From Acidobacteriota bacterium (lineage in GTDB: Bacteria; Acidobacteriota; UBA890; WLXD01): a stretch of 64,000 nt of DNA. The position numbers and the translations under genes were made by a program. Positions 1-64,000 of the stretch are shown one piece after another. The stretch's first letter is position 1. Each line of letters begins with the position of its first letter. The stretch spans positions 124,001-188,000 of the forward strand of contig WLXD01000001.1 in the NCBI GenBank assembly GCA_012103255.1. Direction: 5' to 3'. Below the pieces are notes generated by a model, which was given only the letters and a program-made list of their open reading frames with translations, searched no databases and was not told the origin of the DNA.

Positions 1-111
1 TTCGAGCGACGTATGGCCGCGGCCGGCTTCCTTGAAGTGCAGGCCCCGGTGGCGCGCACCGGAAAGAGCAAGGGCGCGCGGCACGTGATCTTCCTCGGTC
101 GAGCCGACTGA
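1..111 (+). CDS. C-terminal fragment of an unidentified protein, possibly a methyltransferase
   Basis: An open frame enters from the left edge and ends with TGA at 109-111, giving 36 residues. The segment reads as a basic strand ending in HVIFLGRAD, with GFLEVQAPVARTGK before it. The alternation of a short strand, a charged loop and a final strand resembles the last strands of class I SAM-dependent methyltransferases, but no catalytic part is visible, so this is a guess from fold style only. It lies 79 bp upstream of the purine cluster, and nothing shows that it belongs to it. Confidence 0.35.
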   Translation, partial: FERRMAAAGFLEVQAPVARTGKSKGARHVIFLGRAD

Positions 112-189
112 CCACTGGTCCGGACAGAATCGCGACGGCCCACCATCACGACGCGCTTTCACGCCCGTGCAGCGCCTATCCTTGAGCTT

Positions 190-771
190 ATGCATAGCCA
201 CCATCTGGACACGTGGGAACTTCCCGCCTGGGCGCTCGAAGTCGTCGAGGAATGGGACGATGCGGAAGCGGACGACGAGGCGCGCATGCAGCTCGCTATC
301 GACCTTGCGAGCTGCAACATCGCCGAGGGCACCGGTGGGCCTTTCGGGGCGGCGGTTTTCGATCGTGTGTCGGGCCGACTCGTGTCGATTGGTGTGAACG
401 CCGTCGTGCCGAGCAACTGCTCTCATGCCCACGCCGAGATGATGGCGCTCGCACGCGCGCAGCGTGACCTCGGAACCTACGATCTCGGGACAGCAGGTAT
501 GGAGCATGAACTCGTGACATCGTGCGAGCCGTGCGCGATGTGCCTTGGTGCGGTGCCGTGGTCGGGAGTCCGTCGCGTCGTCTGCGGGGCCACGGACGAC
601 GATGCTCGCGCCATCGGCTTCGATGAGGGCGACCGCGCTCCCGACTGGCAAGAGTCGCTGCAATCTCGCGGCATCGAGGTTGTGACGAGCGTTTGCCGAG
701 CTGCAGCCCGGGACGTATTTCAGCAGTACGTCGACGCCGACGGCTCGATCTACAACTCGCGCGAATCGTGA
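190..771 (+). CDS. Guanine deaminase-like nucleoside deaminase (CDA fold)
   Basis: This 193-residue cytidine-deaminase-fold enzyme shows the zinc site clearly: HAE at 81-83 (His ligand and catalytic Glu) and PCAMC with Cys115 and Cys118. The GGPFGA segment at 49-54 is typical of the bacterial guanine deaminase/TadA group. In this cluster the expected reaction is guanine to xanthine plus ammonia, feeding the xanthine dehydrogenase encoded at 6624-8823 and its small subunits. The start at 190 follows a TATCCT hexamer at 177-182 and has no clear Shine-Dalgarno, so a very short leader is possible. The stop overlaps the GTG start of the allantoinase gene (GTGA), which argues for coupled translation. 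A tRNA adenosine deaminase cannot be fully excluded, but the neighbours and the absence of TadA length features favour guanine. Confidence 0.8.
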   Translation: MHSHHLDTWELPAWALEVVEEWDDAEADDEARMQLAIDLASCNIAEGTGGPFGAAVFDRVSGRLVSIGVNAVVPSNCSHAHAEMMALARAQRDLGTYDLGTAGMEHELVTSCEPCAMCLGAVPWSGVRRVVCGATDDDARAIGFDEGDRAPDWQESLQSRGIEVVTSVCRAAARDVFQQYVDADGSIYNSRES

Positions 772-2159
772 CGCAAGGCGCCGAAGTCAACGCGCCACTC
801 GACGAGCTTTTCACCAGCAACCGGGTGGTGCTGCCCGAGGGCGAAGTGCAGGCGGCGGTCGGGATTCGTGACGGACTGATCGCGTGGGTGGGTGACGCCA
901 CTGAGGCACCCGCGTCCACGCGAGTCACCGAACTTGGCGATCTTGCGCTCTTGCCCGGCGCGGTGGACACCCACGTGCATATCAATGATCCCGGGACCGA
1001 CTGGGAGGGCTTCACGACCGCGGGACGCGCGGCCGTGGCAGGCGGTGTGACCACGCTTGTGGACATGCCGCTCAACAGCCTCCCCGTGACCACCACTCCG
1101 GCGGCACTCGACGCCAAGCGGATTGCGGCCCGTGATGGGTGCGCGGCGGACCACGGCTTCTGGGGCGGAGTCGTGCCAGGGAACCTCGACCAGATCGACC
1201 CTCTTGCCGACGCCGGCGTCCTCGGATTCAAGTGTTTCCTGTCGCCGTCGGGACTCGATGAGTTCGCGGCCGTCAGCCGAGACGACCTCGCAGAGGCGAT
1301 GCCGGCAATTGCCGCCACCGGGCTGCCGCTACTCGTGCACGCCGAGTCTCCTGACCTACTGACCGATCTCCCCGTTGGATGCGCAATCTACGCGGACCAC
1401 GTCGCGTCGCGGCCACCCGCCGCCGAGGTCGCCGCAATCGAGATGATGGCCGAGCTCTCGATCGCCGCTGGGTGCGCGGTGCACATTGTTCACGTTGCGT
1501 CGGCAGAAGCCGTCGGCGCCGTGCGCGCGGCACGGGCCGCGGGAGCTTCGATGACCGCGGAGACGTGTCCGCACTATCTGACCTTTGCCGCCGAGGAGAT
1601 CCCGCACCTGGCGTGCGCATACAAGTGCGCTCCGCCCATCCGGCACGCTGCCCACCGTGACGCCTTGTGGCGCGGTCTTGAAGAGGGCGCGCTCACACTC
1701 GTCGCTACCGATCACTCTCCCTGCCCTCCCGATCTCAAGCACCTCGACACCGGCGATCTCTGTCGGGCATGGGGTGGTATCGCGTCGCTCCAGGTCGGAC
1801 TCCGCGCGACTTGGACGGGTCTGGTGGCGCGCGGAGGCGGACTTGCGACGCTGATGCAATGGATGGCGCATGCGCCCGCCCAGCTGGCTGGGCTCGACAG
1901 CCGCAAGGGGTCCATCGCGCGAGGATTCGACGCCGATCTGGTGATCTTCGATCCCGACCGGGTCGAACGAGTGGAGGGGGCAACTCTGCAGCATCGTCAT
2001 TCGACCACGCCCTATGAAGACCTCGAACTGCGCGGCGTGGTGCTGGCCACCTACCTGCGGGGCGCGCGGGTATACCATCGCGACGAGTCCGGCACGGCAG
2101 TGTCGGACGTGTTTGTCGATGAACCCCGCGGCATGGATCTCTCGTGCCGCACGCCCTGA
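768..2159 (+). CDS. allB: Allantoinase
   Basis: A cyclic amidohydrolase of 463 residues that opens the allantoin ring to allantoate in the cytoplasm. Visible metal-site motifs in order are VDTHVH (His69, His71), the lysine that is carboxylated in this family (Lys155 in GFKCF), His191 in LLVHAES, His242 in IVHVAS, and TDHSPC with Asp315. CPHYLTF at about 267-273 is the usual dihydroorotase/allantoinase segment. The frame is open further upstream, but GTG at 768 overlaps the preceding stop as GTGA, gives the family's usual length and is the best start. The next gene begins 13 bp after its stop. The order allB-alc-uraD-uraH supports the allantoinase assignment over hydantoinase or dihydroorotase. 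Confidence 0.93.
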   Translation: MTQGAEVNAPLDELFTSNRVVLPEGEVQAAVGIRDGLIAWVGDATEAPASTRVTELGDLALLPGAVDTHVHINDPGTDWEGFTTAGRAAVAGGVTTLVDMPLNSLPVTTTPAALDAKRIAARDGCAADHGFWGGVVPGNLDQIDPLADAGVLGFKCFLSPSGLDEFAAVSRDDLAEAMPAIAATGLPLLVHAESPDLLTDLPVGCAIYADHVASRPPAAEVAAIEMMAELSIAAGCAVHIVHVASAEAVGAVRAARAAGASMTAETCPHYLTFAAEEIPHLACAYKCAPPIRHAAHRDALWRGLEEGALTLVATDHSPCPPDLKHLDTGDLCRAWGGIASLQVGLRATWTGLVARGGGLATLMQWMAHAPAQLAGLDSRKGSIARGFDADLVIFDPDRVERVEGATLQHRHSTTPYEDLELRGVVLATYLRGARVYHRDESGTAVSDVFVDEPRGMDLSCRTP

Positions 2160-2172
2160 ACACGGACTCGGC

Positions 2173-3147
2173 GTGAGCGAAACCCGAAGCAATACTCTTG
2201 GCCTCGTCGACTTGGCGTCCGCTCGCCTTGGCGGCCGGGTGCTCGATTCCAACGACGATTTCTTTGCGGCCAAGGAGAACCTCATCCTGCCGTCAGAACC
2301 GGTCTGGATCGAGGGCAAATACACCGATCGCGGCAAGTGGATGGACGGCTGGGAGTCCCGCCGGCGCCGGACTCCGGGACACGACTGGTGCACCGTGCGG
2401 CTTGCCGCGATGGGCCGCATCGAGTCGTTTCTCGTGGATACCGCGCACTTCACCGGTAACTACCCGGAGGCCTGTTCGGTGGAGGCCTACCGTGGCGCGG
2501 AAGACCCGGACGCCGATAGCGAATGGGTTGAACTCCTGCCGCGGCAGGACCTCGAGGGCGACTCGCGCCACAGCTTTGCCGTTGATAGCGAAGAGCCGTG
2601 GACGCACGTGCGACTCAACATCTTCCCGGACGGCGGTGTGGCGCGGCTGCGCGCGTTTGGCTTCGTCGCTCCCGACTGGCCGCGCATTCTGGACACCACC
2701 GACCTGACTGATGTCGCCTGCGTGCTGCATGGCGGACGGGTGACCGACTGCAGCGACCGCTTCTATAGCGCTCCTGAAAACATGCTCCTGCCCGACGATT
2801 CAGAAGGGATGCACGATGGCTGGGAAACCAAGCGACGCCGCGGCCCGGGACACGACTGGTGCGTCATTCATCTCGGACGACCCGGCCTGATCCGCCGCGC
2901 CACCGTGGACACGGCGTTCTTCCGAGGCAATTTCCCCGATCGCTGCAGCCTGGACATCGCCAACGTTGCAGACGGCGGGAGTCCTGGCGACGACGACTGG
3001 CAAAGCGTTCTCCCGGAAACTGCGCTGCAGGCCGACACACGCCACGAATTCGATCTGAAGCGTCCGGCCGTCGCTACCCACGCAAGGCTCAACATCTATC
3101 CGGATGGCGGCGTCGCGAGGGTCCGACTCCTGGCGGAAGTCGAGTAG
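2173..3147 (+). CDS. alc: Allantoicase
   Basis: A 324-residue protein built of two tandem jelly-roll allantoicase domains. Each contains the same signature: GKWMDGWESRRRR then GHDW in the first half, and GMHDGWETKRRR then GHDW in the second, each followed by an R/K-I-containing strand and a D-T-A-x-F-x-G-N-x-P segment. The family hydrolyses allantoate to ureidoglycolate and urea. GTG at 2173 is chosen because it follows the allB stop by 13 bp and gives the normal length with the N-terminal VDLASARLGG block; longer versions would read through allB sequence. It is the fourth step of the urate route encoded here. No ureidoglycolate lyase or amidohydrolase is visible in this window, so the fate of ureidoglycolate is open. 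Confidence 0.93.
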   Translation: MSETRSNTLGLVDLASARLGGRVLDSNDDFFAAKENLILPSEPVWIEGKYTDRGKWMDGWESRRRRTPGHDWCTVRLAAMGRIESFLVDTAHFTGNYPEACSVEAYRGAEDPDADSEWVELLPRQDLEGDSRHSFAVDSEEPWTHVRLNIFPDGGVARLRAFGFVAPDWPRILDTTDLTDVACVLHGGRVTDCSDRFYSAPENMLLPDDSEGMHDGWETKRRRGPGHDWCVIHLGRPGLIRRATVDTAFFRGNFPDRCSLDIANVADGGSPGDDDWQSVLPETALQADTRHEFDLKRPAVATHARLNIYPDGGVARVRLLAEVE

Positions 3148-3153
3148 CCCCCG

Positions 3154-3678
3154 ATGGAGATCCCGCCGCTCTATCCGGCGCTCGACGCGTTAAACGCGCA
3201 CTCGCATGCCGAGGCCGTTGCCGATTTCCGGCAATGCTGCGGCGCCACGACCTGGGCCGAAGCCATGGCGGCTGGGCGCCCCTACGACGGTCCTCATTTC
3301 GTCCACCTGCTGGCGGACACGGTGCTCGACCGGCTCGCCCGTGAGGACTGGCTCGAAGCCTTCGCAGCCCACCCGCGCATCGGGAAGCGCCACGCCGACG
3401 CAGCTTCCGACAACCCGACGGAGTGGTCCGAACAGGAACAAGCGGGAATGGCCGACGCCAACGCCTCGGTGCGCGACCGCCTGGCCGCGGGCAACGAGGA
3501 GTACTTCGAGCGCTTCGGCTACATCTTTCTGATCTGTGCTACCGGGCGAACCGCGGAAGAGATGCTCGCCGCTCTCGAGAAGCGCCTACAGCACGAGCCC
3601 GACCTGGAACTCGGTGTGGCCTCGGCACAGCAACGCTTGATTACCCACCTCCGGTTGGACAAGCTGCTCGCACCATGA
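3154..3678 (+). CDS. uraD: OHCU decarboxylase
   Basis: A 174-residue all-helical 2-oxo-4-hydroxy-4-carboxy-5-ureidoimidazoline decarboxylase, which turns OHCU stereospecifically into (S)-allantoin. The AHPRIGKRH segment contains the catalytic His73 typical of the family, followed by SEQEQAGM and the FGYIFLICATGRTAEEML stretch that holds the substrate-binding residues. It starts 6 bp after the alc stop, and its own stop overlaps the start of uraH as ATGA. That arrangement places both steps after urate oxidation in one translationally coupled unit. Confidence 0.93.
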   Translation: MEIPPLYPALDALNAHSHAEAVADFRQCCGATTWAEAMAAGRPYDGPHFVHLLADTVLDRLAREDWLEAFAAHPRIGKRHADAASDNPTEWSEQEQAGMADANASVRDRLAAGNEEYFERFGYIFLICATGRTAEEMLAALEKRLQHEPDLELGVASAQQRLITHLRLDKLLAP

Positions 3679-4016
3679 GCGCAATCACGAGTCATATCCT
3701 CGACGTGTCGCGCGGCCGCCCGGCCGCCAACGTCGGTGTCCGCCTCGACGTCGAAGTCGATGGCGAATGGCAGCAGATTGGTGACGGCACGACCGACGAC
3801 GATGGCCGCGTCAACGAGCTTCTGCCCGAGCACCACGACCTCGTGGCCGGCAACTATCGGATCGTGTTCGAGTCGGGCGACTACTTTGCCGGGCAGGACA
3901 TCGACTCGTTCTATCCGCGTGTCGAGGTGAACTTCCGGGTGGGGGCCGCCCGCGAGCACTTCCATGTGCCGCTGCTGCTCAGCCCGCACGGCTACTCGAC
4001 GTACCGCGGTAGCTAA
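3675..4016 (+). CDS. uraH: 5-hydroxyisourate hydrolase (transthyretin-related)
   Basis: At 113 residues this has the exact length of bacterial HIU hydrolases. It opens with ITSHILDVSRGRPA (the His of the SHILD motif lies in the active site) and closes with the diagnostic YRGS tetrapeptide that ends the family. It hydrolyses 5-hydroxyisourate, the product of urate oxidation, to OHCU for UraD. The ATG at 3675 overlaps the uraD stop by 4 bp. It is the last gene of the rightward group and ends 5 bp before the convergent DUF6986 gene; no terminator fits between the two. Confidence 0.95.
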   Translation: MSAITSHILDVSRGRPAANVGVRLDVEVDGEWQQIGDGTTDDDGRVNELLPEHHDLVAGNYRIVFESGDYFAGQDIDSFYPRVEVNFRVGAAREHFHVPLLLSPHGYSTYRGS

Positions 4017-4021
4017 CTCGT

Positions 4022-5320
4022 TCAGCCGCGACGGTTGGCGACGATCTTGGCGAACGATCGTGACCGGAACTCGTCGATCGTCAGGCCGGTGGCTGTGGCC
4101 TCTTCCTCGGTAATCGCGCCGCAGTTCACGCCGCGCAGAAAGAAGTTGAGTAGGCCCTGGCCGGTGGCCGCGTCGTCGAAGACATCTCCAACAAGCGTTG
4201 CCTGCGCGGCGACCGAGACGAAGTTGTGGAGACGCTCCGAAGCGGCGGCGAGACTTTCGAGAAAGAAGGCATATACCGCGGCATAGCGCGTGGGCAGCTG
4301 CGCCGGGTTCAGGTCCCAGCCCTGATAGAACCCGTGTCGTAGGGAGTGCCGGCAGTGCTGATAGTGCAGCTTCCACGCGTCGTGGAAGGAATCGGTCGAG
4401 CCCACCGGGATCACGTTGGTAGCGCCGTCCGACAGCCACACGCCGGTGCCGGCGAGCGCGACCTGCATATGGTGCCGGGCGAAGTCGCAGGCCGGGTGGT
4501 CGAGACTCTGGAACTGCGCGGTGATGCCGCAAGAGGCCGTGTAGTCGTAGACCCCGAAATGGGCGGCCACGCAACGGCCGTCCGCAGCGTCCACCAGGCC
4601 GTAGAGCGCGCTTGATCCGTCCGGGGCAAGAATCGACTGCGGGGTCTCCACCATGATCTCGAGCTTGAGACTGCCCGCGGCAAGGCCGTTGGCCGACTCG
4701 AGCTGTGCCAGCAGGTCGACGAGCATCTTCACCTGTGTCGGTGACGTCACCTTGGGCAGAGTCACGACGAAGTTGTCGGGAAGACTCCCCTCGCCCGCCT
4801 TGGCCAGCTGAGTAACGAACAGATCGAGCGTGCGCACGGCGCGGCGTTGGGCCTCGCCAGCGAGCGCCTTGATCCTGATGCCGATGAATGGCGGCAGGGC
4901 GTCGTTTTTCATCCCCTCGATCGCCGCGGCCGCCGCACTCACCGCGGTGGCATCTTCCTCATCATCCGGACGGTTGCCGTAGCCATCCTCGAAGTCGATG
5001 CGGAAGTCCTCAACGGCCTCGCGCTCGAGCTTCGCGCGCACCCGGCTGTAGAGCGTCGCACGAAGATCCGCGTCCGCCGCCAGGTCAATCGCATCAGCGA
5101 ACGTGTCGGGGTCGGGCCCGTGATCGTCGAGGGCAGCAAGGGCCATGCTGCCAAGGCGCTGCGCGGTGCCCGAGCGGAACAACTGGGCGCCACCGTAGAC
5201 CGTATGCACCGGCTGTCGATCAGGCGACTCCCCTGGATATGCGGCTGTATGGTCGGCGTCGATGGCGGCCACGTCACGGCCGATCGCGTCGCGAAGATCG
5301 TCGCTGAAGGTCCTTTTCAT
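4022..5320 (-). CDS. DUF6986 aldolase-like (HpcH/HpaI superfamily) protein
   Basis: A 432-residue protein that looks like a TIM-barrel aldolase of the HpcH/HpaI/citrate lyase beta group. DFEDGYG lies near 110-116, a metal-binding glutamate appears in MVETPQSI, and an aspartate in HFGVYDYTASCG. I recall this family (DUF6986, sometimes labelled phosphoenolpyruvate kinase) beside allantoin-degrading genes in Actinobacteria; its reaction is not established to my knowledge. Here it is the last gene of the leftward xanthine dehydrogenase operon, 12 bp after the FAD subunit, and it faces uraH. The position suggests a role in handling ureidoglycolate or glyoxylate at the end of the pathway, which is inference only. 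Confidence 0.75.
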   Translation of the reverse strand: MKRTFSDDLRDAIGRDVAAIDADHTAAYPGESPDRQPVHTVYGGAQLFRSGTAQRLGSMALAALDDHGPDPDTFADAIDLAADADLRATLYSRVRAKLEREAVEDFRIDFEDGYGNRPDDEEDATAVSAAAAAIEGMKNDALPPFIGIRIKALAGEAQRRAVRTLDLFVTQLAKAGEGSLPDNFVVTLPKVTSPTQVKMLVDLLAQLESANGLAAGSLKLEIMVETPQSILAPDGSSALYGLVDAADGRCVAAHFGVYDYTASCGITAQFQSLDHPACDFARHHMQVALAGTGVWLSDGATNVIPVGSTDSFHDAWKLHYQHCRHSLRHGFYQGWDLNPAQLPTRYAAVYAFFLESLAAASERLHNFVSVAAQATLVGDVFDDAATGQGLLNFFLRGVNCGAITEEEATATGLTIDEFRSRSFAKIVANRRG

Positions 5321-5332
5321 GGAACTCTCGAA

Positions 5333-6163
5333 CTAGCTGAAGGAGTCGCAGATCGGCTGCAGCGCATGGTAGAGCACGCGCCCGAAGACGCGGAGACGGT
5401 ATGCACCCGTCGAACGGATGTCGTCGATCGGAGTGAGATCTTCCGCGATTGCGTCGGCAAGATCGTCCGGACCGGCGACCGCCGTGCCGGCAGCGACGAG
5501 CGTCTCTACAGCGGCGCAGCGGCAAACGGTGGGAGCCATGCTGTTGGCGACAATGCGCCAACCCTCGGACGAATGGGCATAGGCAAGACCGACCTTGGTG
5601 ATTGCCTGCGCGGCGCGCGACCCGACCTTGATGAAATCCTGGTGGTCGTGCGCTCGAAGCGGCACGCGCACGGCCGTGATGAGCTCTTCCGGCCGCGCCT
5701 CGAGTTGCTTGTAACCGTGATAGAAGTCCGCGAGAGCGACCACACGCTCCCCGCCGTCGCGGCTACCGAGAACCACTTCGGCGTCATAGGCCATCAGCGC
5801 CGGAACGCCGTCGGCCGCGGGCGACGCGTTGGCGATGTTCCCCGCCCAGGTGCCGCGCGTCTGGATCTGCACCGCCCCTACGGTTGCCGCGGCCTGCGGC
5901 AGAAGCGGCAGTGCCGTAAACCGCGCATCGCGGATCACGTCCCAGTAGGTGGCAAGAGCACCCAGCTCCACAAAGTCGTCGCGGAACTCGACCGTGCGGA
6001 GCTCGTTGAGGTGAGAGAGATCCAACCAGGTCCGCTCATGCATCTCGTGGGCGCCCGGCCAGTGCACCATCGCATCGGTGCCACCGGCGATCGGCCACGC
6101 GTCGGGCTCCGTAGCTTTGAAGGCCAACGCATCTTGAAGCGAGGACGCGAGATGCACGCGCAT
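5333..6163 (-). CDS. Xanthine dehydrogenase, FAD-binding subunit
   Basis: A 276-residue medium subunit of a molybdenum hydroxylase. The N-terminal FAD fold shows AGGTDAMVHW at 26-35 (pyrophosphate-binding loop) and the second FAD loop TRGTWAGNIANASPAADGVPAL, where the GN-ASPAAD pattern is characteristic. The rest matches the C-terminal flavoprotein domain of carbon monoxide dehydrogenase. It passes electrons from the iron-sulfur subunit to NAD or another acceptor. The ATG at 6163 overlaps the stop of the 2Fe-2S gene as ATGA and gives the expected N-terminus; a longer frame reaching 6226 would read antisense-like sequence of its neighbour. Confidence 0.92.
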   Translation of the reverse strand: MRVHLASSLQDALAFKATEPDAWPIAGGTDAMVHWPGAHEMHERTWLDLSHLNELRTVEFRDDFVELGALATYWDVIRDARFTALPLLPQAAATVGAVQIQTRGTWAGNIANASPAADGVPALMAYDAEVVLGSRDGGERVVALADFYHGYKQLEARPEELITAVRVPLRAHDHQDFIKVGSRAAQAITKVGLAYAHSSEGWRIVANSMAPTVCRCAAVETLVAAGTAVAGPDDLADAIAEDLTPIDDIRSTGAYRLRVFGRVLYHALQPICDSFS

Positions 6164-6627
6164 CAGTCCGCCTCCTGACCTGACGGCAGTTCGATGCCGT
6201 CGATGATGCCGTCGTAGCCCGTGCACCGACAGAGGTTGCCCGCCATCAGCTGGCGCAGGTCGAACTGCGCGAGTAGCTCAGGGTTGGCCTCGGCCCAGCG
6301 GGCGGTCATGACAACGCCCGGAGTGCACGCTCCGCATTGCGTTGTCCCCGCGTCGAGCATGCGCGAGACATCCTCGGGCGTCACCGACTCGATCGTCACG
6401 ACTTCGCGACCGCGCGCCTGCCATGCAGGCACCAGGCACGAGTTGGTCGGGAGACCGTCGAGGAGCACCGTGCAGGCTCCGCACTCACCTTCGCCGCAAC
6501 CTTCCTTGGTTCCGGGGCAGTCGATTTCATACCGCAGCACGTCGAGAAGGCGCGCCCGCGGTTCGACCTCCAGCGTGCGCAACTCGCCGTTGAGCTGAAA
6601 CTCGATCTGTATCGGCCGATCGTTCAT
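6163..6627 (-). CDS. Xanthine dehydrogenase, 2Fe-2S subunit
   Basis: A 154-residue small subunit with both [2Fe-2S] clusters. The plant-ferredoxin-type cluster is formed by the cysteines of KEGCGEGECGAC plus a downstream Cys in NSCLVPAW, and the helical cluster by TQCGACTPG and LCRCTGY. The subunit relays electrons from the molybdenum centre to FAD. Both ends are coupled: its start overlaps the stop of the large subunit as ATGA, and its stop overlaps the start of the FAD subunit the same way. No signal peptide is present, so the enzyme should be cytoplasmic. Confidence 0.95.
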   Translation of the reverse strand: MNDRPIQIEFQLNGELRTLEVEPRARLLDVLRYEIDCPGTKEGCGEGECGACTVLLDGLPTNSCLVPAWQARGREVVTIESVTPEDVSRMLDAGTTQCGACTPGVVMTARWAEANPELLAQFDLRQLMAGNLCRCTGYDGIIDGIELPSGQEAD

Positions 6628-8823
6628 GTGCCGACTCCCTCGACCAACTGCATCAGGCGCTCCGGCGTGAGAGGAATATCGAGCGGCTCGACGCCCAGCG
6701 CGTCGGCCACCGCATTCGCCACAGCGGGAGCGGGTCCGTCGAGTGGCAGTTCGCCGATTCCCTTCGCGCCCAATGCGCCGTCGGCGTACGGATTCTCGAG
6801 AAACACCACGTCGATAGGCGGCACATCAGCCGATGTCGGGATGATGTAGTTGGTCAGCTGATTGTTGATCATCGCCCCATCGCGAAGACGGCACTCCTCG
6901 AAGAGCGCCCAGCCGATGCCTCGCACGATGCCGCCCTGGATCTGGCCGCGTGCCAACGTCTCGTTGATCACGTGGCCGATCTCCTGGACGCTGTGGAAAG
7001 CGGTGCAGCGTGCGCTGTAGGTGCGGAGGTCGACTTCCACTTCCGCCAGGTAGGCGGCCCAGGCGAACGCGCCGCAGGCAGCACCGCGGTAGTTGTCATC
7101 GTCCCAGACGACACCGGGCGGACGCTCGTACTCGGCTTCGGCGACCAACTCCTCATCGGGATGGCTACGGTGCCACTCACGGATCGCGTCGCGCAGCGCT
7201 GTGCCGCGCAAGGCGCGATCCCCGACCTGCGTGGCGAGGTCGGTGCACGCGTTGTCGAGAATCTTGCCGACAACCATCGATGTCCGCGAAGCGACGGTCG
7301 GCCCACTATCGGGTACGCGGTGAGTATCCGGAACCGCCACCACGACTTCCGTGGGCGGGAAGTCGAGCCGCTCCGCAGCGATCTGCGTGAACACCGTTTG
7401 CGCCCCTTGCCCCATCTCGGTTGAGGCCGAGAGGATCTCGACGCGACCGTCGGGCAATCCGGCAACGGCGACACGCGAGGCCAGGTAGACCTCGCCCGCG
7501 CCGGTAAAACCGGCCCCATGGTAGAAGGTCGCCAGACCCATGCCGCGGCGCAGATACGGGTGCGTCGCGTTGAACTCCTGGTGCGCCGCCCGCCGCCCGC
7601 CGCTCGTCGTACTCGGCGCGTTCGAGCGCGAGGTCCATCACGGCGACCCGGTCTGTGCCGTCATCGATCACCTGACCGGTGGAGGTCTCCTGACCGTCGC
7701 GAATCAGATTGCGGCGCCTCAACTCCACAGGATCGAGTCCGGCGGCGCGCGCCACCACGTCCATATGGCGTTCGTTGGCGTACTGCGTCTGCGGCGCGCC
7801 GAATCCACGGAAAGCGCCGTAGGGAACGGTGTTGGTGAGCACCGCCTCCCCCGTGATGCGCACGTTGTCGCAGGCGTAGGGCCCGGCCGCGTGGATGATG
7901 CCGCGACTCAGGACGACCGGTGAGAGCGTCTGGTACGCCCCACCATCGAGCACCACTTCGATGTCCTGCGCCACCAGCCGGCCGTCGGCATCGAGGCCGG
8001 TTCGGTGGCGCACGCGTGACGGGTGCCGCTTGGTTGTCGCGGCCATGTCCTCGTCGCGGTCATAGATGAGTTTCACCACCCGGCCCGACTTCATCGCGAG
8101 CAATGCGACGTGGATCGCGATTACCGACGGGAACTCTTCCTTGCCACCGAATCCGCCGCCGGTAGGCGCCCAGATCACGCGCAGATGGTCGCGATCCAAT
8201 CCCAGCGCCCGTTCGGCCGCGTTGACGATGTAGTACGGACACTGCATCGACCCTTGCACGGTGACCACGCCATCTTCGACCCAGGCCGCCATGCCCTGGG
8301 TCTCCAGGTAGACGTGCTCCTGGGCGCCGGTCTCGTAGGTGCCCTCGACAACCTGGTGCGCTCCCGCAAGAGCAGCTTCGACATCGCCCTTTTCAATACG
8401 GAGACGCTTCAGCACGTTGTCGTCGCCACGCTGAACCTGGGCCGGCGTGGGCGGGACGCGGAAGTCGAACACCGGCTCCTCGGCATCGACGACGATCTCG
8501 ATCTTCTTTGCCGCCCGCCGGACAGCGTCGCGCGAGTGATGCGCGAGGAGCAACACCGGCTCGTGGATGTGCCGTGTTTCGCCTGCGGCCAGAACCGGCT
8601 GATCGCCCTCGAGCACGAAGACCGTGTTCTGGCCGGGGATATCGGTGTGGTCAACGATCGTGAACTCCGACCAATCCACGTCGTCGGCAAACCGAACCTC
8701 GCGAATGCGTCCCCGCGGCGATGGACTCCGTACGGTCGCGCCCCACAGGTGGTCGCCCAGATCGAGGTCGTCGATATAGCGCTCGCGGCCGGTCAGCTTG
8801 GCGACGCCTTCGAGACGCTTCAA
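6624..8823 (-). CDS. Xanthine dehydrogenase, molybdenum-binding subunit, interrupted by a frameshift
   Basis: The large subunit oxidises hypoxanthine and xanthine to urate at a molybdopterin centre. Its N-terminal part (start at 8823, MKRLEGVAKLTGRERYIDDL) contains GGGFGGKEE, the typical Mo-cofactor loop, and AFRGFGAPQ. It stays in one frame until the tandem repeat at 7584-7603. The C-terminal part (HQEFNATHPYLRRGMGLA, then STEMGQGAQT and GAKGIGELPLDGP) lies in another frame and ends at 6624. Both halves are well conserved and abut with nothing missing: removing one 7-bp repeat unit restores a continuous protein of roughly 725 residues, which is normal for the family. As read here the product would be truncated near residue 505 after a missense tail. 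It is the first gene of the leftward operon. Confidence 0.85.
7584..7603. repeat. Heptanucleotide tandem repeat at the xanthine dehydrogenase frameshift
   Basis: Nearly three copies of CGCCGCC stand head to tail: two full units at 7584-7590 and 7591-7597, then CGCCGC at 7598-7603. Because seven is not a multiple of three, gain or loss of one unit changes the reading frame of the gene on the minus strand. The two conserved halves of the molybdenum subunit meet exactly at this repeat. Confidence 0.9.
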
Positions 8824-8939
8824 GAGTCCTCCGGAGACAGGATCGTGATCGGCGGTTCAGCCCGTTCGAGCGTGTATTCTGGCGGACCGTGGCGGCTTTG
8901 TCGTCAGCGAGTCGCAAACCACCCGCACAGGGAAGGCTC

Positions 8940-9770
8940 ATGAGTCCCGAGCTCTACGAATGGTCCAACCTGATCCTGCGCTGGCTGCACGTGGTCGCGG
9001 CCATCTACTGGGTCGGCCAGACGTACCTGTTCGCGTGGCTCGACGGGCGCTTCGCGCAACTCGAAAGCGCCGCCGACGGCAGCAGCGACGGCGTGTGGAT
9101 GGTGCACAGCGGGGGCTTCTACCGCGTCGAGAAGGCGACCCAACCCGCCCACCTTCCGCCCCGGCTGTACTGGACCAAATGGGAGTCGCTACTTACCGGG
9201 ATCAGCGGGATCGGCCTGCTCGTCGTCTACTACTTCGGTGGGCTCATGCTGCCGCGCGACTCAGAGCTGTCACTCATGGCGGCTGTCGGGATCGGAATCG
9301 GCACTCTGGTGGTGGGCTGGTTCACCTACGACACGCTCTGGAACTCGCCACTCGGGAAGAACGAGCCCGTGGCTGTGACCCTTTCGTTCGCGCTGCTGGT
9401 CGTCGCAATGTGGGGTCTCTCGATGACGCTGTCGGGACGCGCCGCCTTCATGCATGTCGGTGCCATGCTCGGCCTGATCATGGTCTCGAACGTCTGGGAG
9501 CGGATTCTCCCGAGTCAGCGGCAGATGATCGCGGCGCTCGAGAAGGGCGAGCCGATCGACCAGCGACTCGCTACGCGCGCCAAGCTGCGATCCAAGCACA
9601 ACGGCTTCCTGTCGATACCCGTCGTGCTGATCATGCTGAGCAACCACTTCCCCACCACCACGTACGGGCACCGAGCCAACTGGCTGATGCTCGCCGTCTT
9701 CTTGCTCGCCGGGTGGGGCGTGCGCTACTTCATGAAGTGGCTAGAGGACCGAGAGCCGGCTGCTGGCTAG
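8940..9770 (+). CDS. puuD: Urate hydroxylase PuuD, membrane core without the cytochrome c domain
   Basis: A 276-residue polytopic membrane protein that matches the PuuD (DUF989) urate-oxidising family. Visible landmarks are LRWLHVVAAIYWVGQTYLFAWLD, then HSGGFYRVEK, LPPRLYWTKWESLLTGISG, and a late NHFPTTTYGH segment; about seven to eight hydrophobic helices are seen. The family oxidises urate to 5-hydroxyisourate and normally carries a C-terminal cytochrome c domain that takes the electrons. Here the protein ends soon after the last helix (KWLEDREPAAG) with no CxxCH. ATG at 8940 is preceded by AGGGAAGG. It is divergent from the dehydrogenase that makes urate, with a 116-bp shared upstream region. 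Confidence 0.9.
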   Translation: MSPELYEWSNLILRWLHVVAAIYWVGQTYLFAWLDGRFAQLESAADGSSDGVWMVHSGGFYRVEKATQPAHLPPRLYWTKWESLLTGISGIGLLVVYYFGGLMLPRDSELSLMAAVGIGIGTLVVGWFTYDTLWNSPLGKNEPVAVTLSFALLVVAMWGLSMTLSGRAAFMHVGAMLGLIMVSNVWERILPSQRQMIAALEKGEPIDQRLATRAKLRSKHNGFLSIPVVLIMLSNHFPTTTYGHRANWLMLAVFLLAGWGVRYFMKWLEDREPAAG

Positions 9771-11410
9771 CGGGTTGCGGTCTCCAATAGCTGTTCCATC
9801 GCGGTTCCGTCGCCGGTCATCTCCCAGGCGATGAGCGCCATCGGAATCGGGCCGGCTGCGAGGAACGTATCGTGGTACTCGCCGAGATCGAAAGCGTCGC
9901 CGAGCTGCAATGCTCGCGCAGATAGCAACGACTCCATCTGTACCTTGCCCATCACGTAGTTCATTCCGTACGTCGGGCGGCGCAGATAGATGGCCAGGTC
10001 GTAGCGCGCCAGGTCGGGCTCCATGAGTGGGACTTCCTCCACGAGGTAGTCGATGGCCTGCGCGAGATCGATGTCGCCTGTCTGCATCGCCAGTTCTGCG
10101 GGAACGCGCGCGGCGCGCTTGAGCTGTGCGATGTAGAAGAGTTCCTTCGAGCGCGGGCGGTCGTCGAGCATCCCGGCCTGCAGGAACATCTCCTCGATGT
10201 AGAACGCCCAGCCTTCCGCCCTCACCCCGTCGCGGTAACGGCTGCGGATCGGGTTGGTGTTGCGACGCTGCACGAGCCCGTCGAAGCGGTGGCCCGGGAT
10301 GGAAGCATGAACGTGATTGTTGAGTGGGTCGCGGTAGGTGATCTCTTCCCAGAAATGACGCTGGCCGCCTTCGCGGACGATCCAGAACGCGTCGGTCTCG
10401 AAACGCTCCGGCAGTCCTTCTGGAATCGAGACGAGTTCGTTCTCGGTCATGAACGCGCGAATGTGTGCCTCGGCCTCTTCCACACGGGCGGCGTGCTCTT
10501 CGGCGCTGGCCACCGGCACAATTTCCGGCAGGTCGCGGTTGCGGTAGCGCTCGATGGCCAGGAATGTGCGCGTGCGTTCGAGCTCACGTGTGGCAATGGT
10601 GCGCAGGTCTTCGGCATCGAAAGGCATGAGCAGGACGTTCTGCAGGTACCACGTGTAGTTGTCGAGTCCGATCCACGCCGGGGTGTCCATGCCGGCGCGA
10701 TTGGCGACCAGCCAGTCGCGATAGCCCTGAACTGCCGCAAGGGCGGCCTCAGCTGCGGGCGCCAGATCTGGAGCGTCGGCAGCCACGCGGGCAACCAGGT
10801 CTTCGTACCAGCCGATAACTCCCGCCGGTGGCACCGCGCGACGCGGCTCACCCTGGTTCACACCGTCAGACATCTCCATCTGCCGAATCGCCATGCCCGC
10901 CAGTTCTGACGAGGCGTCCGTCAGCCAGTCTTGCGCGGCGGCGAGCACACGGGGAATCCGCTCCAGCGCGGCGCGTGCCGCATCCGGGTCTTCGGTCGGA
11001 TCCAGGTACGCCGTGCGGCGCACGAGATCCACTGCGAGGCCCGGGTCCCGTGCCCACCCGCGTACAACGCGAAGATCGAAGTCGATCGCGTTCAGCTGCG
11101 CCCATACGAGCAGGTAGTCGATCTGCTGGCTCACCGGCCAGGCCGAGGGGTCCAGAGCCCGCAGCTGCTGGCGCAGATCACGTTCGGCAGCGCGTCGGCT
11201 CTCGACGGACCCAGCAGAGTAGTCTGGCACCCCATCCACAGCGGCCACCCGGCGGACCTGAACCGCCTGCTCGAATATCGCGACGAGCGCTTCGTAGTCG
11301 GCCGCTGCCTGGACGGTCTCGGCAGTACCTGTTGCCGAAGCCTGCACCTGGGGCACGGTGACGACCAGGGCCAGAAGCGCGAGGAGCGTGTGTCGGATCT
11401 TGCGTTGCAT
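9767..11410 (-). CDS. Secreted DUF885 family protein, probable metallopeptidase-like fold with altered catalytic motif
   Basis: This 547-residue protein starts with a signal peptide (MQRKIRHTLLALLALVV, cleavage near QASA). It has the general DUF885 layout: a helical N-terminal half, then a zinc-like motif and EGWAFYIEEM (usually EGWALY). DUF885 proteins normally show HE-x-x-PGH; this one reads HASIPGH at 368-374, so the expected catalytic glutamate is alanine (codon GCT, at least two base changes from Glu). It may be an inactive or repurposed member. The start at 11410 is chosen because it begins the signal peptide. Its stop overlaps the convergent puuD stop. Its upstream region is shared with the divergent PadR gene and contains an inverted repeat at 11493-11524. 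Confidence 0.82.
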   Translation of the reverse strand: MQRKIRHTLLALLALVVTVPQVQASATGTAETVQAAADYEALVAIFEQAVQVRRVAAVDGVPDYSAGSVESRRAAERDLRQQLRALDPSAWPVSQQIDYLLVWAQLNAIDFDLRVVRGWARDPGLAVDLVRRTAYLDPTEDPDAARAALERIPRVLAAAQDWLTDASSELAGMAIRQMEMSDGVNQGEPRRAVPPAGVIGWYEDLVARVAADAPDLAPAAEAALAAVQGYRDWLVANRAGMDTPAWIGLDNYTWYLQNVLLMPFDAEDLRTIATRELERTRTFLAIERYRNRDLPEIVPVASAEEHAARVEEAEAHIRAFMTENELVSIPEGLPERFETDAFWIVREGGQRHFWEEITYRDPLNNHVHASIPGHRFDGLVQRRNTNPIRSRYRDGVRAEGWAFYIEEMFLQAGMLDDRPRSKELFYIAQLKRAARVPAELAMQTGDIDLAQAIDYLVEEVPLMEPDLARYDLAIYLRRPTYGMNYVMGKVQMESLLSARALQLGDAFDLGEYHDTFLAAGPIPMALIAWEMTGDGTAMEQLLETATR

Positions 11411-11492
11411 GGTCTTACTCCGGCTCGGGCGCCGCGTTTTGGAACGGGGTACCGCACAAGAGTCTCCCCAAGACTTGCGGAACGCCAACCCT

Positions 11493-11524
11493 ACTTTGTA
11501 GTGTTGCCTTGGACCATACAAAGT
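11493..11524. promoter_or_regulatory. Inverted repeat, candidate PadR operator
   Basis: Perfect half-sites ACTTTGTA (11493-11500) and TACAAAGT (11517-11524) are separated by 16 bp. The repeat ends 9 bp before the PadR start at 11534 and lies 82 bp upstream of the divergent DUF885 gene. PadR dimers usually bind inverted repeats over their own promoter, so autoregulation of the PadR/ADOP pair is the natural reading; control of the DUF885 gene is possible. Confidence 0.6.
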
Positions 11525-11533
11525 GAGGTTGAT

Positions 11534-11863
11534 GTGTCGGGTGAGTTTCCAGGCGAGTTTGAGCAGATGCTGATGCTGACCATCATGCAGCTCGGCGACG
11601 ACGCGTACGGTGCGCGCGTGCGAGAGCAGCTGGCGCAGGAAGTCGGGCGCGAGCCCTCGGAAGGCGCCCTGTACACGACTCTCAAACGCCTCGAGTCGAA
11701 GGGCTACGTCACGGCGCACCTGGAGACCGCGGGCGAAGAGCGCGGCGGGCGGCCGCGTCGGTACTACCGACCCACAGACACCGGCCTTGCCACACTCCGG
11801 CGCTCACGTACGGCGCTTCTGCGTCTGTGGAGTCCCATCGAAGCGGAACTGGACGAAGCATGA
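11534..11863 (+). CDS. PadR family transcriptional regulator
   Basis: A 109-residue winged-helix repressor of the short PadR type. The DNA-binding part reads LMLTIMQLGDDAYGARVREQL, then EGALYTTLKRLESKGYV (recognition helix) and GRPRRYYRPTDTG (wing). A single C-terminal helix is left for dimerisation. GTG at 11534 is taken as start because it directly follows the inverted repeat; an internal ATG at 11567 would remove only the flexible tail. Its stop overlaps the start of the ADOP permease as ATGA, so the two are made together. Confidence 0.92.
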   Translation: MSGEFPGEFEQMLMLTIMQLGDDAYGARVREQLAQEVGREPSEGALYTTLKRLESKGYVTAHLETAGEERGGRPRRYYRPTDTGLATLRRSRTALLRLWSPIEAELDEA

Positions 11864-14490
11864 GCTGGCGCGACTGGCTGCCCAACCGATCGGACGACCC
11901 AGGGTTCACCAACGCGATGCTCGGCGACCTCGAGGAGCTGCGCCTGCGCGAACGTGCGAAGTACGGTCGCATCCGTGCCGAGTGGCGTCATGCACGACGT
12001 CTTCTGAGTCTGGGTCGACACTTCGGCCGCGGCTCCGGACAAGGCCTTCTCGGTGGTCTGCTGACCGACCTCCGGTCCTCCATCCGCAGATGGGCCGCAA
12101 CACCGACACTCACCGTCGTTCTCGCGCTCAGCCTTGGCCTCGGCATCGGCGCGAGCACCGCCGTCTTCAGCGTTGTCGACGGGGTTCTCTTGAGTCCCCT
12201 GCCTTACCCGGAAGCGGATCGACTCATCGTCGTCGAGCCCGAGTTCCCTGGTCAGGGTGGTCGTCGCGGACCCACATCGCCGCCGGAGTATCTGGACCTC
12301 GCCGCCTCGGAGGTATTCGAGAACGTGGGCGTTGCGTGGTACCGCCCCGGCGCGATGACCGACGATGGGATCGATCCGGAGGACGTCGACATGGCGTTCG
12401 TTTCCGGTGACTTCCTTCAAACGCTCGGAGTCGCGCCACTGCTCGGACGGTTGCCCGCCGCAACAGACGATGTGGAAGGTGCGCCCAAGGTCGTCCTGCT
12501 GAGTCACGCAACCTGGCAGCGTCGCTATGGCGGCGACCCCGACATCGTCGGGCGACGCGTCGCCTTCGACGACGACCCACACACCGTCATCGGCGTCATG
12601 CCGGAAGACTTCCGCATGCTGTTTCCGGCCGGAACCGCCATGCCACCGTCGCTCGCGGCATGGGTCCCGTGGGGCGGCGTCTACGATGCCTACAATCGCA
12701 ACTGGCGTGTCTTCACAGCGATCGGACGAGTGTCCTCTGGCGCCGATCAGGCACAGAAAAAGCTCGACGCGCTGGCAGCCACACTGCGCGAGCGCCATGG
12801 TGACGCCTACGGTGAATCCGGCTTCAAGTGGCGAGTCGACCGCCTGGATGCGGCGGTCGTCGCGCCCGTGCGAGGCCTCCTCGGACTGCTCTTCGCCGCG
12901 GCCTGGCTGGTCCTCGGTGTGGGCTGTGCCAACGTCGCCAATCTGATGCTCGCGCGAGCTGCGCGCGACCAACACGAAGCCTGCGTTCGCGTTGCGCTCG
13001 GAGCGAGTCGTTGGCGCGTGCTGCGACAGGCGCTCGCCGACAGCGCTTTGATCGGCGGCATCGGCGTAGGCTTCGGTGTCGTTCTAGCAGCCGCGGCGCT
13101 ACGCGTGCTTCCGGCACTGGCGCCTGCCGACGTCCCGCGAATCGAGTCGGTCGCGCTCGATTGGACGGAACTGGGATACGCCGGGCTGCTCAGCGTCGGC
13201 GTGACGCTGGTACTCGCCTTGCTACTGACCCGCGCCAGCCGCGCCACCGCCGGAGGCGTACTGCGCGTCCATCGAACCGTAGCCTCGAACGCAGCCTGGA
13301 CGCGCCAGACCCTGGTGGCCGCGCAGATCGCGCTCTCGCTCGTGCTCCTCGTCGGCGCCGGGCTTCTCCTGCAGAGCTTCCTCGCCCTGGCCGCGCTCGA
13401 CCCCGGATACGAACCCGATGGCGTGCTCACGGTGAAGCTGTCGCTGGTGGACACCCACTACCCCTACGCGGAACCATCGAAGATCGTTGACTTCTATCGC
13501 GACCTTGCGACCAGGCTTGAAGATACGGCCGGCATCACCCACGCCGGTGCAACGTCTCAGCTGCCGCTGGACGGTGCCTCGTATTCGTTGGGTCCATACG
13601 GCTTCGAGAACGCCAGCGGTGAACTGATCGAGAGCGGCAACGCTGCCGATTACCGCGTGGTGACACCGGGCCTGCTGGAGGCCATGGGCACGGAAGTCGT
13701 CGCGGGTCGCCTCTTCACGCGTACGGACACCTACGAGACGCCGCGGGTTGTCGTGATCGACGACCAACTCGCGAAACGCGTTTGGCCTGATGAGGATCCG
13801 GTCGGACAGCAACTCCTGCTCCACGGCGGCTTCGCCGAGGGCGACGAGCGCCCCTGGGCAGAGGTCGTCGGCGTGGTGAGGCATCTACGACACCACCCGG
13901 GGACGATCGGTACCGAACAGATCTACGCGTCGCATCAGCAAACTGCACAGCGCACCATGACGGTCGCCATGCGCACAGACCTTCCGGTCAGCGATGCACT
14001 CGCGGCCGTTCAGACAGCGATTCGCGAGCTCAACCCGATCCAGCCAATGCGCGAGGTCCGGCCGTTGAACGCGTACCTGGCACAGGCGCTGGCTACGACC
14101 CGGTTCGCACTCGACTTGCTCGTTGCAACATCGCTAGTAGCCCTGGTGCTCGCCGTGATCGGCACTTACGGCATCGTCGCGTTCATCGTGTCGCTCCGGG
14201 TACGCGAGATCGGCGTTCGGATGGCGCTGGGCGCATCACCGCGCCGTATCGTCGGCGCGATGGCTACTACCGGAGCACGCCTCGTGGCTGTCGGCGTAGC
14301 CCTGGGCATTCCGGCCGCGTACGCCTTCGCGAGCACCATACGAGGCTTGCTGTTTGAAGCCGTCGCAACACCCGGAATCGGCGTGCTCGTTGGCAGCATC
14401 GTGCTTGCCACCATCGGCGTACTGGCAGTGCTCGTGCCTGCCCGTCGGGCTGCGCGCCTGTCGCCGGTCGAAGCTCTGCGTTCCGAATAG
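11860..14490 (+). CDS. ADOP-type duplicated permease (MacB/FtsX-like)
   Basis: An 876-residue inner-membrane protein. A short cytoplasmic prefix (about 1-80, with NAMLGDLEELRLRERAK) precedes two repeats of the same unit: one membrane helix with LGLGIGASTAVFSVVDGV, a periplasmic MacB core domain (VGVAPLLGRL, VVLLSHATWQRRYG, DIVGRRV), then an FtsX domain of three helices containing AARDQHEACVRVALGASR in the first copy and [18 protein letters not shown] in the second. The family (acidobacterial duplicated orphan permease) resembles MacB without the ATPase, and no ATPase gene is adjacent. It is coupled to the preceding PadR gene. Substrate and function are unknown; stress-responsive export or signalling is inferred from the repressor. 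Confidence 0.92.
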   Translation: MSWRDWLPNRSDDPGFTNAMLGDLEELRLRERAKYGRIRAEWRHARRLLSLGRHFGRGSGQGLLGGLLTDLRSSIRRWAATPTLTVVLALSLGLGIGASTAVFSVVDGVLLSPLPYPEADRLIVVEPEFPGQGGRRGPTSPPEYLDLAASEVFENVGVAWYRPGAMTDDGIDPEDVDMAFVSGDFLQTLGVAPLLGRLPAATDDVEGAPKVVLLSHATWQRRYGGDPDIVGRRVAFDDDPHTVIGVMPEDFRMLFPAGTAMPPSLAAWVPWGGVYDAYNRNWRVFTAIGRVSSGADQAQKKLDALAATLRERHGDAYGESGFKWRVDRLDAAVVAPVRGLLGLLFAAAWLVLGVGCANVANLMLARAARDQHEACVRVALGASRWRVLRQALADSALIGGIGVGFGVVLAAAALRVLPALAPADVPRIESVALDWTELGYAGLLSVGVTLVLALLLTRASRATAGGVLRVHRTVASNAAWTRQTLVAAQIALSLVLLVGAGLLLQSFLALAALDPGYEPDGVLTVKLSLVDTHYPYAEPSKIVDFYRDLATRLEDTAGITHAGATSQLPLDGASYSLGPYGFENASGELIESGNAADYRVVTPGLLEAMGTEVVAGRLFTRTDTYETPRVVVIDDQLAKRVWPDEDPVGQQLLLHGGFAEGDERPWAEVVGVVRHLRHHPGTIGTEQIYASHQQTAQRTMTVAMRTDLPVSDALAAVQTAIRELNPIQPMREVRPLNAYLAQALATTRFALDLLVATSLVALVLAVIGTYGIVAFIVSLRVREIGVRMALGASPRRIVGAMATTGARLVAVGVALGIPAAYAFASTIRGLLFEAVATPGIGVLVGSIVLATIGVLAVLVPARRAARLSPVEALRSE

Positions 14491-14591
14491 ACCGCCGACG
14501 GGCCTGGGCCATGCCGTGAGCCTCCCTTGAGCTGAAGTCCGTGGATCTCCATGATGGGCCGGACGGCCCCCCTGCCATGGAGACCAAGTTG

Positions 14592-16217
14592 ATGCGGACA
14601 CTTACCTACACTCTCGTCGCGGCAACCGCTTTCGCTGGCTGCGCGCCCGGTACCGAATCGTCGCAGGCCTCAGGCCCAGTGATGGCCCTCGCCTCTGACG
14701 GCAGCGAACTGGGACAGGTCAATCTCGCCGTGGCCTGCACCGCGCCCGCAAACGAACTGGTCCACCGAGGACTGGCGCTCTACCACAACATGACTTTCAC
14801 AGAGGCGGAGACAGCGTTCCGGAACGCTGCCGATGCTGATGCCGAATGCGCCATCGCGCACTGGGGCGTGGCGATGAGCTACGTCCACACGCTATGGCCC
14901 GACTCGGTCGCGCCCGAACAACTGGCGGCCGGTCGCGAGGCGATCGAACGCGCCCGGGCGGCAAGCACTCGGAGTGCCAGCGACGACGCCTACATCGCGG
15001 CGATCGCCGGGTACTACGCCGACGCGGAGAGCCGCAGCGAAGCCGAACGGCTGCAGGGGTTTCACGACGGTTGGGCTGCCGCGCACGAGGCCAATCTAGA
15101 CGACGAGGAAGCCAAGGCGTTGTACGCGCTCTCGCTCATCGCCACGGCACCACGCGACCCCGAGTATCCCAACCAACGACGCGCGGGCGAGCTTCTGGCC
15201 GAGGTTCGCGGGGCGATGCCAAACCATCCCGGCGCGCTCCACTACACAATTCACGCCTTCGACTCGCCGGCACTTGCCGCGGATGCGCTGGACGTGGCCC
15301 ACGCGTACGGCAGTGTGATTCCCGAGAACTCGCACGCCCTCCACATGACCAGTCACATCTTCACGCGACTCGGCCACTGGGACGACTCGATCGCGTACAA
15401 CCGCCGGGCGGCCGACGTCGCGGCGAGTCATCCGGTGGGTGGTCGGGTATCGCACCACTACCTGCACGCGCTGGACTACCTCGCCTACGCGTACCTGCAG
15501 CAAGGGCGGGATGACGAAGCGGCCGCCGTGAGCGCCGAAATGAATGGTCTGGGTGAAATGCACGACTCGGCTGCGACCGCCTATGCCGTCGCAGCGATCC
15601 CGGCGAGGCTTGCCATCGAGGTGCCCGACTGGGAGGGACCACCGTTCCTGGACGAGGGCATTGTGGACTCGGGCAAGTATCCGGCGTTCGCTGCGATGCC
15701 GGTATTTGCCAACGGGCTCGCATGGGTTCACACCGGCAATCTCGACAGCGCGCGCGCGGCAATCGAGCAACTCGACCAGCTCCGCGACGCCGCGGCCGGT
15801 ATGCCCGGCGCCTACGACTGGAGTGCTCAGGTCGAGATCCAGCGCCTGACTCTCCAGTCATGGCTGGAATACGCGGAGGGCAATCTGGAAGCAGCGGGTT
15901 CCACGGCGATGGCCGCCGTGATGCTCGAGCGCGACAACCTCAAGAATCCGGTCACGCCGGGCGTGGTTCTGCCGGCGACCGAAGCTCTCGCCGAGATGGC
16001 ATTCGCGATGGAGAACTATGCAGACGCCCTGATGTTCTACCTGGAGACGCTCGAGCGGAACCCGAACCGGTACCGGAGCCTACTGGGTGCAGGCGACAGC
16101 GCGAAGCTGATGGGGCGTGACGAGGAGGCCAGGACGTACTACGAGCAGTTGCTCGAGATCGCTCCTGTCAGCACTCGCGATGACCTCGCAGCCGTGCGCG
16201 AGTTTCTGGCGAACTAG
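14592..16217 (+). CDS. TPR-repeat lipoprotein
   Basis: A 541-residue exported protein whose N-terminus MRTLTYTLVAATAFAGC is a lipoprotein signal with Cys17 as the likely lipid site. The body is helical and made of TPR-like units, for instance HRGLALYHNMTFTEAETAFRNA, HIFTRLGHWDDSIAYNRRA and ALMFYLETLERNPNRYRSLLGAG. No catalytic motif is visible. ATG at 14592 is preferred because GGAG lies 9 bp upstream and it begins the signal; an in-frame ATG at 14577 has no such site. It is probably a protein-interaction scaffold on the periplasmic side. Its stop overlaps the stop of the convergent PadR gene. Confidence 0.85.
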   Translation: MRTLTYTLVAATAFAGCAPGTESSQASGPVMALASDGSELGQVNLAVACTAPANELVHRGLALYHNMTFTEAETAFRNAADADAECAIAHWGVAMSYVHTLWPDSVAPEQLAAGREAIERARAASTRSASDDAYIAAIAGYYADAESRSEAERLQGFHDGWAAAHEANLDDEEAKALYALSLIATAPRDPEYPNQRRAGELLAEVRGAMPNHPGALHYTIHAFDSPALAADALDVAHAYGSVIPENSHALHMTSHIFTRLGHWDDSIAYNRRAADVAASHPVGGRVSHHYLHALDYLAYAYLQQGRDDEAAAVSAEMNGLGEMHDSAATAYAVAAIPARLAIEVPDWEGPPFLDEGIVDSGKYPAFAAMPVFANGLAWVHTGNLDSARAAIEQLDQLRDAAAGMPGAYDWSAQVEIQRLTLQSWLEYAEGNLEAAGSTAMAAVMLERDNLKNPVTPGVVLPATEALAEMAFAMENYADALMFYLETLERNPNRYRSLLGAGDSAKLMGRDEEARTYYEQLLEIAPVSTRDDLAAVREFLAN

Positions 16218-16540
16218 ACGAGCGTTTCCGGCAAGTCGGCCAGCACGGTGAGGAACAGGTTACGCGAGCGTTCGAGCGCCGCGGCGCCCTCCGGCTCCAG
16301 GTAGTAGAAACGCTTCGCTCGCCCGCCGCGTTCCGACGTCGGCGCGCCCTTGCGGGCACCGATGTAGCCCTTCGCGTCGAGTCGCCGCAGCGCCGCGTAG
16401 ACATTGCCAATCGACACGGTGCGCTCAGTGCGCTCCTCGATGTCGCGACGGATGCGCATGCCGTAGGCCTCTTCGCCCAACCGAACGAGAGTCGCCATGA
16501 CCAGGAGTTCGAACTCGCCGAGGTAGTCGCCCTTGCCCAT
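16214..16540 (-). CDS. PadR family transcriptional regulator
   Basis: A 108-residue winged-helix repressor beginning MGKGDYLGEFELLVMATL. The helix-turn-helix and wing are RLGEEAYGMRIRRDIEERT, GNVYAALRRLDAKGYI and ERGGRAKRFYYLEPEG. It lies downstream of the ADOP gene at 16543-19221 with a 2-bp gap, so here the order is permease then repressor. It closely resembles the PadR at 37888-38214 (MSKGEYLGEFEIVILSTL), suggesting that these two permease/repressor pairs arose by duplication. The frame remains open upstream into the permease gene, but the start at 16540 fits the family. Confidence 0.92.
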   Translation of the reverse strand: MGKGDYLGEFELLVMATLVRLGEEAYGMRIRRDIEERTERTVSIGNVYAALRRLDAKGYIGARKGAPTSERGGRAKRFYYLEPEGAAALERSRNLFLTVLADLPETLV

Positions 16541-16542
16541 TG

Positions 16543-19221
16543 CTAGTCCGCCTTCAGTGCGACTACCGGCTCGACGCGCGTGGCCCGCCGAGCGGGAATC
16601 CACGCTGCCAGCACGGCAACCAGAAAGAGTACGAGTCCAACGGACGAGTACACGATCGGATCCCCCGGATTCACGTCGGGCAACGCACTCGCGAGGATCT
16701 GGCCAAGCCCGAATGCCATCGCCAACCCCACGACTACGCCCACGATGATCAACACGCTCGTGTTGCGCATCACCATCTGACGGACTGTGGATCGACTCGC
16801 CCCGAGTGCCATGCGAATGCCGAACTCTCGCGTGCGCTCCGCCACCATGAACGACAGCACTCCGTAGATGCCGGCGCCCGCCATCACAAGGGCGAAGCCG
16901 GCGAACACGCCGAGCATGCTCGCTATGGCGTTGAATGACGAGAGCCCGTCGGCGTAGATACGGCCCTGAGTGCGCACGTCGGCAATCGGCTGTTCGGGAT
17001 CGACGGCCAGCACGGCCTGCCGGGCCGGCGTGGTGAGTTCGAGCGGATCGCCGATTGCCTCGAGAAGGAGTGCTCCGGTACGACGCGTGTTCTGGTCGAT
17101 GGGTAGGTAGACCTGCGGTACGACCGGGTTCGTTGGATCCGGGAAGATCTCGTTGGCGGCCACGCCAACCACCGTCAACCACTCGCCATCACCGATCTTG
17201 ATCTCCTGACCGATCGGATCTGCGTCGGGCCAGAAGCGATCGACCGCTTCTTCATTCACAACGACCACCGGAGCGGTATCGGAGCGATCCTCAGAGCCGA
17301 ACAACCGCCCGCTAGCGGGGGCGACCTTCGCAAGATCGAAGTAGTTCGGACTCACAACCAGCGGGAAGGCGAAGGGTCTCTGCTCTTCCTCACGCAGCTC
17401 GGCCCCGGCGACCTCGAAAGACACCGTACCGACAAGATCCGCCACGGGCCGATCATTCATCCACACGGCGCGAACCACACCGGGTGTGTTCTCGACCCGC
17501 TGCGTCACCTCTGCGCGGAATTGACGCACCATCTCGAGATCGGGATAGTTCAACTCGGGCATGTCCACGCGCATTGTCAGCACGGAGTCCGGCGCGTGGT
17601 GGTAGTCGAGGGTGCGCAACTCCACCAGTGATCGCAGCATCAAGCCGGCGACGACCATGAGCGCGATGGCCAGCGACACCTGAGTTGCCACGAGCACGCG
17701 CCGGTCACGCAGACTCACCGGGTCAGCTGACGTTCGCCCACCCTCCTTGAGAGTCGCTGCGAGATCGGCTCGCGAAGAACGCCACGCTGGCAGCAGACCG
17801 AAGAGCACCGGCGCCAGCAGCGACACCACCAGCGTGAACCCGAGCACGCGCATGTCGATCGAGAGCATCTTGAAGAACGAACTCATGCCGCCGTTGTCAC
17901 CGACGAGCCAGGTGAGCCCGTAGATGACGCCGCGGGTCACGAGCAGGCCCAGGGCACCCGCTGCGAGCGACAACATCATGCTCTCGGTCACGAGCTGGCG
18001 GAGAATCCGTCCGCGACCCGCGCCAATCGCCGCGCGGACGGCGAGTTCCTGCGCGCGCCCGGTAGCCCTCGCGAGTGTCATGGTGGCGACGTTCGAGCAG
18101 GCGATGAGCATCACCAACCCCACCGTGATCCCCAACAGCGCCATGATCACCCAGAACGTGTTGTCGGCGAGTCCCGACTGGAAGTCCTGCACCAGGAACG
18201 CCCAGCCACGATTGGTCTCCGGATAGCGCTCTTCGAGCTGACGGTTGATCTGATCGACCTCGGCCTGCGCCTGTTCGATCGTCACCCCCGGAGCAAGACG
18301 GGCGGTAAGGAAGAGGCCATTGGCGTCGCGGGACGCATCGGGTGTGTCGACTTCTATCGGCACCCACACGTCCACGGCCGCCATGTCGCCGAATTCCATC
18401 AGCGGGTTGGCAACCCCGACGATCGTGGTGGGTTGCCCGTCGACCTTGACGATCTCACCGATCACACCGGGGTCCGAGCCAAACCGACGCTCCCACATGC
18501 CATGGCTCAGTTGGGCGACGCGATCAGCGCCGGCGCGATCCTCGCCGGGCAGGAAGTTCCGACCGCTGAAGGGATCTACCCCCCAGGTCTGCGCCATATC
18601 AGCGGTCATCAAACCCACCGTGATCCGCGTGGGCTCCTCGACTCCGGTGAGCACACCGGGCCGCCGGGCCATCGCAACAACTGCGTCGAAGCTCTCCGCC
18701 TGCTCACGCAAGTCGAGGAGATCCGGCAGAGACGTGCCCATCCGGTCCACGCCCCGTTCTGCGTTGTTGCGCCACAGGAACACGGCAGTGTCCTGGTCTG
18801 CCATCGGCATCTCGGCAAAGAAGATCACGCTCACCATGCTGCAGATGGCGCTGTTAACGCCGATTGCCAGAGTGAGCGTGAGCACCGTCAGAACGGTGAA
18901 CGTTGGGGCATGCAGTAGGGACCGCACGCCGTAACGGAGATCCTGTAGAAAGTGGCCCATCAGACCGTCTCCTGTTCGCGAACCGGGGAGATTCGTGCGC
19001 GGCCGATCCAATCCTGCCCGCAACGACCGCAATGCCTGGCTCCAGTACCAGCGCTGTGCAGGTCGTCGCCCCTGCGGGAGCCGATGCGTGGCGAATTCCT
19101 CACGCAGGTCGCCGAGCAGTTCCTCGCGTTCGGCGCGCGGCGTGAAGAGTCGCAACAACACCGTCGCAAGGCGCGGCGGTGAGTCGTTGGAAGAGGTGGG
19201 ATCGGATGATTTGTTTTGCAT
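16543..19221 (-). CDS. ADOP-type duplicated permease (MacB/FtsX-like)
   Basis: An 892-residue member with the prefix LLRLFTPRAEREELLGDLREEF followed by QRWYWSQALRSL, the same prefix style as the ADOPs at 35206 and 51652. The first unit opens with MGHFLQDLRYGVRSL and LTLAIGVNSAICSMV; FtsX copies are marked by AIGAGRGRILRQLV and RTREFGIRMALGASRS. ATG at 19221 sits inside an inverted repeat (19213-19233). The product is an inner-membrane protein with two large periplasmic domains and no ATPase partner nearby. The co-transcribed PadR gene follows immediately. The transported or sensed molecule is unknown. Confidence 0.92.
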   Translation of the reverse strand: MQNKSSDPTSSNDSPPRLATVLLRLFTPRAEREELLGDLREEFATHRLPQGRRPAQRWYWSQALRSLRAGLDRPRTNLPGSRTGDGLMGHFLQDLRYGVRSLLHAPTFTVLTVLTLTLAIGVNSAICSMVSVIFFAEMPMADQDTAVFLWRNNAERGVDRMGTSLPDLLDLREQAESFDAVVAMARRPGVLTGVEEPTRITVGLMTADMAQTWGVDPFSGRNFLPGEDRAGADRVAQLSHGMWERRFGSDPGVIGEIVKVDGQPTTIVGVANPLMEFGDMAAVDVWVPIEVDTPDASRDANGLFLTARLAPGVTIEQAQAEVDQINRQLEERYPETNRGWAFLVQDFQSGLADNTFWVIMALLGITVGLVMLIACSNVATMTLARATGRAQELAVRAAIGAGRGRILRQLVTESMMLSLAAGALGLLVTRGVIYGLTWLVGDNGGMSSFFKMLSIDMRVLGFTLVVSLLAPVLFGLLPAWRSSRADLAATLKEGGRTSADPVSLRDRRVLVATQVSLAIALMVVAGLMLRSLVELRTLDYHHAPDSVLTMRVDMPELNYPDLEMVRQFRAEVTQRVENTPGVVRAVWMNDRPVADLVGTVSFEVAGAELREEEQRPFAFPLVVSPNYFDLAKVAPASGRLFGSEDRSDTAPVVVVNEEAVDRFWPDADPIGQEIKIGDGEWLTVVGVAANEIFPDPTNPVVPQVYLPIDQNTRRTGALLLEAIGDPLELTTPARQAVLAVDPEQPIADVRTQGRIYADGLSSFNAIASMLGVFAGFALVMAGAGIYGVLSFMVAERTREFGIRMALGASRSTVRQMVMRNTSVLIIVGVVVGLAMAFGLGQILASALPDVNPGDPIVYSSVGLVLFLVAVLAAWIPARRATRVEPVVALKAD

Positions 19222-19233
19222 TCCACACAAAAC
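19213..19233. promoter_or_regulatory. Inverted repeat over the ADOP start codon, candidate PadR operator
   Basis: GTTTTG (19213-19218) and CAAAAC (19228-19233) form a 6-bp inverted repeat with a 9-bp spacer that contains the start codon of the leftward ADOP gene at 19221. The half-sites are short and A/T-rich, so chance cannot be excluded, but the ADOP at 35206 has a repeat in the same place. Confidence 0.4.
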
Positions 19234-19327
19234 TACGCCACCGCGCGGATGAAGTTTCGATTCCCGCGAGAAAAGTGGGCCGCTCCCTCGTTGGTCCGCG
19301 GGTGGGCAACGGCTCCGGGGGGCGCAG

Positions 19328-19879
19328 CTAGCTGCCGGGCGAGACCTCGTCGATCTCCAGCACGGCGGTACCACGCGGGCGTTGCACGGTCACCTCGTCG
19401 CCCTCGGCGGCGCCCAGAAACGCCTTGCCGATCGGCGAGGCCCAGCTGATGCGACCGCTCGAAGGGTCGGCCTCATCGGCGCCGACGATCACGTAGGTGT
19501 GCGCCGTGCCGTCCTCATCGAGAGCCCGCACACGATCGCCGAACCGGACAACGCCATCGCTCTCCGTCCGAGGTTCGACAACCTCGAACGATCCGACGCG
19601 CTCACGCAACAGCGCCATCTGCTGCTCAAGCTGATGCCGCCGCGACCGCAGAATCGCGTGTTCCTTCTCACCCTGGAGTCCGGCCTCCGCCAATCGCGTG
19701 AGTTCGGCCAGCACTGCGGGCCGCTGCCGCAACTCGAGATCGTGCAGTTCTTCGTGCAGCGTCTCGGCTCCCTCTGGCGTGATGTAGTTCTTCACCCCAG
19801 GTGGCAACACGGGCAGCGGCCGGATCGACAGCTCCGCCGCCGGATCGAAATCGGACTCACGCGTGAAGGCCTTGTTCAT
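19328..19879 (-). CDS. GreA/GreB-family transcription factor homologue, acidic tip altered
   Basis: A 183-residue protein with the Gre layout: KAFTRESDFD and PPGVKNYITPEG at the N-terminus, a coiled-coil hairpin at about 40-95, and the C-terminal FKBP-like domain (FGDRVRALDEDG, YVIVGADEADPSSGRISWASPIGKAFLG, GDEVTV). Gre factors enter the RNA polymerase secondary channel and stimulate transcript cleavage through two acids at the coiled-coil tip, usually GD-L-x-EN-A-E. Here that tip appears as AGLQGEKEH, so both acids seem replaced. It may therefore act as a non-cleaving competitor rather than as GreB; this depends on my manual alignment. It stands alone, divergent from a small gene on the plus strand. 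Confidence 0.8.
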   Translation of the reverse strand: MNKAFTRESDFDPAAELSIRPLPVLPPGVKNYITPEGAETLHEELHDLELRQRPAVLAELTRLAEAGLQGEKEHAILRSRRHQLEQQMALLRERVGSFEVVEPRTESDGVVRFGDRVRALDEDGTAHTYVIVGADEADPSSGRISWASPIGKAFLGAAEGDEVTVQRPRGTAVLEIDEVSPGS

Positions 19880-19914
19880 CGAATGAGTCTACAAGGGCAG
19901 CGGGGCGAGGGATC

Positions 19915-19944
19915 TTGCGTTGCGACTCCCAGATCGCGTATTTT
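19915..19944 (+). promoter_or_regulatory. Candidate promoter for the small gene at 20011
   Basis: TTGCGT (19915-19920) and TATTTT (19939-19944) are separated by 18 bp in an otherwise GC-rich stretch, pointing rightward toward 20011. A start of transcription near 19951 would give a leader of about 60 nt. Confidence 0.45.
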
Positions 19945-20010
19945 TTCGCGCTAAAGGCTGTGCCGTCTGCGCCGCCGCCCGTCGATACGAACCAACTCGG
20001 TGGAGGACCT

Positions 20011-20253
20011 ATGCCCGTACCCACAACCCGCTCCGAAGCCAGAGCCGAATGGAGACGCCCGCGTCTCTTTCGCCTTGATCGCGCCACCGACGTTCGCGGA
20101 GGGATGACTGGCGCCGGAGGCGGGACGGACGCTGAGATAGGGGGGGCCGGCACTTCCACAGCAAACAAGCTTCTGGTCAATACTGCTGAGACGTCCTCCT
20201 ACAACACCCCCACCACGCCTTACGCGGGGCCAGGTCTCGCCGCACCGAGCTGA
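20011..20253 (+). CDS. Small orphan protein with a lasso-type leader-like N-terminus
   Basis: An 80-residue frame beginning MPVPTTRSEARAEW. A strong Shine-Dalgarno (GGAGG, 4 bp before the ATG) and an upstream promoter-like pair support that it is real. The segment W-R-R-P-R-L-F-R-L-D-R-A-T (residues 14-26) follows the spacing of the lasso-peptide leader rule Y-x-x-P-x-L-x-x-x-G-x-x-x-x-T. It is followed by GG and a glycine-rich then Ser/Thr/Tyr/Asn/Pro-rich tail ending YAGPGLAAPS. No cyclase, protease or other RiPP enzyme is encoded nearby. A precursor peptide is one reading; a plain unknown small protein is the other. Confidence 0.5.
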   Translation: MPVPTTRSEARAEWRRPRLFRLDRATDVRGGMTGAGGGTDAEIGGAGTSTANKLLVNTAETSSYNTPTTPYAGPGLAAPS

Positions 20254-20275
20254 TCCGAGGGGCTCGCATCTCGGA
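20254..20275 (+). terminator. Hairpin directly after the small gene
   Basis: TCCGAG (20254-20259) and CTCGGA (20270-20275) form a perfect 6-bp stem with a 10-nt loop starting at the base after the stop codon. There is no T tract, so it may be a weak terminator or an RNA-stabilising 3' hairpin. A second GC-rich foldback (GGCC pairs) lies at about 20285-20310. Confidence 0.35.
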
Positions 20276-20350
20276 GTAGTCGCGGGCCTCCTTAGGCTCG
20301 GGGGGCCTGTCCCAGCGGTGCGCTACAGCGGCACAGCGGGGCCCGGCCGG

Positions 20351-20836
20351 CTACCTCAACCGCCGAGCAAAGCCGGAGTGGAGGCAATACATCCAGCCGG
20401 CGAACCACAGTGGCATGTCATCCGGCAGGCTGATGCGGCACTTCTTCCAGCCGCCATCGGCGTGACCGATCTTGGCTCCGTTCTCGAGCAGCTCATTGGT
20501 CTTGAACACGCCCCAGCCTGGCTCAGACCGCATCACGAGGCTGCGTCCTAGAGCGTCGATGTCGACATGGACTTTGGCGAACTTCGGCGGCGCCATCGCC
20601 TCCGCGACGACACGCCCTTCGATCTCGAGACGAGCCCAGCTGATCGGCAACAGCTTCGCCGGCTTCACTGTGCCTGATGTGAACTGTGCGGAAGTTCCAT
20701 CAATGGTCATCGACCATCGCGCGTTGAACTCGCGGTGGTCGTACGGGTGGTAGTTGATCTCGCCCATCTCGCGTCCGTCGGAGTCCAAGACTCGACGGCG
20801 CTCGAACAGAAGGCGCTCCTTGACAAGCAGCTCCAT
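20351..20836 (-). CDS. Hypothetical protein, no recognised family
   Basis: A 161-residue soluble-looking protein starting MELLVKERLLFERRRV. GGGGGAG lies 2 bp before the ATG at 20836, a strong ribosome site that decides this start over a longer frame. The sequence alternates short charged strands (RVLDSDGREMGEINY, RLEIEGRVVAEAM) and ends with a conserved-looking aromatic cluster (PLWFAGWMYCLHSGFARRLR). A beta-rich fold is likely. No signal peptide or catalytic motif is seen. It is divergent from the PadR gene at 21027 and shares its 190-bp upstream region, so the same regulator could control it. Confidence 0.7.
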   Translation of the reverse strand: MELLVKERLLFERRRVLDSDGREMGEINYHPYDHREFNARWSMTIDGTSAQFTSGTVKPAKLLPISWARLEIEGRVVAEAMAPPKFAKVHVDIDALGRSLVMRSEPGWGVFKTNELLENGAKIGHADGGWKKCRISLPDDMPLWFAGWMYCLHSGFARRLR

Positions 20837-20943
20837 GGCTCCCCCTTGCTCTTGCCACGATGACAGTTGGGGAGAACCGGAAGGAGAGCGGACACGGGGC
20901 GCTCTGCATCCGCGATTACACCGAGGGAGAGTCCTATCGAGCC

Positions 20944-21007
20944 TTGACACCTCGCTCATAGAGGGGTTAACTAATACCTATTTCTAAGATGTATTGAGAT
21001 AGGGGTA
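20944..21007 (+). promoter_or_regulatory. Candidate promoter and operator of the PadR/ADOP pair at 21027
   Basis: TTGACA at 20944-20949 is followed after 17 bp by TTAACT (20967-20972). Just downstream are AATAC (20973-20977) and GTATT (20991-20995), a perfect 5-bp inverted repeat with a 13-bp spacer, and flanking GGGGTTAAC / GGGGTAAC direct repeats. The stretch is strikingly A/T-rich against the surrounding DNA. It is a plausible site for PadR autorepression. Confidence 0.5.
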
Positions 21008-21026
21008 ACCCAAGGAGCGAAGAGGA

Positions 21027-21356
21027 ATGAGTGGAGGCGGACTCTTCACCGGCACGCTCAACATGCTGGTGCTGCTCGCGCTCAGCGACGGCCCGCTGCA
21101 CGGCTACGCGATCGGACGATGGATCCGACAAAGCAGCCAGGGCGCGCTGGGCGTTGCCGAGGGCCAGCTCTATCCGGCGCTGCACTGCATGGCGGAGCGC
21201 GGATGGCTGAAGGAATCCAAAGGCAAGACCGAGACTGGCCGGAGCGCAAAGTTCTATGAACTTACCGTGGCCGGACGGCAGCGCTTGAGCGAAGAACAGG
21301 ACAGCTGGCAGCAGTACAGCGACGCCGTCCAACACGTCATCGCCTCACGCGGCTAG
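21027..21356 (+). CDS. PadR family transcriptional regulator
   Basis: A 109-residue winged-helix protein. MLVLLALSDGPLHGYAIGRWIRQ and GQLYPALHCMAERGWLKESKGKTETGRSAKFYELTVAGRQRL give the helix-turn-helix and wing; the GxLYPALH pattern is the common PadR recognition helix. AAGGAGCGAAGAGG upstream of the ATG supplies the ribosome site. It is followed 8 bp later by the ADOP permease it probably controls. It is of a different subgroup from the PadRs at 16214 and 37888, which have an MGKGDYLGEFE-type N-terminus. Confidence 0.93.
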   Translation: MSGGGLFTGTLNMLVLLALSDGPLHGYAIGRWIRQSSQGALGVAEGQLYPALHCMAERGWLKESKGKTETGRSAKFYELTVAGRQRLSEEQDSWQQYSDAVQHVIASRG

Positions 21357-21364
21357 GCGAACGA

Positions 21365-24058
21365 ATGGATCGGCAGCGGTCACGAACTCGATGGCGTTTC
21401 CTGCCCCAGGGGGTAGCGCGGCGTGCCGAGTCCGAGGTGCGCGCCGAGATCGATCTCTATATCGAGCTCCGAGCCGAGGAGCTCATCGAAGAAGGGCACT
21501 CCCCCGAACGCGCCCAGCAACTCGCCGAAGATGCCTTCGGCGAGGTCGACGTCATCGTCGGCGACTGCCTCGACACCACCCAACGCAGGTACTGGCGGCA
21601 GCGCCGGGAGGAAACCATGGGAAGTCTGATTCGCGACATCAAATTCGCGCTGCGCACCCTGCGCCGTGCGCCGCGCCTCGTCGCCGCAGTGACCATTACG
21701 CTAGCCCTGGGGATCGGCGCCAACAGCGCGATCTTCTCGGTACTCGATGCGGTCGTCCTCCGACCCCTGGCGTACCCCGAGTCGGACCGCCTGTTTGTCG
21801 TGTGGACGCAGTTTCCGGAACAGGGCGACTTCGAGTTCCCTTCATCGGCGGCCGAGTACCTGGACTACGCGGCGGAGACCGAAGCGTTCGAGAGTATGGC
21901 TGCCTATGCAGTCTTCTCGCGTGTCCTCACCGGCCACGGCGCGCCTGCTGCGATCGCTGCCGCCTTCACGACAGCGACAACTTGGGAGCTCCTCGGCGCG
22001 AGGGCGACGATCGGGCGACTGTATGACCAAGCCGACGACCAGCCCGATAGCGCCAACGTCGCGGTGCTGGCGCATGATGCGTGGACGAACCTCTTCGGAG
22101 CCGATCCGTCCGTGATCGGCCGCGCGGTCGAGATCGGCGGCATCGCCACCACGATCATCGGCGTGCTCGAGCAGGGCTTCACGTTGCCCGAGAACCCTGC
22201 GGACATCTACCAGCCTCTCGGCCTCCGCCGCGACCTCATTACCGATCGCAGCGGCCACTACCTGACCGTGGTGGGCCGGGCCCGCGAGGGCATCGCTGTG
22301 GAGCGCATTGCGAGCGAGATGGAAGCCGTGAGCGCGCGGTGGACCGCCGAGTACCCGCACGCGCACCCGCTCGGCGTCGAAGCTCTACGCGACGAGGTCG
22401 GCGGCGGCTCAGGCCTGGCCCTGGTGGCGGTGCTTGGCGCCGTGGCCGCGGTGCTTCTGATCGCGTGCGCCAACGTGGCGGGGCTCATGCTCACGCGGAC
22501 GCTGGCGCGGCAACGTGAGATGGCCATCCGGGCGGCAATCGGCGCCGCGCGGCGGCACCTGGCGCGTCAGGTTCTTGTGGAGGGTGTGGTGCTGGCGTCG
22601 CTCGGCGGGCTACTCGGACTGGGACTTGCGGCGCTCGCGCTGCCGGCCATCCTCCGGCTCGAACCCGGCGACCTGCCCCGACTCGGCGAGGTCGGAATCG
22701 ACGGCCGGGTGGTGGTCTTCACCGGCGTCGTCGCCGTCCTGAGCGGCGTTCTTTTCTCGCTCGTTCCCGCCCTCCGCATGTCTGGCTTCGAGCCGCAGCG
22801 TGCACTCGCCGGGGGCGGGCGGAGCTCCGGCGATGCGAGTCGCCAGCGTTTCCTGCGCGGCATCGTGATGGCGGAGATCGCTCTGGCGCTCGTTCTCGTC
22901 ACGGCGGCCGGCTTGCTCACGCGCAGCTTCAGCGAACTCATGCAGGTCGACGCCGGATTGCAGAGCGAAGGAGCTTTCACGAGTCGGGTGACACTGCCGC
23001 GGAGCGCCTACGCCGACCCGCAGCTGATTCGTACGTTCTTTGACGCCCTCCAGACCGAGGTCGAAGCGATCCCCGGCGTGCAGCAGGCCGGCGCGATCCG
23101 CCGACTACCTCTTGCCGACGGCGGATTCATGGAGGTGTTCCTGAAGGAAGATGAGTCGATCGAGGACCCGAACGCCGGTCACCGCTTCGAATATCAGATG
23201 GCAACCGAGGAGTACTTCGCGGCTGCCGGGATCGAGCTGGCGAGCGGCCGGAGCTTCCTGTCCACCGACGACGTCGGCACCGAGCGCGTCGCGATCATCA
23301 ACGAAACCGTCGCGAGGATGCATTTCGCGGGCGAAGATCCGGTCGGCCAGACGATCCAGATTCTCGCGTCCGTGCCAAGCACCGAACCCTTCCGCATCGT
23401 CGGCGTCGCGCGCGACGTACTCCAGGACAACCTCGGGAGCGTGGCGCCGCCGCAGATCTACGTGTCGCACCGACAGGCCACCGAGTACATGACCGGCATG
23501 ACAACTTCGTTGGCGTACCTGATTCGTACTCGTGAGGACCCGGCAGCGCTGGGCGAGGCGTTCCGTGCGGCGGTCAACCGAATCGACCCGGAGCTGGCGA
23601 CCACCGGCACCTCGACGATGGAGGCTGTCATCTGGGAGTCATTGGCTCGCCCGCGGTTCCTCGCGCTCCTGCTTAGCATGGTGGGGGCGCTCGCCCTGAC
23701 CCTCGCAGGAATCGGTGTGTACGGCGTCGTGTCGTACGGAGTTGAGCAGCGCACCAAGGAGTTCGGCATCCGGATGGCGCTCGGGGCACAGCGCGGCCAG
23801 GTGATTCGCATGGTCGTCAGCCAGGGCGCACGACCGGCCCTTGCCGGTGCTGCCGTGGGTCTTGTCAGCGTCTTGCTGGTCGGCCAGTTGGTCGTGAACG
23901 GATCGCTCGGCGGGCTGTTGTTTGGAATCAGCCCCTACGATCCCGGCACGATTGGTGGCGTCGCCCTCACTCTTCTGGCTGTGGCCTTGCTCGCTGCGTG
24001 GGTGCCGGCACGACGGGCCGTCCGGGTGGAAGCGGTCGAGGCAATCGCGGCCGACTGA
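21365..24058 (+). CDS. ADOP-type duplicated permease with permease-prefix domain
   Basis: An 897-residue inner-membrane protein. Its N-terminal prefix differs from the other five: EVRAEIDLYIELRAEELIEEGHSPERAQQLAEDAFGEVDVI at about 24-65 is the helical permease-prefix domain found in part of this family. The two MacB/FtsX units follow: ITLALGIGANSAIFSVLDAVVL, VLAHDAWTNLFGADPSVIGRAVEI, REMAIRAAIGAARRHL in the first, and RTKEFGIRMALGAQRGQV in the second. It is translated just after the PadR gene. No ATPase is encoded nearby. Its stop is 6 bp from that of the convergent metallohydrolase gene. Confidence 0.92.
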   Translation: MDRQRSRTRWRFLPQGVARRAESEVRAEIDLYIELRAEELIEEGHSPERAQQLAEDAFGEVDVIVGDCLDTTQRRYWRQRREETMGSLIRDIKFALRTLRRAPRLVAAVTITLALGIGANSAIFSVLDAVVLRPLAYPESDRLFVVWTQFPEQGDFEFPSSAAEYLDYAAETEAFESMAAYAVFSRVLTGHGAPAAIAAAFTTATTWELLGARATIGRLYDQADDQPDSANVAVLAHDAWTNLFGADPSVIGRAVEIGGIATTIIGVLEQGFTLPENPADIYQPLGLRRDLITDRSGHYLTVVGRAREGIAVERIASEMEAVSARWTAEYPHAHPLGVEALRDEVGGGSGLALVAVLGAVAAVLLIACANVAGLMLTRTLARQREMAIRAAIGAARRHLARQVLVEGVVLASLGGLLGLGLAALALPAILRLEPGDLPRLGEVGIDGRVVVFTGVVAVLSGVLFSLVPALRMSGFEPQRALAGGGRSSGDASRQRFLRGIVMAEIALALVLVTAAGLLTRSFSELMQVDAGLQSEGAFTSRVTLPRSAYADPQLIRTFFDALQTEVEAIPGVQQAGAIRRLPLADGGFMEVFLKEDESIEDPNAGHRFEYQMATEEYFAAAGIELASGRSFLSTDDVGTERVAIINETVARMHFAGEDPVGQTIQILASVPSTEPFRIVGVARDVLQDNLGSVAPPQIYVSHRQATEYMTGMTTSLAYLIRTREDPAALGEAFRAAVNRIDPELATTGTSTMEAVIWESLARPRFLALLLSMVGALALTLAGIGVYGVVSYGVEQRTKEFGIRMALGAQRGQVIRMVVSQGARPALAGAAVGLVSVLLVGQLVVNGSLGGLLFGISPYDPGTIGGVALTLLAVALLAAWVPARRAVRVEAVEAIAAD

Positions 24059-24064
24059 CTCGGC

Positions 24065-24550
24065 CTAGTACCAGAACTTCAGCTGCACACGGTCACGCGG
24101 CATGGGTAAGGCTTCGGGGGGCGCAAAACGCACTCTCCGGGGCCGTTGCCGCGAGCCACGCCAGCGGGCGGTTTCCGGGTCCACGCCGGCATACCGCTCG
24201 AGCAGATCAAGGTAGAGCCGGGCGTACTCCGGGCCGTGCCCAGCGGCGTTGGGCAACGCAGCCCACAAGTGCGCGTGCGCGGTCTCGTGCAACACGACCA
24301 TCAAGGAACGGCTCCAGCGCGGTAGTCGTATCTGATGGTCGTCGTAGACGTAGCAGGCCGTGCGTCGCGACCGCCCATCGGTAACGTGCGGCGCAGGAGC
24401 GTCCAGATGGTCGTTCCATACGCGCGCTACGAGTTGCTGACACTCCGGCAACGACAGAGGCGGCCCCGGCCATGCCGGGAGCTTGCGCTCCCACGTATAG
24501 ACCGCGGATCTCTGGCTATCCCGTGCCGAGCCCACCCCTGAACTCCCCAT
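24065..24550 (-). CDS. Small zinc metallohydrolase-like protein (HExxH, TIGR04338-like)
   Basis: About 161 residues with VVLHETAHAHLW (HExxH) followed some 15 residues later by HGPEYARLYLDLLERYAG. The combination HExxH...HGPE(F/Y) resembles the TIGR04338 putative metallohydrolases and, more distantly, SprT-like proteins; the downstream His would be the third zinc ligand. The substrate is unknown. An alternative GTG start at 24607 directly abuts the stop of the nucleotidyltransferase gene, so the three leftward genes may form one unit; ATG at 24550 is kept because the conserved part begins about 10 residues later. No signal peptide is seen. Confidence 0.7.
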   Translation of the reverse strand: MGSSGVGSARDSQRSAVYTWERKLPAWPGPPLSLPECQQLVARVWNDHLDAPAPHVTDGRSRRTACYVYDDHQIRLPRWSRSLMVVLHETAHAHLWAALPNAAGHGPEYARLYLDLLERYAGVDPETARWRGSRQRPRRVRFAPPEALPMPRDRVQLKFWY

Positions 24551-24607
24551 GCCGAGATCATAGCGCCGCGACGGGTCGGAGTTGGGCGCCCTGGCCGCCG
24601 CCTTCAC

Positions 24608-25111
24608 TCAGCGGCCTTCAGCCTCGTCTAGCAAGCGGCGAAGCGTCGGAAGAACCAGTCTGTCCTTCTCGCGGTTCGCCGCCTCCTTTGAGCGGATGAT
24701 ATCGGCGAGCGAGGCGACCTTGATGGCGAGGTCCCTGACGGTAATTGCCAGAGCATCCCTGCGGAGGTCGTCGAAGCCCTGTGTTCCGGAAGGTGTGAAT
24801 GTCAGGTCAAGAGCGCCATGGGACGTCACCAGGTTCCAAATATCCGCGCGTTCGAGCGCCTCAGCCGAGCGCTCGAATGGCAAACCGTCCGGACTAGTCC
24901 CAACGCGAATTCGAGCCTCAAGGTCCACCAGCGCCGCCGCCAGTGCCGCCAGGTTCTGACGGCTCGTGCTCGGCGTGATATCGACATCTGTCGTCAGGTG
25001 CGGCGACCCATGTAGCGTGGCGGCCAGTCCGCCGATGAGAACGTAGCGAACGCCGTGCTTTTCGAGAACCGCGAGAATGGCCTCGGGGTCGAACGCTCCG
25101 AGCTCAGCCAT
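24608..25111 (-). CDS. Nucleotidyltransferase (MNT/AbiEii-like) of an HTH-NTase pair
   Basis: A 167-residue small nucleotidyltransferase. YVLIGGLAATLHGSPHLTTDVDI at 23-45 contains the GG-x-A and the DVDI acidic pair expected at the active site of the minimal NTase fold. The C-terminal helix (SLADIIRSKEAANREKDRLVLPTL) is typical of chromosomal toxin-antitoxin-like NTases. It overlaps the preceding HTH gene by 8 bp. Such pairs resemble AbiE-type or related toxin/antitoxin modules, but it could also be a housekeeping regulator pair; no activity can be assigned from sequence alone. Confidence 0.78.
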   Translation of the reverse strand: MAELGAFDPEAILAVLEKHGVRYVLIGGLAATLHGSPHLTTDVDITPSTSRQNLAALAAALVDLEARIRVGTSPDGLPFERSAEALERADIWNLVTSHGALDLTFTPSGTQGFDDLRRDALAITVRDLAIKVASLADIIRSKEAANREKDRLVLPTLRRLLDEAEGR

Positions 25112-25433
25112 CTTCGCCCCGCACCCCGAGCGCCGATCGGCCTGCGTCCGCGAATGCGACGGTTCGCACCAGTTGATCGAAACGCTGCTCAGGTGTGAGT
25201 CGCAGGCTCAGCTGCGCGAGCGTCCACTCGGCTGTGTCTGCCTCGACGATTCGAGACTCCAGTCCGAAACCGCAGGCTTCTACGACCCGCGCGACGGCGT
25301 CGTACGAAGGGCTAGTGCCTCCGGCTTCCCACCGGGCGACCGCCGACTGAGTCGTTTTCAGGCGCGCTGCCACCTCGGACTGCGTGAGCCCAGCCCGTAG
25401 CCGCGCGCGCCGAATGATGTGCCGTGCTGCCAT
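25104..25433 (-). CDS. XRE-family helix-turn-helix regulator of the HTH-NTase pair
   Basis: A 109-residue protein with an N-terminal XRE domain: RRARLRAGLTQSEVAARLKTTQSAVARWEAGGTSPSYDAVARVVEA. The C-terminal half (WTLAQLSLRLTPEQRFDQLVRTV) is helical. ATG at 25433 is chosen over an upstream in-frame ATG (25451) because the latter lies inside the -10/operator region described at 25440-25467. It is the first gene of the leftward module, overlaps the nucleotidyltransferase by 8 bp, and very probably represses its own promoter as an antitoxin-style autoregulator. Confidence 0.85.
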   Translation of the reverse strand: MAARHIIRRARLRAGLTQSEVAARLKTTQSAVARWEAGGTSPSYDAVARVVEACGFGLESRIVEADTAEWTLAQLSLRLTPEQRFDQLVRTVAFADAGRSALGVRGEDG

Positions 25434-25439
25434 CCACAG

Positions 25440-25467
25440 AGTATAGCGCATTCGCTATATCCGCCAA
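25440..25467 (-). promoter_or_regulatory. Leaderless promoter with an embedded operator for the HTH-NTase pair
   Basis: On the minus strand TTGGCG (25467-25462) and TATACT (25445-25440) are spaced by 16 bp. The -10 hexamer ends only 6 bp before the ATG at 25433, so transcription should start at or next to the A of the start codon. A perfect inverted repeat, TATAGCG (25442-25448) and CGCTATA (25453-25459) with a 4-bp spacer, covers the -10 element and spacer, which is ideal for autorepression. Confidence 0.65.
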
Positions 25468-25491
25468 ATTCACGCTGACCCCGAGGACTAG

Positions 25492-25755
25492 CTAGCTCCG
25501 GGCGGCGCGCTCTCGGATCTCGGCGACGACAGCTTCCAACTCTGGGAATCCGGCGCCGAGTAGGACGCGCGTCAGCGGGTTGCCGCCACGAGCGAACAGC
25601 ATCTCGCCGTCAACCGTGACGTCGAACTGCCCTTTGCGCGGCGTCGGCACCTGCTCGACTTTGATGCCAAGCGCGCTCTCGATTGCGGCAGCGAGACTCG
25701 CCGCCCGATCTGGTGAGCGCATTCATGTATCGCAGTAGTGAATCGCGACGTTCAT
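25492..25755 (-). CDS. Selenoprotein of the SelW/SelT/SelH (Rdx) thioredoxin-like family; TGA at codon 11 read as selenocysteine
   Basis: An 87-residue protein reading MNVAIHYCDTU, then MRSPDRAASLAAAIESALG and on to AARS. The in-frame TGA at 25725-25723 falls exactly where Rdx proteins carry the second residue of their CxxC/CxxU redox pair (Cys8, Sec11). The rest fits the family: RA-x-x-LA helix, GQFDVTVDGEMLF strands, a GFPE segment and a final helix. GAGGAG lies 5 bp before the ATG at 25755, which overlaps the stop of the upstream lipoprotein as ATGA. A hairpin with the features of a bacterial SECIS element follows the TGA (25705-25687). Starting after the TGA would remove the redox motif and has no ribosome site. 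The role is presumably thiol redox chemistry; substrate unknown. The alternative is a nonsense-mutated gene. Confidence 0.85.
25687..25705 (-). promoter_or_regulatory. Candidate bacterial SECIS hairpin
   Basis: On the transcript, GGCGGCGA (25705-25698) pairs with UCGCUGCC (25694-25687) as an 8-bp stem with one G-U pair, closing a three-nucleotide loop GUC. The first loop base is G, and the loop begins 25 nt after the UGA. Bacterial SECIS elements are known to need a short stem, a loop 16-37 nt from the UGA and a guanine among the first two loop bases; all are met. It lies inside the coding region, as required for SelB-guided insertion. Confidence 0.75.
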
Positions 25756-27038
25756 TGCGTCTCCTCTGAATTCGGGATCAGATCGGCGGTGGGCATCGTA
25801 TGGCCGCCGAAGTCGACTTCTTCCACACCACGCAGATGAACCGAGCCATCTCGATTGGCTACGCGATCGGTGAGCACGAGGTCAGCTGTCGAAGAAACCG
25901 TCACGTCGTAGTCGGATCGAGGCCCGCGCATCGCGGCCGTGTCGAACCCTGGGCCGCCATCGAGCACGTTGTTTCCGGCATTGCCGCGAAGCCGATTGTC
26001 GAGTTCGTTGCCGACCAGATTCGCGTGCTCGCTGCCCGTGAGAGTCACGTCACGCAGGTAGCGCGACTTGTGTGTATACGGGGTTTCGGGGTCGAAGGTC
26101 ATCGTGAAGGTTCCTTCGAAGTCCGGTGGCAGCGGCACCTCGAACGTGAGCACCGGACTCAAGAACATCTGCATGAGCTCGAAGCCACGCGGATCCGCCG
26201 TTGCGATCGCATCCCTCGTCTTCGCGACATAGAACCCCCACATACCGCCGGGCCTTTCGGTGTACGGGCCCCAAAGGCCGTAGTAGCTATCGATCACCGA
26301 GGCGATGTATTCCTGAGTCAGGCTCCCCTCTTCGCGCAACTCTTCGATCCAATCGCTCACCCGGTCGTCCTGAGCCCAGAGACCTTCCACGTCGAGCGCA
26401 TTGATCTGCGCCGCGCGAATCGCTGCCTGGTATTCCGGCGCGGCACCGCGCGCAGCCCCTTCGTAATCGACCCCGATGCCGAAGTCGTGCACGAGGTGGA
26501 AGATCTCCTCGAAAGTCGCGTCGCGATGACCATCGAACACGTTTTCGATGTACCACGCCGATCCGGGCGCAGCCGTTTCGTCCTCGTAGAGCGGTTGGCC
26601 TCGGAGACCCTCCAGTGCGGAAAGGTCATGCTCACCATCATGACCCTTGAGCATCAGCATCGAGGCCCCGTTGTCGGCCATGCGATTAGCGATCGCGCTC
26701 TTGTCTGCGCCATGTAGCGATCCAGGAACGTCTTCCAGAAAAAACTCGAGAACACTCCGGGCATAAATCAGCTGGGCATTACTGATCTCGACCTGCGCGA
26801 AGATCGTGATCGCTTTGCCATTGGGCGCAGTCACCTCGGTGTACTTGCAGAACGCCTCGCCGTGCGTGGCCGCGTAGTCGCTCGGAATCGTGCGGATGCC
26901 AACTTCGGCCCCGGCCGAAAGCGCCGCGACGCAAGCCGCATCTCCGTCCTGGCCCACGGGCGCGGCCTGGCCTCCGCAAGCAGAGGCAGCCGCGCAGGGC
27001 AGCAGACAGACGGCAAGCAGGCGATTCAGGGGAGCCAT
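25752..27038 (-). CDS. Secreted lipoprotein with C-terminal RTX-like repeats, function unknown
   Basis: A 428-residue protein with an export signal (MAPLNRLLAVCLLPCAAASAC) whose last Cys is a likely lipidation site, although Ala at -3 is atypical. The central region has FEEIFHLVHDFGIGVDY and many acidic and aromatic residues, which look like an enzyme or binding domain, but no family is recognised. Near the C-terminus NLVGNELDNRLRGNAGNNVLDGGPGFDTA has the G-N-x-x-x-N-x-L-x-G spacing of RTX calcium-binding repeats. The start at 27038 begins the signal peptide. Its stop overlaps the selenoprotein start (ATGA), and it lies 14 bp after the SdpI-like gene, so it belongs to the same four-gene operon. 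Confidence 0.8.
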   Translation of the reverse strand: MAPLNRLLAVCLLPCAAASACGGQAAPVGQDGDAACVAALSAGAEVGIRTIPSDYAATHGEAFCKYTEVTAPNGKAITIFAQVEISNAQLIYARSVLEFFLEDVPGSLHGADKSAIANRMADNGASMLMLKGHDGEHDLSALEGLRGQPLYEDETAAPGSAWYIENVFDGHRDATFEEIFHLVHDFGIGVDYEGAARGAAPEYQAAIRAAQINALDVEGLWAQDDRVSDWIEELREEGSLTQEYIASVIDSYYGLWGPYTERPGGMWGFYVAKTRDAIATADPRGFELMQMFLSPVLTFEVPLPPDFEGTFTMTFDPETPYTHKSRYLRDVTLTGSEHANLVGNELDNRLRGNAGNNVLDGGPGFDTAAMRGPRSDYDVTVSSTADLVLTDRVANRDGSVHLRGVEEVDFGGHTMPTADLIPNSEETQ

Positions 27039-27052
27039 CGACGCGACTCGGC

Positions 27053-27430
27053 CTAGTCGGCGGCAGCGCCCGTTCGGGCGAGCAGGCAGGTAGCGATCAC
27101 CAGGAGTACCGCTCCGCCGACGATCACGATCGCCATCGTGTTGGCGAGATGAATCGGTAGCGCGAGCCAGACAGAGGCGTGCCCGAGACCTGCCAACGCG
27201 AATGTCCAACCCGCAAACCGCTGGTACGACTGCGCCCGCGCAGCACTCAACTTCGAGCCGCGTAGCGGCGGCAGGTGCTTGGGTATCGAGTTAGCGAAGA
27301 TGGCGAGCACAAGGCCGCTCATGATGCCGGCCAGGCGCCGTTGCGCCTCTTCGTCGAGGCCGAAGGCCTGGGCGACCAGAGCGCTACCGATGAGAAGAGC
27401 TGCCAGGGCGAGTGAAGTACGGATATTCAT
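27053..27430 (-). CDS. SdpI-like small membrane protein
   Basis: A 125-residue protein with four hydrophobic helices. The segment LAIFANSIPKHLPP followed by QSYQRFAGWTFALAGLGH resembles the IGNxxPKxKPN ... RxAGWxxxxGG signature of the SdpI/YfhL C-terminal domain. In Bacillus, SdpI is encoded with the ArsR-type autorepressor SdpR and gives immunity to a toxin while sequestering the repressor. Here the gene overlaps the ArsR-like repressor gene by 4 bp (ATGA), the same pairing. Whether any toxin is involved is not visible. Confidence 0.72.
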   Translation of the reverse strand: MNIRTSLALAALLIGSALVAQAFGLDEEAQRRLAGIMSGLVLAIFANSIPKHLPPLRGSKLSAARAQSYQRFAGWTFALAGLGHASVWLALPIHLANTMAIVIVGGAVLLVIATCLLARTGAAAD

Positions 27431-27750
27431 GAGGTCTCCCGGTTGCGCGTTCCGCCGGAGACGACGAAACCTTCGTCGCTGTCGAGATCGACGTCGATAT
27501 TGAAAGCCTGGGCGAATCCCATGAGGGCCTCCTCGAGTACCGACATCTTGAGTTGATAGGTCACCGTCTTGCCTTCCTTGTGGGCCATCACCAGGTCGGC
27601 TTCTCGCAGCACAGCGAAGTGGGCCGACATCGTGGGTTTGGACACAGGAAAGTGCTCGGCCAACTCCCCGGCGGTCATCGGGCGCTGTCGCAATAGCTGC
27701 AGCACGCGACGTCGCGTGGGATCGGCAAGTGCCTTGAAGATCTTGTTCAT
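27427..27750 (-). CDS. ArsR/SdpR-family repressor
   Basis: A 107-residue winged-helix repressor: FKALADPTRRRVLQLLRQRPMTAGELAEHFPVSKPTMSAHFAVLREADLVMAHKEGKTVTYQL. There are no cysteines in the positions used for metal sensing, which fits the SdpR autorepressor branch rather than arsenic or zinc sensors. AGGAA lies 4 bp before the ATG at 27750. It is first in a leftward operon with the SdpI-like protein, the lipoprotein and the selenoprotein. A perfect palindrome overlapping its promoter (27773-27794) is the likely binding site. Confidence 0.9.
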   Translation of the reverse strand: MNKIFKALADPTRRRVLQLLRQRPMTAGELAEHFPVSKPTMSAHFAVLREADLVMAHKEGKTVTYQLKMSVLEEALMGFAQAFNIDVDLDSDEGFVVSGGTRNRETS

Positions 27751-27772
27751 TGGGTTCCTCGTTGACGTTCAA

Positions 27773-27805
27773 TAGATAATTAGCTAATTATCTAATTGTT
27801 GTCAA
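27773..27805 (-). promoter_or_regulatory. 22-bp perfect palindrome and promoter of the ArsR-selenoprotein operon
   Basis: TAGATAATTAG (27773-27783) and CTAATTATCTA (27784-27794) form an uninterrupted palindrome. On the minus strand a consensus -35 TTGACA (27805-27800) is followed after 17 bp by TAATTA (27782-27777), a weak -10 placed inside the palindrome. Repressor binding would block RNA polymerase directly. The gene starts 23 bp downstream of the palindrome. Confidence 0.75.
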
Positions 27806-27893
27806 GCACCCCCTCGTTCCCGACCCGTGTGAGCCGATCCGTGGAGAACTTCGGTGTACCTGACGAACCCCGACCACTAGCGCGGACTCGAGC

Positions 27894-30119
27894 ATGACCA
27901 ACACCAACGGCGTCATCCTGATTGCGGACAGCCATCCGGGTGAGCTGGGTGAACTGCGAAGCCTGCTCCGCGAGCAGGAATATGCAGTGGAGCTCGTGGG
28001 CACAGGGCGCGACGCGCTGCTGGCGTTTGCCGACCGCCGTCCCGACGCGGTGCTGGTCGATACGACGCTGCCTGATATGGACGGCGTCGATCTTTGTGAA
28101 CGGCTGAAGCAGGCCGACGAGCAACACGACGTCCCGGTGTTGTTCCTTGGTGACGGCAGCGATATTCAGGAGCGGATTGACGCCCTTGAGCGCGGCGGCA
28201 TCGACTTTATTCCGCGGCCTTTCGCAGCCGCCGAAGTGCTAGCTCGAGTGAAGCGCCAGGTCACTGTCGCGCTCGCACGCGCTGCGCTCCAGGAGTCGGC
28301 CGCCAAGTTCCGTGCGGCCACGGAATCGGCGATCGATGCCATCGTGTCGGCCGACGCAAGGGGCAAGATCCTTTCGTGGAATCGTGCCGCCGAAAGACTG
28401 TTCGGCTACGTCGAGGAGGAGATGCTCGGCGAGTCGCTCACGAAGATCATTCCCGATCGCTATCGCGAGCAGCACAACGCCGGCGTCGAACGAGTGGGCT
28501 CGGGTGGTCGCAGTCGGATCATCGGCTCCATCGTCGAGATCGAAGGACTGCACAAAGACGGTCACGAGGTGCCCGTCGAGTTGTCGCTCACCGCCTGGAA
28601 ACTCGAAGGCGAACGCTACTTCACCGGCATCCTCCGAGACATCGCTGAACGCAAGGAAGCGGAGCAACGCTTCAGGTCGGTCACCGAGTCCGCTATCGAC
28701 GCCATCATCTCGTCCAACGCCACCTCCACGGTGGTGGGCTGGAATCGCGCGGCCGAAGAGATGTTCGGGTGGACTGCCGACGAGATCGTCGGGAAGCGCC
28801 TCGAGACCATCATCCCGAAGCGCTTTCACGAAGCTCACAAGGGCGGCATGGATCGCCTCACGCACACAGGCGAGAGTCATGTGATCGGCAAGACTGTCGA
28901 ACTGGCGGCCGTGCGCAAGGACGGCAGCGAGTTCCCGATCGAGCTATCGCTATCGACATGGACCGTCGAGGCCGACCGCTACTACACGGGCATCATCCGC
29001 GATATTTCCGCCCGCAAAGAGGCCGAAGACAAACTCAAGGAATACGCCGACCAGTTGGCCTCGCAGCACGAGGAACTTCAGAAACGACACGAGGAGCTCG
29101 AACGCTCTCGCCAGGCTCTGGAGGCCTCGTTCAAGCAGACCCAGAAGCTCTTCTCTGCGATGACCGACAACCTTCCCGGCGCGGTTCTGAACAACAAGTA
29201 CCGCCTCGAGAACAAGATCGCCTCCGGCGGTTTCGGTGTGGTTTACGAGGGCGTTCAGTTGAATCTGGAGCGCAAAGTCGCGGTGAAGTTGCTGCGGCCG
29301 CCATCGCAGGAAGACGAGGACATGATCTTCGAGCGGTTCCGTCGGGAGGGCGTTTCCACGACGCGCGTGAAGCATCCGAACGCGGTCTCGATCATCGATC
29401 TCGACATCACTTCAGGCGGATTCCCGTACATCGTCATGGAATACCTGGAGGGGCAGACTCTCGGTGATTTCATCAAGTCGCGGGGCGCGCTGAAGCTGAA
29501 TACGGCGGCGCGGATCCTGGCGGATGTAGCCGGCGTGCTGGCAGCAGCACATCGCGTGGGCGTGGTGCACCGCGATGTGAAGCCATCGAACATCTTCCTG
29601 GCCGGCAACCCCGACGACCCGACAGTGAAAGTGCTCGACTTCGGCATCGCGAAACTGATGGACGAACCGGGACTATCGAGCGTCACTCGCACCGGCCAGT
29701 TCGTGGGCACGCCGTCCTACATGGCGCCCGAACGGCTGCGGCCGGATGCCCCCGAGTCAGAACTCTCGGATGTCTACGGGGCAGGCGTCGTGCTATACGA
29801 GGCGCTCACTGGCCAGTTGCCGATACCGCCGCGCAAGACCCTTGTGCAGACAATCCAGGCACACATGAATTCGCAGCCAATTCCCCTCAACGAGGTTTGT
29901 CCGGCTGTGCCGGAAGCCTTCACCGGTCTCGTGCGACGTCTCCTGTCACGGAATCTGGCTGATCGCCCCAGCGCGTCGCAGCTGCAGGTCGAGTTGCTCG
30001 ATCTGGCTGAGCTCCCGGAGGCTGATATGAAACCGCCCTGCCTCCCCGCCGCGCACACTGACCCCACGGGACCCTCAGAAATGCAGGACGCTGAGACCGA
30101 CGCCTGGAGCGGCCTCTAG
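27894..30119 (+). CDS. Receiver-PAS-PAS-Ser/Thr kinase fusion
   Basis: A 741-residue cytoplasmic signalling protein. Residues 7-120 form a response-regulator receiver with Asp56 in VLVDTTLPDMDG, but the conserved Thr is Gly86 and the conserved Lys is Arg108 (PRPF). Two PAS domains (about 135-255 and 257-380) are near duplicates, each with FR-x-x-TESAIDAI and ending RKEAE. A coiled coil (about 380-425, EELQKRHEELERSRQALEAS) leads to a Hanks kinase from about 432: IASGGFGVVYEG, VAVKLL, HRDVKPSN, DFGIAK, APERL. No membrane helix is present. The layout joins a two-component input module to a Ser/Thr kinase output. It starts 143 bp from the divergent ArsR gene. Confidence 0.9.
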   Translation: MTNTNGVILIADSHPGELGELRSLLREQEYAVELVGTGRDALLAFADRRPDAVLVDTTLPDMDGVDLCERLKQADEQHDVPVLFLGDGSDIQERIDALERGGIDFIPRPFAAAEVLARVKRQVTVALARAALQESAAKFRAATESAIDAIVSADARGKILSWNRAAERLFGYVEEEMLGESLTKIIPDRYREQHNAGVERVGSGGRSRIIGSIVEIEGLHKDGHEVPVELSLTAWKLEGERYFTGILRDIAERKEAEQRFRSVTESAIDAIISSNATSTVVGWNRAAEEMFGWTADEIVGKRLETIIPKRFHEAHKGGMDRLTHTGESHVIGKTVELAAVRKDGSEFPIELSLSTWTVEADRYYTGIIRDISARKEAEDKLKEYADQLASQHEELQKRHEELERSRQALEASFKQTQKLFSAMTDNLPGAVLNNKYRLENKIASGGFGVVYEGVQLNLERKVAVKLLRPPSQEDEDMIFERFRREGVSTTRVKHPNAVSIIDLDITSGGFPYIVMEYLEGQTLGDFIKSRGALKLNTAARILADVAGVLAAAHRVGVVHRDVKPSNIFLAGNPDDPTVKVLDFGIAKLMDEPGLSSVTRTGQFVGTPSYMAPERLRPDAPESELSDVYGAGVVLYEALTGQLPIPPRKTLVQTIQAHMNSQPIPLNEVCPAVPEAFTGLVRRLLSRNLADRPSASQLQVELLDLAELPEADMKPPCLPAAHTDPTGPSEMQDAETDAWSGL

Positions 30120-30129
30120 ACGCGCCGCG

Positions 30130-30717
30130 CTACTCGGCGACTTCGTCCTGTTTGAGCGCCGCGAACAACCAGACGCGTGCCGCCGCCCAGTCGCGCTTCA
30201 CCGTTGCCGGCGAGATGTCCAAGGCCTCCGCTGTCTCCGCGATGCCGAGCCCGGCGAAGAACAGCGCTTCAACCACGCGTGCCTGCCGCTCGCTTATCGC
30301 TTCCAGTTCTTTGAGCGCACGATCGACAGCCACGATTTCCGTCCAGGTTTCGGCCGGCGTCTCCGAAACACCGTCGAGCGTCACCTTGACGGGGTTGCCG
30401 CCGCGCTTTGCCGCAGATTTCTTCTCGGCGTAGGTCACTAGCACCTGGCGCATTGCCTTTGACGCAGTGGCGAAGAAGTGACCGCGACTCTTGAACCGGA
30501 AATCTCGCGCCTTGGCGAGCTTCACATAGGCCTCGTGCACCAACGCGGTCGTGTCGAGCGTCGGCGTGCCTACCCACCCGCGGCGTCGCGCCTTCGAGAT
30601 CCGCCGGAGCTTCGGATAGACCTCGGAAAACGCTTTGCTCATGGCGGCTTCGTCGCCTGCCTGGGCTGCGTTGAGCAACTGCGTGAGCAGAATTGTGTCG
30701 TCGGTGGAGTCTTGCAC
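30130..30717 (-). CDS. ECF sigma factor (Sig-70_X6/TIGR02999-like)
   Basis: A 195-residue sigma factor: LLTQLLNAAQAGDEAAMSKAFSEVYPKLRRIS (region 2 start), TTALVHEAYVKLAK, a long linker with TYAEKKSAAKRGG, then LEAISERQARVVEALFFAGLGIAETAEALDISPATVKRDWAAARVWL (region 4 helix-turn-helix). This subgroup is common in Acidobacteriota, Gemmatimonadota and Planctomycetes, often near Ser/Thr kinases, as here on both sides. GTG at 30717 gives the usual N-terminus; the frame is open further upstream but without family-like sequence. It is divergent from the SBP56-like gene. Confidence 0.88.
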   Translation of the reverse strand: MQDSTDDTILLTQLLNAAQAGDEAAMSKAFSEVYPKLRRISKARRRGWVGTPTLDTTALVHEAYVKLAKARDFRFKSRGHFFATASKAMRQVLVTYAEKKSAAKRGGNPVKVTLDGVSETPAETWTEIVAVDRALKELEAISERQARVVEALFFAGLGIAETAEALDISPATVKRDWAAARVWLFAALKQDEVAE

Positions 30718-30822
30718 TCGAAAAAATTCCGGCCGCAGGGGAATCGACACGAGCCTTTGTGCCGATGAACTCAGTGTATCTGGGCGAGAACGTAACTGCG
30801 CCCTGACCAGGAGTGAATCGAG

Positions 30823-32145
30823 GTGATCCAGACCGATCCCGGAATGGAGGTCGTCCCGCGACTCCCGCCGCAAACCCGCGAGCGGATCGCGTACGTGGCG
30901 ATCGGCGCTGCGTCCGGAACCAACCTCGAGATTGCGGTGCTCGACGTCGACCGCCGGTCGCCGCGTCATGGACAGATCCTGCACCGCACCGCGCTTCCCG
31001 AGGCGATTCGGGATGTGTCCAGCCTGGCCTTCAACCGGTCCGACTCGACCGCACCGGATCGCTACCTTCTCTTGACCTCGCCCACCGGGCGCTGCCTGTG
31101 CATCATCGATACTCACCCCGATCCGTACGCGCCGCAGGTGGCGCACATCGTCACTGCGGACGAGTTCGCCGATGACGCAGAAGCCGAGCCCAAGGCAATC
31201 TGCTGTCGTGGCAATGGCCTCGGGATCTTCTGGGTATCGCCCTCACAGCCCGCGGGCGCGGTCGCGATACTCGATCCGCAAGACTACGCGCGCCAAAGGA
31301 GCAACGGACTCGCTCCCGATCCCGGCGAGTGCAGCTACGGCTTTGCCTGCCATCCCGTGCACGGAACTGTGGTTACCAGTGCCTGGGGATCAGCAGAGAT
31401 GGCGGCGGCCGGACTACGCCCGGATTTGTTGATGAGCGCGGCCTACGGCCACTCACTGCATGTCTGGGATGTCGTCAACGGCACCCACGAACAGGAGATC
31501 CGACTCGGCGATCAGGCAACCGTGCTCGAACTGTGCGCCGCCAACGACCCCGCGCGCTCCTACGGCTTTGCGGCCGTGACAGCTTCGCTCGAAGACCTCT
31601 CCGCTGCAGTCTGGATCTGGCATCGCGACGACACGGTCGCCGACGGGAAACGCTGGCAAGCGCGCAAGGTCATCGAACTCCCTGCTGAGACGGCGCCGTC
31701 GGACGGCCTGCCGCAGTTGCTTTCAAGTTTCGGGGCCGTGCCGCCACTGGTAACCCATCTCGACCTGACAGACGACGATCGGTACCTCCTCGTGTCGTGC
31801 TGGGGCTCGGGCGAATTGAAGCGCTATGACGTCTCCAATCCGTTCGCCCCGACGCTAACCGACAGCGTCCGCCTGGGCGGTGTGCTCTGCGAGACCCCGC
31901 ACCCGGCGAGCCCGAACCAGATTCTCGGTGGCGGACCCGGACGAAGCCTGGTCAACGCCGACGGGAGCCGCGTCTATGTGGCGAGTTCGATTTCCGCGCC
32001 GTGGGACGAACAGTTCTACCCCCGCGGCGCCGAGCACTGGCTTGCCCGAGTGGACGTCGACCCGGACGGCACGATGGGCGTCGACAGCGAGTTCTTTCCT
32101 GACCTGAAAGGAAGCCCTGTGCTGGCTCTTTGCCTGGCGCAATAG
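30823..32145 (+). CDS. Divergent SBP56 family protein (selenium-binding protein/methanethiol oxidase-like)
   Basis: A 440-residue beta-propeller protein. LLSSFGAVPPLVTHLDLTDDDRYLLVSCWGSGELKRYDVSNP, the LGGGPGRSLVNADGSRVYVASS stretch and APWDEQFYP match the C-terminal half of the SBP56 family. The N-terminal region that in canonical members carries a histidine pair and CSSC reads RDVSSLAFNRSDSTAPDRYL, so those residues are absent. Methanethiol oxidase activity or selenium binding therefore cannot be assumed. GTG at 30823 has AGGAG about 9 bp upstream. No signal peptide is visible. The neighbours are a divergent ECF sigma factor and a downstream kinase gene. Confidence 0.8.
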   Translation: MIQTDPGMEVVPRLPPQTRERIAYVAIGAASGTNLEIAVLDVDRRSPRHGQILHRTALPEAIRDVSSLAFNRSDSTAPDRYLLLTSPTGRCLCIIDTHPDPYAPQVAHIVTADEFADDAEAEPKAICCRGNGLGIFWVSPSQPAGAVAILDPQDYARQRSNGLAPDPGECSYGFACHPVHGTVVTSAWGSAEMAAAGLRPDLLMSAAYGHSLHVWDVVNGTHEQEIRLGDQATVLELCAANDPARSYGFAAVTASLEDLSAAVWIWHRDDTVADGKRWQARKVIELPAETAPSDGLPQLLSSFGAVPPLVTHLDLTDDDRYLLVSCWGSGELKRYDVSNPFAPTLTDSVRLGGVLCETPHPASPNQILGGGPGRSLVNADGSRVYVASSISAPWDEQFYPRGAEHWLARVDVDPDGTMGVDSEFFPDLKGSPVLALCLAQ

Positions 32146-32220
32146 CCCGTAGGATTTGGTTATGTGGGGCGAGCCTGGAACAATCTGGGTTCCGCGCCCC
32201 GCCACCTGAACCCCTGCGCC

Positions 32221-35142
32221 ATGTCCGACCTCGATCACGCACGCCGCGTGCACGCACTCATGCTCGATGCGCTCGCGCTCCCGGAAGCCCAGCGATTGGC
32301 TTTCTTGCGCGAGCAATGCGGCGATGACGCTCTCTTGATCGCACAGGTTCAGGAACTGCTTTCCGGCGCGGACGAGGCTGAGCAGTTCTTCGACCGTCTC
32401 GGCGGCGATGTGGACCAGGTGATCTCCCGGACGTCGGAGCGCGCAGAGGAGACTGGCCGTACGGCCGACGGGGTTCCGGCGGATGACGAAGAGCCCGATC
32501 TTTCGATCGGGGAAAAGGTCGGGCACTTCGAAATAACGGGTGAACTCGGCCGCGGTGGAATGGGAACCGTCTATCGCGCTACGGACCAGCGACTTGGTCG
32601 TGAAGTCGCGTTGAAGGTTCTGCCGCGTGCTGTCACCGCGGGCTCCGAGATCGCTGAGCGGTTCGAACAGGAGGCGCGACTCCTGGCACGTCTCAGCCAC
32701 ACGAACATTGCGTCGATCTTCGGCATCGAGGATCACGCCGGACTGCGCATCCTTGTGCTCGAACTCATCGACGGGCCCGGCCTCGAGGAGCGTATTCGAC
32801 AGGGCCGCTTGCGCATCAGCGAGGGCCTGGAGACGGCGATGCAGATCGCGCGCGCGCTGGAAGTTGCGCATCGCGCCGGAATCGTTCACCGCGACTTGAA
32901 ACCATCCAATGTGAAGTTGGTGGGCAGCACCGGGCTGGTCAAGGTACTCGACTTCGGCATCGCGACGATGTTGCCCGACGCCGAACTCTCGAGCGCCGAC
33001 AGTCACCGCGACATCGTGTCGACCGGCGTGGGGCGCGTGCTTGGCACCGTCGCCTACATGAGCCCGGAGCAGGCGCGCGGGGACGAGGTCGACGAACGAG
33101 CCGATATCTGGGCATGGGGCTGCGTGCTCTTCGAAATGCTGTGCGGGCAGCGGCCGTTCCAGGGCCGGACCGTGACGGACACGCTGGCGGCGATCATCGA
33201 GCGCGATCCGGACTGGAACCTCCTGCCGCCCGCCACCCCGCCCGAGGTCACGCAGATGCTACGGCGCTGCCTGCGCAAGGACCCGCGCCGGCGACTCCGC
33301 AACGCGGGCGACCTCTGGCTGGTCCTCGAGGAACTGCTTCATCCGGCCACCGATGACGAACTTCGGATTCGCGAGACCATCGCCCCTCCCGCCACATGGC
33401 GCCGGGCGCTGCCCTGGGCGATCGGCGCGGCCGCCCTCGCGATCGGGCTGCTCATCGGCCGCGGGTTCAGCGTGGCGCCCGACCAGGAACCCACGCGACG
33501 CCTGGAACTTCAGATCGATGGCGAACAACTCCGGACCGCTGCAGGCGGTCGCGTGGTCGCCGTTTCCCCGGATGGCTCAACCGTGGCGCACACGGCCGAC
33601 GGCATGCTTCATCTTCGACCCCTCGACAGCTTCGAGGATCGGCAACTCGAGGGCACGTTCGGCGCTGAGAGTCCGACCTATTCGCCGGATGGCGAGTGGA
33701 TTGCGTTCTTCGCGCGCGGGCAACTCCGCAAGGTCTCCGTGCGTGGCGGCGACCCGTTTCCGCTCTGCGACGCGGCCTTGCCGCGCGGCGCTCACTGGGG
33801 TACGGACGATCGCATCGTGTTCAGTGATGGCACCGCGATCTACACAGTGCCGGCGAACGGGGGCGAATGCGAAGTCGTATACGGCCCGGATCCCGACGGC
33901 GAGCCGCGCCGCCATGTTTGGCCCACGTGGCTCCCCGGCCAGGACAAGGTGCTCTATCAACTCACCGGCTCTCGGATGAGTCAGATTCACGTGCTCGACC
34001 TCGAAACGGGCGCGTCGCGAATGCTGCAGCCATCGGGGAGCGACCCGCGATACGTGTCCACGGGCCACTTGCTGTTTACAAAGCTGGGGACGCTCTTCGC
34101 CATCGCGTATGACCTCGACAGCGGTGAGATCGGAAATACGCCGACCCCAGTGCTGGATGACGTTTCGGCCGAGAGCACCGGTGCGACACACATGGCGATC
34201 TCGGACACCGGCGTGGCGGCCTACGCACCAAGCCCTGACAACTCCAGGGAGTTGGTCTGGGTAAACCGAGATGGGTCCGAATCGCTGGCCGCCGAGCTGG
34301 CGGGCGACTACACCACGCCCCGTGCCTCGCCCGACGGCCGACGCATCGCGATGGTGATCCGCCGCGCAGGGGAACGACAGGTCTGGATACTCGATGTGGA
34401 GAGCCAGACGCTCAGCCAGCTGCCCGGTGCCCATGGATCGATCTGGCCCGCGTGGGCTCCCGATGGAGAACGAGTCTCTTTTTCGTCCGGCGCCGAGGGC
34501 CCGGCAACCGTGTGGTGGCAACCGGTGAGCGGCGCCGCAGCTACGCGGATTTCTACCGAAGGCCAACACCAGTACGCCAGCTCCTGGGCGGCGAATGCCG
34601 AGGTTGTGACGTGGTTCCAGCCCGGGCAGAACGGATCACGGGACATCTGGGCACAGCGCACGAACAGCGAAAGCGGCTCGTTCCCGGTGGTCTCGACCGA
34701 GGCGCATGAACAGGGCCCCGCGCTATCCCCCGACGCGCGGTGGCTGGTCTATTCGGCCAACACCAGCGGCGCCAACGAGGTCTACCTGGAGGCATGCCGG
34801 CCGTGCGTTGAAGACGGGCAGGAACCCGGCCCCGAGGGGCGCTGGCAGCTGTCGACGGGCGGCGGGAGCGAAGCGATCTGGTCGCCGCGCGGCGACGAGG
34901 TGTTCTTCCGGCAGGGGAGCAACGTGATGTCGGTGCAGGTTGATCTCAGTGGTCGCACGCCACGCACAGCAGCGCCCGTGCAGCTCTTCGATGGCCCATA
35001 CGTGCTCGGTCAGTCGGGGAATCGTAACTACGACGTGGCACCCACAGGAGATACGTTCCTGATGGTGAAGAACCCCGAGGAGTCTGGCGGGTTCAGGATC
35101 CGCGTCGTCCTCAACTGGTTCAACGAGCTGCGTCAGCCCTAG
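32221..35142 (+). CDS. Ser/Thr protein kinase with periplasmic TolB/WD40-like domain
   Basis: A 973-residue membrane receptor kinase. The N-terminal 100 residues carry the [19 protein letters not shown] helical motif common before such kinases. The kinase domain runs from about 103 to 370: [51 protein letters not shown]. One membrane helix follows ([20 protein letters not shown], about 400-420), then a propeller of TolB/WD40-type blades ([46 protein letters not shown]) outside. Such proteins link an extracytoplasmic beta-propeller to cytoplasmic phosphorylation. ATG at 32221 is chosen over an in-frame upstream ATG at 32164, whose extension looks non-coding. Confidence 0.93.
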
Positions 35143-35191
35143 GCACGGCCGCCCTGAGGCTTCTTTTTTGAAACTCCGCGAGTGGGTCCGC

Positions 35192-35220
35192 GTATATTTC
35201 TTACTATGTACGAAAAATAC
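35192..35220. promoter_or_regulatory. Inverted repeat over the ADOP start codon, candidate PadR operator
   Basis: GTATATTTC (35192-35200) and GAAAAATAC (35212-35220) form a 9-bp inverted repeat with one mismatch and an 11-bp spacer that contains the ATG at 35206. A binding protein here would block translation initiation DNA or the promoter just upstream; the PadR encoded at 37888 is the obvious candidate. A T tract (35161-35169) ends the region of the preceding kinase gene. Confidence 0.55.
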
Positions 35221-37884
35221 CCTCCGCGGCTCGCTGAGCAGTTGCTTCGGCTATGCGTTACACGTGCCGAACGCGACTGCATCGTTGGCGATCTGGCGGA
35301 GGAATACGCGGGTCGGGTGACACGCGACGGGTCTGCGACGGCCCGGCGTTGGTACTGGTGGCAAGCCCTCCGTACCGCCCCGATGGGTCTGGTCGGTGGG
35401 CGCGACGCCCGCACCGCGCGGCGCAGCCCCATCCAACTCGACACACCGCTTCGCCCAGGAGACGGCCCCATGAGCAACTTGCTCCAAGACTTCCGCTACG
35501 GATTGCGTTCGCTGTCCAAGACGCCAACATTCGCGATCCTCACGATCGCCACCCTCGCCATGGCGATGGGCGTGAACACGGCGATCTTCAGCATTCTCAA
35601 CGTCGTCTTCATCCGCGATCTCCCGCTCGACGACCCGGATAGCCTCGGGTTCATCTACTCGACCAACCCGCAGCTCAACGCCACGAGCGCCCCGGTCCCG
35701 GAAGCCGATTTCCTCGACTATCGCGATGAGGTGGACGCCTTCAGCGCGTTGGCGGCGGTTGACCGCAGCGCGTCGTTCACCCTGACCGGAACCGAAGAGC
35801 CCATCTGGATCGAAGGATTTCGCGCGACCGCCAACACCATGGACCTCTGGGGGCAGACGCCGCTGGTCGGTCGCTGGTTCACAGAAGAGGAGGACCGCGA
35901 AGGTGGCGCAGCGGTAGCCGTGCTAGCCCATGGGGCGTGGGAACGCCGCTTCGGATTCGACCCGGAGATCGTCGGCCGCGTGATCGAGATCGATGGCCGA
36001 CAGACCACGATCATCGGAGTGCTCCGCAAGGAAGTTGAACTCGGATCGCTAGCCGACGCCGAGATCTGGGTGCCGGCGCAACTCAACCGCGCAACGGCAA
36101 GTCGCCAAACGCGCAACCTCTGGATCATGGGCCGAATGGCGCCCGGCGCGACGCTCGCGCAGGCACAGCAAGAAGTTGATGCCGTGCGTCAGCGCATCAT
36201 CGCCGATAACCCTGACCTTCAAGGCCCGTGGAACGCGATCGTCTACGACATCAACCGTGCGCTCGCGCCGCCGGACACGTGGACCATTCTGTCGATGCTG
36301 GCACTCACCGTGTCTTTCGTGATGCTGATTGCCTGCTCGAATGTCGCCACGATGATGCTGACTCGCGCCGCCGGCAAAGCGCGCGAGATCGCAGTGCGGG
36401 CCGCACTCGGGGCGGCTCGACGCCGCCTTCTCAGCCAGCTTCTGGCAGAGAGTGCGATCCTCTCCGTTACGGCGGGACTTCTGGGTCTCCTGATCGCTCG
36501 CGCATCGCTTGTCGGGCTGATCTGGATGGCCGGTGAAAACAGTGGCCTCGATATCTTCCAGATGGTGACGCTCGATCGCTACGTGCTCGGGTTTACGTTG
36601 CTGATCGCCCTGGTCGCCCCGCTACTCTTCGGGTTCGGGCCAGCCCTGAAGGCATCCAGCCCGAACCTCAACGACACTCTCCGCGAGGGCATGCGCGGCA
36701 ACAGTGGCGGCCTGCGCGGGCGCCGCTTTCTGGTGACCGCCCAGGTGGCACTCGCCATGGCACTCGTTGTTGTGGCCGGACTGCTGATGCGCGCCATGGC
36801 CGAGAATCGAAACTACGATCCCGGCTTCGACCCCTCCAATCTCATGACGATGCGTGCTGATGTGACCGGCGACAAGTTGCCGGACACGCAGGAGTTGCTG
36901 CTGCACTATGAAGGGATTCGCACAGCGGCGGCAAACGTGCCGGGAGTGCAGAACGTGGCGCTGATGGGGTGGCGCCTGGGCGCCAATGATGACCCCATCA
37001 TTGCCCACAATTTCCGCATCGAAGGTCAGCCTGAGCCCGACCCGTTGGAGATCCCGTCGGGTTTCTACAACTCCGTGAGCCCGGAGACACTGTCGGTGCT
37101 CGGCCTCCCGCTACAACGCGGCCGTGACTTCGCAGCAAGCGACAACATCGACGGCGAACAGGTTGTGATCATCACCGAGTTTCTCGCCGAGAGATTCTGG
37201 GAAGGCAACGCCGTCGGCTCTCGTATTCGGATCGGTGAGGACGAGTGGCGGCGCGTGATTGGGGTCACCGCCAATCTGCACACCGGCAATACCGCCAGTC
37301 CGTACTTTCCCATCATGTTCGTGCCGTTGGCGCAGAGTCCTCAAAGACGCATGGGGATCGTCGCGCGAACAGCGGCAGACCCGTTGGCACAGACCGTGGC
37401 GCTACGACGCGCGATCTGGTCGGTCGACTCCGAGCAGCCTGTCGCCGACATGCGCTCCGTGGACAAGCTGATCGAGGACAGCTTCGCCGCGCCGATGACT
37501 CTCTTCTCGATCTTCGTGGCGTTCGCCGTATTCGCCGTCGCGATGTCCGCGGCAGGTATCTACGGCGTCATCTCCTACGCGGTCGGTGAACGTACGCGTG
37601 AAATCGGTATCCGCATGGCGCTCGGTGCTCGGGCGAGCAGCGTACTCACTATGATCACTCGCCAGGCGCTATGGCTCGTCATTGTGGGCATGGCACTCGG
37701 TGGCGTGGCCGCCTTCTTCATGGGCCGGGCGATAGTCAGCGCAATACCGGATGTGGACTCAGGGCGCCCGGTCGTGCTGATCGCTGTCGTCGGCGTCTTC
37801 GCGCTCGCCGCGATCATCGCCGCCTGGATACCGGCTCAACGAGCGGCCCGCGTCAGCCCCGTAACAGCCCTCCGTGCGGAGTAA
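35206..37884 (+). CDS. ADOP-type duplicated permease (MacB/FtsX-like)
   Basis: An 892-residue member starting MYEKYPPRLAEQLLRLCVTRAERDCIVGDLAEEY, followed by RRWYWWQALRTAP, the same prefix type as the ADOPs at 19221 and 51652. The first transport unit opens with MSNLLQDFRYGLRSL and LAMAMGVNTAIFSILNVVF; FtsX signatures are AREIAVRAALGAARRR and RTREIGIRMALGARASS. It is most like the protein encoded at 16543-19221, and both are followed at once by a PadR gene of the same subtype, which indicates duplication of the whole pair. It is an inner-membrane protein with no ATPase partner. The start codon lies within an inverted repeat. Confidence 0.92.
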   Translation: MYEKYPPRLAEQLLRLCVTRAERDCIVGDLAEEYAGRVTRDGSATARRWYWWQALRTAPMGLVGGRDARTARRSPIQLDTPLRPGDGPMSNLLQDFRYGLRSLSKTPTFAILTIATLAMAMGVNTAIFSILNVVFIRDLPLDDPDSLGFIYSTNPQLNATSAPVPEADFLDYRDEVDAFSALAAVDRSASFTLTGTEEPIWIEGFRATANTMDLWGQTPLVGRWFTEEEDREGGAAVAVLAHGAWERRFGFDPEIVGRVIEIDGRQTTIIGVLRKEVELGSLADAEIWVPAQLNRATASRQTRNLWIMGRMAPGATLAQAQQEVDAVRQRIIADNPDLQGPWNAIVYDINRALAPPDTWTILSMLALTVSFVMLIACSNVATMMLTRAAGKAREIAVRAALGAARRRLLSQLLAESAILSVTAGLLGLLIARASLVGLIWMAGENSGLDIFQMVTLDRYVLGFTLLIALVAPLLFGFGPALKASSPNLNDTLREGMRGNSGGLRGRRFLVTAQVALAMALVVVAGLLMRAMAENRNYDPGFDPSNLMTMRADVTGDKLPDTQELLLHYEGIRTAAANVPGVQNVALMGWRLGANDDPIIAHNFRIEGQPEPDPLEIPSGFYNSVSPETLSVLGLPLQRGRDFAASDNIDGEQVVIITEFLAERFWEGNAVGSRIRIGEDEWRRVIGVTANLHTGNTASPYFPIMFVPLAQSPQRRMGIVARTAADPLAQTVALRRAIWSVDSEQPVADMRSVDKLIEDSFAAPMTLFSIFVAFAVFAVAMSAAGIYGVISYAVGERTREIGIRMALGARASSVLTMITRQALWLVIVGMALGGVAAFFMGRAIVSAIPDVDSGRPVVLIAVVGVFALAAIIAAWIPAQRAARVSPVTALRAE

Positions 37885-37887
37885 GAG

Positions 37888-38214
37888 ATGAGCAAGGGCG
37901 AGTACCTCGGCGAATTCGAGATCGTGATCCTGTCGACCTTGCAGCGTCTCGGCGACGCCGCCTACGGAGTCACGATCCGTTGCGCCATCGATGAGCGTAC
38001 CGGGCGATCGGTCTCGATCGGTGCGATCTACGCCACGTTGCGCCGACTTGAGCGCAAGGGTCTGGTGAACTCGCGGCTAGGCGAGCCGACCGCCGAGCGC
38101 GGTGGCCGCGCGAAACGATTCTTCGCGCTCGAGGCCGCGGGTGTGGAAGCGGTCGAGCGCTCGCGCGCAATGTTCGCGCGCCTCTGGGAAGACCTGCCCG
38201 AGCCGCCTGCTTAG
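37888..38214 (+). CDS. PadR family transcriptional regulator
   Basis: A 108-residue winged-helix repressor (MSKGEYLGEFEIVILSTLQRLGDAAYGVTIR, IGAIYATLRRLERKGLVNSR, ERGGRAKRFFALEAAG). It begins 3 bp after the ADOP stop, so repressor and permease are co-transcribed in permease-first order. It is nearly collinear with the PadR at 16214-16540. Probable target: the inverted repeat at 35192-35220. Confidence 0.93.
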   Translation: MSKGEYLGEFEIVILSTLQRLGDAAYGVTIRCAIDERTGRSVSIGAIYATLRRLERKGLVNSRLGEPTAERGGRAKRFFALEAAGVEAVERSRAMFARLWEDLPEPPA

Positions 38215-38450
38215 GGAACGCTACGCCTGCGAAATCCGAGAGGCCGGCCGTTGTGCGCTACCGCCTGGCCATGCCAAACTCGGTCCGGCGATTGATCCTG
38301 CGCCCAACCTCTCAGGTTCTCCCCCAGCGGGAACCCGACGCGAGGCAAAGGAGGGCATACCTCCGGGATCGGTATCGACGGAGCCTTCGTGTACGCCGCA
38401 GGCTGCGCCGCTGGGGGGTGAAGTGTGCGGCCACGTAAGGACCGGAACCG

Positions 38451-39116
38451 ATGCCGACCAACAAAGATCTGAAGCGTGTCGTCCGCGAGCGCATGTCCAA
38501 GACTGGCGAGTCCTACACCGCAGCCCGTGCGCGCGTTGTCGCCAAACACGGTGCCGAACGTGCCGATGCCTTTGCCGCGGAGGCCGGGATGTCGGATGAC
38601 GCGGTGTTCGCGAAGACCGGCGGCACCTGGGCCGACTGGGTAGACGCGCTCGACGCGTTCGGAGGGATGCAGCGGCCTCGTCGAGAGATCGTGGATCATC
38701 TGCAGAACGACCACGAAGTTGCACCCTGGTGGGCCCAGACCGTGACCGTTGGGTACGAGCGTATCCGCGGACTGCGTCAGAAGACGCAGCGACGGGACGG
38801 AACGTTCGAAGCGAACAAGAGCAAGACGTTCCCCGTTCCGATCGCGGCTCTTTATCGAGCGTTCTTCGACGACGCCGAGCGTGGAATCTGGCTCGAGACC
38901 AAGCCGACCATGCGCACGTGTAAGGAACTCGTGTCTGTGCGCATGCTGTGGCCGGACGATACTCAGGTGCAGGCCTACTTCACCGACCGTGGAGACCGTG
39001 CGTCCGTTCAGGTGCAGCATGTGAAGCTGCCCGACAAGGAGGCCGTGGCGCGAGTCAAGGAAGACTGGGCGCGCCGCTTCGAGGCGCTCGCGGCACACTT
39101 GCACAAGAGCGATTGA
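38451..39116 (+). CDS. AHSA1/SRPBCC-like protein with N-terminal DUF4287-type region
   Basis: A 221-residue soluble protein. The N-terminal KDLKRVVRERMSKTGESYTAARARVV helix is common in small bacterial proteins of this group. TGGTWADWVDALDAFGG and REIVDHLQNDHEVAPWWAQTVTVGYERIRGLR match the DUF4287-type module. The C-terminal part (KTFPVPIAALYRAFFDD, MRTCKELVSVRMLWPDDTQVQAYF, ASVQVQHVKLPDKEAVARVKEDWARRFEAL) has the layout of Hsp90 activator/SRPBCC proteins. No enzyme activity is predicted. It is a single gene 236 bp after the PadR gene; its leader contains two alternative small hairpins (38350-38383). A GC-rich hairpin follows it. Confidence 0.8.
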   Translation: MPTNKDLKRVVRERMSKTGESYTAARARVVAKHGAERADAFAAEAGMSDDAVFAKTGGTWADWVDALDAFGGMQRPRREIVDHLQNDHEVAPWWAQTVTVGYERIRGLRQKTQRRDGTFEANKSKTFPVPIAALYRAFFDDAERGIWLETKPTMRTCKELVSVRMLWPDDTQVQAYFTDRGDRASVQVQHVKLPDKEAVARVKEDWARRFEALAAHLHKSD

Positions 39117-39131
39117 CGGAGACTCGTGCCG

Positions 39132-39159
39132 GGGCCCGGGGAGAGCCATCCCCGGGCCC
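39132..39159 (+). terminator. GC-rich hairpin after the SRPBCC-like gene
   Basis: GGGCCCGGGGA (39132-39142) pairs perfectly with TCCCCGGGCCC (39149-39159) around a 6-nt loop, 15 bp after the stop codon. There is no T tract, as often in high-GC genomes. It very probably ends the transcript. Confidence 0.7.
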
Positions 39160-39264
39160 GGCCGAAGTGAACCAGGCTGGTGGTAAGGCCAGCCACACGA
39201 GGGTCGGGAGCCAGATCCGAGGCCGCTCGTGGCGAGATCCACGTCGAGTCCGAGGTACTCTATC

Positions 39265-39289
39265 GCAATTGAGATTGAGTCTCAATTGC
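39265..39289. promoter_or_regulatory. 10-bp inverted repeat, Fur-like
   Basis: GCAATTGAGA (39265-39274) and TCTCAATTGC (39280-39289) are perfect inverted copies with a 5-bp spacer. The centre, TGAGATT-G-AGTCTCA, has the 7-1-7 shape of Fur boxes with 6 of 7 positions symmetric. It lies about 120 bp before the ADOP start at 39408. Which regulator binds is unknown. Confidence 0.45.
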
Positions 39290-39357
39290 AACAAGTTCAT
39301 TCGATGATTCGTTCTTCCTGTTTAGACGAAGCTCTGGTGAGGGTCGGTTTCTGCTAC

Positions 39358-39377
39358 TATATCCATTCATGGATATA
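39358..39377. promoter_or_regulatory. Near-continuous palindrome, candidate PadR operator
   Basis: TATATCCAT (39358-39366) and ATGGATATA (39369-39377) are perfect inverted copies with only 2 bp between. A further TGGATAT half-site follows at about 39386. The palindrome sits 31 bp before the TTG start of the ADOP gene at 39408, in a sharply A/T-rich stretch. The PadR gene of this pair (42085) is the likely source of the binding protein. Confidence 0.6.
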
Positions 39378-39407
39378 TTTACTGGTGGATATTAGGAGGC
39401 AACACCG

Positions 39408-42080
39408 TTGAGTCCGGCCGCACGCTGGTACGAACGGGTCCTCCGACTCGGCCCTCGCGGGCTGCGTCGCGAGTTCGGCGACGACATGGTGGCGACATTC
39501 GACGCCATGCTCGAAGACGAACGCCGACGCGGCCGGCGCATGCCCCACCTGCGGGTATGGGGTCGCGTACTGCCCGATCTGCTCGTGTCCACCTGGAACA
39601 GCATGCGAGGACAGTCATCCGTCTACCGGATCCCCACCCGGAAGATTCCGATGGAAGCTCGTCTACACGACATTCGTTTCGCGCTGCGCATGATGTCGCG
39701 GCAACCCCTCTACACCTTGGTGGCGGTATTGACCGTCGCCGTCGGCATCAGCGCCACGACGTCGATCTTCAGCATCGCCAACGGCCTGCTGCTCCGCGCT
39801 CCGGACGGAGTTCGAGGTGGATCTGATCTCGTGTCGATCCATCGGGTTGCGCAGGATGGCTCCGGATTCCACTCGTTCGGCGTAACCATGTTCCGCCACC
39901 TGGCAGCGTCCGAGACCGGGCTGGAATCGGTCGCCGCCTACGACACGTTTTCCGGCAGCATGGTGATCGACAGCATCCCCTACCGGGTTGCGGCGACCAA
40001 CATCTCGGGGAACTACTTCGAAACCGTGGGAGCGCGACCGGCGATGGGCCGCTTCTTCCACGCCAGTGAAGACACGGCCGCAGGGCGCGACCTCGTTGCC
40101 GTGATCAGTCACTCCCTCTGGCAGGAACGCTTCGACGCCACGCCGGATATCGTGGGCACGTCCATCGGCCTGAACGGGCACGACTTCACCATCGTCGGTG
40201 TCGCCGAGCCGGGCTTCAGCGGGCATCTCGCGGCGCTCACCAACCAACTGTGGGTTCCCCTGTCGGTGCAACGCGTCCTGGCGGGCGAGGAAGATCTCTC
40301 CGAAGAAGCATCCGTTATCGGCGTCGAAGTGGTTGCCCGACTCGCGCCGGGTAGCAGTGCCGACCTTGCCCGAGACGCGCTCGATCGTGCAGGTGCTGCC
40401 TTCCACGAGACCCGCACGACCGACTGGTGGGGGGCCGATGTTCTGGGCTACGCGCCGATCATACCGATCGCCCGGGAGGGCCTCGGCATTTTCCTCGCTG
40501 TGATGTTCGGTGTGGCCGGCGTTCTGCTAACCATCACCGCCGTGAACGTCGCCAATATGATGCTGGCACGTGGCGCGGCGCGATCGCGGGAAGTAGGAGT
40601 CCGTCTCGCCCTTGGCGCCTCGCGCCGACGTCTGATCTCGCAACTCCTCGCCGAGAGCATTCTGTTGTTTGTTGCAGGGGGCGCGCTCGGTACGCTGCTC
40701 ACGATCTGGATCATGGGCGCGCTCGGCGGCATCACACTGCCGGTGCCGATCCCGATCGACCTGCACTTCGCGCCTGATCTCACGGTGCTCGCGTTCGCCC
40801 TCGGCATCGCCGCCATATCTGGCGTCGTCTTCGGCCTCTCTCCTGCGCTGCATGCGACGAACGGCGACCTGGTGACCGCGCTCAAGGACTCCGGAGCCAG
40901 CAGCCACCGCCGACGCCGCCTGCGGAGTGTTCTCGTCGTGACCCAGGTTGCCGGCTCGGCGTTGCTGCTTGTCGTCGCCGGCCTTCTGATCCGCTCGGCC
41001 GGACGCGCTTCGTCAGTGGATGTCGGTCTCGATATCAACGGGGTATACGCCTATATCATCGACACCCGCGACTCGAATCAGACCGATGCCGAGAGTGTCA
41101 TCTTCTATGACGACCTCCTCGCACAGGCGTCACGACTGCCGGGCGTAGGGGCGATCACCGCGATTGACGTCCCACCGCTCACAGGGAGCAACCAGCAGAG
41201 CAGCGTAATTCTGCCGGACCTTCCCCCGGAGCCCGGCATCGGTCTTCGCCAGGTGGAATACGCAACCGTGGCGCCGAACTATCTCCAGGCCATGCGGATC
41301 CCACTGGTGGCCGGTCGCGATCTGAGCACGGCCGACACCCGCGATACGCCTGTCGTCGTGCTCGTCAACGAGCATCTTGCGCGGACCTTCTGGCCTGGTG
41401 AGAGCGCTGTCGGACAGCGAATTCAGTTTCGGGGCACGCCGCCCATCGATATCGAAATCGTCGGCGTGATGGCCGACACCAAGATCCGAACGCCAGGCGA
41501 CGAACCTCGACCGCTGATGTACGGGCACTGGGCGCAGTTCCCGGGAGCACAGTTCACCGTGCTCGCGCGTACCGGGGGTGGTGAGGTCGCGGCCGCCGTG
41601 CGCGATATCGTCACCGAACTCGACCCGGTCATGCCGCCGGCGACACCTATTCTGTACTCGGAGTTCGTGGGGCTGGCGCTGCTGCCTATGCGCATCGCAA
41701 TGATCCTCGCCACTGTGTTTGGTGCTGCGGGCCTGCTGCTCGCCTCGATCGGCCTCTATGGCCTACTGGCGTTCTCTGTCGTGCAACGTTCTGCCGAGAT
41801 CGGGATACGTGTGGCGCTTGGGGCCCATCGAACGGCTGTCCAAGGTCTCGTCGTGCGCGAAGGGCTACGTCTCACGCTGGTCGGCCTCGTTATCGGCCTG
41901 GCAGCCGCCGCCGGACTCGGACAGCTCCTTGGCTCGCTCCTGTTCGGACTGAGCCCGTTTGATCCTCTGACGTTCGGCAGCATCACCGTGTTGATGCTGA
42001 CCATCGCCGGCTTCGCGTGCTGGCTCCCGGCTCGGCGTGCGGCTGCCACCGATCCCGTCAACGTTCTCCGCGCGGAGTAG
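39408..42080 (+). CDS. ADOP-type duplicated permease (MacB/FtsX-like)
   Basis: An 890-residue member with a distinct prefix: ARWYERVLRLGPRGLRREFGDDMVATFDAMLEDERRRGR, a helical segment found at the front of many ADOPs. TTG at 39408 is taken as start because AGGAGG lies 8 bp upstream and the prefix begins here. The transport units show VAVGISATTSIFSIANGLLL, AARSREVGVRLALGASRRRL and VQRSAEIGIRVALGAHRT. It is followed 4 bp later by a PadR gene. The upstream region is unusually A/T-rich, with two inverted repeats. Function unknown; inner membrane. Confidence 0.92.
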   Translation: MSPAARWYERVLRLGPRGLRREFGDDMVATFDAMLEDERRRGRRMPHLRVWGRVLPDLLVSTWNSMRGQSSVYRIPTRKIPMEARLHDIRFALRMMSRQPLYTLVAVLTVAVGISATTSIFSIANGLLLRAPDGVRGGSDLVSIHRVAQDGSGFHSFGVTMFRHLAASETGLESVAAYDTFSGSMVIDSIPYRVAATNISGNYFETVGARPAMGRFFHASEDTAAGRDLVAVISHSLWQERFDATPDIVGTSIGLNGHDFTIVGVAEPGFSGHLAALTNQLWVPLSVQRVLAGEEDLSEEASVIGVEVVARLAPGSSADLARDALDRAGAAFHETRTTDWWGADVLGYAPIIPIAREGLGIFLAVMFGVAGVLLTITAVNVANMMLARGAARSREVGVRLALGASRRRLISQLLAESILLFVAGGALGTLLTIWIMGALGGITLPVPIPIDLHFAPDLTVLAFALGIAAISGVVFGLSPALHATNGDLVTALKDSGASSHRRRRLRSVLVVTQVAGSALLLVVAGLLIRSAGRASSVDVGLDINGVYAYIIDTRDSNQTDAESVIFYDDLLAQASRLPGVGAITAIDVPPLTGSNQQSSVILPDLPPEPGIGLRQVEYATVAPNYLQAMRIPLVAGRDLSTADTRDTPVVVLVNEHLARTFWPGESAVGQRIQFRGTPPIDIEIVGVMADTKIRTPGDEPRPLMYGHWAQFPGAQFTVLARTGGGEVAAAVRDIVTELDPVMPPATPILYSEFVGLALLPMRIAMILATVFGAAGLLLASIGLYGLLAFSVVQRSAEIGIRVALGAHRTAVQGLVVREGLRLTLVGLVIGLAAAAGLGQLLGSLLFGLSPFDPLTFGSITVLMLTIAGFACWLPARRAAATDPVNVLRAE

Positions 42081-42084
42081 AACC

Positions 42085-42393
42085 ATGACCGACCCACTTC
42101 GCCCGCTCGTCTTCCAGATCCTGCTACTCCTCAACGAGGAGGAAACGCACGGCTACGACATCATTAAGGCGGTGAACGAGCGTGCCGGGCGCAGCGCTAT
42201 CCTGGGCCCGGCCACGCTCTACCGGACCCTCGGTCAGATGCGTGACCAGGGTCTGATTCACGAGGCGCCGACCGATGATGATCGACGCCGGGTGTATCGA
42301 CTCACCGACGAGGGACGCCGTATCGCCCGCGATGAGGCGGAACGGATGGCCGACCTGGTGGAGCGGGCGCGCGCAGGGCAGCTGATCGGCTAG
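42085..42393 (+). CDS. PadR family transcriptional regulator
   Basis: A 102-residue winged-helix protein with a different subtype from its neighbours: VFQILLLLNEEETHGYDIIKAVNERAG, GPATLYRTLGQMRDQGLIHEAPTDDDRRRVYRLTDEGRRIA. The ETHGYD and LYRTL motifs are classic PadR. It starts 4 bp after the ADOP stop, and its stop overlaps the stop of the convergent outer-membrane protein gene. Probable target: the palindrome at 39358-39377. Confidence 0.92.
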   Translation: MTDPLRPLVFQILLLLNEEETHGYDIIKAVNERAGRSAILGPATLYRTLGQMRDQGLIHEAPTDDDRRRVYRLTDEGRRIARDEAERMADLVERARAGQLIG

Positions 42394-43544
42394 AACGAAC
42401 CCTTCAGCCAGGCAAAGAAGCTTGAGCCGGAATCGCTGGAGAACTGCGTCTGCGGATCGCCGAACAAGACCTGGCCGGCGACGGACAGCGTCAGGTTGTT
42501 CGACATGGAGTAGTCGACCTGCGGGCTCAAGTAGGCCGACTGGTCGTCCGGGTTGTACACCGATGCGAGACCGAGCCGGGTGAGCGGTGACGCCTGGTAG
42601 CCGAGCGAACCCATGACGTTCCAACGCGCCCGGGTAAGCAGCCGGGCGTCGGCAAAGAGCGCTCCGAGTACGGGGCTTCCGCCGACCGGCTCCGTCGTGC
42701 CGAGGCTGTTGTAGATGAACTCCGTCGTGATCATGAGGCTGTTCGGAAAGGTGTAGTTGCCGCCTGCCGCGGCGACGAACTGTTCCTCGTTGGCGATCCC
42801 GCTGCCGCCTTCAGCGTAATAGGTCATCTCGCCGTTGAATCCGGCGCCAGCGATCTGTCCCGACCAACCCAGACCGGCCGCGAATGTGTCCTGTACCGAG
42901 CCGGCGAAGGCCTGGATGTCGTAGCCGGCGATGTTCGCTCGATACATGCCGGCGGCCGTCACTCGGTCGTCGTAGTCGACCTTTACTGCCGCCTCCGCCG
43001 ACGATGTACTCCCCGTGTAGTATCGCGCCCGCAGCGCATCCGACCCCGGCTTCTCGATGTACGTGATGTCGAAGAACGACGAGGCATTGAAGATGTCGTT
43101 CGGATTCCAGACATAGTTCACGCCCCAGTTCACGCGCTGGCGGCCCGCCTGCACTTCGAGATTGCCGTTGGTGTGCCGGATGCTGAACCGGTCGAAGTTC
43201 AGGTAGACGACATGGTCGCCACCATCGGCAACGGGGAACGTCAGATCGAGCCAACCCGGGTCGGTTGTGACCAGATCGCCATACCCGGGAACGCTTTCGA
43301 CCACGCCACCGTACGTGCTCAGGTAGCGCGCCGCCGCGTAGCCCTCCCAATTGCTGCTCGGGTACCACCGCAAATCCACGCGGGCGTTGAACTGAGCCGT
43401 CAGATCGACCGGCTCAGGAGTTCCCGTCACGCCGATCGCGAGCGTCTCCCAGAACCCCGAGAGACTGAAGGCGCTCTGCGCGTGGACCGGACCGGCAGCC
43501 GCGACCAACAAGCCCAGGAGAAGAACGCGGCCAGCACGCACCAT
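42390..43544 (-). CDS. Outer-membrane beta-barrel protein of the LolA/ABC operon
   Basis: A 384-residue protein with a signal peptide (MVRAGRVLLLGLLVAAAGPVHA) and a body of alternating amphipathic strands such as VDLRWYPSSNWEGYAAARYLS, LEVQAGRQRVNWG and LGLASVYNPDDQSAYLSPQVDY. It ends with phenylalanine (WLKGSF), the usual signal for barrel insertion by BamA. The GRQRVNWG segment resembles DUF1302-type barrels, which occur with LolA-like and MMPL proteins in other bacteria. It is last in a five-gene leftward operon, 6 bp after the ATPase gene. A role as the outer-membrane receiver for a lipid or lipoprotein carried by the system is inferred. Confidence 0.8.
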   Translation of the reverse strand: MVRAGRVLLLGLLVAAAGPVHAQSAFSLSGFWETLAIGVTGTPEPVDLTAQFNARVDLRWYPSSNWEGYAAARYLSTYGGVVESVPGYGDLVTTDPGWLDLTFPVADGGDHVVYLNFDRFSIRHTNGNLEVQAGRQRVNWGVNYVWNPNDIFNASSFFDITYIEKPGSDALRARYYTGSTSSAEAAVKVDYDDRVTAAGMYRANIAGYDIQAFAGSVQDTFAAGLGWSGQIAGAGFNGEMTYYAEGGSGIANEEQFVAAAGGNYTFPNSLMITTEFIYNSLGTTEPVGGSPVLGALFADARLLTRARWNVMGSLGYQASPLTRLGLASVYNPDDQSAYLSPQVDYSMSNNLTLSVAGQVLFGDPQTQFSSDSGSSFFAWLKGSF

Positions 43545-43550
43545 CGGTTT

Positions 43551-44237
43551 TCAGCCTGCGTTCGTGTCGCTGACGATCTTGCCGTCGTCGAGGGCAATCA
43601 CGCGGCGGGCGCGGTCGATGACGCGCTGATCGTGCGTCGCGAAGACGAACGTGACGCCGCTGTTGGCATTCATTTCGGCCATCAGGTCGAGGAGGTCGCT
43701 CGTGGCGTGCGAATCGAGATTGGCCGTGGGCTCGTCCGCCAGCACGAACTCCGGCTTCGATGCCAGGGCGCGGGCCACAGCGACGCGCTGCTGCTGCCCA
43801 CCCGACATCAGGCCGGGACGTTTGTCGGCCTGATCTGCGATTCCCACCTCGGCGAGGAGTTCCCTCGACCGCACGGCTCGTTCGTCCGCCGGAATGCCTT
43901 GCAGTTCCATGATGAACTCGATGTTCTCTTTTGCGGTGAGCACGGGGATCAAGTTGTAGGCCTGGAACACGAAGCCAATGCGCTTCAGACGGAAGTCGGT
44001 GAGTTCCGCCTCGCTCATGCTGTCGATCTGTGTGCCACCGATGTAGATCTCGCCCTTCGTGATCGAGTCGAGTCCGCCCACCATGTTGAGCAACGTCGTC
44101 TTGCCGCAGCCGGAAGGACCGATCACCGCGGTGAACTCACCCTTTTCCACGGCGAAGCTGATGCCGTTCACGGCGTGCACGGGCACCCCGCTGCCCTCAT
44201 AGGTCTTGTACACGTCGCGTGCGTCGATAACAGGCAT
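43551..44237 (-). CDS. ABC transporter ATPase, LolD/MacB type
   Basis: A 228-residue ATPase with Walker A GPSGCGKTTLLNMVGG at 41-56, the signature LMSGGQQQRVAVARAL, Walker B EFVLADEPTANLD and a switch His in FATHDQRV. Q-loop VFQAYNLIPVLTAKEN is typical of the LolD/MacB/FtsE group, which powers FtsX-type permeases. It starts 6 bp after the second permease gene and supplies energy to the two permeases upstream. The six ADOP permeases in this window lack such a partner. Confidence 0.95.
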   Translation of the reverse strand: MPVIDARDVYKTYEGSGVPVHAVNGISFAVEKGEFTAVIGPSGCGKTTLLNMVGGLDSITKGEIYIGGTQIDSMSEAELTDFRLKRIGFVFQAYNLIPVLTAKENIEFIMELQGIPADERAVRSRELLAEVGIADQADKRPGLMSGGQQQRVAVARALASKPEFVLADEPTANLDSHATSDLLDLMAEMNANSGVTFVFATHDQRVIDRARRVIALDDGKIVSDTNAG

Positions 44238-44243
44238 GGCGTC

Positions 44244-45464
44244 TCAGGTGTCGGCGCGGATCGCTTCCGCGGGAAGGAGTTTCAGGGCGCGGCGCGCGGG
44301 ATAGATCGAGGCAAGGAAGGCCGTCACGAGAACCATTCCGGCAACCTGCAGATAGAAGCTCGTAGACGCCTCCGGATAGATCATGGAGTCGTAGCCGAAA
44401 GCGGCCAGCCCTTCGGCCCAGGCCTGCATGTTGACGCCGACCCGGCCGAGCCAACCCAGAAGGGCAACGCTCAGTACCAGGCCGCCAACGCCACCAACCA
44501 TCGACAGAAACGCCGTCTCGTAGAGCAGCATCCAGAAGACGCGTGCACGGGCCATGCCCAGCGCCATGAGCATGCCGATCTCGCGCGTGCGCTCCATCAC
44601 GACCATGAGCATCGTGTTGACGATTCCGAACCCCAGCGCGGTGAGGATGATCGCCAGGAAACCAAACCCGAAGACGCCGCCAAAGTCCGCCGCCAGCTGG
44701 AGCTGCGGCGCTAGATCGCGCCACGTGCGAACCAGGAGTTCCGGATGCGCGGCCGCGAATGCGGCCGCGACCGCGTCGCCCGACTCGCGCGGCTCGATGC
44801 GCACAATCAGCTCGGAAGCCGAGTTGTCGGCAAAGCCGGTGAGTTCCGCAAGATCCTCACGCGTCACGAAAACGTTCGACTGATCGAACACCGAATCGGA
44901 CGTCCTGAAAATACCGACGATGCGAAACGCGCCGTACACGATCTCCCCGGTTGGGCTTACCACGCTGGCAACGATGCGCGAGCGCAACCGAACCTCGAGA
45001 TCGTCGGCGACCTTCTCGCTCATCAGGAGCGGGATGCGTTCGTCAGCACTGAGATAGGCACCCTCGATCAGCTTGGTGCGCAGGTCCGAGATCTCGGGGT
45101 CATGATCGAGATCCACGCCTACGATTCGCGCCGCGGCCGTGCCCACGGCACTACTCGCCATCGCCGTTCCGACGATGCGCGAGGATGCGCCGACGACTCC
45201 CGGGGTGCTCCGGACCTCGGCCAGGAGCGCGTCGACATCGTCGAGCGCGTACCGCAGGTCGCGATCTGTGGGGTAGTCCGGATGGTGAACCTGGAAGCTA
45301 CCCAGCCCCACGTGGATCGCGCTCCGCACCGCCTGGTTGACCAAGCCCATCATGAACGCGTAGCTGAACACTCCTCCGAGCAGCCCGATCGCGATCGCGG
45401 ACGCAATGACGAGGCTCCGCACTTTGTTGCGCCACACGTTGCGCCAGGCGATATGCCAGAGCAT
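44244..45464 (-). CDS. ABC transporter permease, LolC/LolE-like (FtsX family), second copy
   Basis: A 406-residue permease: an N-terminal membrane helix (RSLVIASAIAIGLLGGVFSYAFMMG), a periplasmic domain of about 220 residues with lipoprotein-releasing features, then three helices containing VVMERTREIGMLMALGMARARVF, the FtsX coupling motif. It pairs with the equally long permease encoded just upstream (45467-46687) to form a heterodimeric transmembrane part. The spacing is 2 bp to the permease gene before it and 6 bp to the ATPase gene after it. Confidence 0.93.
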   Translation of the reverse strand: MLWHIAWRNVWRNKVRSLVIASAIAIGLLGGVFSYAFMMGLVNQAVRSAIHVGLGSFQVHHPDYPTDRDLRYALDDVDALLAEVRSTPGVVGASSRIVGTAMASSAVGTAAARIVGVDLDHDPEISDLRTKLIEGAYLSADERIPLLMSEKVADDLEVRLRSRIVASVVSPTGEIVYGAFRIVGIFRTSDSVFDQSNVFVTREDLAELTGFADNSASELIVRIEPRESGDAVAAAFAAAHPELLVRTWRDLAPQLQLAADFGGVFGFGFLAIILTALGFGIVNTMLMVVMERTREIGMLMALGMARARVFWMLLYETAFLSMVGGVGGLVLSVALLGWLGRVGVNMQAWAEGLAAFGYDSMIYPEASTSFYLQVAGMVLVTAFLASIYPARRALKLLPAEAIRADT

Positions 45465-45466
45465 CC

Positions 45467-46687
45467 CTACCTCCCAGTGATCGCCCGCATGATGTGCAGG
45501 CGGCGGATCGAAACGATGGGGAAGGACGCAACGATCAACGCCATCACCAGAACGACGAACCCCTGGGCGAGGAAGATGCCGAGATCCACCGAGAACGGCA
45601 TATACGGCGGCACGTTGAACTGCTCGAACACCGCGGCGAGATCGCCCGTGACCGGGATCGGGTTGTAGTGGAACCAGGTGATGATCGGAACCGAAACGAT
45701 GAGACCGAGCACCACGCCCACGAAGACGAGCACAAGCGTCTCCATGAACAACACGAACGCGAGTCGGCCCTTGCGCATGCCGACGGCGTTCATCACACCG
45801 AACTCGCGGCGCCGCTCCATCGTGCTCATGAGCACCGTGCCGAGCAGGCCGAACCCAGCCACCACGTAGAGGATCGCGAGCATGAAGATCCCACCGACGC
45901 TGTCCGACTGGATGCCCTGCACCACCTCCGGCGAGGTCTCGCGCCAGGTCATGACGTCGAACTCGTTGCCGAGTTCCCGCTGGAGAGTCTCCGCCGTTCG
46001 GTCGATCGCGTCTCCATCGTCGAGCATCACTGACAGCGACGTCACCTGATCGGGCGGCGTCGCATAGAGTTCGCGCGCCGCGTCGAGAGGGACGTACGCG
46101 AGACCCGTCTCGAGGTTGCCCATCAGCGTGTAGTCGAAGATACCGACCACCGGGAGCAGGTCAGCGGCGGTCTGGCCGCGGTAGCCACCCCCGAGAAGAA
46201 CGACGTCGTCGCCGATGCCCGCACCGAGATAGCTGGCGAGACTACGCAGCAGGATGATGCCGCGCTCCCCGACCTCCAGGTACCGGCCCTCCACAATGCG
46301 CCCCGCCAGCGCCGTGTAGCGGTCCTCGATCTCCGGATTCGTCCCTATGACCCCGGATGGCTTGGTGCGTTCGCCGAACGAGATCAACGCGAACGACTCG
46401 AGGCGCGGCACCGCGTCTGCCACTCCGGCGACGGAATTCACGCGTTCCAGTGTCTCCGCCGACGCGTGGATCGAGCGGTCGAGCGACTTGTTGTCCCAGT
46501 AGCCCTCGCCGAACACCTGGACGTGCCCGGTGCGCGCGACGGTGGAGTCGATCATCGCGCCGTACTGTCCGTACTGCATCGAACGCATCAGTAGGCCGAG
46601 CACGACGGCGAGAACGATCGTCGCCAACGTGAGCGCAGATCGGCGACGATTACGCCAGACGTTGCGCCACGCGATGGTCCAGAGCAC
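45467..46687 (-). CDS. ABC transporter permease, LolC/LolE-like (FtsX family), first copy
   Basis: A 406-residue permease beginning MLWTIAWRNVWRNRRRSALTLATIVLAVVLGLLM, very like the start of its partner (MLWHIAWRNVWRNKVRSLVIASAIAIG), so the two are paralogues. STMERRREFGVMNAVGMRKGRLA is the FtsX coupling motif between the later helices. The periplasmic domain lies at about 50-270. It is the second gene of the operon, 2 bp after the LolA-like gene. A role in extracting a lipid or lipoprotein from the inner membrane is inferred from the set. Confidence 0.93.
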   Translation of the reverse strand: MLWTIAWRNVWRNRRRSALTLATIVLAVVLGLLMRSMQYGQYGAMIDSTVARTGHVQVFGEGYWDNKSLDRSIHASAETLERVNSVAGVADAVPRLESFALISFGERTKPSGVIGTNPEIEDRYTALAGRIVEGRYLEVGERGIILLRSLASYLGAGIGDDVVLLGGGYRGQTAADLLPVVGIFDYTLMGNLETGLAYVPLDAARELYATPPDQVTSLSVMLDDGDAIDRTAETLQRELGNEFDVMTWRETSPEVVQGIQSDSVGGIFMLAILYVVAGFGLLGTVLMSTMERRREFGVMNAVGMRKGRLAFVLFMETLVLVFVGVVLGLIVSVPIITWFHYNPIPVTGDLAAVFEQFNVPPYMPFSVDLGIFLAQGFVVLVMALIVASFPIVSIRRLHIMRAITGR

Positions 46688-46689
46688 GG

Positions 46690-47463
46690 CTACCTCACGT
46701 TGCGCATCTGTTGCTGCGAGAAGAACGACTCACTGACCTCGTAGCTGAAGTCGGCGGCCTCGGTAACCATGATGGTCATGTGGCCCGGTTTCTTGGCGTC
46801 TTCCATCACCAGACGCGTCGGAATCAGGCGGTCGTCCATCATCTTCACTTCGCTGCCCGTCTGGCGATTGATGAGCTCGCCATCCTCGTCGAAGTACTCG
46901 GCCCGGAGCATGAAGAGTTCGTCCTTCGCGATCCACAGCACCACACGGCCCCACACCACGGGCGCCTCCGGCAACGGCATCAACTCGATCTGCCAGGTTT
47001 CGTATCCCTCGATCGTCTCCTCGCCGAGAATCGACTGCTCGTAGTCGATCACAAGAGAATCGATGCGCACGAGGTCGTTGTTGGTGAAGTCGGACCCCAT
47101 CCACGACTGGTTCATCATCGACGGGGGAATCTTCACTGAGCGCTGCACCCGTGGGACCCAGTTCCACATGTCGTTTTCGCGCTTGAGGAACACCTGACCC
47201 TGGTCGCGGGCGGGCGCCGTGATCAGGATCATGTAGTAGTCGGTGCCGAGCGACCACGACTTCATTGCCATCTCGCGCGTCCAGTCGGGCCGCACGATCT
47301 GCATGCTGGCCGTGGTGAGGCTGTTGAGACCTCGCGCGAGTTCGTTGGCCTGGCGCACGATCTCGCGAGCGTCGGGCTCCTGTGGCGCGCTGGCGAAAAC
47401 GCCCGGCGCGAGCGGGCTGCCGGTGGCGAGAACGATGAGCGCGTAGCGCAACACTCGGGACAT
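46690..47463 (-). CDS. LolA-like outer-membrane lipoprotein-sorting protein
   Basis: A 257-residue periplasmic protein: signal peptide MSRVLRYALIVLATGSPLAPGVFA, then the LolA/LolB-like half-barrel with EIVRQANELARGLNSLTTASMQIVRPDWTREMAMKSW, RDQGQVFLKRENDMWNWVPRVQRSVKIPPSMMNQSWMGSDFTNNDLVR and GYETWQIELMP. The DMW-W-P-x-x-x-R-x-I-P-P-S-M pattern marks the outer-membrane lipoprotein-sorting family. ATG at 47463 starts the signal peptide. It is the first gene of the five-gene operon with two permeases, an ATPase and a barrel, and probably shuttles the cargo across the periplasm. Confidence 0.9.
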   Translation of the reverse strand: MSRVLRYALIVLATGSPLAPGVFASAPQEPDAREIVRQANELARGLNSLTTASMQIVRPDWTREMAMKSWSLGTDYYMILITAPARDQGQVFLKRENDMWNWVPRVQRSVKIPPSMMNQSWMGSDFTNNDLVRIDSLVIDYEQSILGEETIEGYETWQIELMPLPEAPVVWGRVVLWIAKDELFMLRAEYFDEDGELINRQTGSEVKMMDDRLIPTRLVMEDAKKPGHMTIMVTEAADFSYEVSESFFSQQQMRNVR

Positions 47464-47545
47464 CGCGATCCTCCGGTCATTGGCCCACGGCACCGTCATC
47501 GGAGTGTGGGCGTACTCCTAGGATATCCCGGTCACAGGTATCCGA

Positions 47546-50185
47546 TTAGCCGTCCAGCACCTCGAAGGAGCCTTCCGTCGAGACGTCGCGCATCCGTAGC
47601 CGGACCGAGTAAGTACCCGGGACCGCGTAGGGAGCTGGTCGAGCGAACGCCTCGTATGGCGCCGTGACGCCGTCCGGCAGGAGGTCCCATCGCGCGATGT
47701 TCACGCCGGGCCGGGCCTGTACTTCCATCGTGCGGATGGGTTCGCCCGAGGGATCGAGAATTGTCACGTTCGCCACGCCGCCCGCCGGAACGCTGAACCG
47801 GATGACCGCCTCACCCGGTGTCGTGCCGTAGCGGTATGGGGCCGGCTGACGTCCGCGCGGACGCACGGCTGGTGCCACGGGAAAGACCTGCAATCCGGCA
47901 GCTTCGTCGAAGCCGCGCACCGGTTCCAGGTTGAGAACGAACGCACCACGGCCGTGGGTTCCGGCGACTAGTTCGGGGTCCCGCGGATGCACCCTCAGGT
48001 CGTATACCGGCGTCGTCGGCAAGTCGCCCATCAGACCCAGCCAGCTCGCGCCGCCGTTGCGCGAGACGTACACGCCGAGATCGGTGCCAACGTAGAGCAG
48101 ATCGGGGTTGGTGGGATCCTCACGCACCACGTTGATCGGCTCGAGAGGGAGGTTCGACGTGATCAACTCCCAGCTAGCTCCGCGATCTTCGGTGCGAAAG
48201 AGATAAGGCGTGAAGTCATCGTCGCGATAGCCCGTGAAGCTCACGTACGCTCGATCGGCGTCGAACATTGACGCGACGACGCGACTGACCCACTTGTGGG
48301 GAAGTCCGGCAGATGCGTCGGCCCAGGTTTGTAGTCCGTCTCGACTGACGCGCACCCGGCCGTCATCGCTGCCGGTCCAGAACACGCGACTGTCGACCGG
48401 CGATTCCGACATCGAGGTCAGCGTGCCGAACGGGATGTTGCCTTGCCGGTCGGGCCGGGGTTCCGCCGTGAGATCGGGACTCACAACCTCCCAGTCGTCT
48501 CCCCGGTTGCGCGACCGGAGCACCACCTGCCCTCCGTAGTAGATCGTGTCCGGGTCGTACGCAGACAGGAAGAACGGGGTCATCCAATTCACGCGCAGCG
48601 TGAAGTCATCCGGCCGCGGCATGATGTCGACAGTCGTGCCGTCGCGCATGTCTTTGCGACGCAGGGCGCCGAACTGGTGCGAGTAGAAGACCACATGTTT
48701 GTCGATCGGATGCGGCGGTGTGAAGTACGAATCGCCACCACCCCACGGGTCGATGTAGACGTGTTCCCAGGGGTCTTCCGGACCGGCGTCGATTCCGACA
48801 TGGCTCGGCCCGAACAACGCGGCGTCATCCTGCGTCCCACCGAAGATCTGGTACGGACGTTCCATGTCGAGATTGATCGCGTAGAACTCGGCGAGTGGCA
48901 AGTTGTTCAGATGGAGCCAGTTGGCGCCGCGGTCGTAGGAGACGTAAACGCCGCCATCGTTTCCCATGATCCAGTGGTCGGCGTCGTCCGGGTTGATCAG
49001 CATCTCGTGCTGGTCAAGGTGCAGGACATCAGCGCCGTGCTCGAGCAGGTGCACCACCTCGCCCGACATCTCGGCAAATGTGCGCCCGCCATTCGTGGAC
49101 TCCCACACCACCTGACCCGGAATGATCACGTGATCCGCGTTATCGGGCAGCACGCGGATCAGACAGAAGTCGTAGCCGGCTGGAATGTTCTGCTCGGTCA
49201 CCAGCCGCCAGCTCGCGCCGGCATCGTCGGATCGATACACCTGACCACGCGGCGGACGACGACCGTTCTCGTCCGGCGCGACCGGCACGTGGTTGTCGAC
49301 CAGCGCGTAGATCGTGTCGGGTTCCGACGGTGCGATCGCCAGACCGATGCGGCCCACGTATTCGTCGTTCGGGAAACCGTTCGTGAGCGGCACCCATGTG
49401 TCGCCACCATCGGTGGTCTTGTAGAGGCCGCTGCCGTCACCGGCCGCGTTGTGCCCCCAGGCCCGACGCGAGTGTTCCCACATGGCGGCGTACATGACGT
49501 CGGGATCACGAGGGTCCGCAATCAGGTCGATAGCCCCGGTGAGTTCGTCGACATATAGCGTCCGCTCCCAGCTCTCCCCGCCATTGGTGGTCTTGAAGAT
49601 CCCGCGTTGCTCGTTGGGCGAGAACAGCCGCCCGATGGCCGCAACCCAGGCGATGTCCGGGTCTTCGGGATGCACGACCACGCGCGCAATGTGATGTGTG
49701 TCCTCGAGTCCGAGATGCCGCCAGCTGTCGCCGCCATCGTCCGAGCGATAGACGCCAAACCCGGCGTACGAACTCCGCGCCATGAGGACTTCGCCGGTGC
49801 CCACCCAGATGACATCGGGGTCGGAGGGAGCCAGCGTCACATCGCCGATCGAGAACGTCCCTTCGCGATCAAAGATCGGCTGCCAGGTCGTACCGGCGTT
49901 TTCGGTCTTCCAGAGGTTCCCCGCGCCGGCGCCGACGTACATCGTGGCGCCATCGCGCGGATCGACTGCGATGGCCTCCACCCGTCCGCCCTGGAAGCGC
50001 GGTCCGACGGCGAGCCATGGCAGACCCGCGAAAGGCGACTCGTCCCGAAGCTCGACATGTCGAGCCCACGACGCGCTTCGATCCGAAGCCGAGGTCGCAT
50101 CCATGGGCGCCGGCATATTTTCCTGGCCCCCTGCGGAGAGGGACCCCGCGAGCAACAACGCGGCCGCGACCTGGGCGCGCTTCAC
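47546..50185 (-). CDS. Secreted BNR/VPS10-type beta-propeller protein
   Basis: An 879-residue exported protein (signal MKRAQVAAALLLAGSLSAGG). The body is filled with Asp-box/BNR repeats such as SDDGGDSWRHL, TTNGGESWERT, TTDGGDTWVPL, SDDAGASWRLV, SYDRGANWLHL and SRNGGASWLGL, forming a multi-bladed propeller like sortilin/VPS10 and sialidases. The last 130 residues look like a FlgD-type Ig domain (GVANVTILDPSGEPIRTMEVQARPGVNIARWD). No sialidase arginine triad is recognised. Its start overlaps the stop of the metallo-hydrolase gene by 4 bp, so the two are co-expressed. The function is unknown; such proteins are abundant in these phyla. Confidence 0.88.
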   Translation of the reverse strand: MKRAQVAAALLLAGSLSAGGQENMPAPMDATSASDRSASWARHVELRDESPFAGLPWLAVGPRFQGGRVEAIAVDPRDGATMYVGAGAGNLWKTENAGTTWQPIFDREGTFSIGDVTLAPSDPDVIWVGTGEVLMARSSYAGFGVYRSDDGGDSWRHLGLEDTHHIARVVVHPEDPDIAWVAAIGRLFSPNEQRGIFKTTNGGESWERTLYVDELTGAIDLIADPRDPDVMYAAMWEHSRRAWGHNAAGDGSGLYKTTDGGDTWVPLTNGFPNDEYVGRIGLAIAPSEPDTIYALVDNHVPVAPDENGRRPPRGQVYRSDDAGASWRLVTEQNIPAGYDFCLIRVLPDNADHVIIPGQVVWESTNGGRTFAEMSGEVVHLLEHGADVLHLDQHEMLINPDDADHWIMGNDGGVYVSYDRGANWLHLNNLPLAEFYAINLDMERPYQIFGGTQDDAALFGPSHVGIDAGPEDPWEHVYIDPWGGGDSYFTPPHPIDKHVVFYSHQFGALRRKDMRDGTTVDIMPRPDDFTLRVNWMTPFFLSAYDPDTIYYGGQVVLRSRNRGDDWEVVSPDLTAEPRPDRQGNIPFGTLTSMSESPVDSRVFWTGSDDGRVRVSRDGLQTWADASAGLPHKWVSRVVASMFDADRAYVSFTGYRDDDFTPYLFRTEDRGASWELITSNLPLEPINVVREDPTNPDLLYVGTDLGVYVSRNGGASWLGLMGDLPTTPVYDLRVHPRDPELVAGTHGRGAFVLNLEPVRGFDEAAGLQVFPVAPAVRPRGRQPAPYRYGTTPGEAVIRFSVPAGGVANVTILDPSGEPIRTMEVQARPGVNIARWDLLPDGVTAPYEAFARPAPYAVPGTYSVRLRMRDVSTEGSFEVLDG

Positions 50186-51126
50186 ACCGCAGCTCCGAGT
50201 TCCCGGTACCAGGCGCGGAAGGCGCGCTCGACGTAGTCGGCACCGAACTGCACGAAGGTGCCGAGCGACGCCGGCACCTCGTAGGCCGCTACGGCCGCTG
50301 CCAGATCGACGCCGGCCGCTGCGTCGCGCTGCGCCGCACGTTCGAGATCCTGTAGCAGGCCCAGGTAGTTGTCCTGTGCCGCCATGTCCGCCACATCACC
50401 ATGGCCGGGAACATAGGTGACCCCGTCGCGCCGAAGCAGCTGCTCGCAGGCACGAACCATGTGCGACGGAATCGAGTGCGTGAAGTTGGGGAACATCTCG
50501 TTCCAGACCAGGTCGCCGCAGAAGACGATATTGCGGTCGCGGATCTCGACGGTGACGTCGCTTGGCGTGTGGCCCATGCGCGCGGTAACGGTTGCCTGGG
50601 TGCCGCCAAGATCGATCGTTGTATCGCCGTTCGCTGCGATCTCGCCTTCCGGGAGAATCGTCTCCTCCCCCTCGGCCATGAGCTCACGAGTCCGAGCCGT
50701 CGCGTGCGAGGCGGCGCCGTCGAGGCCCAGTCCGGCAATGCCTCGGCAGTGATCTCCGTGGAAGTGGGTCAGCACGACATGTGTCGGTCGCATGCCCGTG
50801 AGGGCAAACGCCTGCTCGGCCACCCATGCCGAACCTTCATCGCTCATGAACCCCTCGACGATCAACAGTCCGTCGCGCCCCTGAACGATGCCGCCGTTGC
50901 TGGTCGTCGCGAATTGGCGCTCGCCATCGCGTAGCGGCGTCGAGATCACACCCCAGACGCCATCCGCCAGGGCTTCGATGCGCGCAAAGGGCGTTTCGGC
51001 GACGACAGTTGCCTGCGGCCTTATCGCGAACGACTGCCTGACCCAGAGTGGGGCCGTCGCCAGATAGCCAGCGCAGCCGCTCGCGATGCGCATGAAGTGC
51101 CGGCGCGACGAGTTCTCGGTCAGCAT
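50182..51126 (-). CDS. Exported metallo-beta-lactamase-fold hydrolase
   Basis: A 314-residue MBL-fold enzyme. THFHGDHCRG is the HxHxDH zinc motif; later ligands are seen in MGHTPSDV, VFCGDLVWNE and YVPGHGD. The N-terminus SSRRHFMRIASGCAGYLATA has a twin-arginine export pattern (S-R-R-x-F-M). It is related to the quinoprotein-relay/SoxH-like group, so the substrate could be many things, not necessarily a lactam. ATGA overlap with the downstream BNR protein gene suggests coupled translation. It is divergent from the PadR gene at 51309. Confidence 0.88.
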   Translation of the reverse strand: MLTENSSRRHFMRIASGCAGYLATAPLWVRQSFAIRPQATVVAETPFARIEALADGVWGVISTPLRDGERQFATTSNGGIVQGRDGLLIVEGFMSDEGSAWVAEQAFALTGMRPTHVVLTHFHGDHCRGIAGLGLDGAASHATARTRELMAEGEETILPEGEIAANGDTTIDLGGTQATVTARMGHTPSDVTVEIRDRNIVFCGDLVWNEMFPNFTHSIPSHMVRACEQLLRRDGVTYVPGHGDVADMAAQDNYLGLLQDLERAAQRDAAAGVDLAAAVAAYEVPASLGTFVQFGADYVERAFRAWYRELGAAV

Positions 51127-51262
51127 GAACGCCTCCGGGTTCGAACGAGATGACGTGGCGAACTGTATTGACTTCGCCCAGCGGCCTCAACGCGCCAGAG
51201 CTCACCCGACCCCAGCTGCAGTCGCCGCTGTGATCAGCCGCCTGGTGTTCACGGCCGATGTC

Positions 51263-51284
51263 TATTATTTTCTTGAAACAAGAA
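51263..51284. promoter_or_regulatory. Candidate -10 element and inverted repeat upstream of PadR
   Basis: TATTAT (51263-51268) is followed directly by TTCTTG (51270-51275) and CAAGAA (51279-51284), a perfect 6-bp inverted repeat with a 3-bp spacer. The repeat would cover the transcription start. It lies 25 bp before the PadR start at 51309; no good -35 is seen. Confidence 0.5.
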
Positions 51285-51308
51285 GAAATTCTATCCGTAG
51301 AGAACTCC

Positions 51309-51647
51309 ATGACTCGTTCTGCAGCACTCAACGACCTGGAACAATTCGTCCTACTTGCGCTCGTGCGCCTCGGCGAAGACGCCTACGGCGTGACAATTCG
51401 CGCCGAGATCGAGGATCGGGCGCGCCGCCCGGTGTCCATGGCGGCCGTCTATGCGGCGCTCGACCGCATGAAGCGAGCCGGGCTCGTGACCGCGGAAAAG
51501 TCCGAGCCTCTCCCCGAACGGGGTGGGCGCGCCCGCAAGTACTTCCGACTCACCCCAGCCGGGTCGAGTTCACTCGAAGAAGCCCGCGAGGCCATGGCCC
51601 GCATGTGGGACGGCGTTGAACTGACGACCGACCCACGGACGAGTTAG
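51309..51647 (+). CDS. PadR family transcriptional regulator
   Basis: A 112-residue winged-helix repressor: [76 protein letters not shown] gives the helix-turn-helix and wing. ATG at 51309 is preferred over one at 51258, which lies upstream of the operator-like repeat and would add 17 poorly conserved residues. It is followed 4 bp later by the sixth ADOP gene. This PadR is repressor-first, like those at 11534 and 21027. Confidence 0.92.
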
Positions 51648-51651
51648 TCGG

Positions 51652-54342
51652 ATGTTCGTCGCACCGCCGCGCGCCGCCACATGGTTGCTGCGGCGGATCC
51701 TCGACCCGCGCCAGCGCGAGTGGATTCTCGACGACCTGGCCGAGGACTACCGGCGGCGCCGCGATCTCACCTCCGGGTTCACCGCCTATCGCTGGTACTG
51801 GACCGAGGTGCGGCGTTCGCTCCGGCCAAGCTTCGATTCCCGCCAGGCCCACCGTCAGCTCATCCCCCCGACCGGACGCAGCCCCATGGATGTGATCACA
51901 AACGACCTGAAGCAGACCGCTCGACGTCTCGTGCAAGCGCCGGGATTCACGCTGGCCGCGATCGTCACCCTTTCCCTGGGGATCGGAGCAAACGCCGCGA
52001 TCTTCAGCCTCGTGAACGGCATTCTGTTGCGGTCGCTCCCGTATCCGGAGGCCGGCAATCTGTACTCGGTACAGCACAGCGCACCCGGACTCGGCGTGGA
52101 CATGATGGAAACGTCGATGGGCGTCTACGTGCACTACCTGCGCAACGCCGACTCGATCGAGTCGGCCGGCGTGCTGGTGCGTTCCGGGGTCAATCACACC
52201 GGCGACGGCGAGCCGCAACGACTAGCAGCCGTTGCGCTCAGCAGCAGCTTCCTCCGGACGCTCGGCGTGCAGCCTGTGCTCGGGCAATCGTTCACCACGG
52301 ACGACGATCTCGTGGGGACGCCGTCGCGAGTCCTTCTGAGTCACGCAATGTGGCAGCAACAGTTCGGCGGCGACCCCGGCGTGGTCGGCGAGTCGATCAC
52401 GCTGCAGGCCGTGCCGCGCGAGATCATCGGTGTGCTGCCTGAAGGTTTCGCGTTTCCGTCGCCCGACATCGCCATCTATCTTTCGATGAAGGTGCCGGAG
52501 GACGAAATCCGGTTTGGCGGCTTCTTCCGCAATCTCGTGATCCGGACCAAGCCGGGCGTGAGCGGCGAGCAACTCGCTGCAGAGCTCGACGCGCTGGTCC
52601 CATCACTCGCCGACGCGTACGACGTCCCGACTGAGATGGTTGAGAGCGCGGAGATGCGCTCGGTCGTGCTCCCGCTCAAGGAGCGTTTCCTCGGCAACAT
52701 CGAACGCCCCCTCGGCATCCTGTTCGGCACCGTTGGACTCGTGCTTCTGATCGCATGTGCCAACGTCGCGAACCTGTTTCTCGTGCGCGCCGAGGGACGC
52801 AGCCGCGAGGTGGCCGTGCGCAGGGCGCTGGGCGCGTCGCGTGGGCGACTCGTCGGATTGCTCGCTACCGAGGCATCCGTTCTAGGCGGGGTGAGTGCGC
52901 TGATCGGACTGTCGATCGCCTGGTTCGGAGTCCGTATGGTCCAGGTGTCCGGCGTGAGCTTGCCGCGACTCGGCGAGGTCACCATCGATGCCAACGTCAT
53001 CGCCTTTACCGCGGTGATCGCGCTATTCGCAACCGCGCTCTTCGGAGCCGTGCCCGGACTCCGGCTGATGCGACGGAATCTCGAGAGTTCTCTCCACGAC
53101 GACGGCCGCAGCGCCACACTGAGCCGCGGCGGGCACCGGGCGCGCAATGTGCTCGTGGGGGCACAGATGGCACTGGCCTTGATGCGGCTCGTCGGATCCG
53201 CGTTGATGGCGCAGAGCTCGTGGCGACTCGTGAACGCCGATCCTGGCTATCGCACGGAGGGGCTGCTCACGGCCGAGGTTCTCTTGCCGGAGGCGGACTA
53301 CCCGACGGAGGAGGACGTGATCGCGTTCTACTCCGAGGTCACTCGGCGCGTGGAAGCGCTTCCCGGTGTGGAGTCCGCCGCCGCCACGAGCGAACTCCCA
53401 CTCCAGCCGGGTACCGGCCGCTGGGACGTTCTCTACGTCGAGGGCAACGAGCCGGCGGCGGATACGCTCCCGCCAGCGGTCATCTTCCGCTACGTGACCG
53501 AGAACTATTTCGAAACACTCGGCATTCCGATTCAGCGCGGCCGCGGGTTCAACGCGGCAGACGGTCCGGGTGCACCCGTCGCGATCGTGAGCCAGACCAC
53601 GGCCCGCGACTTCTGGGCTGGTGAGGACGCACTCGGCGGCACCGCCTGGCAGGATCTGCCCCCGGATCAGGGCGAGGCCGCCCGCTACCGGGTCGTCGGC
53701 ATCACGGGCGAAACGTTCGACACCGGAATGCGAAACGACGCCACGCCCCTCTTCTACTTTCCCGTGCTCGAGGCTGGCGCCGACAATCTGCATTGGGTCC
53801 CGTCCTCGCTGCGCATCATTGCCCGGATGGACGGTGATCCCGACGCGCACGCTGCGGACGTGCGCCGTGCGATCTGGTCGATCGATCCCGATCTACCGAT
53901 CGCCAATGTCCGATCCATGGAGTCGATCGTCGCAGAGTCCACGCTCAATACTCGCTTCACGATGACGTTGCTTGTGCTCGCGGCCGGGATCGCGCTCTTC
54001 CTTGGCGCCATCGGCCTGTACGGGACCATCTCATATGTGGTCAGCCTGAGGACCCGCGAGATCGGGGTGCGGATGGCGCTCGGCGCAGCGGAATCCGATG
54101 TGTCGCGGATGGTGCTCCGACAGGGAACCATCGTGGCCGCCGCCGGCCTGGTTGTTGGCACCGTTGCAGCGCTCGGGCTCTCACGCGTTCTGGACAGTCT
54201 GCTCTACGACGTCAGCGCCACCGACCCGCTCACGTACGCGATCATGGCAACGCTTCTGCTCGCTGTCGCAGCCGCGGCAAGCTACATCCCGGCACGTCGC
54301 GCGTCACGACTCGATCCGCTGGAGGGTCTGCGCGCCGACTAG
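51652..54342 (+). CDS. ADOP-type duplicated permease (MacB/FtsX-like)
   Basis: An 896-residue inner-membrane protein with the prefix [32 protein letters not shown] and [12 protein letters not shown], matching the style of the ADOPs at 19221 and 35206. The transport units show [62 protein letters not shown], and in the second copy [19 protein letters not shown]. In the second half [18 protein letters not shown] departs from the more usual ALALVLLVGAGLLLRSF helix, possibly a local divergence. It is co-transcribed with the PadR gene ahead of it and faces the kinase gene, with a 3-bp gap between the stops. Confidence 0.92.
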
Positions 54343-54345
54343 CCG

Positions 54346-56025
54346 TCAGCGACGGGCGACCGTCGCGTCCTCGAAACGAACGAGCGATTCGGCCGTCGCG
54401 CCGAGCTGCGGGCTAGCTACGTAGAAACCCACCAGGCCGGTCTCCGGCGATGGATCGGTGGCGGCGCCGACCTCCTCGCCGTTCACACGCAGGCTCAACC
54501 GTTCGCCCTCCGCGATCACATCCAGGAAGTTGCGGCTACCGATCCGGATCGCCGGGTGCGGCGTCCATGGAGTGGCTTCGCCACGGAGTTCGCGCCAGCT
54601 CCCCTGCTCCATCGCCCACACACTCCATTCGCCCAAGCCGTTGACGCCGAAAACGCGATAGTTCTGCGGGTCGACGTAGCGAAATACCATTCCGTAACCC
54701 GTGGCTTCGCCGCCGGCCACGAGTTCGGCGGTGACTGTCCACTCGAGATCGAGATACTTGCCGCCATCGCGCGCCAGCGCCGCGATCGCGCGATCCGCAA
54801 CATTGATCTCCACCTCATAGGCACCCCCGCCGACGGTGCGGCGGACATCGCCGGTGGTTTCTTCCCAGCCGTGCGTGTTCGCTTCGAACTCGTCGTCCCA
54901 GCCGGTCATGACCGCCATCGAATCAACGCCATCACTCGCCATGGACGGGGTCGCGTCGGACGCCATCGATGGCGTCTCTTCGGCCCCGCCCGGCACCGTC
55001 TCAGAGTCGACATCCGTGCCGAGCCCCTGCCAGAGCCACACGCCGGCAACCACGGCCAACACCGCCACGGCCAGGTAGCCGACACCACGGGGCGCGCCTC
55101 CGGCCGACGCGGTGGCATCTGGCGCGCTCGGCGTCGCGGCCGACATGGCGGTCGTAGCTGCCATGTCGGTCTGGACAACCTGGGTCGCGGCCAACTGAGG
55201 ATCCGTGGCCGCATCGCCGCGCAGGCACGCGAGCATTTCCTCCACAGTCTGGAAACGTTCCTGAGGCTGCTTCCGTAGTGCGATCTCCGTGGTCCGAAGT
55301 ACACCGTCGGGCAGCGCCGAGATCTTCTCCGCCAGCGGCGGCGGGCACTTCTCCAGGTGACCCTGGAGCATCCCGGCGAGCGTCTCCGACTGAAACGGGA
55401 GATCACCGGAAACGAGCTGATAGAGCATCACGCCGAGCGAGTAGATGTCCGACCGACCGTCACCTTGCTCACCGCGCACCTGCTCCGGCGACATGTACGA
55501 CGGTGTTCCGGCCGTAGCTCCCTCGACCGTGAGACGGGTCTGATCCATCACCGCGGCCAGTCCGAAATCAGCCAGAACGACCCGCCCTTCCGACGTGATC
55601 ATCACGTTGGCCGGCTTGATATCCCGGTGCACGATGCCGCGCTGATGCGCGTAGGCCAGCGATTCACCTACCGCCTCAACGACCCGCACGGCTTCCTCAA
55701 CCGCTATCGGACCGTCCTCGAGCCTTCCTGCCAGATGGTCGTGCAGGCTCTCGCCTTCGAGGTATTCCATCGCGATGTAGCAGACACCGTCCTCGTCATC
55801 GACATCGAAGACCTGGGTCACGCCGGTGTGGCTGAGCGATGCAGCGGCCTGGGCCTCGCGCAGGAATCGCTCTCGGAAGGCCGGCTGGTCCGCCAGGTGC
55901 TCGTGCAGCACTTTCACCGCGACCTTGTTGCCCAAGGTCGCGTGAGTGGCGGCATAAACCGTCGCCATCCCGCCCGAGCCCAGCTTGGACTCGAGCGTGT
56001 ATTTTCCTAACTGTCTGCCGATCAT
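54346..56025 (-). CDS. Membrane Ser/Thr protein kinase with lectin-like extracytoplasmic domain
   Basis: A receptor kinase of 559 residues from the ATG at 56025 (MIGRQLGKYTLESKLGSGGMATVYAAT); an in-frame ATG at 56067 would add 14 residues of less typical sequence. Kinase motifs: VAVKVLHEHL, HRDIKPANVM, ADFGLAAV, PSYMSPEQVRG. One membrane helix (GYLAVAVLAVVAGVWLWQGL, near 310) separates it from a periplasmic part with the repeated PSMASDATPSMASDGVDSMA linker and a concanavalin-like/DUF1080-like domain (YLDLEWTVTAEL, GYGMVFRYVDPQNYRVFGV, LSLRVNGEEVG, GLVGFYVASP). The outer domain may bind a carbohydrate. It stands alone between convergent ADOP and divergent-facing genes. Confidence 0.92.
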   Translation of the reverse strand: MIGRQLGKYTLESKLGSGGMATVYAATHATLGNKVAVKVLHEHLADQPAFRERFLREAQAAASLSHTGVTQVFDVDDEDGVCYIAMEYLEGESLHDHLAGRLEDGPIAVEEAVRVVEAVGESLAYAHQRGIVHRDIKPANVMITSEGRVVLADFGLAAVMDQTRLTVEGATAGTPSYMSPEQVRGEQGDGRSDIYSLGVMLYQLVSGDLPFQSETLAGMLQGHLEKCPPPLAEKISALPDGVLRTTEIALRKQPQERFQTVEEMLACLRGDAATDPQLAATQVVQTDMAATTAMSAATPSAPDATASAGGAPRGVGYLAVAVLAVVAGVWLWQGLGTDVDSETVPGGAEETPSMASDATPSMASDGVDSMAVMTGWDDEFEANTHGWEETTGDVRRTVGGGAYEVEINVADRAIAALARDGGKYLDLEWTVTAELVAGGEATGYGMVFRYVDPQNYRVFGVNGLGEWSVWAMEQGSWRELRGEATPWTPHPAIRIGSRNFLDVIAEGERLSLRVNGEEVGAATDPSPETGLVGFYVASPQLGATAESLVRFEDATVARR

Positions 56026-56152
56026 GGGGATTACTTTGCCGGAAGAGCCCTGCCGGTTCCCGTTCATCGTTGCACGCCGTTTCGGCGGAGCGCGGACACG
56101 GAGAAGCCGCGACGCGCGGATGCGTCGCGGCCTCCCTAGCAGCGCTATGTGT

Positions 56153-56467
56153 TCAGTCTCTGCCCTTCTCCAGCAACGACTTCAACGCAACGACCAGAGC
56201 GGCCGGTGCGACGAAGCCTGCGAGATTCGCGGCGATGCTAGCGAGCATCGCACCTACCTCCGGTAGGCCGCCGATTGAGCTCGCTGTGAGCATGAGGGCG
56301 ATAGCCGCGAGCAGGAAGCCCTGGCTTTCGTCATCCGTGATGTTCATGAATCCGACGATCAGACCGAGGACCGCCAGGATCAGTGCACCACTTGGAACGC
56401 TGACAAACGCCATCGCGATGGCGATAACCACGCCACCGATGAATGCGTACTTGCCTACGTTACCCAT
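56153..56467 (-). CDS. Small membrane protein, function unknown
   Basis: A 104-residue protein with three to four hydrophobic helices: MGNVGKYAFIGGVVIAIAMAFV, GALILAVLGLIVGFMNI, GFLLAAIALMLTA and a last helix (NLAGFVAPAALVVALKSLLEKG). GGAGGT lies 4 bp before the ATG at 56467 and decides the start over a longer frame. The loop NITDDESQGF is conserved-looking. No family is assigned with confidence. It lies between the kinase gene and a divergent serine hydrolase. Confidence 0.72.
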   Translation of the reverse strand: MGNVGKYAFIGGVVIAIAMAFVSVPSGALILAVLGLIVGFMNITDDESQGFLLAAIALMLTASSIGGLPEVGAMLASIAANLAGFVAPAALVVALKSLLEKGRD

Positions 56468-56688
56468 ATGTACCTCCAGGTTGGGAGCGGGGGACGGCCC
56501 CGGGTGTATCGCGTTGAGAGAAAAGTCACAACCGGAGCCCGGTCGCCGAGCCGAGCGCGGAAGTTGTGGGACTAGCGGATGACTTCGGTGATGGATATAG
56601 TCAAACTCGAAGACGATCTCGGAGATGGGTGCCACCGTCCCGGTTACTCTGAGACACCCCGCCGACTCCCCAAGTACGGACTGCACCC

Positions 56689-58062
56689 ATGCTCAATCCT
56701 TTGCGCTCGGCCCGACGGGTCGTGCTACCGGTCCTGATCCTTTCTCTGATTGCGCCCGCCCTCGTCGTCGCCGCTCCACAAGATGAGCAGGAACGCGTCG
56801 CGATGGCCTGGATCGAAGCCTTCAACCTGGGCGTCGAGGCGATGGCGACCTTCCGAACCGCCAACGTGAGCCTCGTACAGGACGGCTGGCGCACGATGTT
56901 CGAGAGGACCCGCGAGCAGTGGGGGCCGCTCGCCGTCTATGGCGTGATGGTGCCCGAGTCGGGCACTGTGATCCTCGGAGTGGAGTCGGAGAACGAAGGG
57001 CGCATGCGGCTGAACTTCAGCTTCGACGACACCAACAAGATCAACGGCCTCGGAGTGGAAGAGCCCGAGGGATCGGCCCTGCCTTCGCTCGAGTTGCCCG
57101 CCGGCGACCCGCGTCCTGCTAACGCGATCGATGCCTACCTCGGGGCCTTGGCGGAAGACGACCTCTTCTCCGGAACGGCCCTCATCGCTGATCGCGGCGA
57201 CGTCTGGTTCGAGCGCGCCTACGGACTCGCGTCGCGCGAGTGGAACGTGCCGAACAACGTGAATACACGGTTCGACGTGGGCTCCTTCAACAAGGACTAC
57301 ACACGGCTCGCGATCATGCAGCTCATGGAGAACGACCGGCTGGCCCTGACGGACACGGTGGGTGAATACCTGCCGGAGTACCCCAACGATCGGGTCCGAG
57401 GCGAGGTGACGATCGAGCAGTTGCTGCAGCATCGCTCCGGACTCGGCGACTACTTCACGATGGAGTGGCTGCAAACGCCGATGGGGGCGCTCGAAACGAA
57501 TGCCGACTACATCGACATCTGGGGCCCGATGCCGTTGCAGGCAGAGCCGGGTGAACGCGAGGAGTACTCCAACTTCGGCTACACCGTGCTCGGCGCTATC
57601 GTCGAGAGCATCACCGGACAGAGCTACCCGGACTATGTGGAGGAGCACATCTTCGCGCCGGCTGGAATGAACGATACCGGCTTCTTCCGCACCGATGGCA
57701 TCGAGCCGAACGTGGCCGTTGGCTACACCAGCATGAACCGCAATGGCAGTCCCGGCGAAGAACTGCGCAAGAACATCTATCACGAACCCGTCATCGGCGG
57801 CCCGTGGGGCAAGAGCTACTCCACCGCCCGGGATCTGTTCAGGTTCTTCGAGGCGATGTTCGCGGGACGACTGCTGAGCGACGAGTTCAACTGGCTCGGA
57901 GCCGGCTGGGACGGGAGCATGGGACTCGCCGGCGGCGGCCCGGGTCTGAGCGCCATCCTGTTCATCGACGACGGGATCGCCGTGATCGTGCTGGCCAACC
58001 GGGACGAGCCTGGCGCGGAAGACGTGGCCAGGCAGATTCTCCGCGGCCTACGCGACTCGTAG
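56689..58062 (+). CDS. Secreted serine hydrolase, class C beta-lactamase fold
   Basis: A 457-residue exported enzyme (signal MLNPLRSARRVVLPVLILSLIAPALVVAA). The catalytic SxxK is in FDVGSFNKDYTRLA, the second motif YxN is EYSNFGYTVLGA, and a glycine-rich strand (GLAGGGPGLSAI) takes the place of the third motif. A linker of about 130 residues with an NTF2-like feel (MAWIEAFNLGVEAMATFRTANVS) precedes the catalytic domain. The fold covers D-Ala carboxypeptidases, esterases and peptidases, so the substrate cannot be named. It is divergent from the small membrane protein gene and ends 24 bp before the convergent DUF3500 gene. Confidence 0.9.
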   Translation: MLNPLRSARRVVLPVLILSLIAPALVVAAPQDEQERVAMAWIEAFNLGVEAMATFRTANVSLVQDGWRTMFERTREQWGPLAVYGVMVPESGTVILGVESENEGRMRLNFSFDDTNKINGLGVEEPEGSALPSLELPAGDPRPANAIDAYLGALAEDDLFSGTALIADRGDVWFERAYGLASREWNVPNNVNTRFDVGSFNKDYTRLAIMQLMENDRLALTDTVGEYLPEYPNDRVRGEVTIEQLLQHRSGLGDYFTMEWLQTPMGALETNADYIDIWGPMPLQAEPGEREEYSNFGYTVLGAIVESITGQSYPDYVEEHIFAPAGMNDTGFFRTDGIEPNVAVGYTSMNRNGSPGEELRKNIYHEPVIGGPWGKSYSTARDLFRFFEAMFAGRLLSDEFNWLGAGWDGSMGLAGGGPGLSAILFIDDGIAVIVLANRDEPGAEDVARQILRGLRDS

Positions 58063-58086
58063 AGCGGACCTCAAGTACTACGAGCG

Positions 58087-59204
58087 TCAGTGACTGTGGC
58101 GCTCGTAGTGCTGCCGCAGCAGATCCTTGCCGTAGTCGTTGCCATTCGGGGTGCGAACCACGGTGTGGATGTGGTTGCGCGTCGGCCCCTCGGTGTCGAG
58201 AGCGATGCCGCCCTGATGATCGAACTCGATCAGAAGTACGGGGCTGTGCACGCGGTAGTAGAAGACCGCGTCGTCTGACGTGGCGCCGGCCCAGGCGAAG
58301 TACGTCCGATCGAGATGCTCGCGCACTTCCATCATCTTGATGGCGGCGTGCTCCTCGGCCATGTTGCCAACGTATTCGGCGATCAGATCCAGCAACATGG
58401 CGGTCTGAGCAGCATCGAGTTTGTCGGCGCGGATGCCCTCGTAGCGCATCTCGAAGTTGTCGCGGAACGCCGCCGTGAAGATGCCGCGAGGCAACGTGTC
58501 CGAGATCACCGCCTGCTCGCGTTGGTCCGCGGTGAGCGATCGGCCGAGCGCCAACCCCTTCGTTTCTTCGCGTTCGAACACGCGCGTACCGGCGTACTTG
58601 CCCGACTCGGCCACCACCGGCTCGGAGCCCATGAAGGTGGGGGTCATCACGACCTGGTCGCCCAGGACGAAGTAGTTGACCACCAGGTGATGACCGTCGA
58701 GCTGCCAACCCCAAGGCTCGAACTCCGACGGCTCGCCCATGATGGTGAAGTGATAGAGGCCTTCGCCGTATTCATCCCAGCGCTCGGTCAACTCACGGAT
58801 CGTTTCGTTGAGCCGCATGATGTCGCGCGTAACAGGTCGAGCGCCGCTTCTTCCTGCACCTCGCTCATTTCCCAGCGCGCGATGCCCTTGCGCTCGTACC
58901 GATGGATGTTGTGCCAGTCGCGCCACTCGATGCTGTCGGCGGCGAACGTCGTTTTCGAATGCTGCGCTTCTTCGAGCGACTCCAGGAACGTACGGGCAGC
59001 GTCTATCACCGGCAACGTCGAAACACCCGTGGTGCTGATTTCGAACAGACCTTCCGCGGGCGTACCCGACTCGGTCACTCCAATGAAGGGCTCGGCCAGG
59101 GCCTCGGCTGCGCTGCGACGCTGGTACTCAGCGGCATACGCCGCGGCAGCTCCGCACGCGGCGAGCAGGCCGGCGACTGCGACTTTGTGAACTCGTGACA
59201 TCAC
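58087..59204 (-). pseudogene. DUF3500 gene broken by a frameshift
   Basis: Two adjacent minus-strand frames together make one DUF3500 protein. The first (start 59204) has a signal peptide (MSRVHKVAVAGLLAACGAAAAYA) and runs to [15 protein letters not shown], then goes out of frame and stops at 58788. The second carries [54 protein letters not shown] through to HSH at 58087; GEPS-PWGW-x-x-DGHHL is the family hallmark. The join lies near 58825-58840. Compared with the family as I know it, a few residues between the two parts also seem to be missing, which would indicate a small deletion at a CGCGA repeat rather than a single-base slip. A sequencing error remains possible. Confidence 0.75.
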
Positions 59205-59281
59205 ATCCTCCAGGGGCTACCCGCCAGTTCGGGCCAAGGACGCGCCGACCCTATCATGACGAGGACAGGCGGCGAATCGCG

Positions 59282-59791
59282 TCACCGGAGGTCTCCGTCG
59301 GGGTGCGGCGAACAGGCTGGAGGTTGCTCCACGGAGTAGGCGAGCAATGCGATCCGCCAGCCAGCTTCGGTGCGGACCACGGTGAAGATGTCGACACCGC
59401 AGTGCGACCACTGTTCATTCACATAGAGGTCGTACGGAAACCACACCATCCCGACGTTGCCAGCGACACGGACATCGGGATCGAAGCCGCGCTCCAGGAT
59501 GTCGACGTCGTCGGGGCCGTTGCGCTCCTGCTCGCGAGTGCGCGCTTGGTAGCCATGCCGGCCGTCGTTCTCGGTGGCCGCAAGGATCAATGCTTCGTCG
59601 ATCATCAGATCTGTGAGGGCGACCCAGTCCTCCACGCTGATCGCTTCGAGCGCGGCTTCGGCCACACCGAGCACGGCAGCAGCGTCGTCCGTGGACTGCT
59701 GTGCGTCGGCAGGGAACGCAAAGGCAGCGCAAAGGACGCTCGCCATCAAGACAGCCCGCGACTCACGTCGCGCTCCGATCCCTCTACCCAT
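59282..59791 (-). CDS. Secreted NTF2-like (SnoaL/DUF4440-type) protein
   Basis: A 169-residue protein with an export signal (SRAVLMASVLCAAFAFPADA) followed by a cone-shaped NTF2-like fold: AVLGVAEAALEAISVEDWVALTDLMIDEALILAA, then VDIFTVVRTEAGWRIALLAYSVEQ. This final strand pattern is typical of DUF4440/SnoaL-like proteins. It has no defined enzyme motif. Its start overlaps the end of the upstream helicase gene by 8 bp, so it is probably translated from the same mRNA, an odd combination for an exported protein. Confidence 0.8.
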   Translation of the reverse strand: MGRGIGARRESRAVLMASVLCAAFAFPADAQQSTDDAAAVLGVAEAALEAISVEDWVALTDLMIDEALILAATENDGRHGYQARTREQERNGPDDVDILERGFDPDVRVAGNVGMVWFPYDLYVNEQWSHCGVDIFTVVRTEAGWRIALLAYSVEQPPACSPHPDGDLR

Positions 59792-62700
59792 CGTTTTCCT
59801 CCTGATTCATCTCGACGACCTCGTTCGGTCCGGTGAAGTGAAGTAGCACGCGCGCCGGCCCACGAATCGTCGCCGCCTCACGATAGATCCGCGCCTGGAT
59901 CTCGTAGTCCCGAGCGGCGCGTGGCGTCTCGGATGCTTCGATCTCGTGCGTCTTGAAGTCAATCACCTGGTCCGGATCGCCGGGACGATAGAGATCGAAA
60001 GCGCCAATTCGCCAACTGCGCGGCTCGGCAAACTGCAGGAAGGTCAGCTCGCGATAATGCTCGCCCTCTACGTAGTGGGCCCACTCCTCGCTCTGTATGA
60101 CGCTGCGGATCTCCTCCTCCAGCGCAGCCGTGTATTCGTCCTCGGCCAGGAGCTCTTCCAGATCGGGATCATCGAGCCCACCGATGGTCTCGCGAAGAAT
60201 CCGGCGGAGTTCCGCTTCCTCGCGAATGCGTTCCAGCACTCCGTGAATCACCGTGCCGCGGACAGTTGCCGGCACCTGCGAGGCGCCCTTGCCGCTGTCG
60301 TCCTCCTGCCCTTCCGGTACGCGTCCGGCGAACTCCCACTTCGGCTGCACGCCGTGGTGATAGCGCAGCCGCCAGGTGTCCGGGTCCTTGGCCTGGCTCA
60401 TCAATTCCGTCGCGGACACAACAAACCGTGCAGGAGGCGCAGGGAGCGTAGCCAGTAGTGGTGGAGGCGGCTGCACCTCCGGCCTCCCAAGCCAGGCCAG
60501 TGCTGGGGTGGGTGCCCCCGCGCGACGTTCTACGGCGGGCGGCTCATCGCGGACACGGAAACCGTGATCGTCGATACCTTCGGCGAGCCATGCGGAGTAC
60601 GACTTGTCCCGTCCGCGAGGCCCAACGAGTACGAGCCGGTCGCGGGCTCGAGTTACGGCAACGTAGAGGAGCCGCGTGTCTTCGGCCAGATCTTCAGCAT
60701 CCTCACGGCGCCACAGCTTCCAGGTACGTTCACCACGGTCGGCCTGCGCAGGGCACAGCAACGGTCCGAGTTCAGGATCCGACCAGAAGGCATTCGCTTT
60801 CCGATCCGAGCGGGCATCCCCGGTTCCTACGAAGAAGACCACGGGCCACTCCAGCCCTTTCGCGGCGTGCACGGTCGATAGCGTGACCACGTCGTCGCCC
60901 TTCGAGTACAGCGGCGCCTGCGGCAAGCCGTTGTCCTGCGCGTCCCACCGTTCCCAGACATCGAGAAACGTGGAGATGTCGAGGTCGCGGTACTGCTCCG
61001 TGAACTGCAGGAAGGTCTGGATGTTCGCCAACTGTTCCTCGGCGTCGCCACGCACCAGGAGGTGCAGTCGATAGCCGAGCGTATCGAGCGCGAATCGCAG
61101 AACCTCGTCGAGCGGAACCCGGTGCACCAGGTCGCGCGCTGCGGCGAACCCGTCGAGCGCGCGCGACAGACTCTTTTTCTCGATCGCGGTGACGGCCTCG
61201 CCCTCGGGCCCGTCGAACCAATCACCGTCCGCCAGGAAGCGCCTTGCCTTCACCAGCAGCGACGGGCCGCGCTGGTTGAGAGCTATCTGGGTCGCGACCT
61301 CGTCACGCAATCCGACGAACGGTGAGCGCAGGAATCCGAAGGCGCGGTAATCATCGCGTGGGTTGCGCAGCAGCCGCAGGACATTCAGTAGATCGAGAAT
61401 CTCCTGCCGGCCACCCAGATGGGGCGCGCCCGAGATGTAATACCGGATACCGAGGCCCGAGAGCGCGCGTTCGAAAGCGGGGAGCACTCGGCGTGAGCGA
61501 TAGAGGATCGCGATGTCTCGACTTTCGATTGGACGCCGACTCTCGCTCGGATCGACGATGTCCTCATTGCCCACAAGCTCCACGATGCGCGCTGCGACCT
61601 GCTGCGCTTCGGCTTCTAGGTCGGGCTTGATGGTGACGCTGCCGTCTTTCTTTTCCGTGCGCTTCTCGCCTACGAGCCACTCGAGCCCGGCTGTGTCGGT
61701 CGCCGGCACACCGGCCTCGAGGTCCGCGTAGGCGATGCGGCTGCTCAGCCCTTCATCGGCAACTACCGCACCGGCGGCGCTCATTGCGGAGCCGCAGACA
61801 TCATTGACGTAGTCGACGATCGGCGGCGCGCATCGGAAGTTCTCCGACAGATCGAGTACCTGACCGTGCCCCGCAAGCCTCTCCGCCACCTCGTTCCACA
61901 CCGAGATGTCGGCTCCACGGAATCGGTAGATGGACTGCTTGGGGTCGCCGACGAGAAACAACTGCGGCTGCGCCACCGGGGCATCCGCGCCGTCGATGCC
62001 GGCGATCGCAAACGCGATGTCGCGCTGCGCCGCGTCGGTGTCCTGGAATTCGTCGATGATCAGGATGCGGTACCGTCTGCGGATGCCAGCCAGAGCCGCG
62101 GCCGCGCTTTCGCCGCGCAGTAAGTCGCGGGCGTCGAGGATGAGCGCATCGAAATCTCGGGCGTTCTCCGCGGCGAGGTGGTCGTTCCACTCAGCGAGCG
62201 CGCGCCGGGCCAGGCCGATCAGCGCGGCCGCGTTCGCCAGCGCGGGCCCATCTTTGTCGTCGTCCCATTCGCCCGCCAGGCAACGGAGTGCCGCCTCGTC
62301 GAGGTCACCGCGTGCGTCACTCCAGTCCGTGTAGCGCGCCTCATGCCAGCGCAGGTCGCGCATCGCGTGACGCACGTAATCCACGACGCCGTTGGAGAAT
62401 TCGAACCCGGTGAGCTTGAACGTTTGCAGCAGCCGACCCGCGCCCGTATCGCCGTCGGCAAGCGCCGACTTGATGACGCCGAGGATGATGTCGTCCTGCG
62501 CGGCCCACGATTCGCGTTCGTCGAGCACGCGGAACGTAGGATCGATTTCGAGGCGCAGAGCGTGCTCGCGCAGCAACTCGCCGCAGAAGGAGTGGATCGT
62601 GCCGATCGAAGCCCGGTCGATCTCCCAACGCAGTTCATCGGCGCGACTCGAATCCTCGATACCTTCCCGGAGCTTCCGCTTGAGGTCGTAGGCAGCCTTT

Positions 62701-62924
62701 TCCGTGAACGTGATCGCCGCGATCTCGCGAAGCTCGCACGGGTTCGCACACGGGGGCAGGGCTGCGGCGGTATCTCTCGCGTGCTCGATCTCGAGTCCGA
62801 GCAGCCAGCGGATCTTGCCGACCACAGTTGCCGTCTTGCCGGTGCCTGCATTTGCCACCAACAGGGTGTGCTGGATCTCGGTAACCGCGGCAGCCTGCTG
62901 AGGAGTCCAGAGAACGTCAGACAT
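59784..62924 (-). CDS. AddA/RecB-like UvrD-family helicase-nuclease
   Basis: A 1046-residue DNA repair enzyme. Helicase motifs in order: TPQQAAAV (Q motif), ANAGTGKTATVV (Walker A), AITFTEKAA (Ia), IIDEFQDTD (Walker B), LVGDPKQSIYRFRGAD (III), LSENFRCAPPIVDYV (IV region), STVHAAKGLEWPVVFFVG (V), LYVAVTRARDRLVLVG (VI). A C-terminal PD-(D/E)XK nuclease is marked by GAFDLYRPGDPDQVIDFKTHE and YEIQARIYREA. It should process double-strand ends together with the AddB-like protein encoded upstream, whose gene it overlaps by 8 bp. ATG at 62924 places the Q motif at residue 7, as normal; longer frames are antisense-like. Confidence 0.93.
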   Translation of the reverse strand: MSDVLWTPQQAAAVTEIQHTLLVANAGTGKTATVVGKIRWLLGLEIEHARDTAAALPPCANPCELREIAAITFTEKAAYDLKRKLREGIEDSSRADELRWEIDRASIGTIHSFCGELLREHALRLEIDPTFRVLDERESWAAQDDIILGVIKSALADGDTGAGRLLQTFKLTGFEFSNGVVDYVRHAMRDLRWHEARYTDWSDARGDLDEAALRCLAGEWDDDKDGPALANAAALIGLARRALAEWNDHLAAENARDFDALILDARDLLRGESAAAALAGIRRRYRILIIDEFQDTDAAQRDIAFAIAGIDGADAPVAQPQLFLVGDPKQSIYRFRGADISVWNEVAERLAGHGQVLDLSENFRCAPPIVDYVNDVCGSAMSAAGAVVADEGLSSRIAYADLEAGVPATDTAGLEWLVGEKRTEKKDGSVTIKPDLEAEAQQVAARIVELVGNEDIVDPSESRRPIESRDIAILYRSRRVLPAFERALSGLGIRYYISGAPHLGGRQEILDLLNVLRLLRNPRDDYRAFGFLRSPFVGLRDEVATQIALNQRGPSLLVKARRFLADGDWFDGPEGEAVTAIEKKSLSRALDGFAAARDLVHRVPLDEVLRFALDTLGYRLHLLVRGDAEEQLANIQTFLQFTEQYRDLDISTFLDVWERWDAQDNGLPQAPLYSKGDDVVTLSTVHAAKGLEWPVVFFVGTGDARSDRKANAFWSDPELGPLLCPAQADRGERTWKLWRREDAEDLAEDTRLLYVAVTRARDRLVLVGPRGRDKSYSAWLAEGIDDHGFRVRDEPPAVERRAGAPTPALAWLGRPEVQPPPPLLATLPAPPARFVVSATELMSQAKDPDTWRLRYHHGVQPKWEFAGRVPEGQEDDSGKGASQVPATVRGTVIHGVLERIREEAELRRILRETIGGLDDPDLEELLAEDEYTAALEEEIRSVIQSEEWAHYVEGEHYRELTFLQFAEPRSWRIGAFDLYRPGDPDQVIDFKTHEIEASETPRAARDYEIQARIYREAATIRGPARVLLHFTGPNEVVEMNQEENDG

Positions 62925-64000
62925 CGCCGTCCTCCGTGTGGTCCTCGTCGAAGAGACTCCGCTGCTGGGCCTCCTGCGAGTTGGAGGCTGATGGGGCCAC
63001 TGCGGGAGTGGGCTCGGCGGCAGGCGCAGGAGCGGAAACTGGGGCAGCGGCCGGCGCCACCGCGACAAAGTCGATAAAACGATTGCCCTCACCCAGCTGG
63101 GCACGCGAGCGGGCGATGTCACGCGCCGGGTACCAGGGTGCCCAACCCTTCGAGCGCACGCCCGCAACCGGTTCGAACAAACCCCCACGTACGCGACCCG
63201 GAATACTCAGCGCGTACCTGAGCACTTCGTCGTAGATCGGTTTGTGGCGATCGATGTTGCCGCCGTACTGAGTGCGCTTTGCCGACGGCTTGAGCGATCG
63301 GTAATAGCCCCTTGACATCGTACGGCCGGTGTTCTCCAACACCTGCATGTACAGCGGGGCCTGCAACGCCGACCCGTCCTGGTACGAGGTCGCGCCGGGA
63401 TAGCCGCCGCTCTTGTAGTCGAGCACCTGATCACCTTTCGGCCCGTGGTCGACGCGATCGACGCGGCCACAGAGCCGTAGCTCCGCCGCCAGGCCGGCAG
63501 CGTCTTTGCCATTGATCAGGATCCGCTCGTCGCCAAACCCGAACGCGAATTCCACGAGCGCGGGGCGTTCGCCTTTGTCAGCCAGGTGCACAAGTTCCCA
63601 TTCGAGATATGACCGCACCTGTCCGCGAATTCTCGTCCACTGCTGCTCCCAGAACACGGCCGCCCCGAGCCAGCGGTCGTCCTCCTGCGCGGCCGCCAGG
63701 ACCTCTTCGGATGCTCGTTCGAACGCGAGTTCCGCGCGGTCGGTGAACATCGCCGGGAGGTCGTCCTTCACCTGCGCATAGAACTTCTCGAGCAGGTCGT
63801 GAGCCATCCATCCGAAGATCTGCGGCGTGACTTCCTCGTCGGCTTCCTTCGCCTCCTCGTAGCCGAGAACCTTGCTCAACAGAAACTGAAACGGCAGCTT
63901 CGAGTACGTTTCCAGGCTCGACGCCGACCACCGATAGTCGGCGCCGAAACGTTTGCCAATGTTGTCCAGAACCCGAGCGTCGCGAAGCCAGCCGTTCCAG
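62917..64000 (-). CDS. AddB-like nuclease, C-terminal part (gene continues past the right edge)
   Basis: About 361 residues of the C-terminal RecB-type nuclease are visible, the frame being open to 64000. WSASSLETYSKLPFQFLLSKVLGY corresponds to the AddB nuclease entry motif S-x-S-x-L-E-x-Y-x-x-C-P-F-x-F, but the usual iron-sulfur cysteine is leucine, and only one cysteine occurs in the visible part. The active site follows: GRVDRVDHGPKGDQVLDYKSGG and ALQAPLYMQVLE. A Pro/Ala-rich linker (AAPVSAPAPAAEPTPAVAP) ends the protein. It overlaps the AddA-like gene by 8 bp, as expected of a two-subunit helicase-nuclease. Confidence 0.88.
   Translation of the reverse strand, partial: WNGWLRDARVLDNIGKRFGADYRWSASSLETYSKLPFQFLLSKVLGYEEAKEADEEVTPQIFGWMAHDLLEKFYAQVKDDLPAMFTDRAELAFERASEEVLAAAQEDDRWLGAAVFWEQQWTRIRGQVRSYLEWELVHLADKGERPALVEFAFGFGDERILINGKDAAGLAAELRLCGRVDRVDHGPKGDQVLDYKSGGYPGATSYQDGSALQAPLYMQVLENTGRTMSRGYYRSLKPSAKRTQYGGNIDRHKPIYDEVLRYALSIPGRVRGGLFEPVAGVRSKGWAPWYPARDIARSRAQLGEGNRFIDFVAVAPAAAPVSAPAPAAEPTPAVAPSASNSQEAQQRSLFDEDHTEDGDV

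Follow-up and report, generated by a model that had tools for sequence, protein, structure and literature searches.

A frame-breaking 7-bp tandem duplication, real or artefactual, in the molybdenum subunit gene of a xanthine dehydrogenase-type enzyme from an Acidobacteriota bacterium

At the repeat hotspot of Escherichia coli lacI, a short unit whose length is not a multiple of three, repeated about two times, gains one more copy, breaking the reading frame in a way that can be reverted by loss of a unit. Tandem heptamers whose copy number could alter expression are found at contingency loci of Haemophilus influenzae and Neisseria. The phase-variable heptamers of H. influenzae hmw1a and hmw2a run to 13–38 copies and lie upstream of the genes, and a survey of that species required at least three uninterrupted units before a 7-bp repeat was counted (PMC2651432). 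Genes subject to phase variation are mostly of the surface-exposed kind (PMC3711429). Nicotinate dehydrogenase offers a different precedent: its molybdenum (Mo) subunit comes as two pieces, NdhL and NdhM, in an evolved two-chain arrangement (PDB 3hrd). Finally, genes that are frame-broken in one assembly and intact in relatives, many to an assembly, are known as assembly-induced pseudogenes. Assembly errors account for many bacterial pseudogenes (Cooley and Wright, PMC11017572), and in the GeneTack survey one class of frame-shifted singletons was expected to be sequencing errors (PMC3711429).

The locus described here resembles each of these in part. It shares with the lacI hotspot the addition of one more copy to a roughly twofold repeat of a short, non-triplet unit, although the unit here is 7 bp. 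It shares tandem heptamers with the Haemophilus and Neisseria loci, but has only 2.86 copies, which lie inside the gene for a metabolic enzyme and are not conserved. Its Mo subunit is parted at the same linker as NdhL/NdhM, whereas the second piece here lacks translation start signals of its own. Like the assembly-induced pseudogenes it is frame-broken and intact in relatives, in an assembly with many such breaks, but the lesion is a precise tandem unit and not a single-base indel. Whether real or an artefact, the locus is a tandem duplication of an ordinary kind that breaks the frame of a metabolic gene.

The gene, on the minus strand from 8823 to 6624 of a 64-kb stretch of contig WLXD01000001.1 (the whole stretch analysed, hereafter the window), encodes the Mo subunit of a xanthine dehydrogenase-type enzyme. 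The a/b hammerhead, MoCoBD_1 and MoCoBD_2 domains occur in order, all scoring over their Pfam cut-offs, and are spread over two frames. MoCoBD_1 and MoCoBD_2 are in different frames, with the break in the linker between these two molybdopterin-binding domains (Table 1). The upstream open reading frame starts at a TTG codon preceded by GGAGG, and the downstream frame carries the GxGE motif, which is the site of the family's catalytic glutamate. The frame changes inside an exact 20-bp tandem tract of a 7-bp unit, CGCCGCCCGCCGCCCGCCGC (2.86 copies, 100% match). Across the site the upstream frame reads YDERRAA and then GGAPGVQR, while the downstream frame reads RRAAHQEFNATHPYLRRG. A codon-usage hidden Markov model (HMM), built from this genome with no information on the repeat, placed the switch at 7590–7600. 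The domain frames and the blind HMM agree with the initial annotation, which had the two halves of the subunit in two frames meeting at 2.9 copies of CGCCGCC. As a minor correction, the tract stops one base short of a full third unit (20 bp instead of 21).

Table 1 Features of the Mo subunit gene and its purine-breakdown neighbourhood (window positions).
Feature	Position	Strand	Remark
Allantoicase	2014..3147	+	purine-breakdown context
OHCU decarboxylase (UraD)	3154..3678	+	urate-breakdown context
DUF6986 protein	4022..5320	-	HpcH/HpaI aldolase-like; same cluster
FAD-binding subunit (FAD_binding_5/CO_deh_flav_C)	5333..6226	-	intact; part of the same enzyme; actual start probably near 6164-6178
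2Fe-2S subunit (Fer2/Fer2_2)	6163..6627	-	same enzyme; intact
Downstream frame (MoCoBD_2 with GxGE motif)	6624..7604	-	opens after stop at 7640
Exact tract, 20 bp, 2.86 heptamers	7584..7603	-	place of frame change; coding strand GCGGCGG GCGGCGG GCGGCG
Upstream frame (a/b hammerhead and MoCoBD_1)	7306..8823	-	native to ~residue 410, then ~94 out-of-frame residues to stop

The tract is the sole perfect 7-bp array reported by TRF in the 64-kb window, and its 20-mer occurs once in the 4.81-Mb, 9-contig genome. A second allele was not found elsewhere in the assembly, which holds a single one. Under an order-2 Markov model of the genome, ~0.17 exact period-7 runs of at least 20 bp are expected per 1.2 Mb; the position of the repeat exactly at the frame break is therefore not due to chance. 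In the 1.2 Mb of genome examined, no heptamer array in coding sequence exceeded this tract in length.

With exactly 7 bp discounted, the gene reads as 730 residues that align end to end, and without a gap across the site, with the six closest relatives (57–76% identity). These comprise a genome of the same genus (76%), one of the same family (68%), a Gemmatimonadetes MAG (70%), two Phycisphaerales MAGs (65–68%) and a Planctomycetota MAG (57%). The Mo subunit is intact and in one frame throughout in all six, and the heptamer repeat is absent at this place from every one of them (0/6), the codons there being different. The gap-free alignment and the absence of the repeat from the relatives indicate that 7 bp were gained in this sequence, bearing out the gain of one unit that had been proposed from the sequence alone. 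A one-base indel at the site was rejected, as it would leave two extra residues in comparison with the relatives, which fit only a 7-bp difference. Identity to the same-genus relative is nearly equal for the two halves (78% and 75%), as is GC3 (0.81 and 0.80), and neither flanking half contains a further stop or shift. The break is thus either recent or an artefact. With one lesion, intact orthologues and no further decay, the gene has the profile of a recent frameshift pseudogene, provided that the organism's DNA carries the lesion.

The genes for the partner FAD and 2Fe-2S subunits adjoin the Mo subunit gene (5333–6627), in keeping with membership of this enzyme family, and the three-gene enzyme belongs to a purine-breakdown cluster. 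Xanthine dehydrogenase models gave the best NCBIfam matches, yet neither half taken singly reached the curated cut-off, and the genome search had the same outcome. The initial assignment to xanthine dehydrogenase is well supported by context, with xanthine as the presumed substrate on the strength of the purine-gene neighbours. Two other family members are found in the genome: the copy on contig C7 is intact, and the large subunit of the copy on contig C2 is broken by a single base (~C2:973690). Beside the enzyme genes, at 8960–9790, lies a divergent membrane protein with no Pfam or NCBIfam match, which by eye we presume to resemble the membrane urate hydroxylase PuuD.

The frame-switch scan yielded 23 candidates in 1.2 Mb of this genome, or ~20 per Mb (19 per Mb), a rate that is approximate because only part of the candidates were checked against relatives. 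HMM candidates at C1:31483, the G-rich tail of a DEAD-box helicase, and at 76518 and 366801, both ordinary gene boundaries, were false. The two largest comparison samples, of 400 kb each, contained 0 candidates (genome G031) and 2 candidates (genome G041, 5 per Mb). Small samples of other genomes mostly had 0 or 1, and one of them, from the G+C-rich genome G034, had 6 in 80 kb. G034 is of the same phylum as the present genome, its sample (C15:1-80000) corresponds to ~75 candidates per Mb, and three in-frame TGA codons lie in its match to the xanthine dehydrogenase family. The 400-kb sample of G031 (C23:1000001-1400000) contained 35 exact tandem repeats of period 7, many more than the other genomes examined. 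The window itself has a second frame break at 58824–58830, at a CG dinucleotide run in a minus-strand gene with a DUF3500 match. Four of the frame breaks in the 1.2 Mb, the present one included, fall on an exact tandem duplication, with lengths of 7, 11, 16 and 23 bp; those of 11, 16 and 23 bp are at C1:51817, C1:702640 and C1:825472, in kinase-, sortilin- and PAP2-like genes.

The initial annotation had offered three explanations, namely inactivation, assembly error and an on/off switch of purine breakdown; the first two are viable, and the switch found no supporting evidence. A phase-variable contingency locus would toggle the enzyme within the population, under selection, as slippage takes the tract back and forth between two and three units. 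The mechanism would allow a tract of this kind to slip, and every gain or loss of a unit that is not a multiple of three shifts the frame. The latter property had been read as a natural frame switch, but every non-triplet repeat shares it and it does not speak for a function. The tract has fewer than the three uninterrupted units of the H. influenzae survey, none of the six relatives has a length-variable repeat, or any repeat, at this place, the assembly contains just one allele, the 1.2 Mb examined has no coding heptamer array of greater length, and the enzyme is metabolic and intracellular, all of which makes a contingency locus quite improbable. We give a little less credence to a split but working enzyme, whose two pieces would be made separately and then assembled as in nicotinate dehydrogenase. 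Among solved structures, the upstream half is indeed matched best by 3hrd chain A, the large molybdopterin subunit (query 4–403 to chain 15–415 of 425), and the downstream half by chain B, the medium subunit, from its residue 3; an in-frame ATG, the first past the repeat, is available at 7541. By analogy, a two-piece enzyme is physically thinkable. However, there is no ribosome-binding site near this ATG, its methionine is not conserved (relatives read G-L-G-L or G-I-G-L), the upstream piece ends in ~94 foreign residues and the Mo subunit is fused in all close relatives; the missing ribosome-binding site and unconserved methionine leave an internal restart, giving a separate downstream subunit, unsupported. 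It is less probable again that a slip-prone heptamer in the linker lets the gene flicker between the fused and an NdhL/NdhM-like two-piece form, in which case purine oxidation would vary from cell to cell in the population although no repeat is dedicated to contingency. The least probable reading is that programmed ribosomal frameshifting or transcriptional slippage yields the full protein. A G-rich repetitive stretch does lie at the frame transition, but the close relatives do not share the transition and no recoding signal was seen: there is neither a classic slippery heptamer nor an A/T run, and the surrounding 60 nt form no stable stem (z = +1.67 with DNA parameters). With all close relatives reading through in one frame and no fold, programmed frameshifting was rejected.

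The weightier alternative is an assembly or consensus error, in which the organism's gene would be intact and the extra unit would have entered through faulty reads or during consensus building, at a repeat made up of G and C alone. At most 1–3 in-frame stops were seen, and 7 of 20 frameshifts lay near homopolymers of at least 4 bases, against 12% expected (P = 0.007); this excess of frameshifts over nonsense mutations, combined with the homopolymer enrichment, favours consensus error. The frequency of candidate breaks across the assembly, the 1-base break in the paralogue on contig C2, the break in the DUF3500 gene and the lack of decay in the downstream half of the Mo subunit point the same way, and we regard such an error as a serious possibility that falls somewhat short of an even chance. 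Against it, the lesion is the precise gain of a 7-bp unit and not a homopolymer indel, and there are exact tandem duplications at other breaks. By our estimate, those of 16 and 23 bp are far beyond chance (base match probability ~0.27), and exact tandem duplication at a break is a lesion typical of replication slippage and unlike base-calling error, and so more like real mutation. The broken genes are also mostly dispensable: nearly all are accessory (FtsX/MacB permeases, sulfatases, tyrosinase, DUF885, PAP2, AcrB, DctM and others), with one arguable exception, a Cys/Met PLP enzyme that may be biosynthetic. Housekeeping genes made up ~5–8 of 40 in a length-weighted random sample; the accessory-gene bias is borderline (Fisher P 0.02–0.10), and this housekeeping comparison is a weak test that depends in part on judgement. 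Weighing these points, we rank a real slip mutation slightly ahead of consensus error, and give about an even chance to a recent slipped-strand loss-of-function allele that arose by chance mutation at a slippage-prone site and is not an evolved switch.

If a slip mutation is the correct explanation, the starting state would have been a near-duplicated G+C-only stretch, GCGGCGGGCGGCG, of 1.86 units. Replication slippage, recently and in the sequenced strain or population, would have extended it to 2.86 units and put the two molybdopterin-binding domains into different frames. The predicted product is a ~505-residue protein lacking MoCoBD_2 and the catalytic glutamate, its foreign tail included, and the enzyme would be lost until one unit is lost again.

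Either way, the locus makes a modest annotation point and reveals no new mechanism. If the break is an error, pathway predictions from this assembly need care, since extrapolation gives ~100 candidate frame breaks. If it is real, the lesion could revert by loss of one unit, and the strain is without this Mo subunit while keeping the genes for urate and allantoate breakdown, and may start purine breakdown from urate rather than xanthine.
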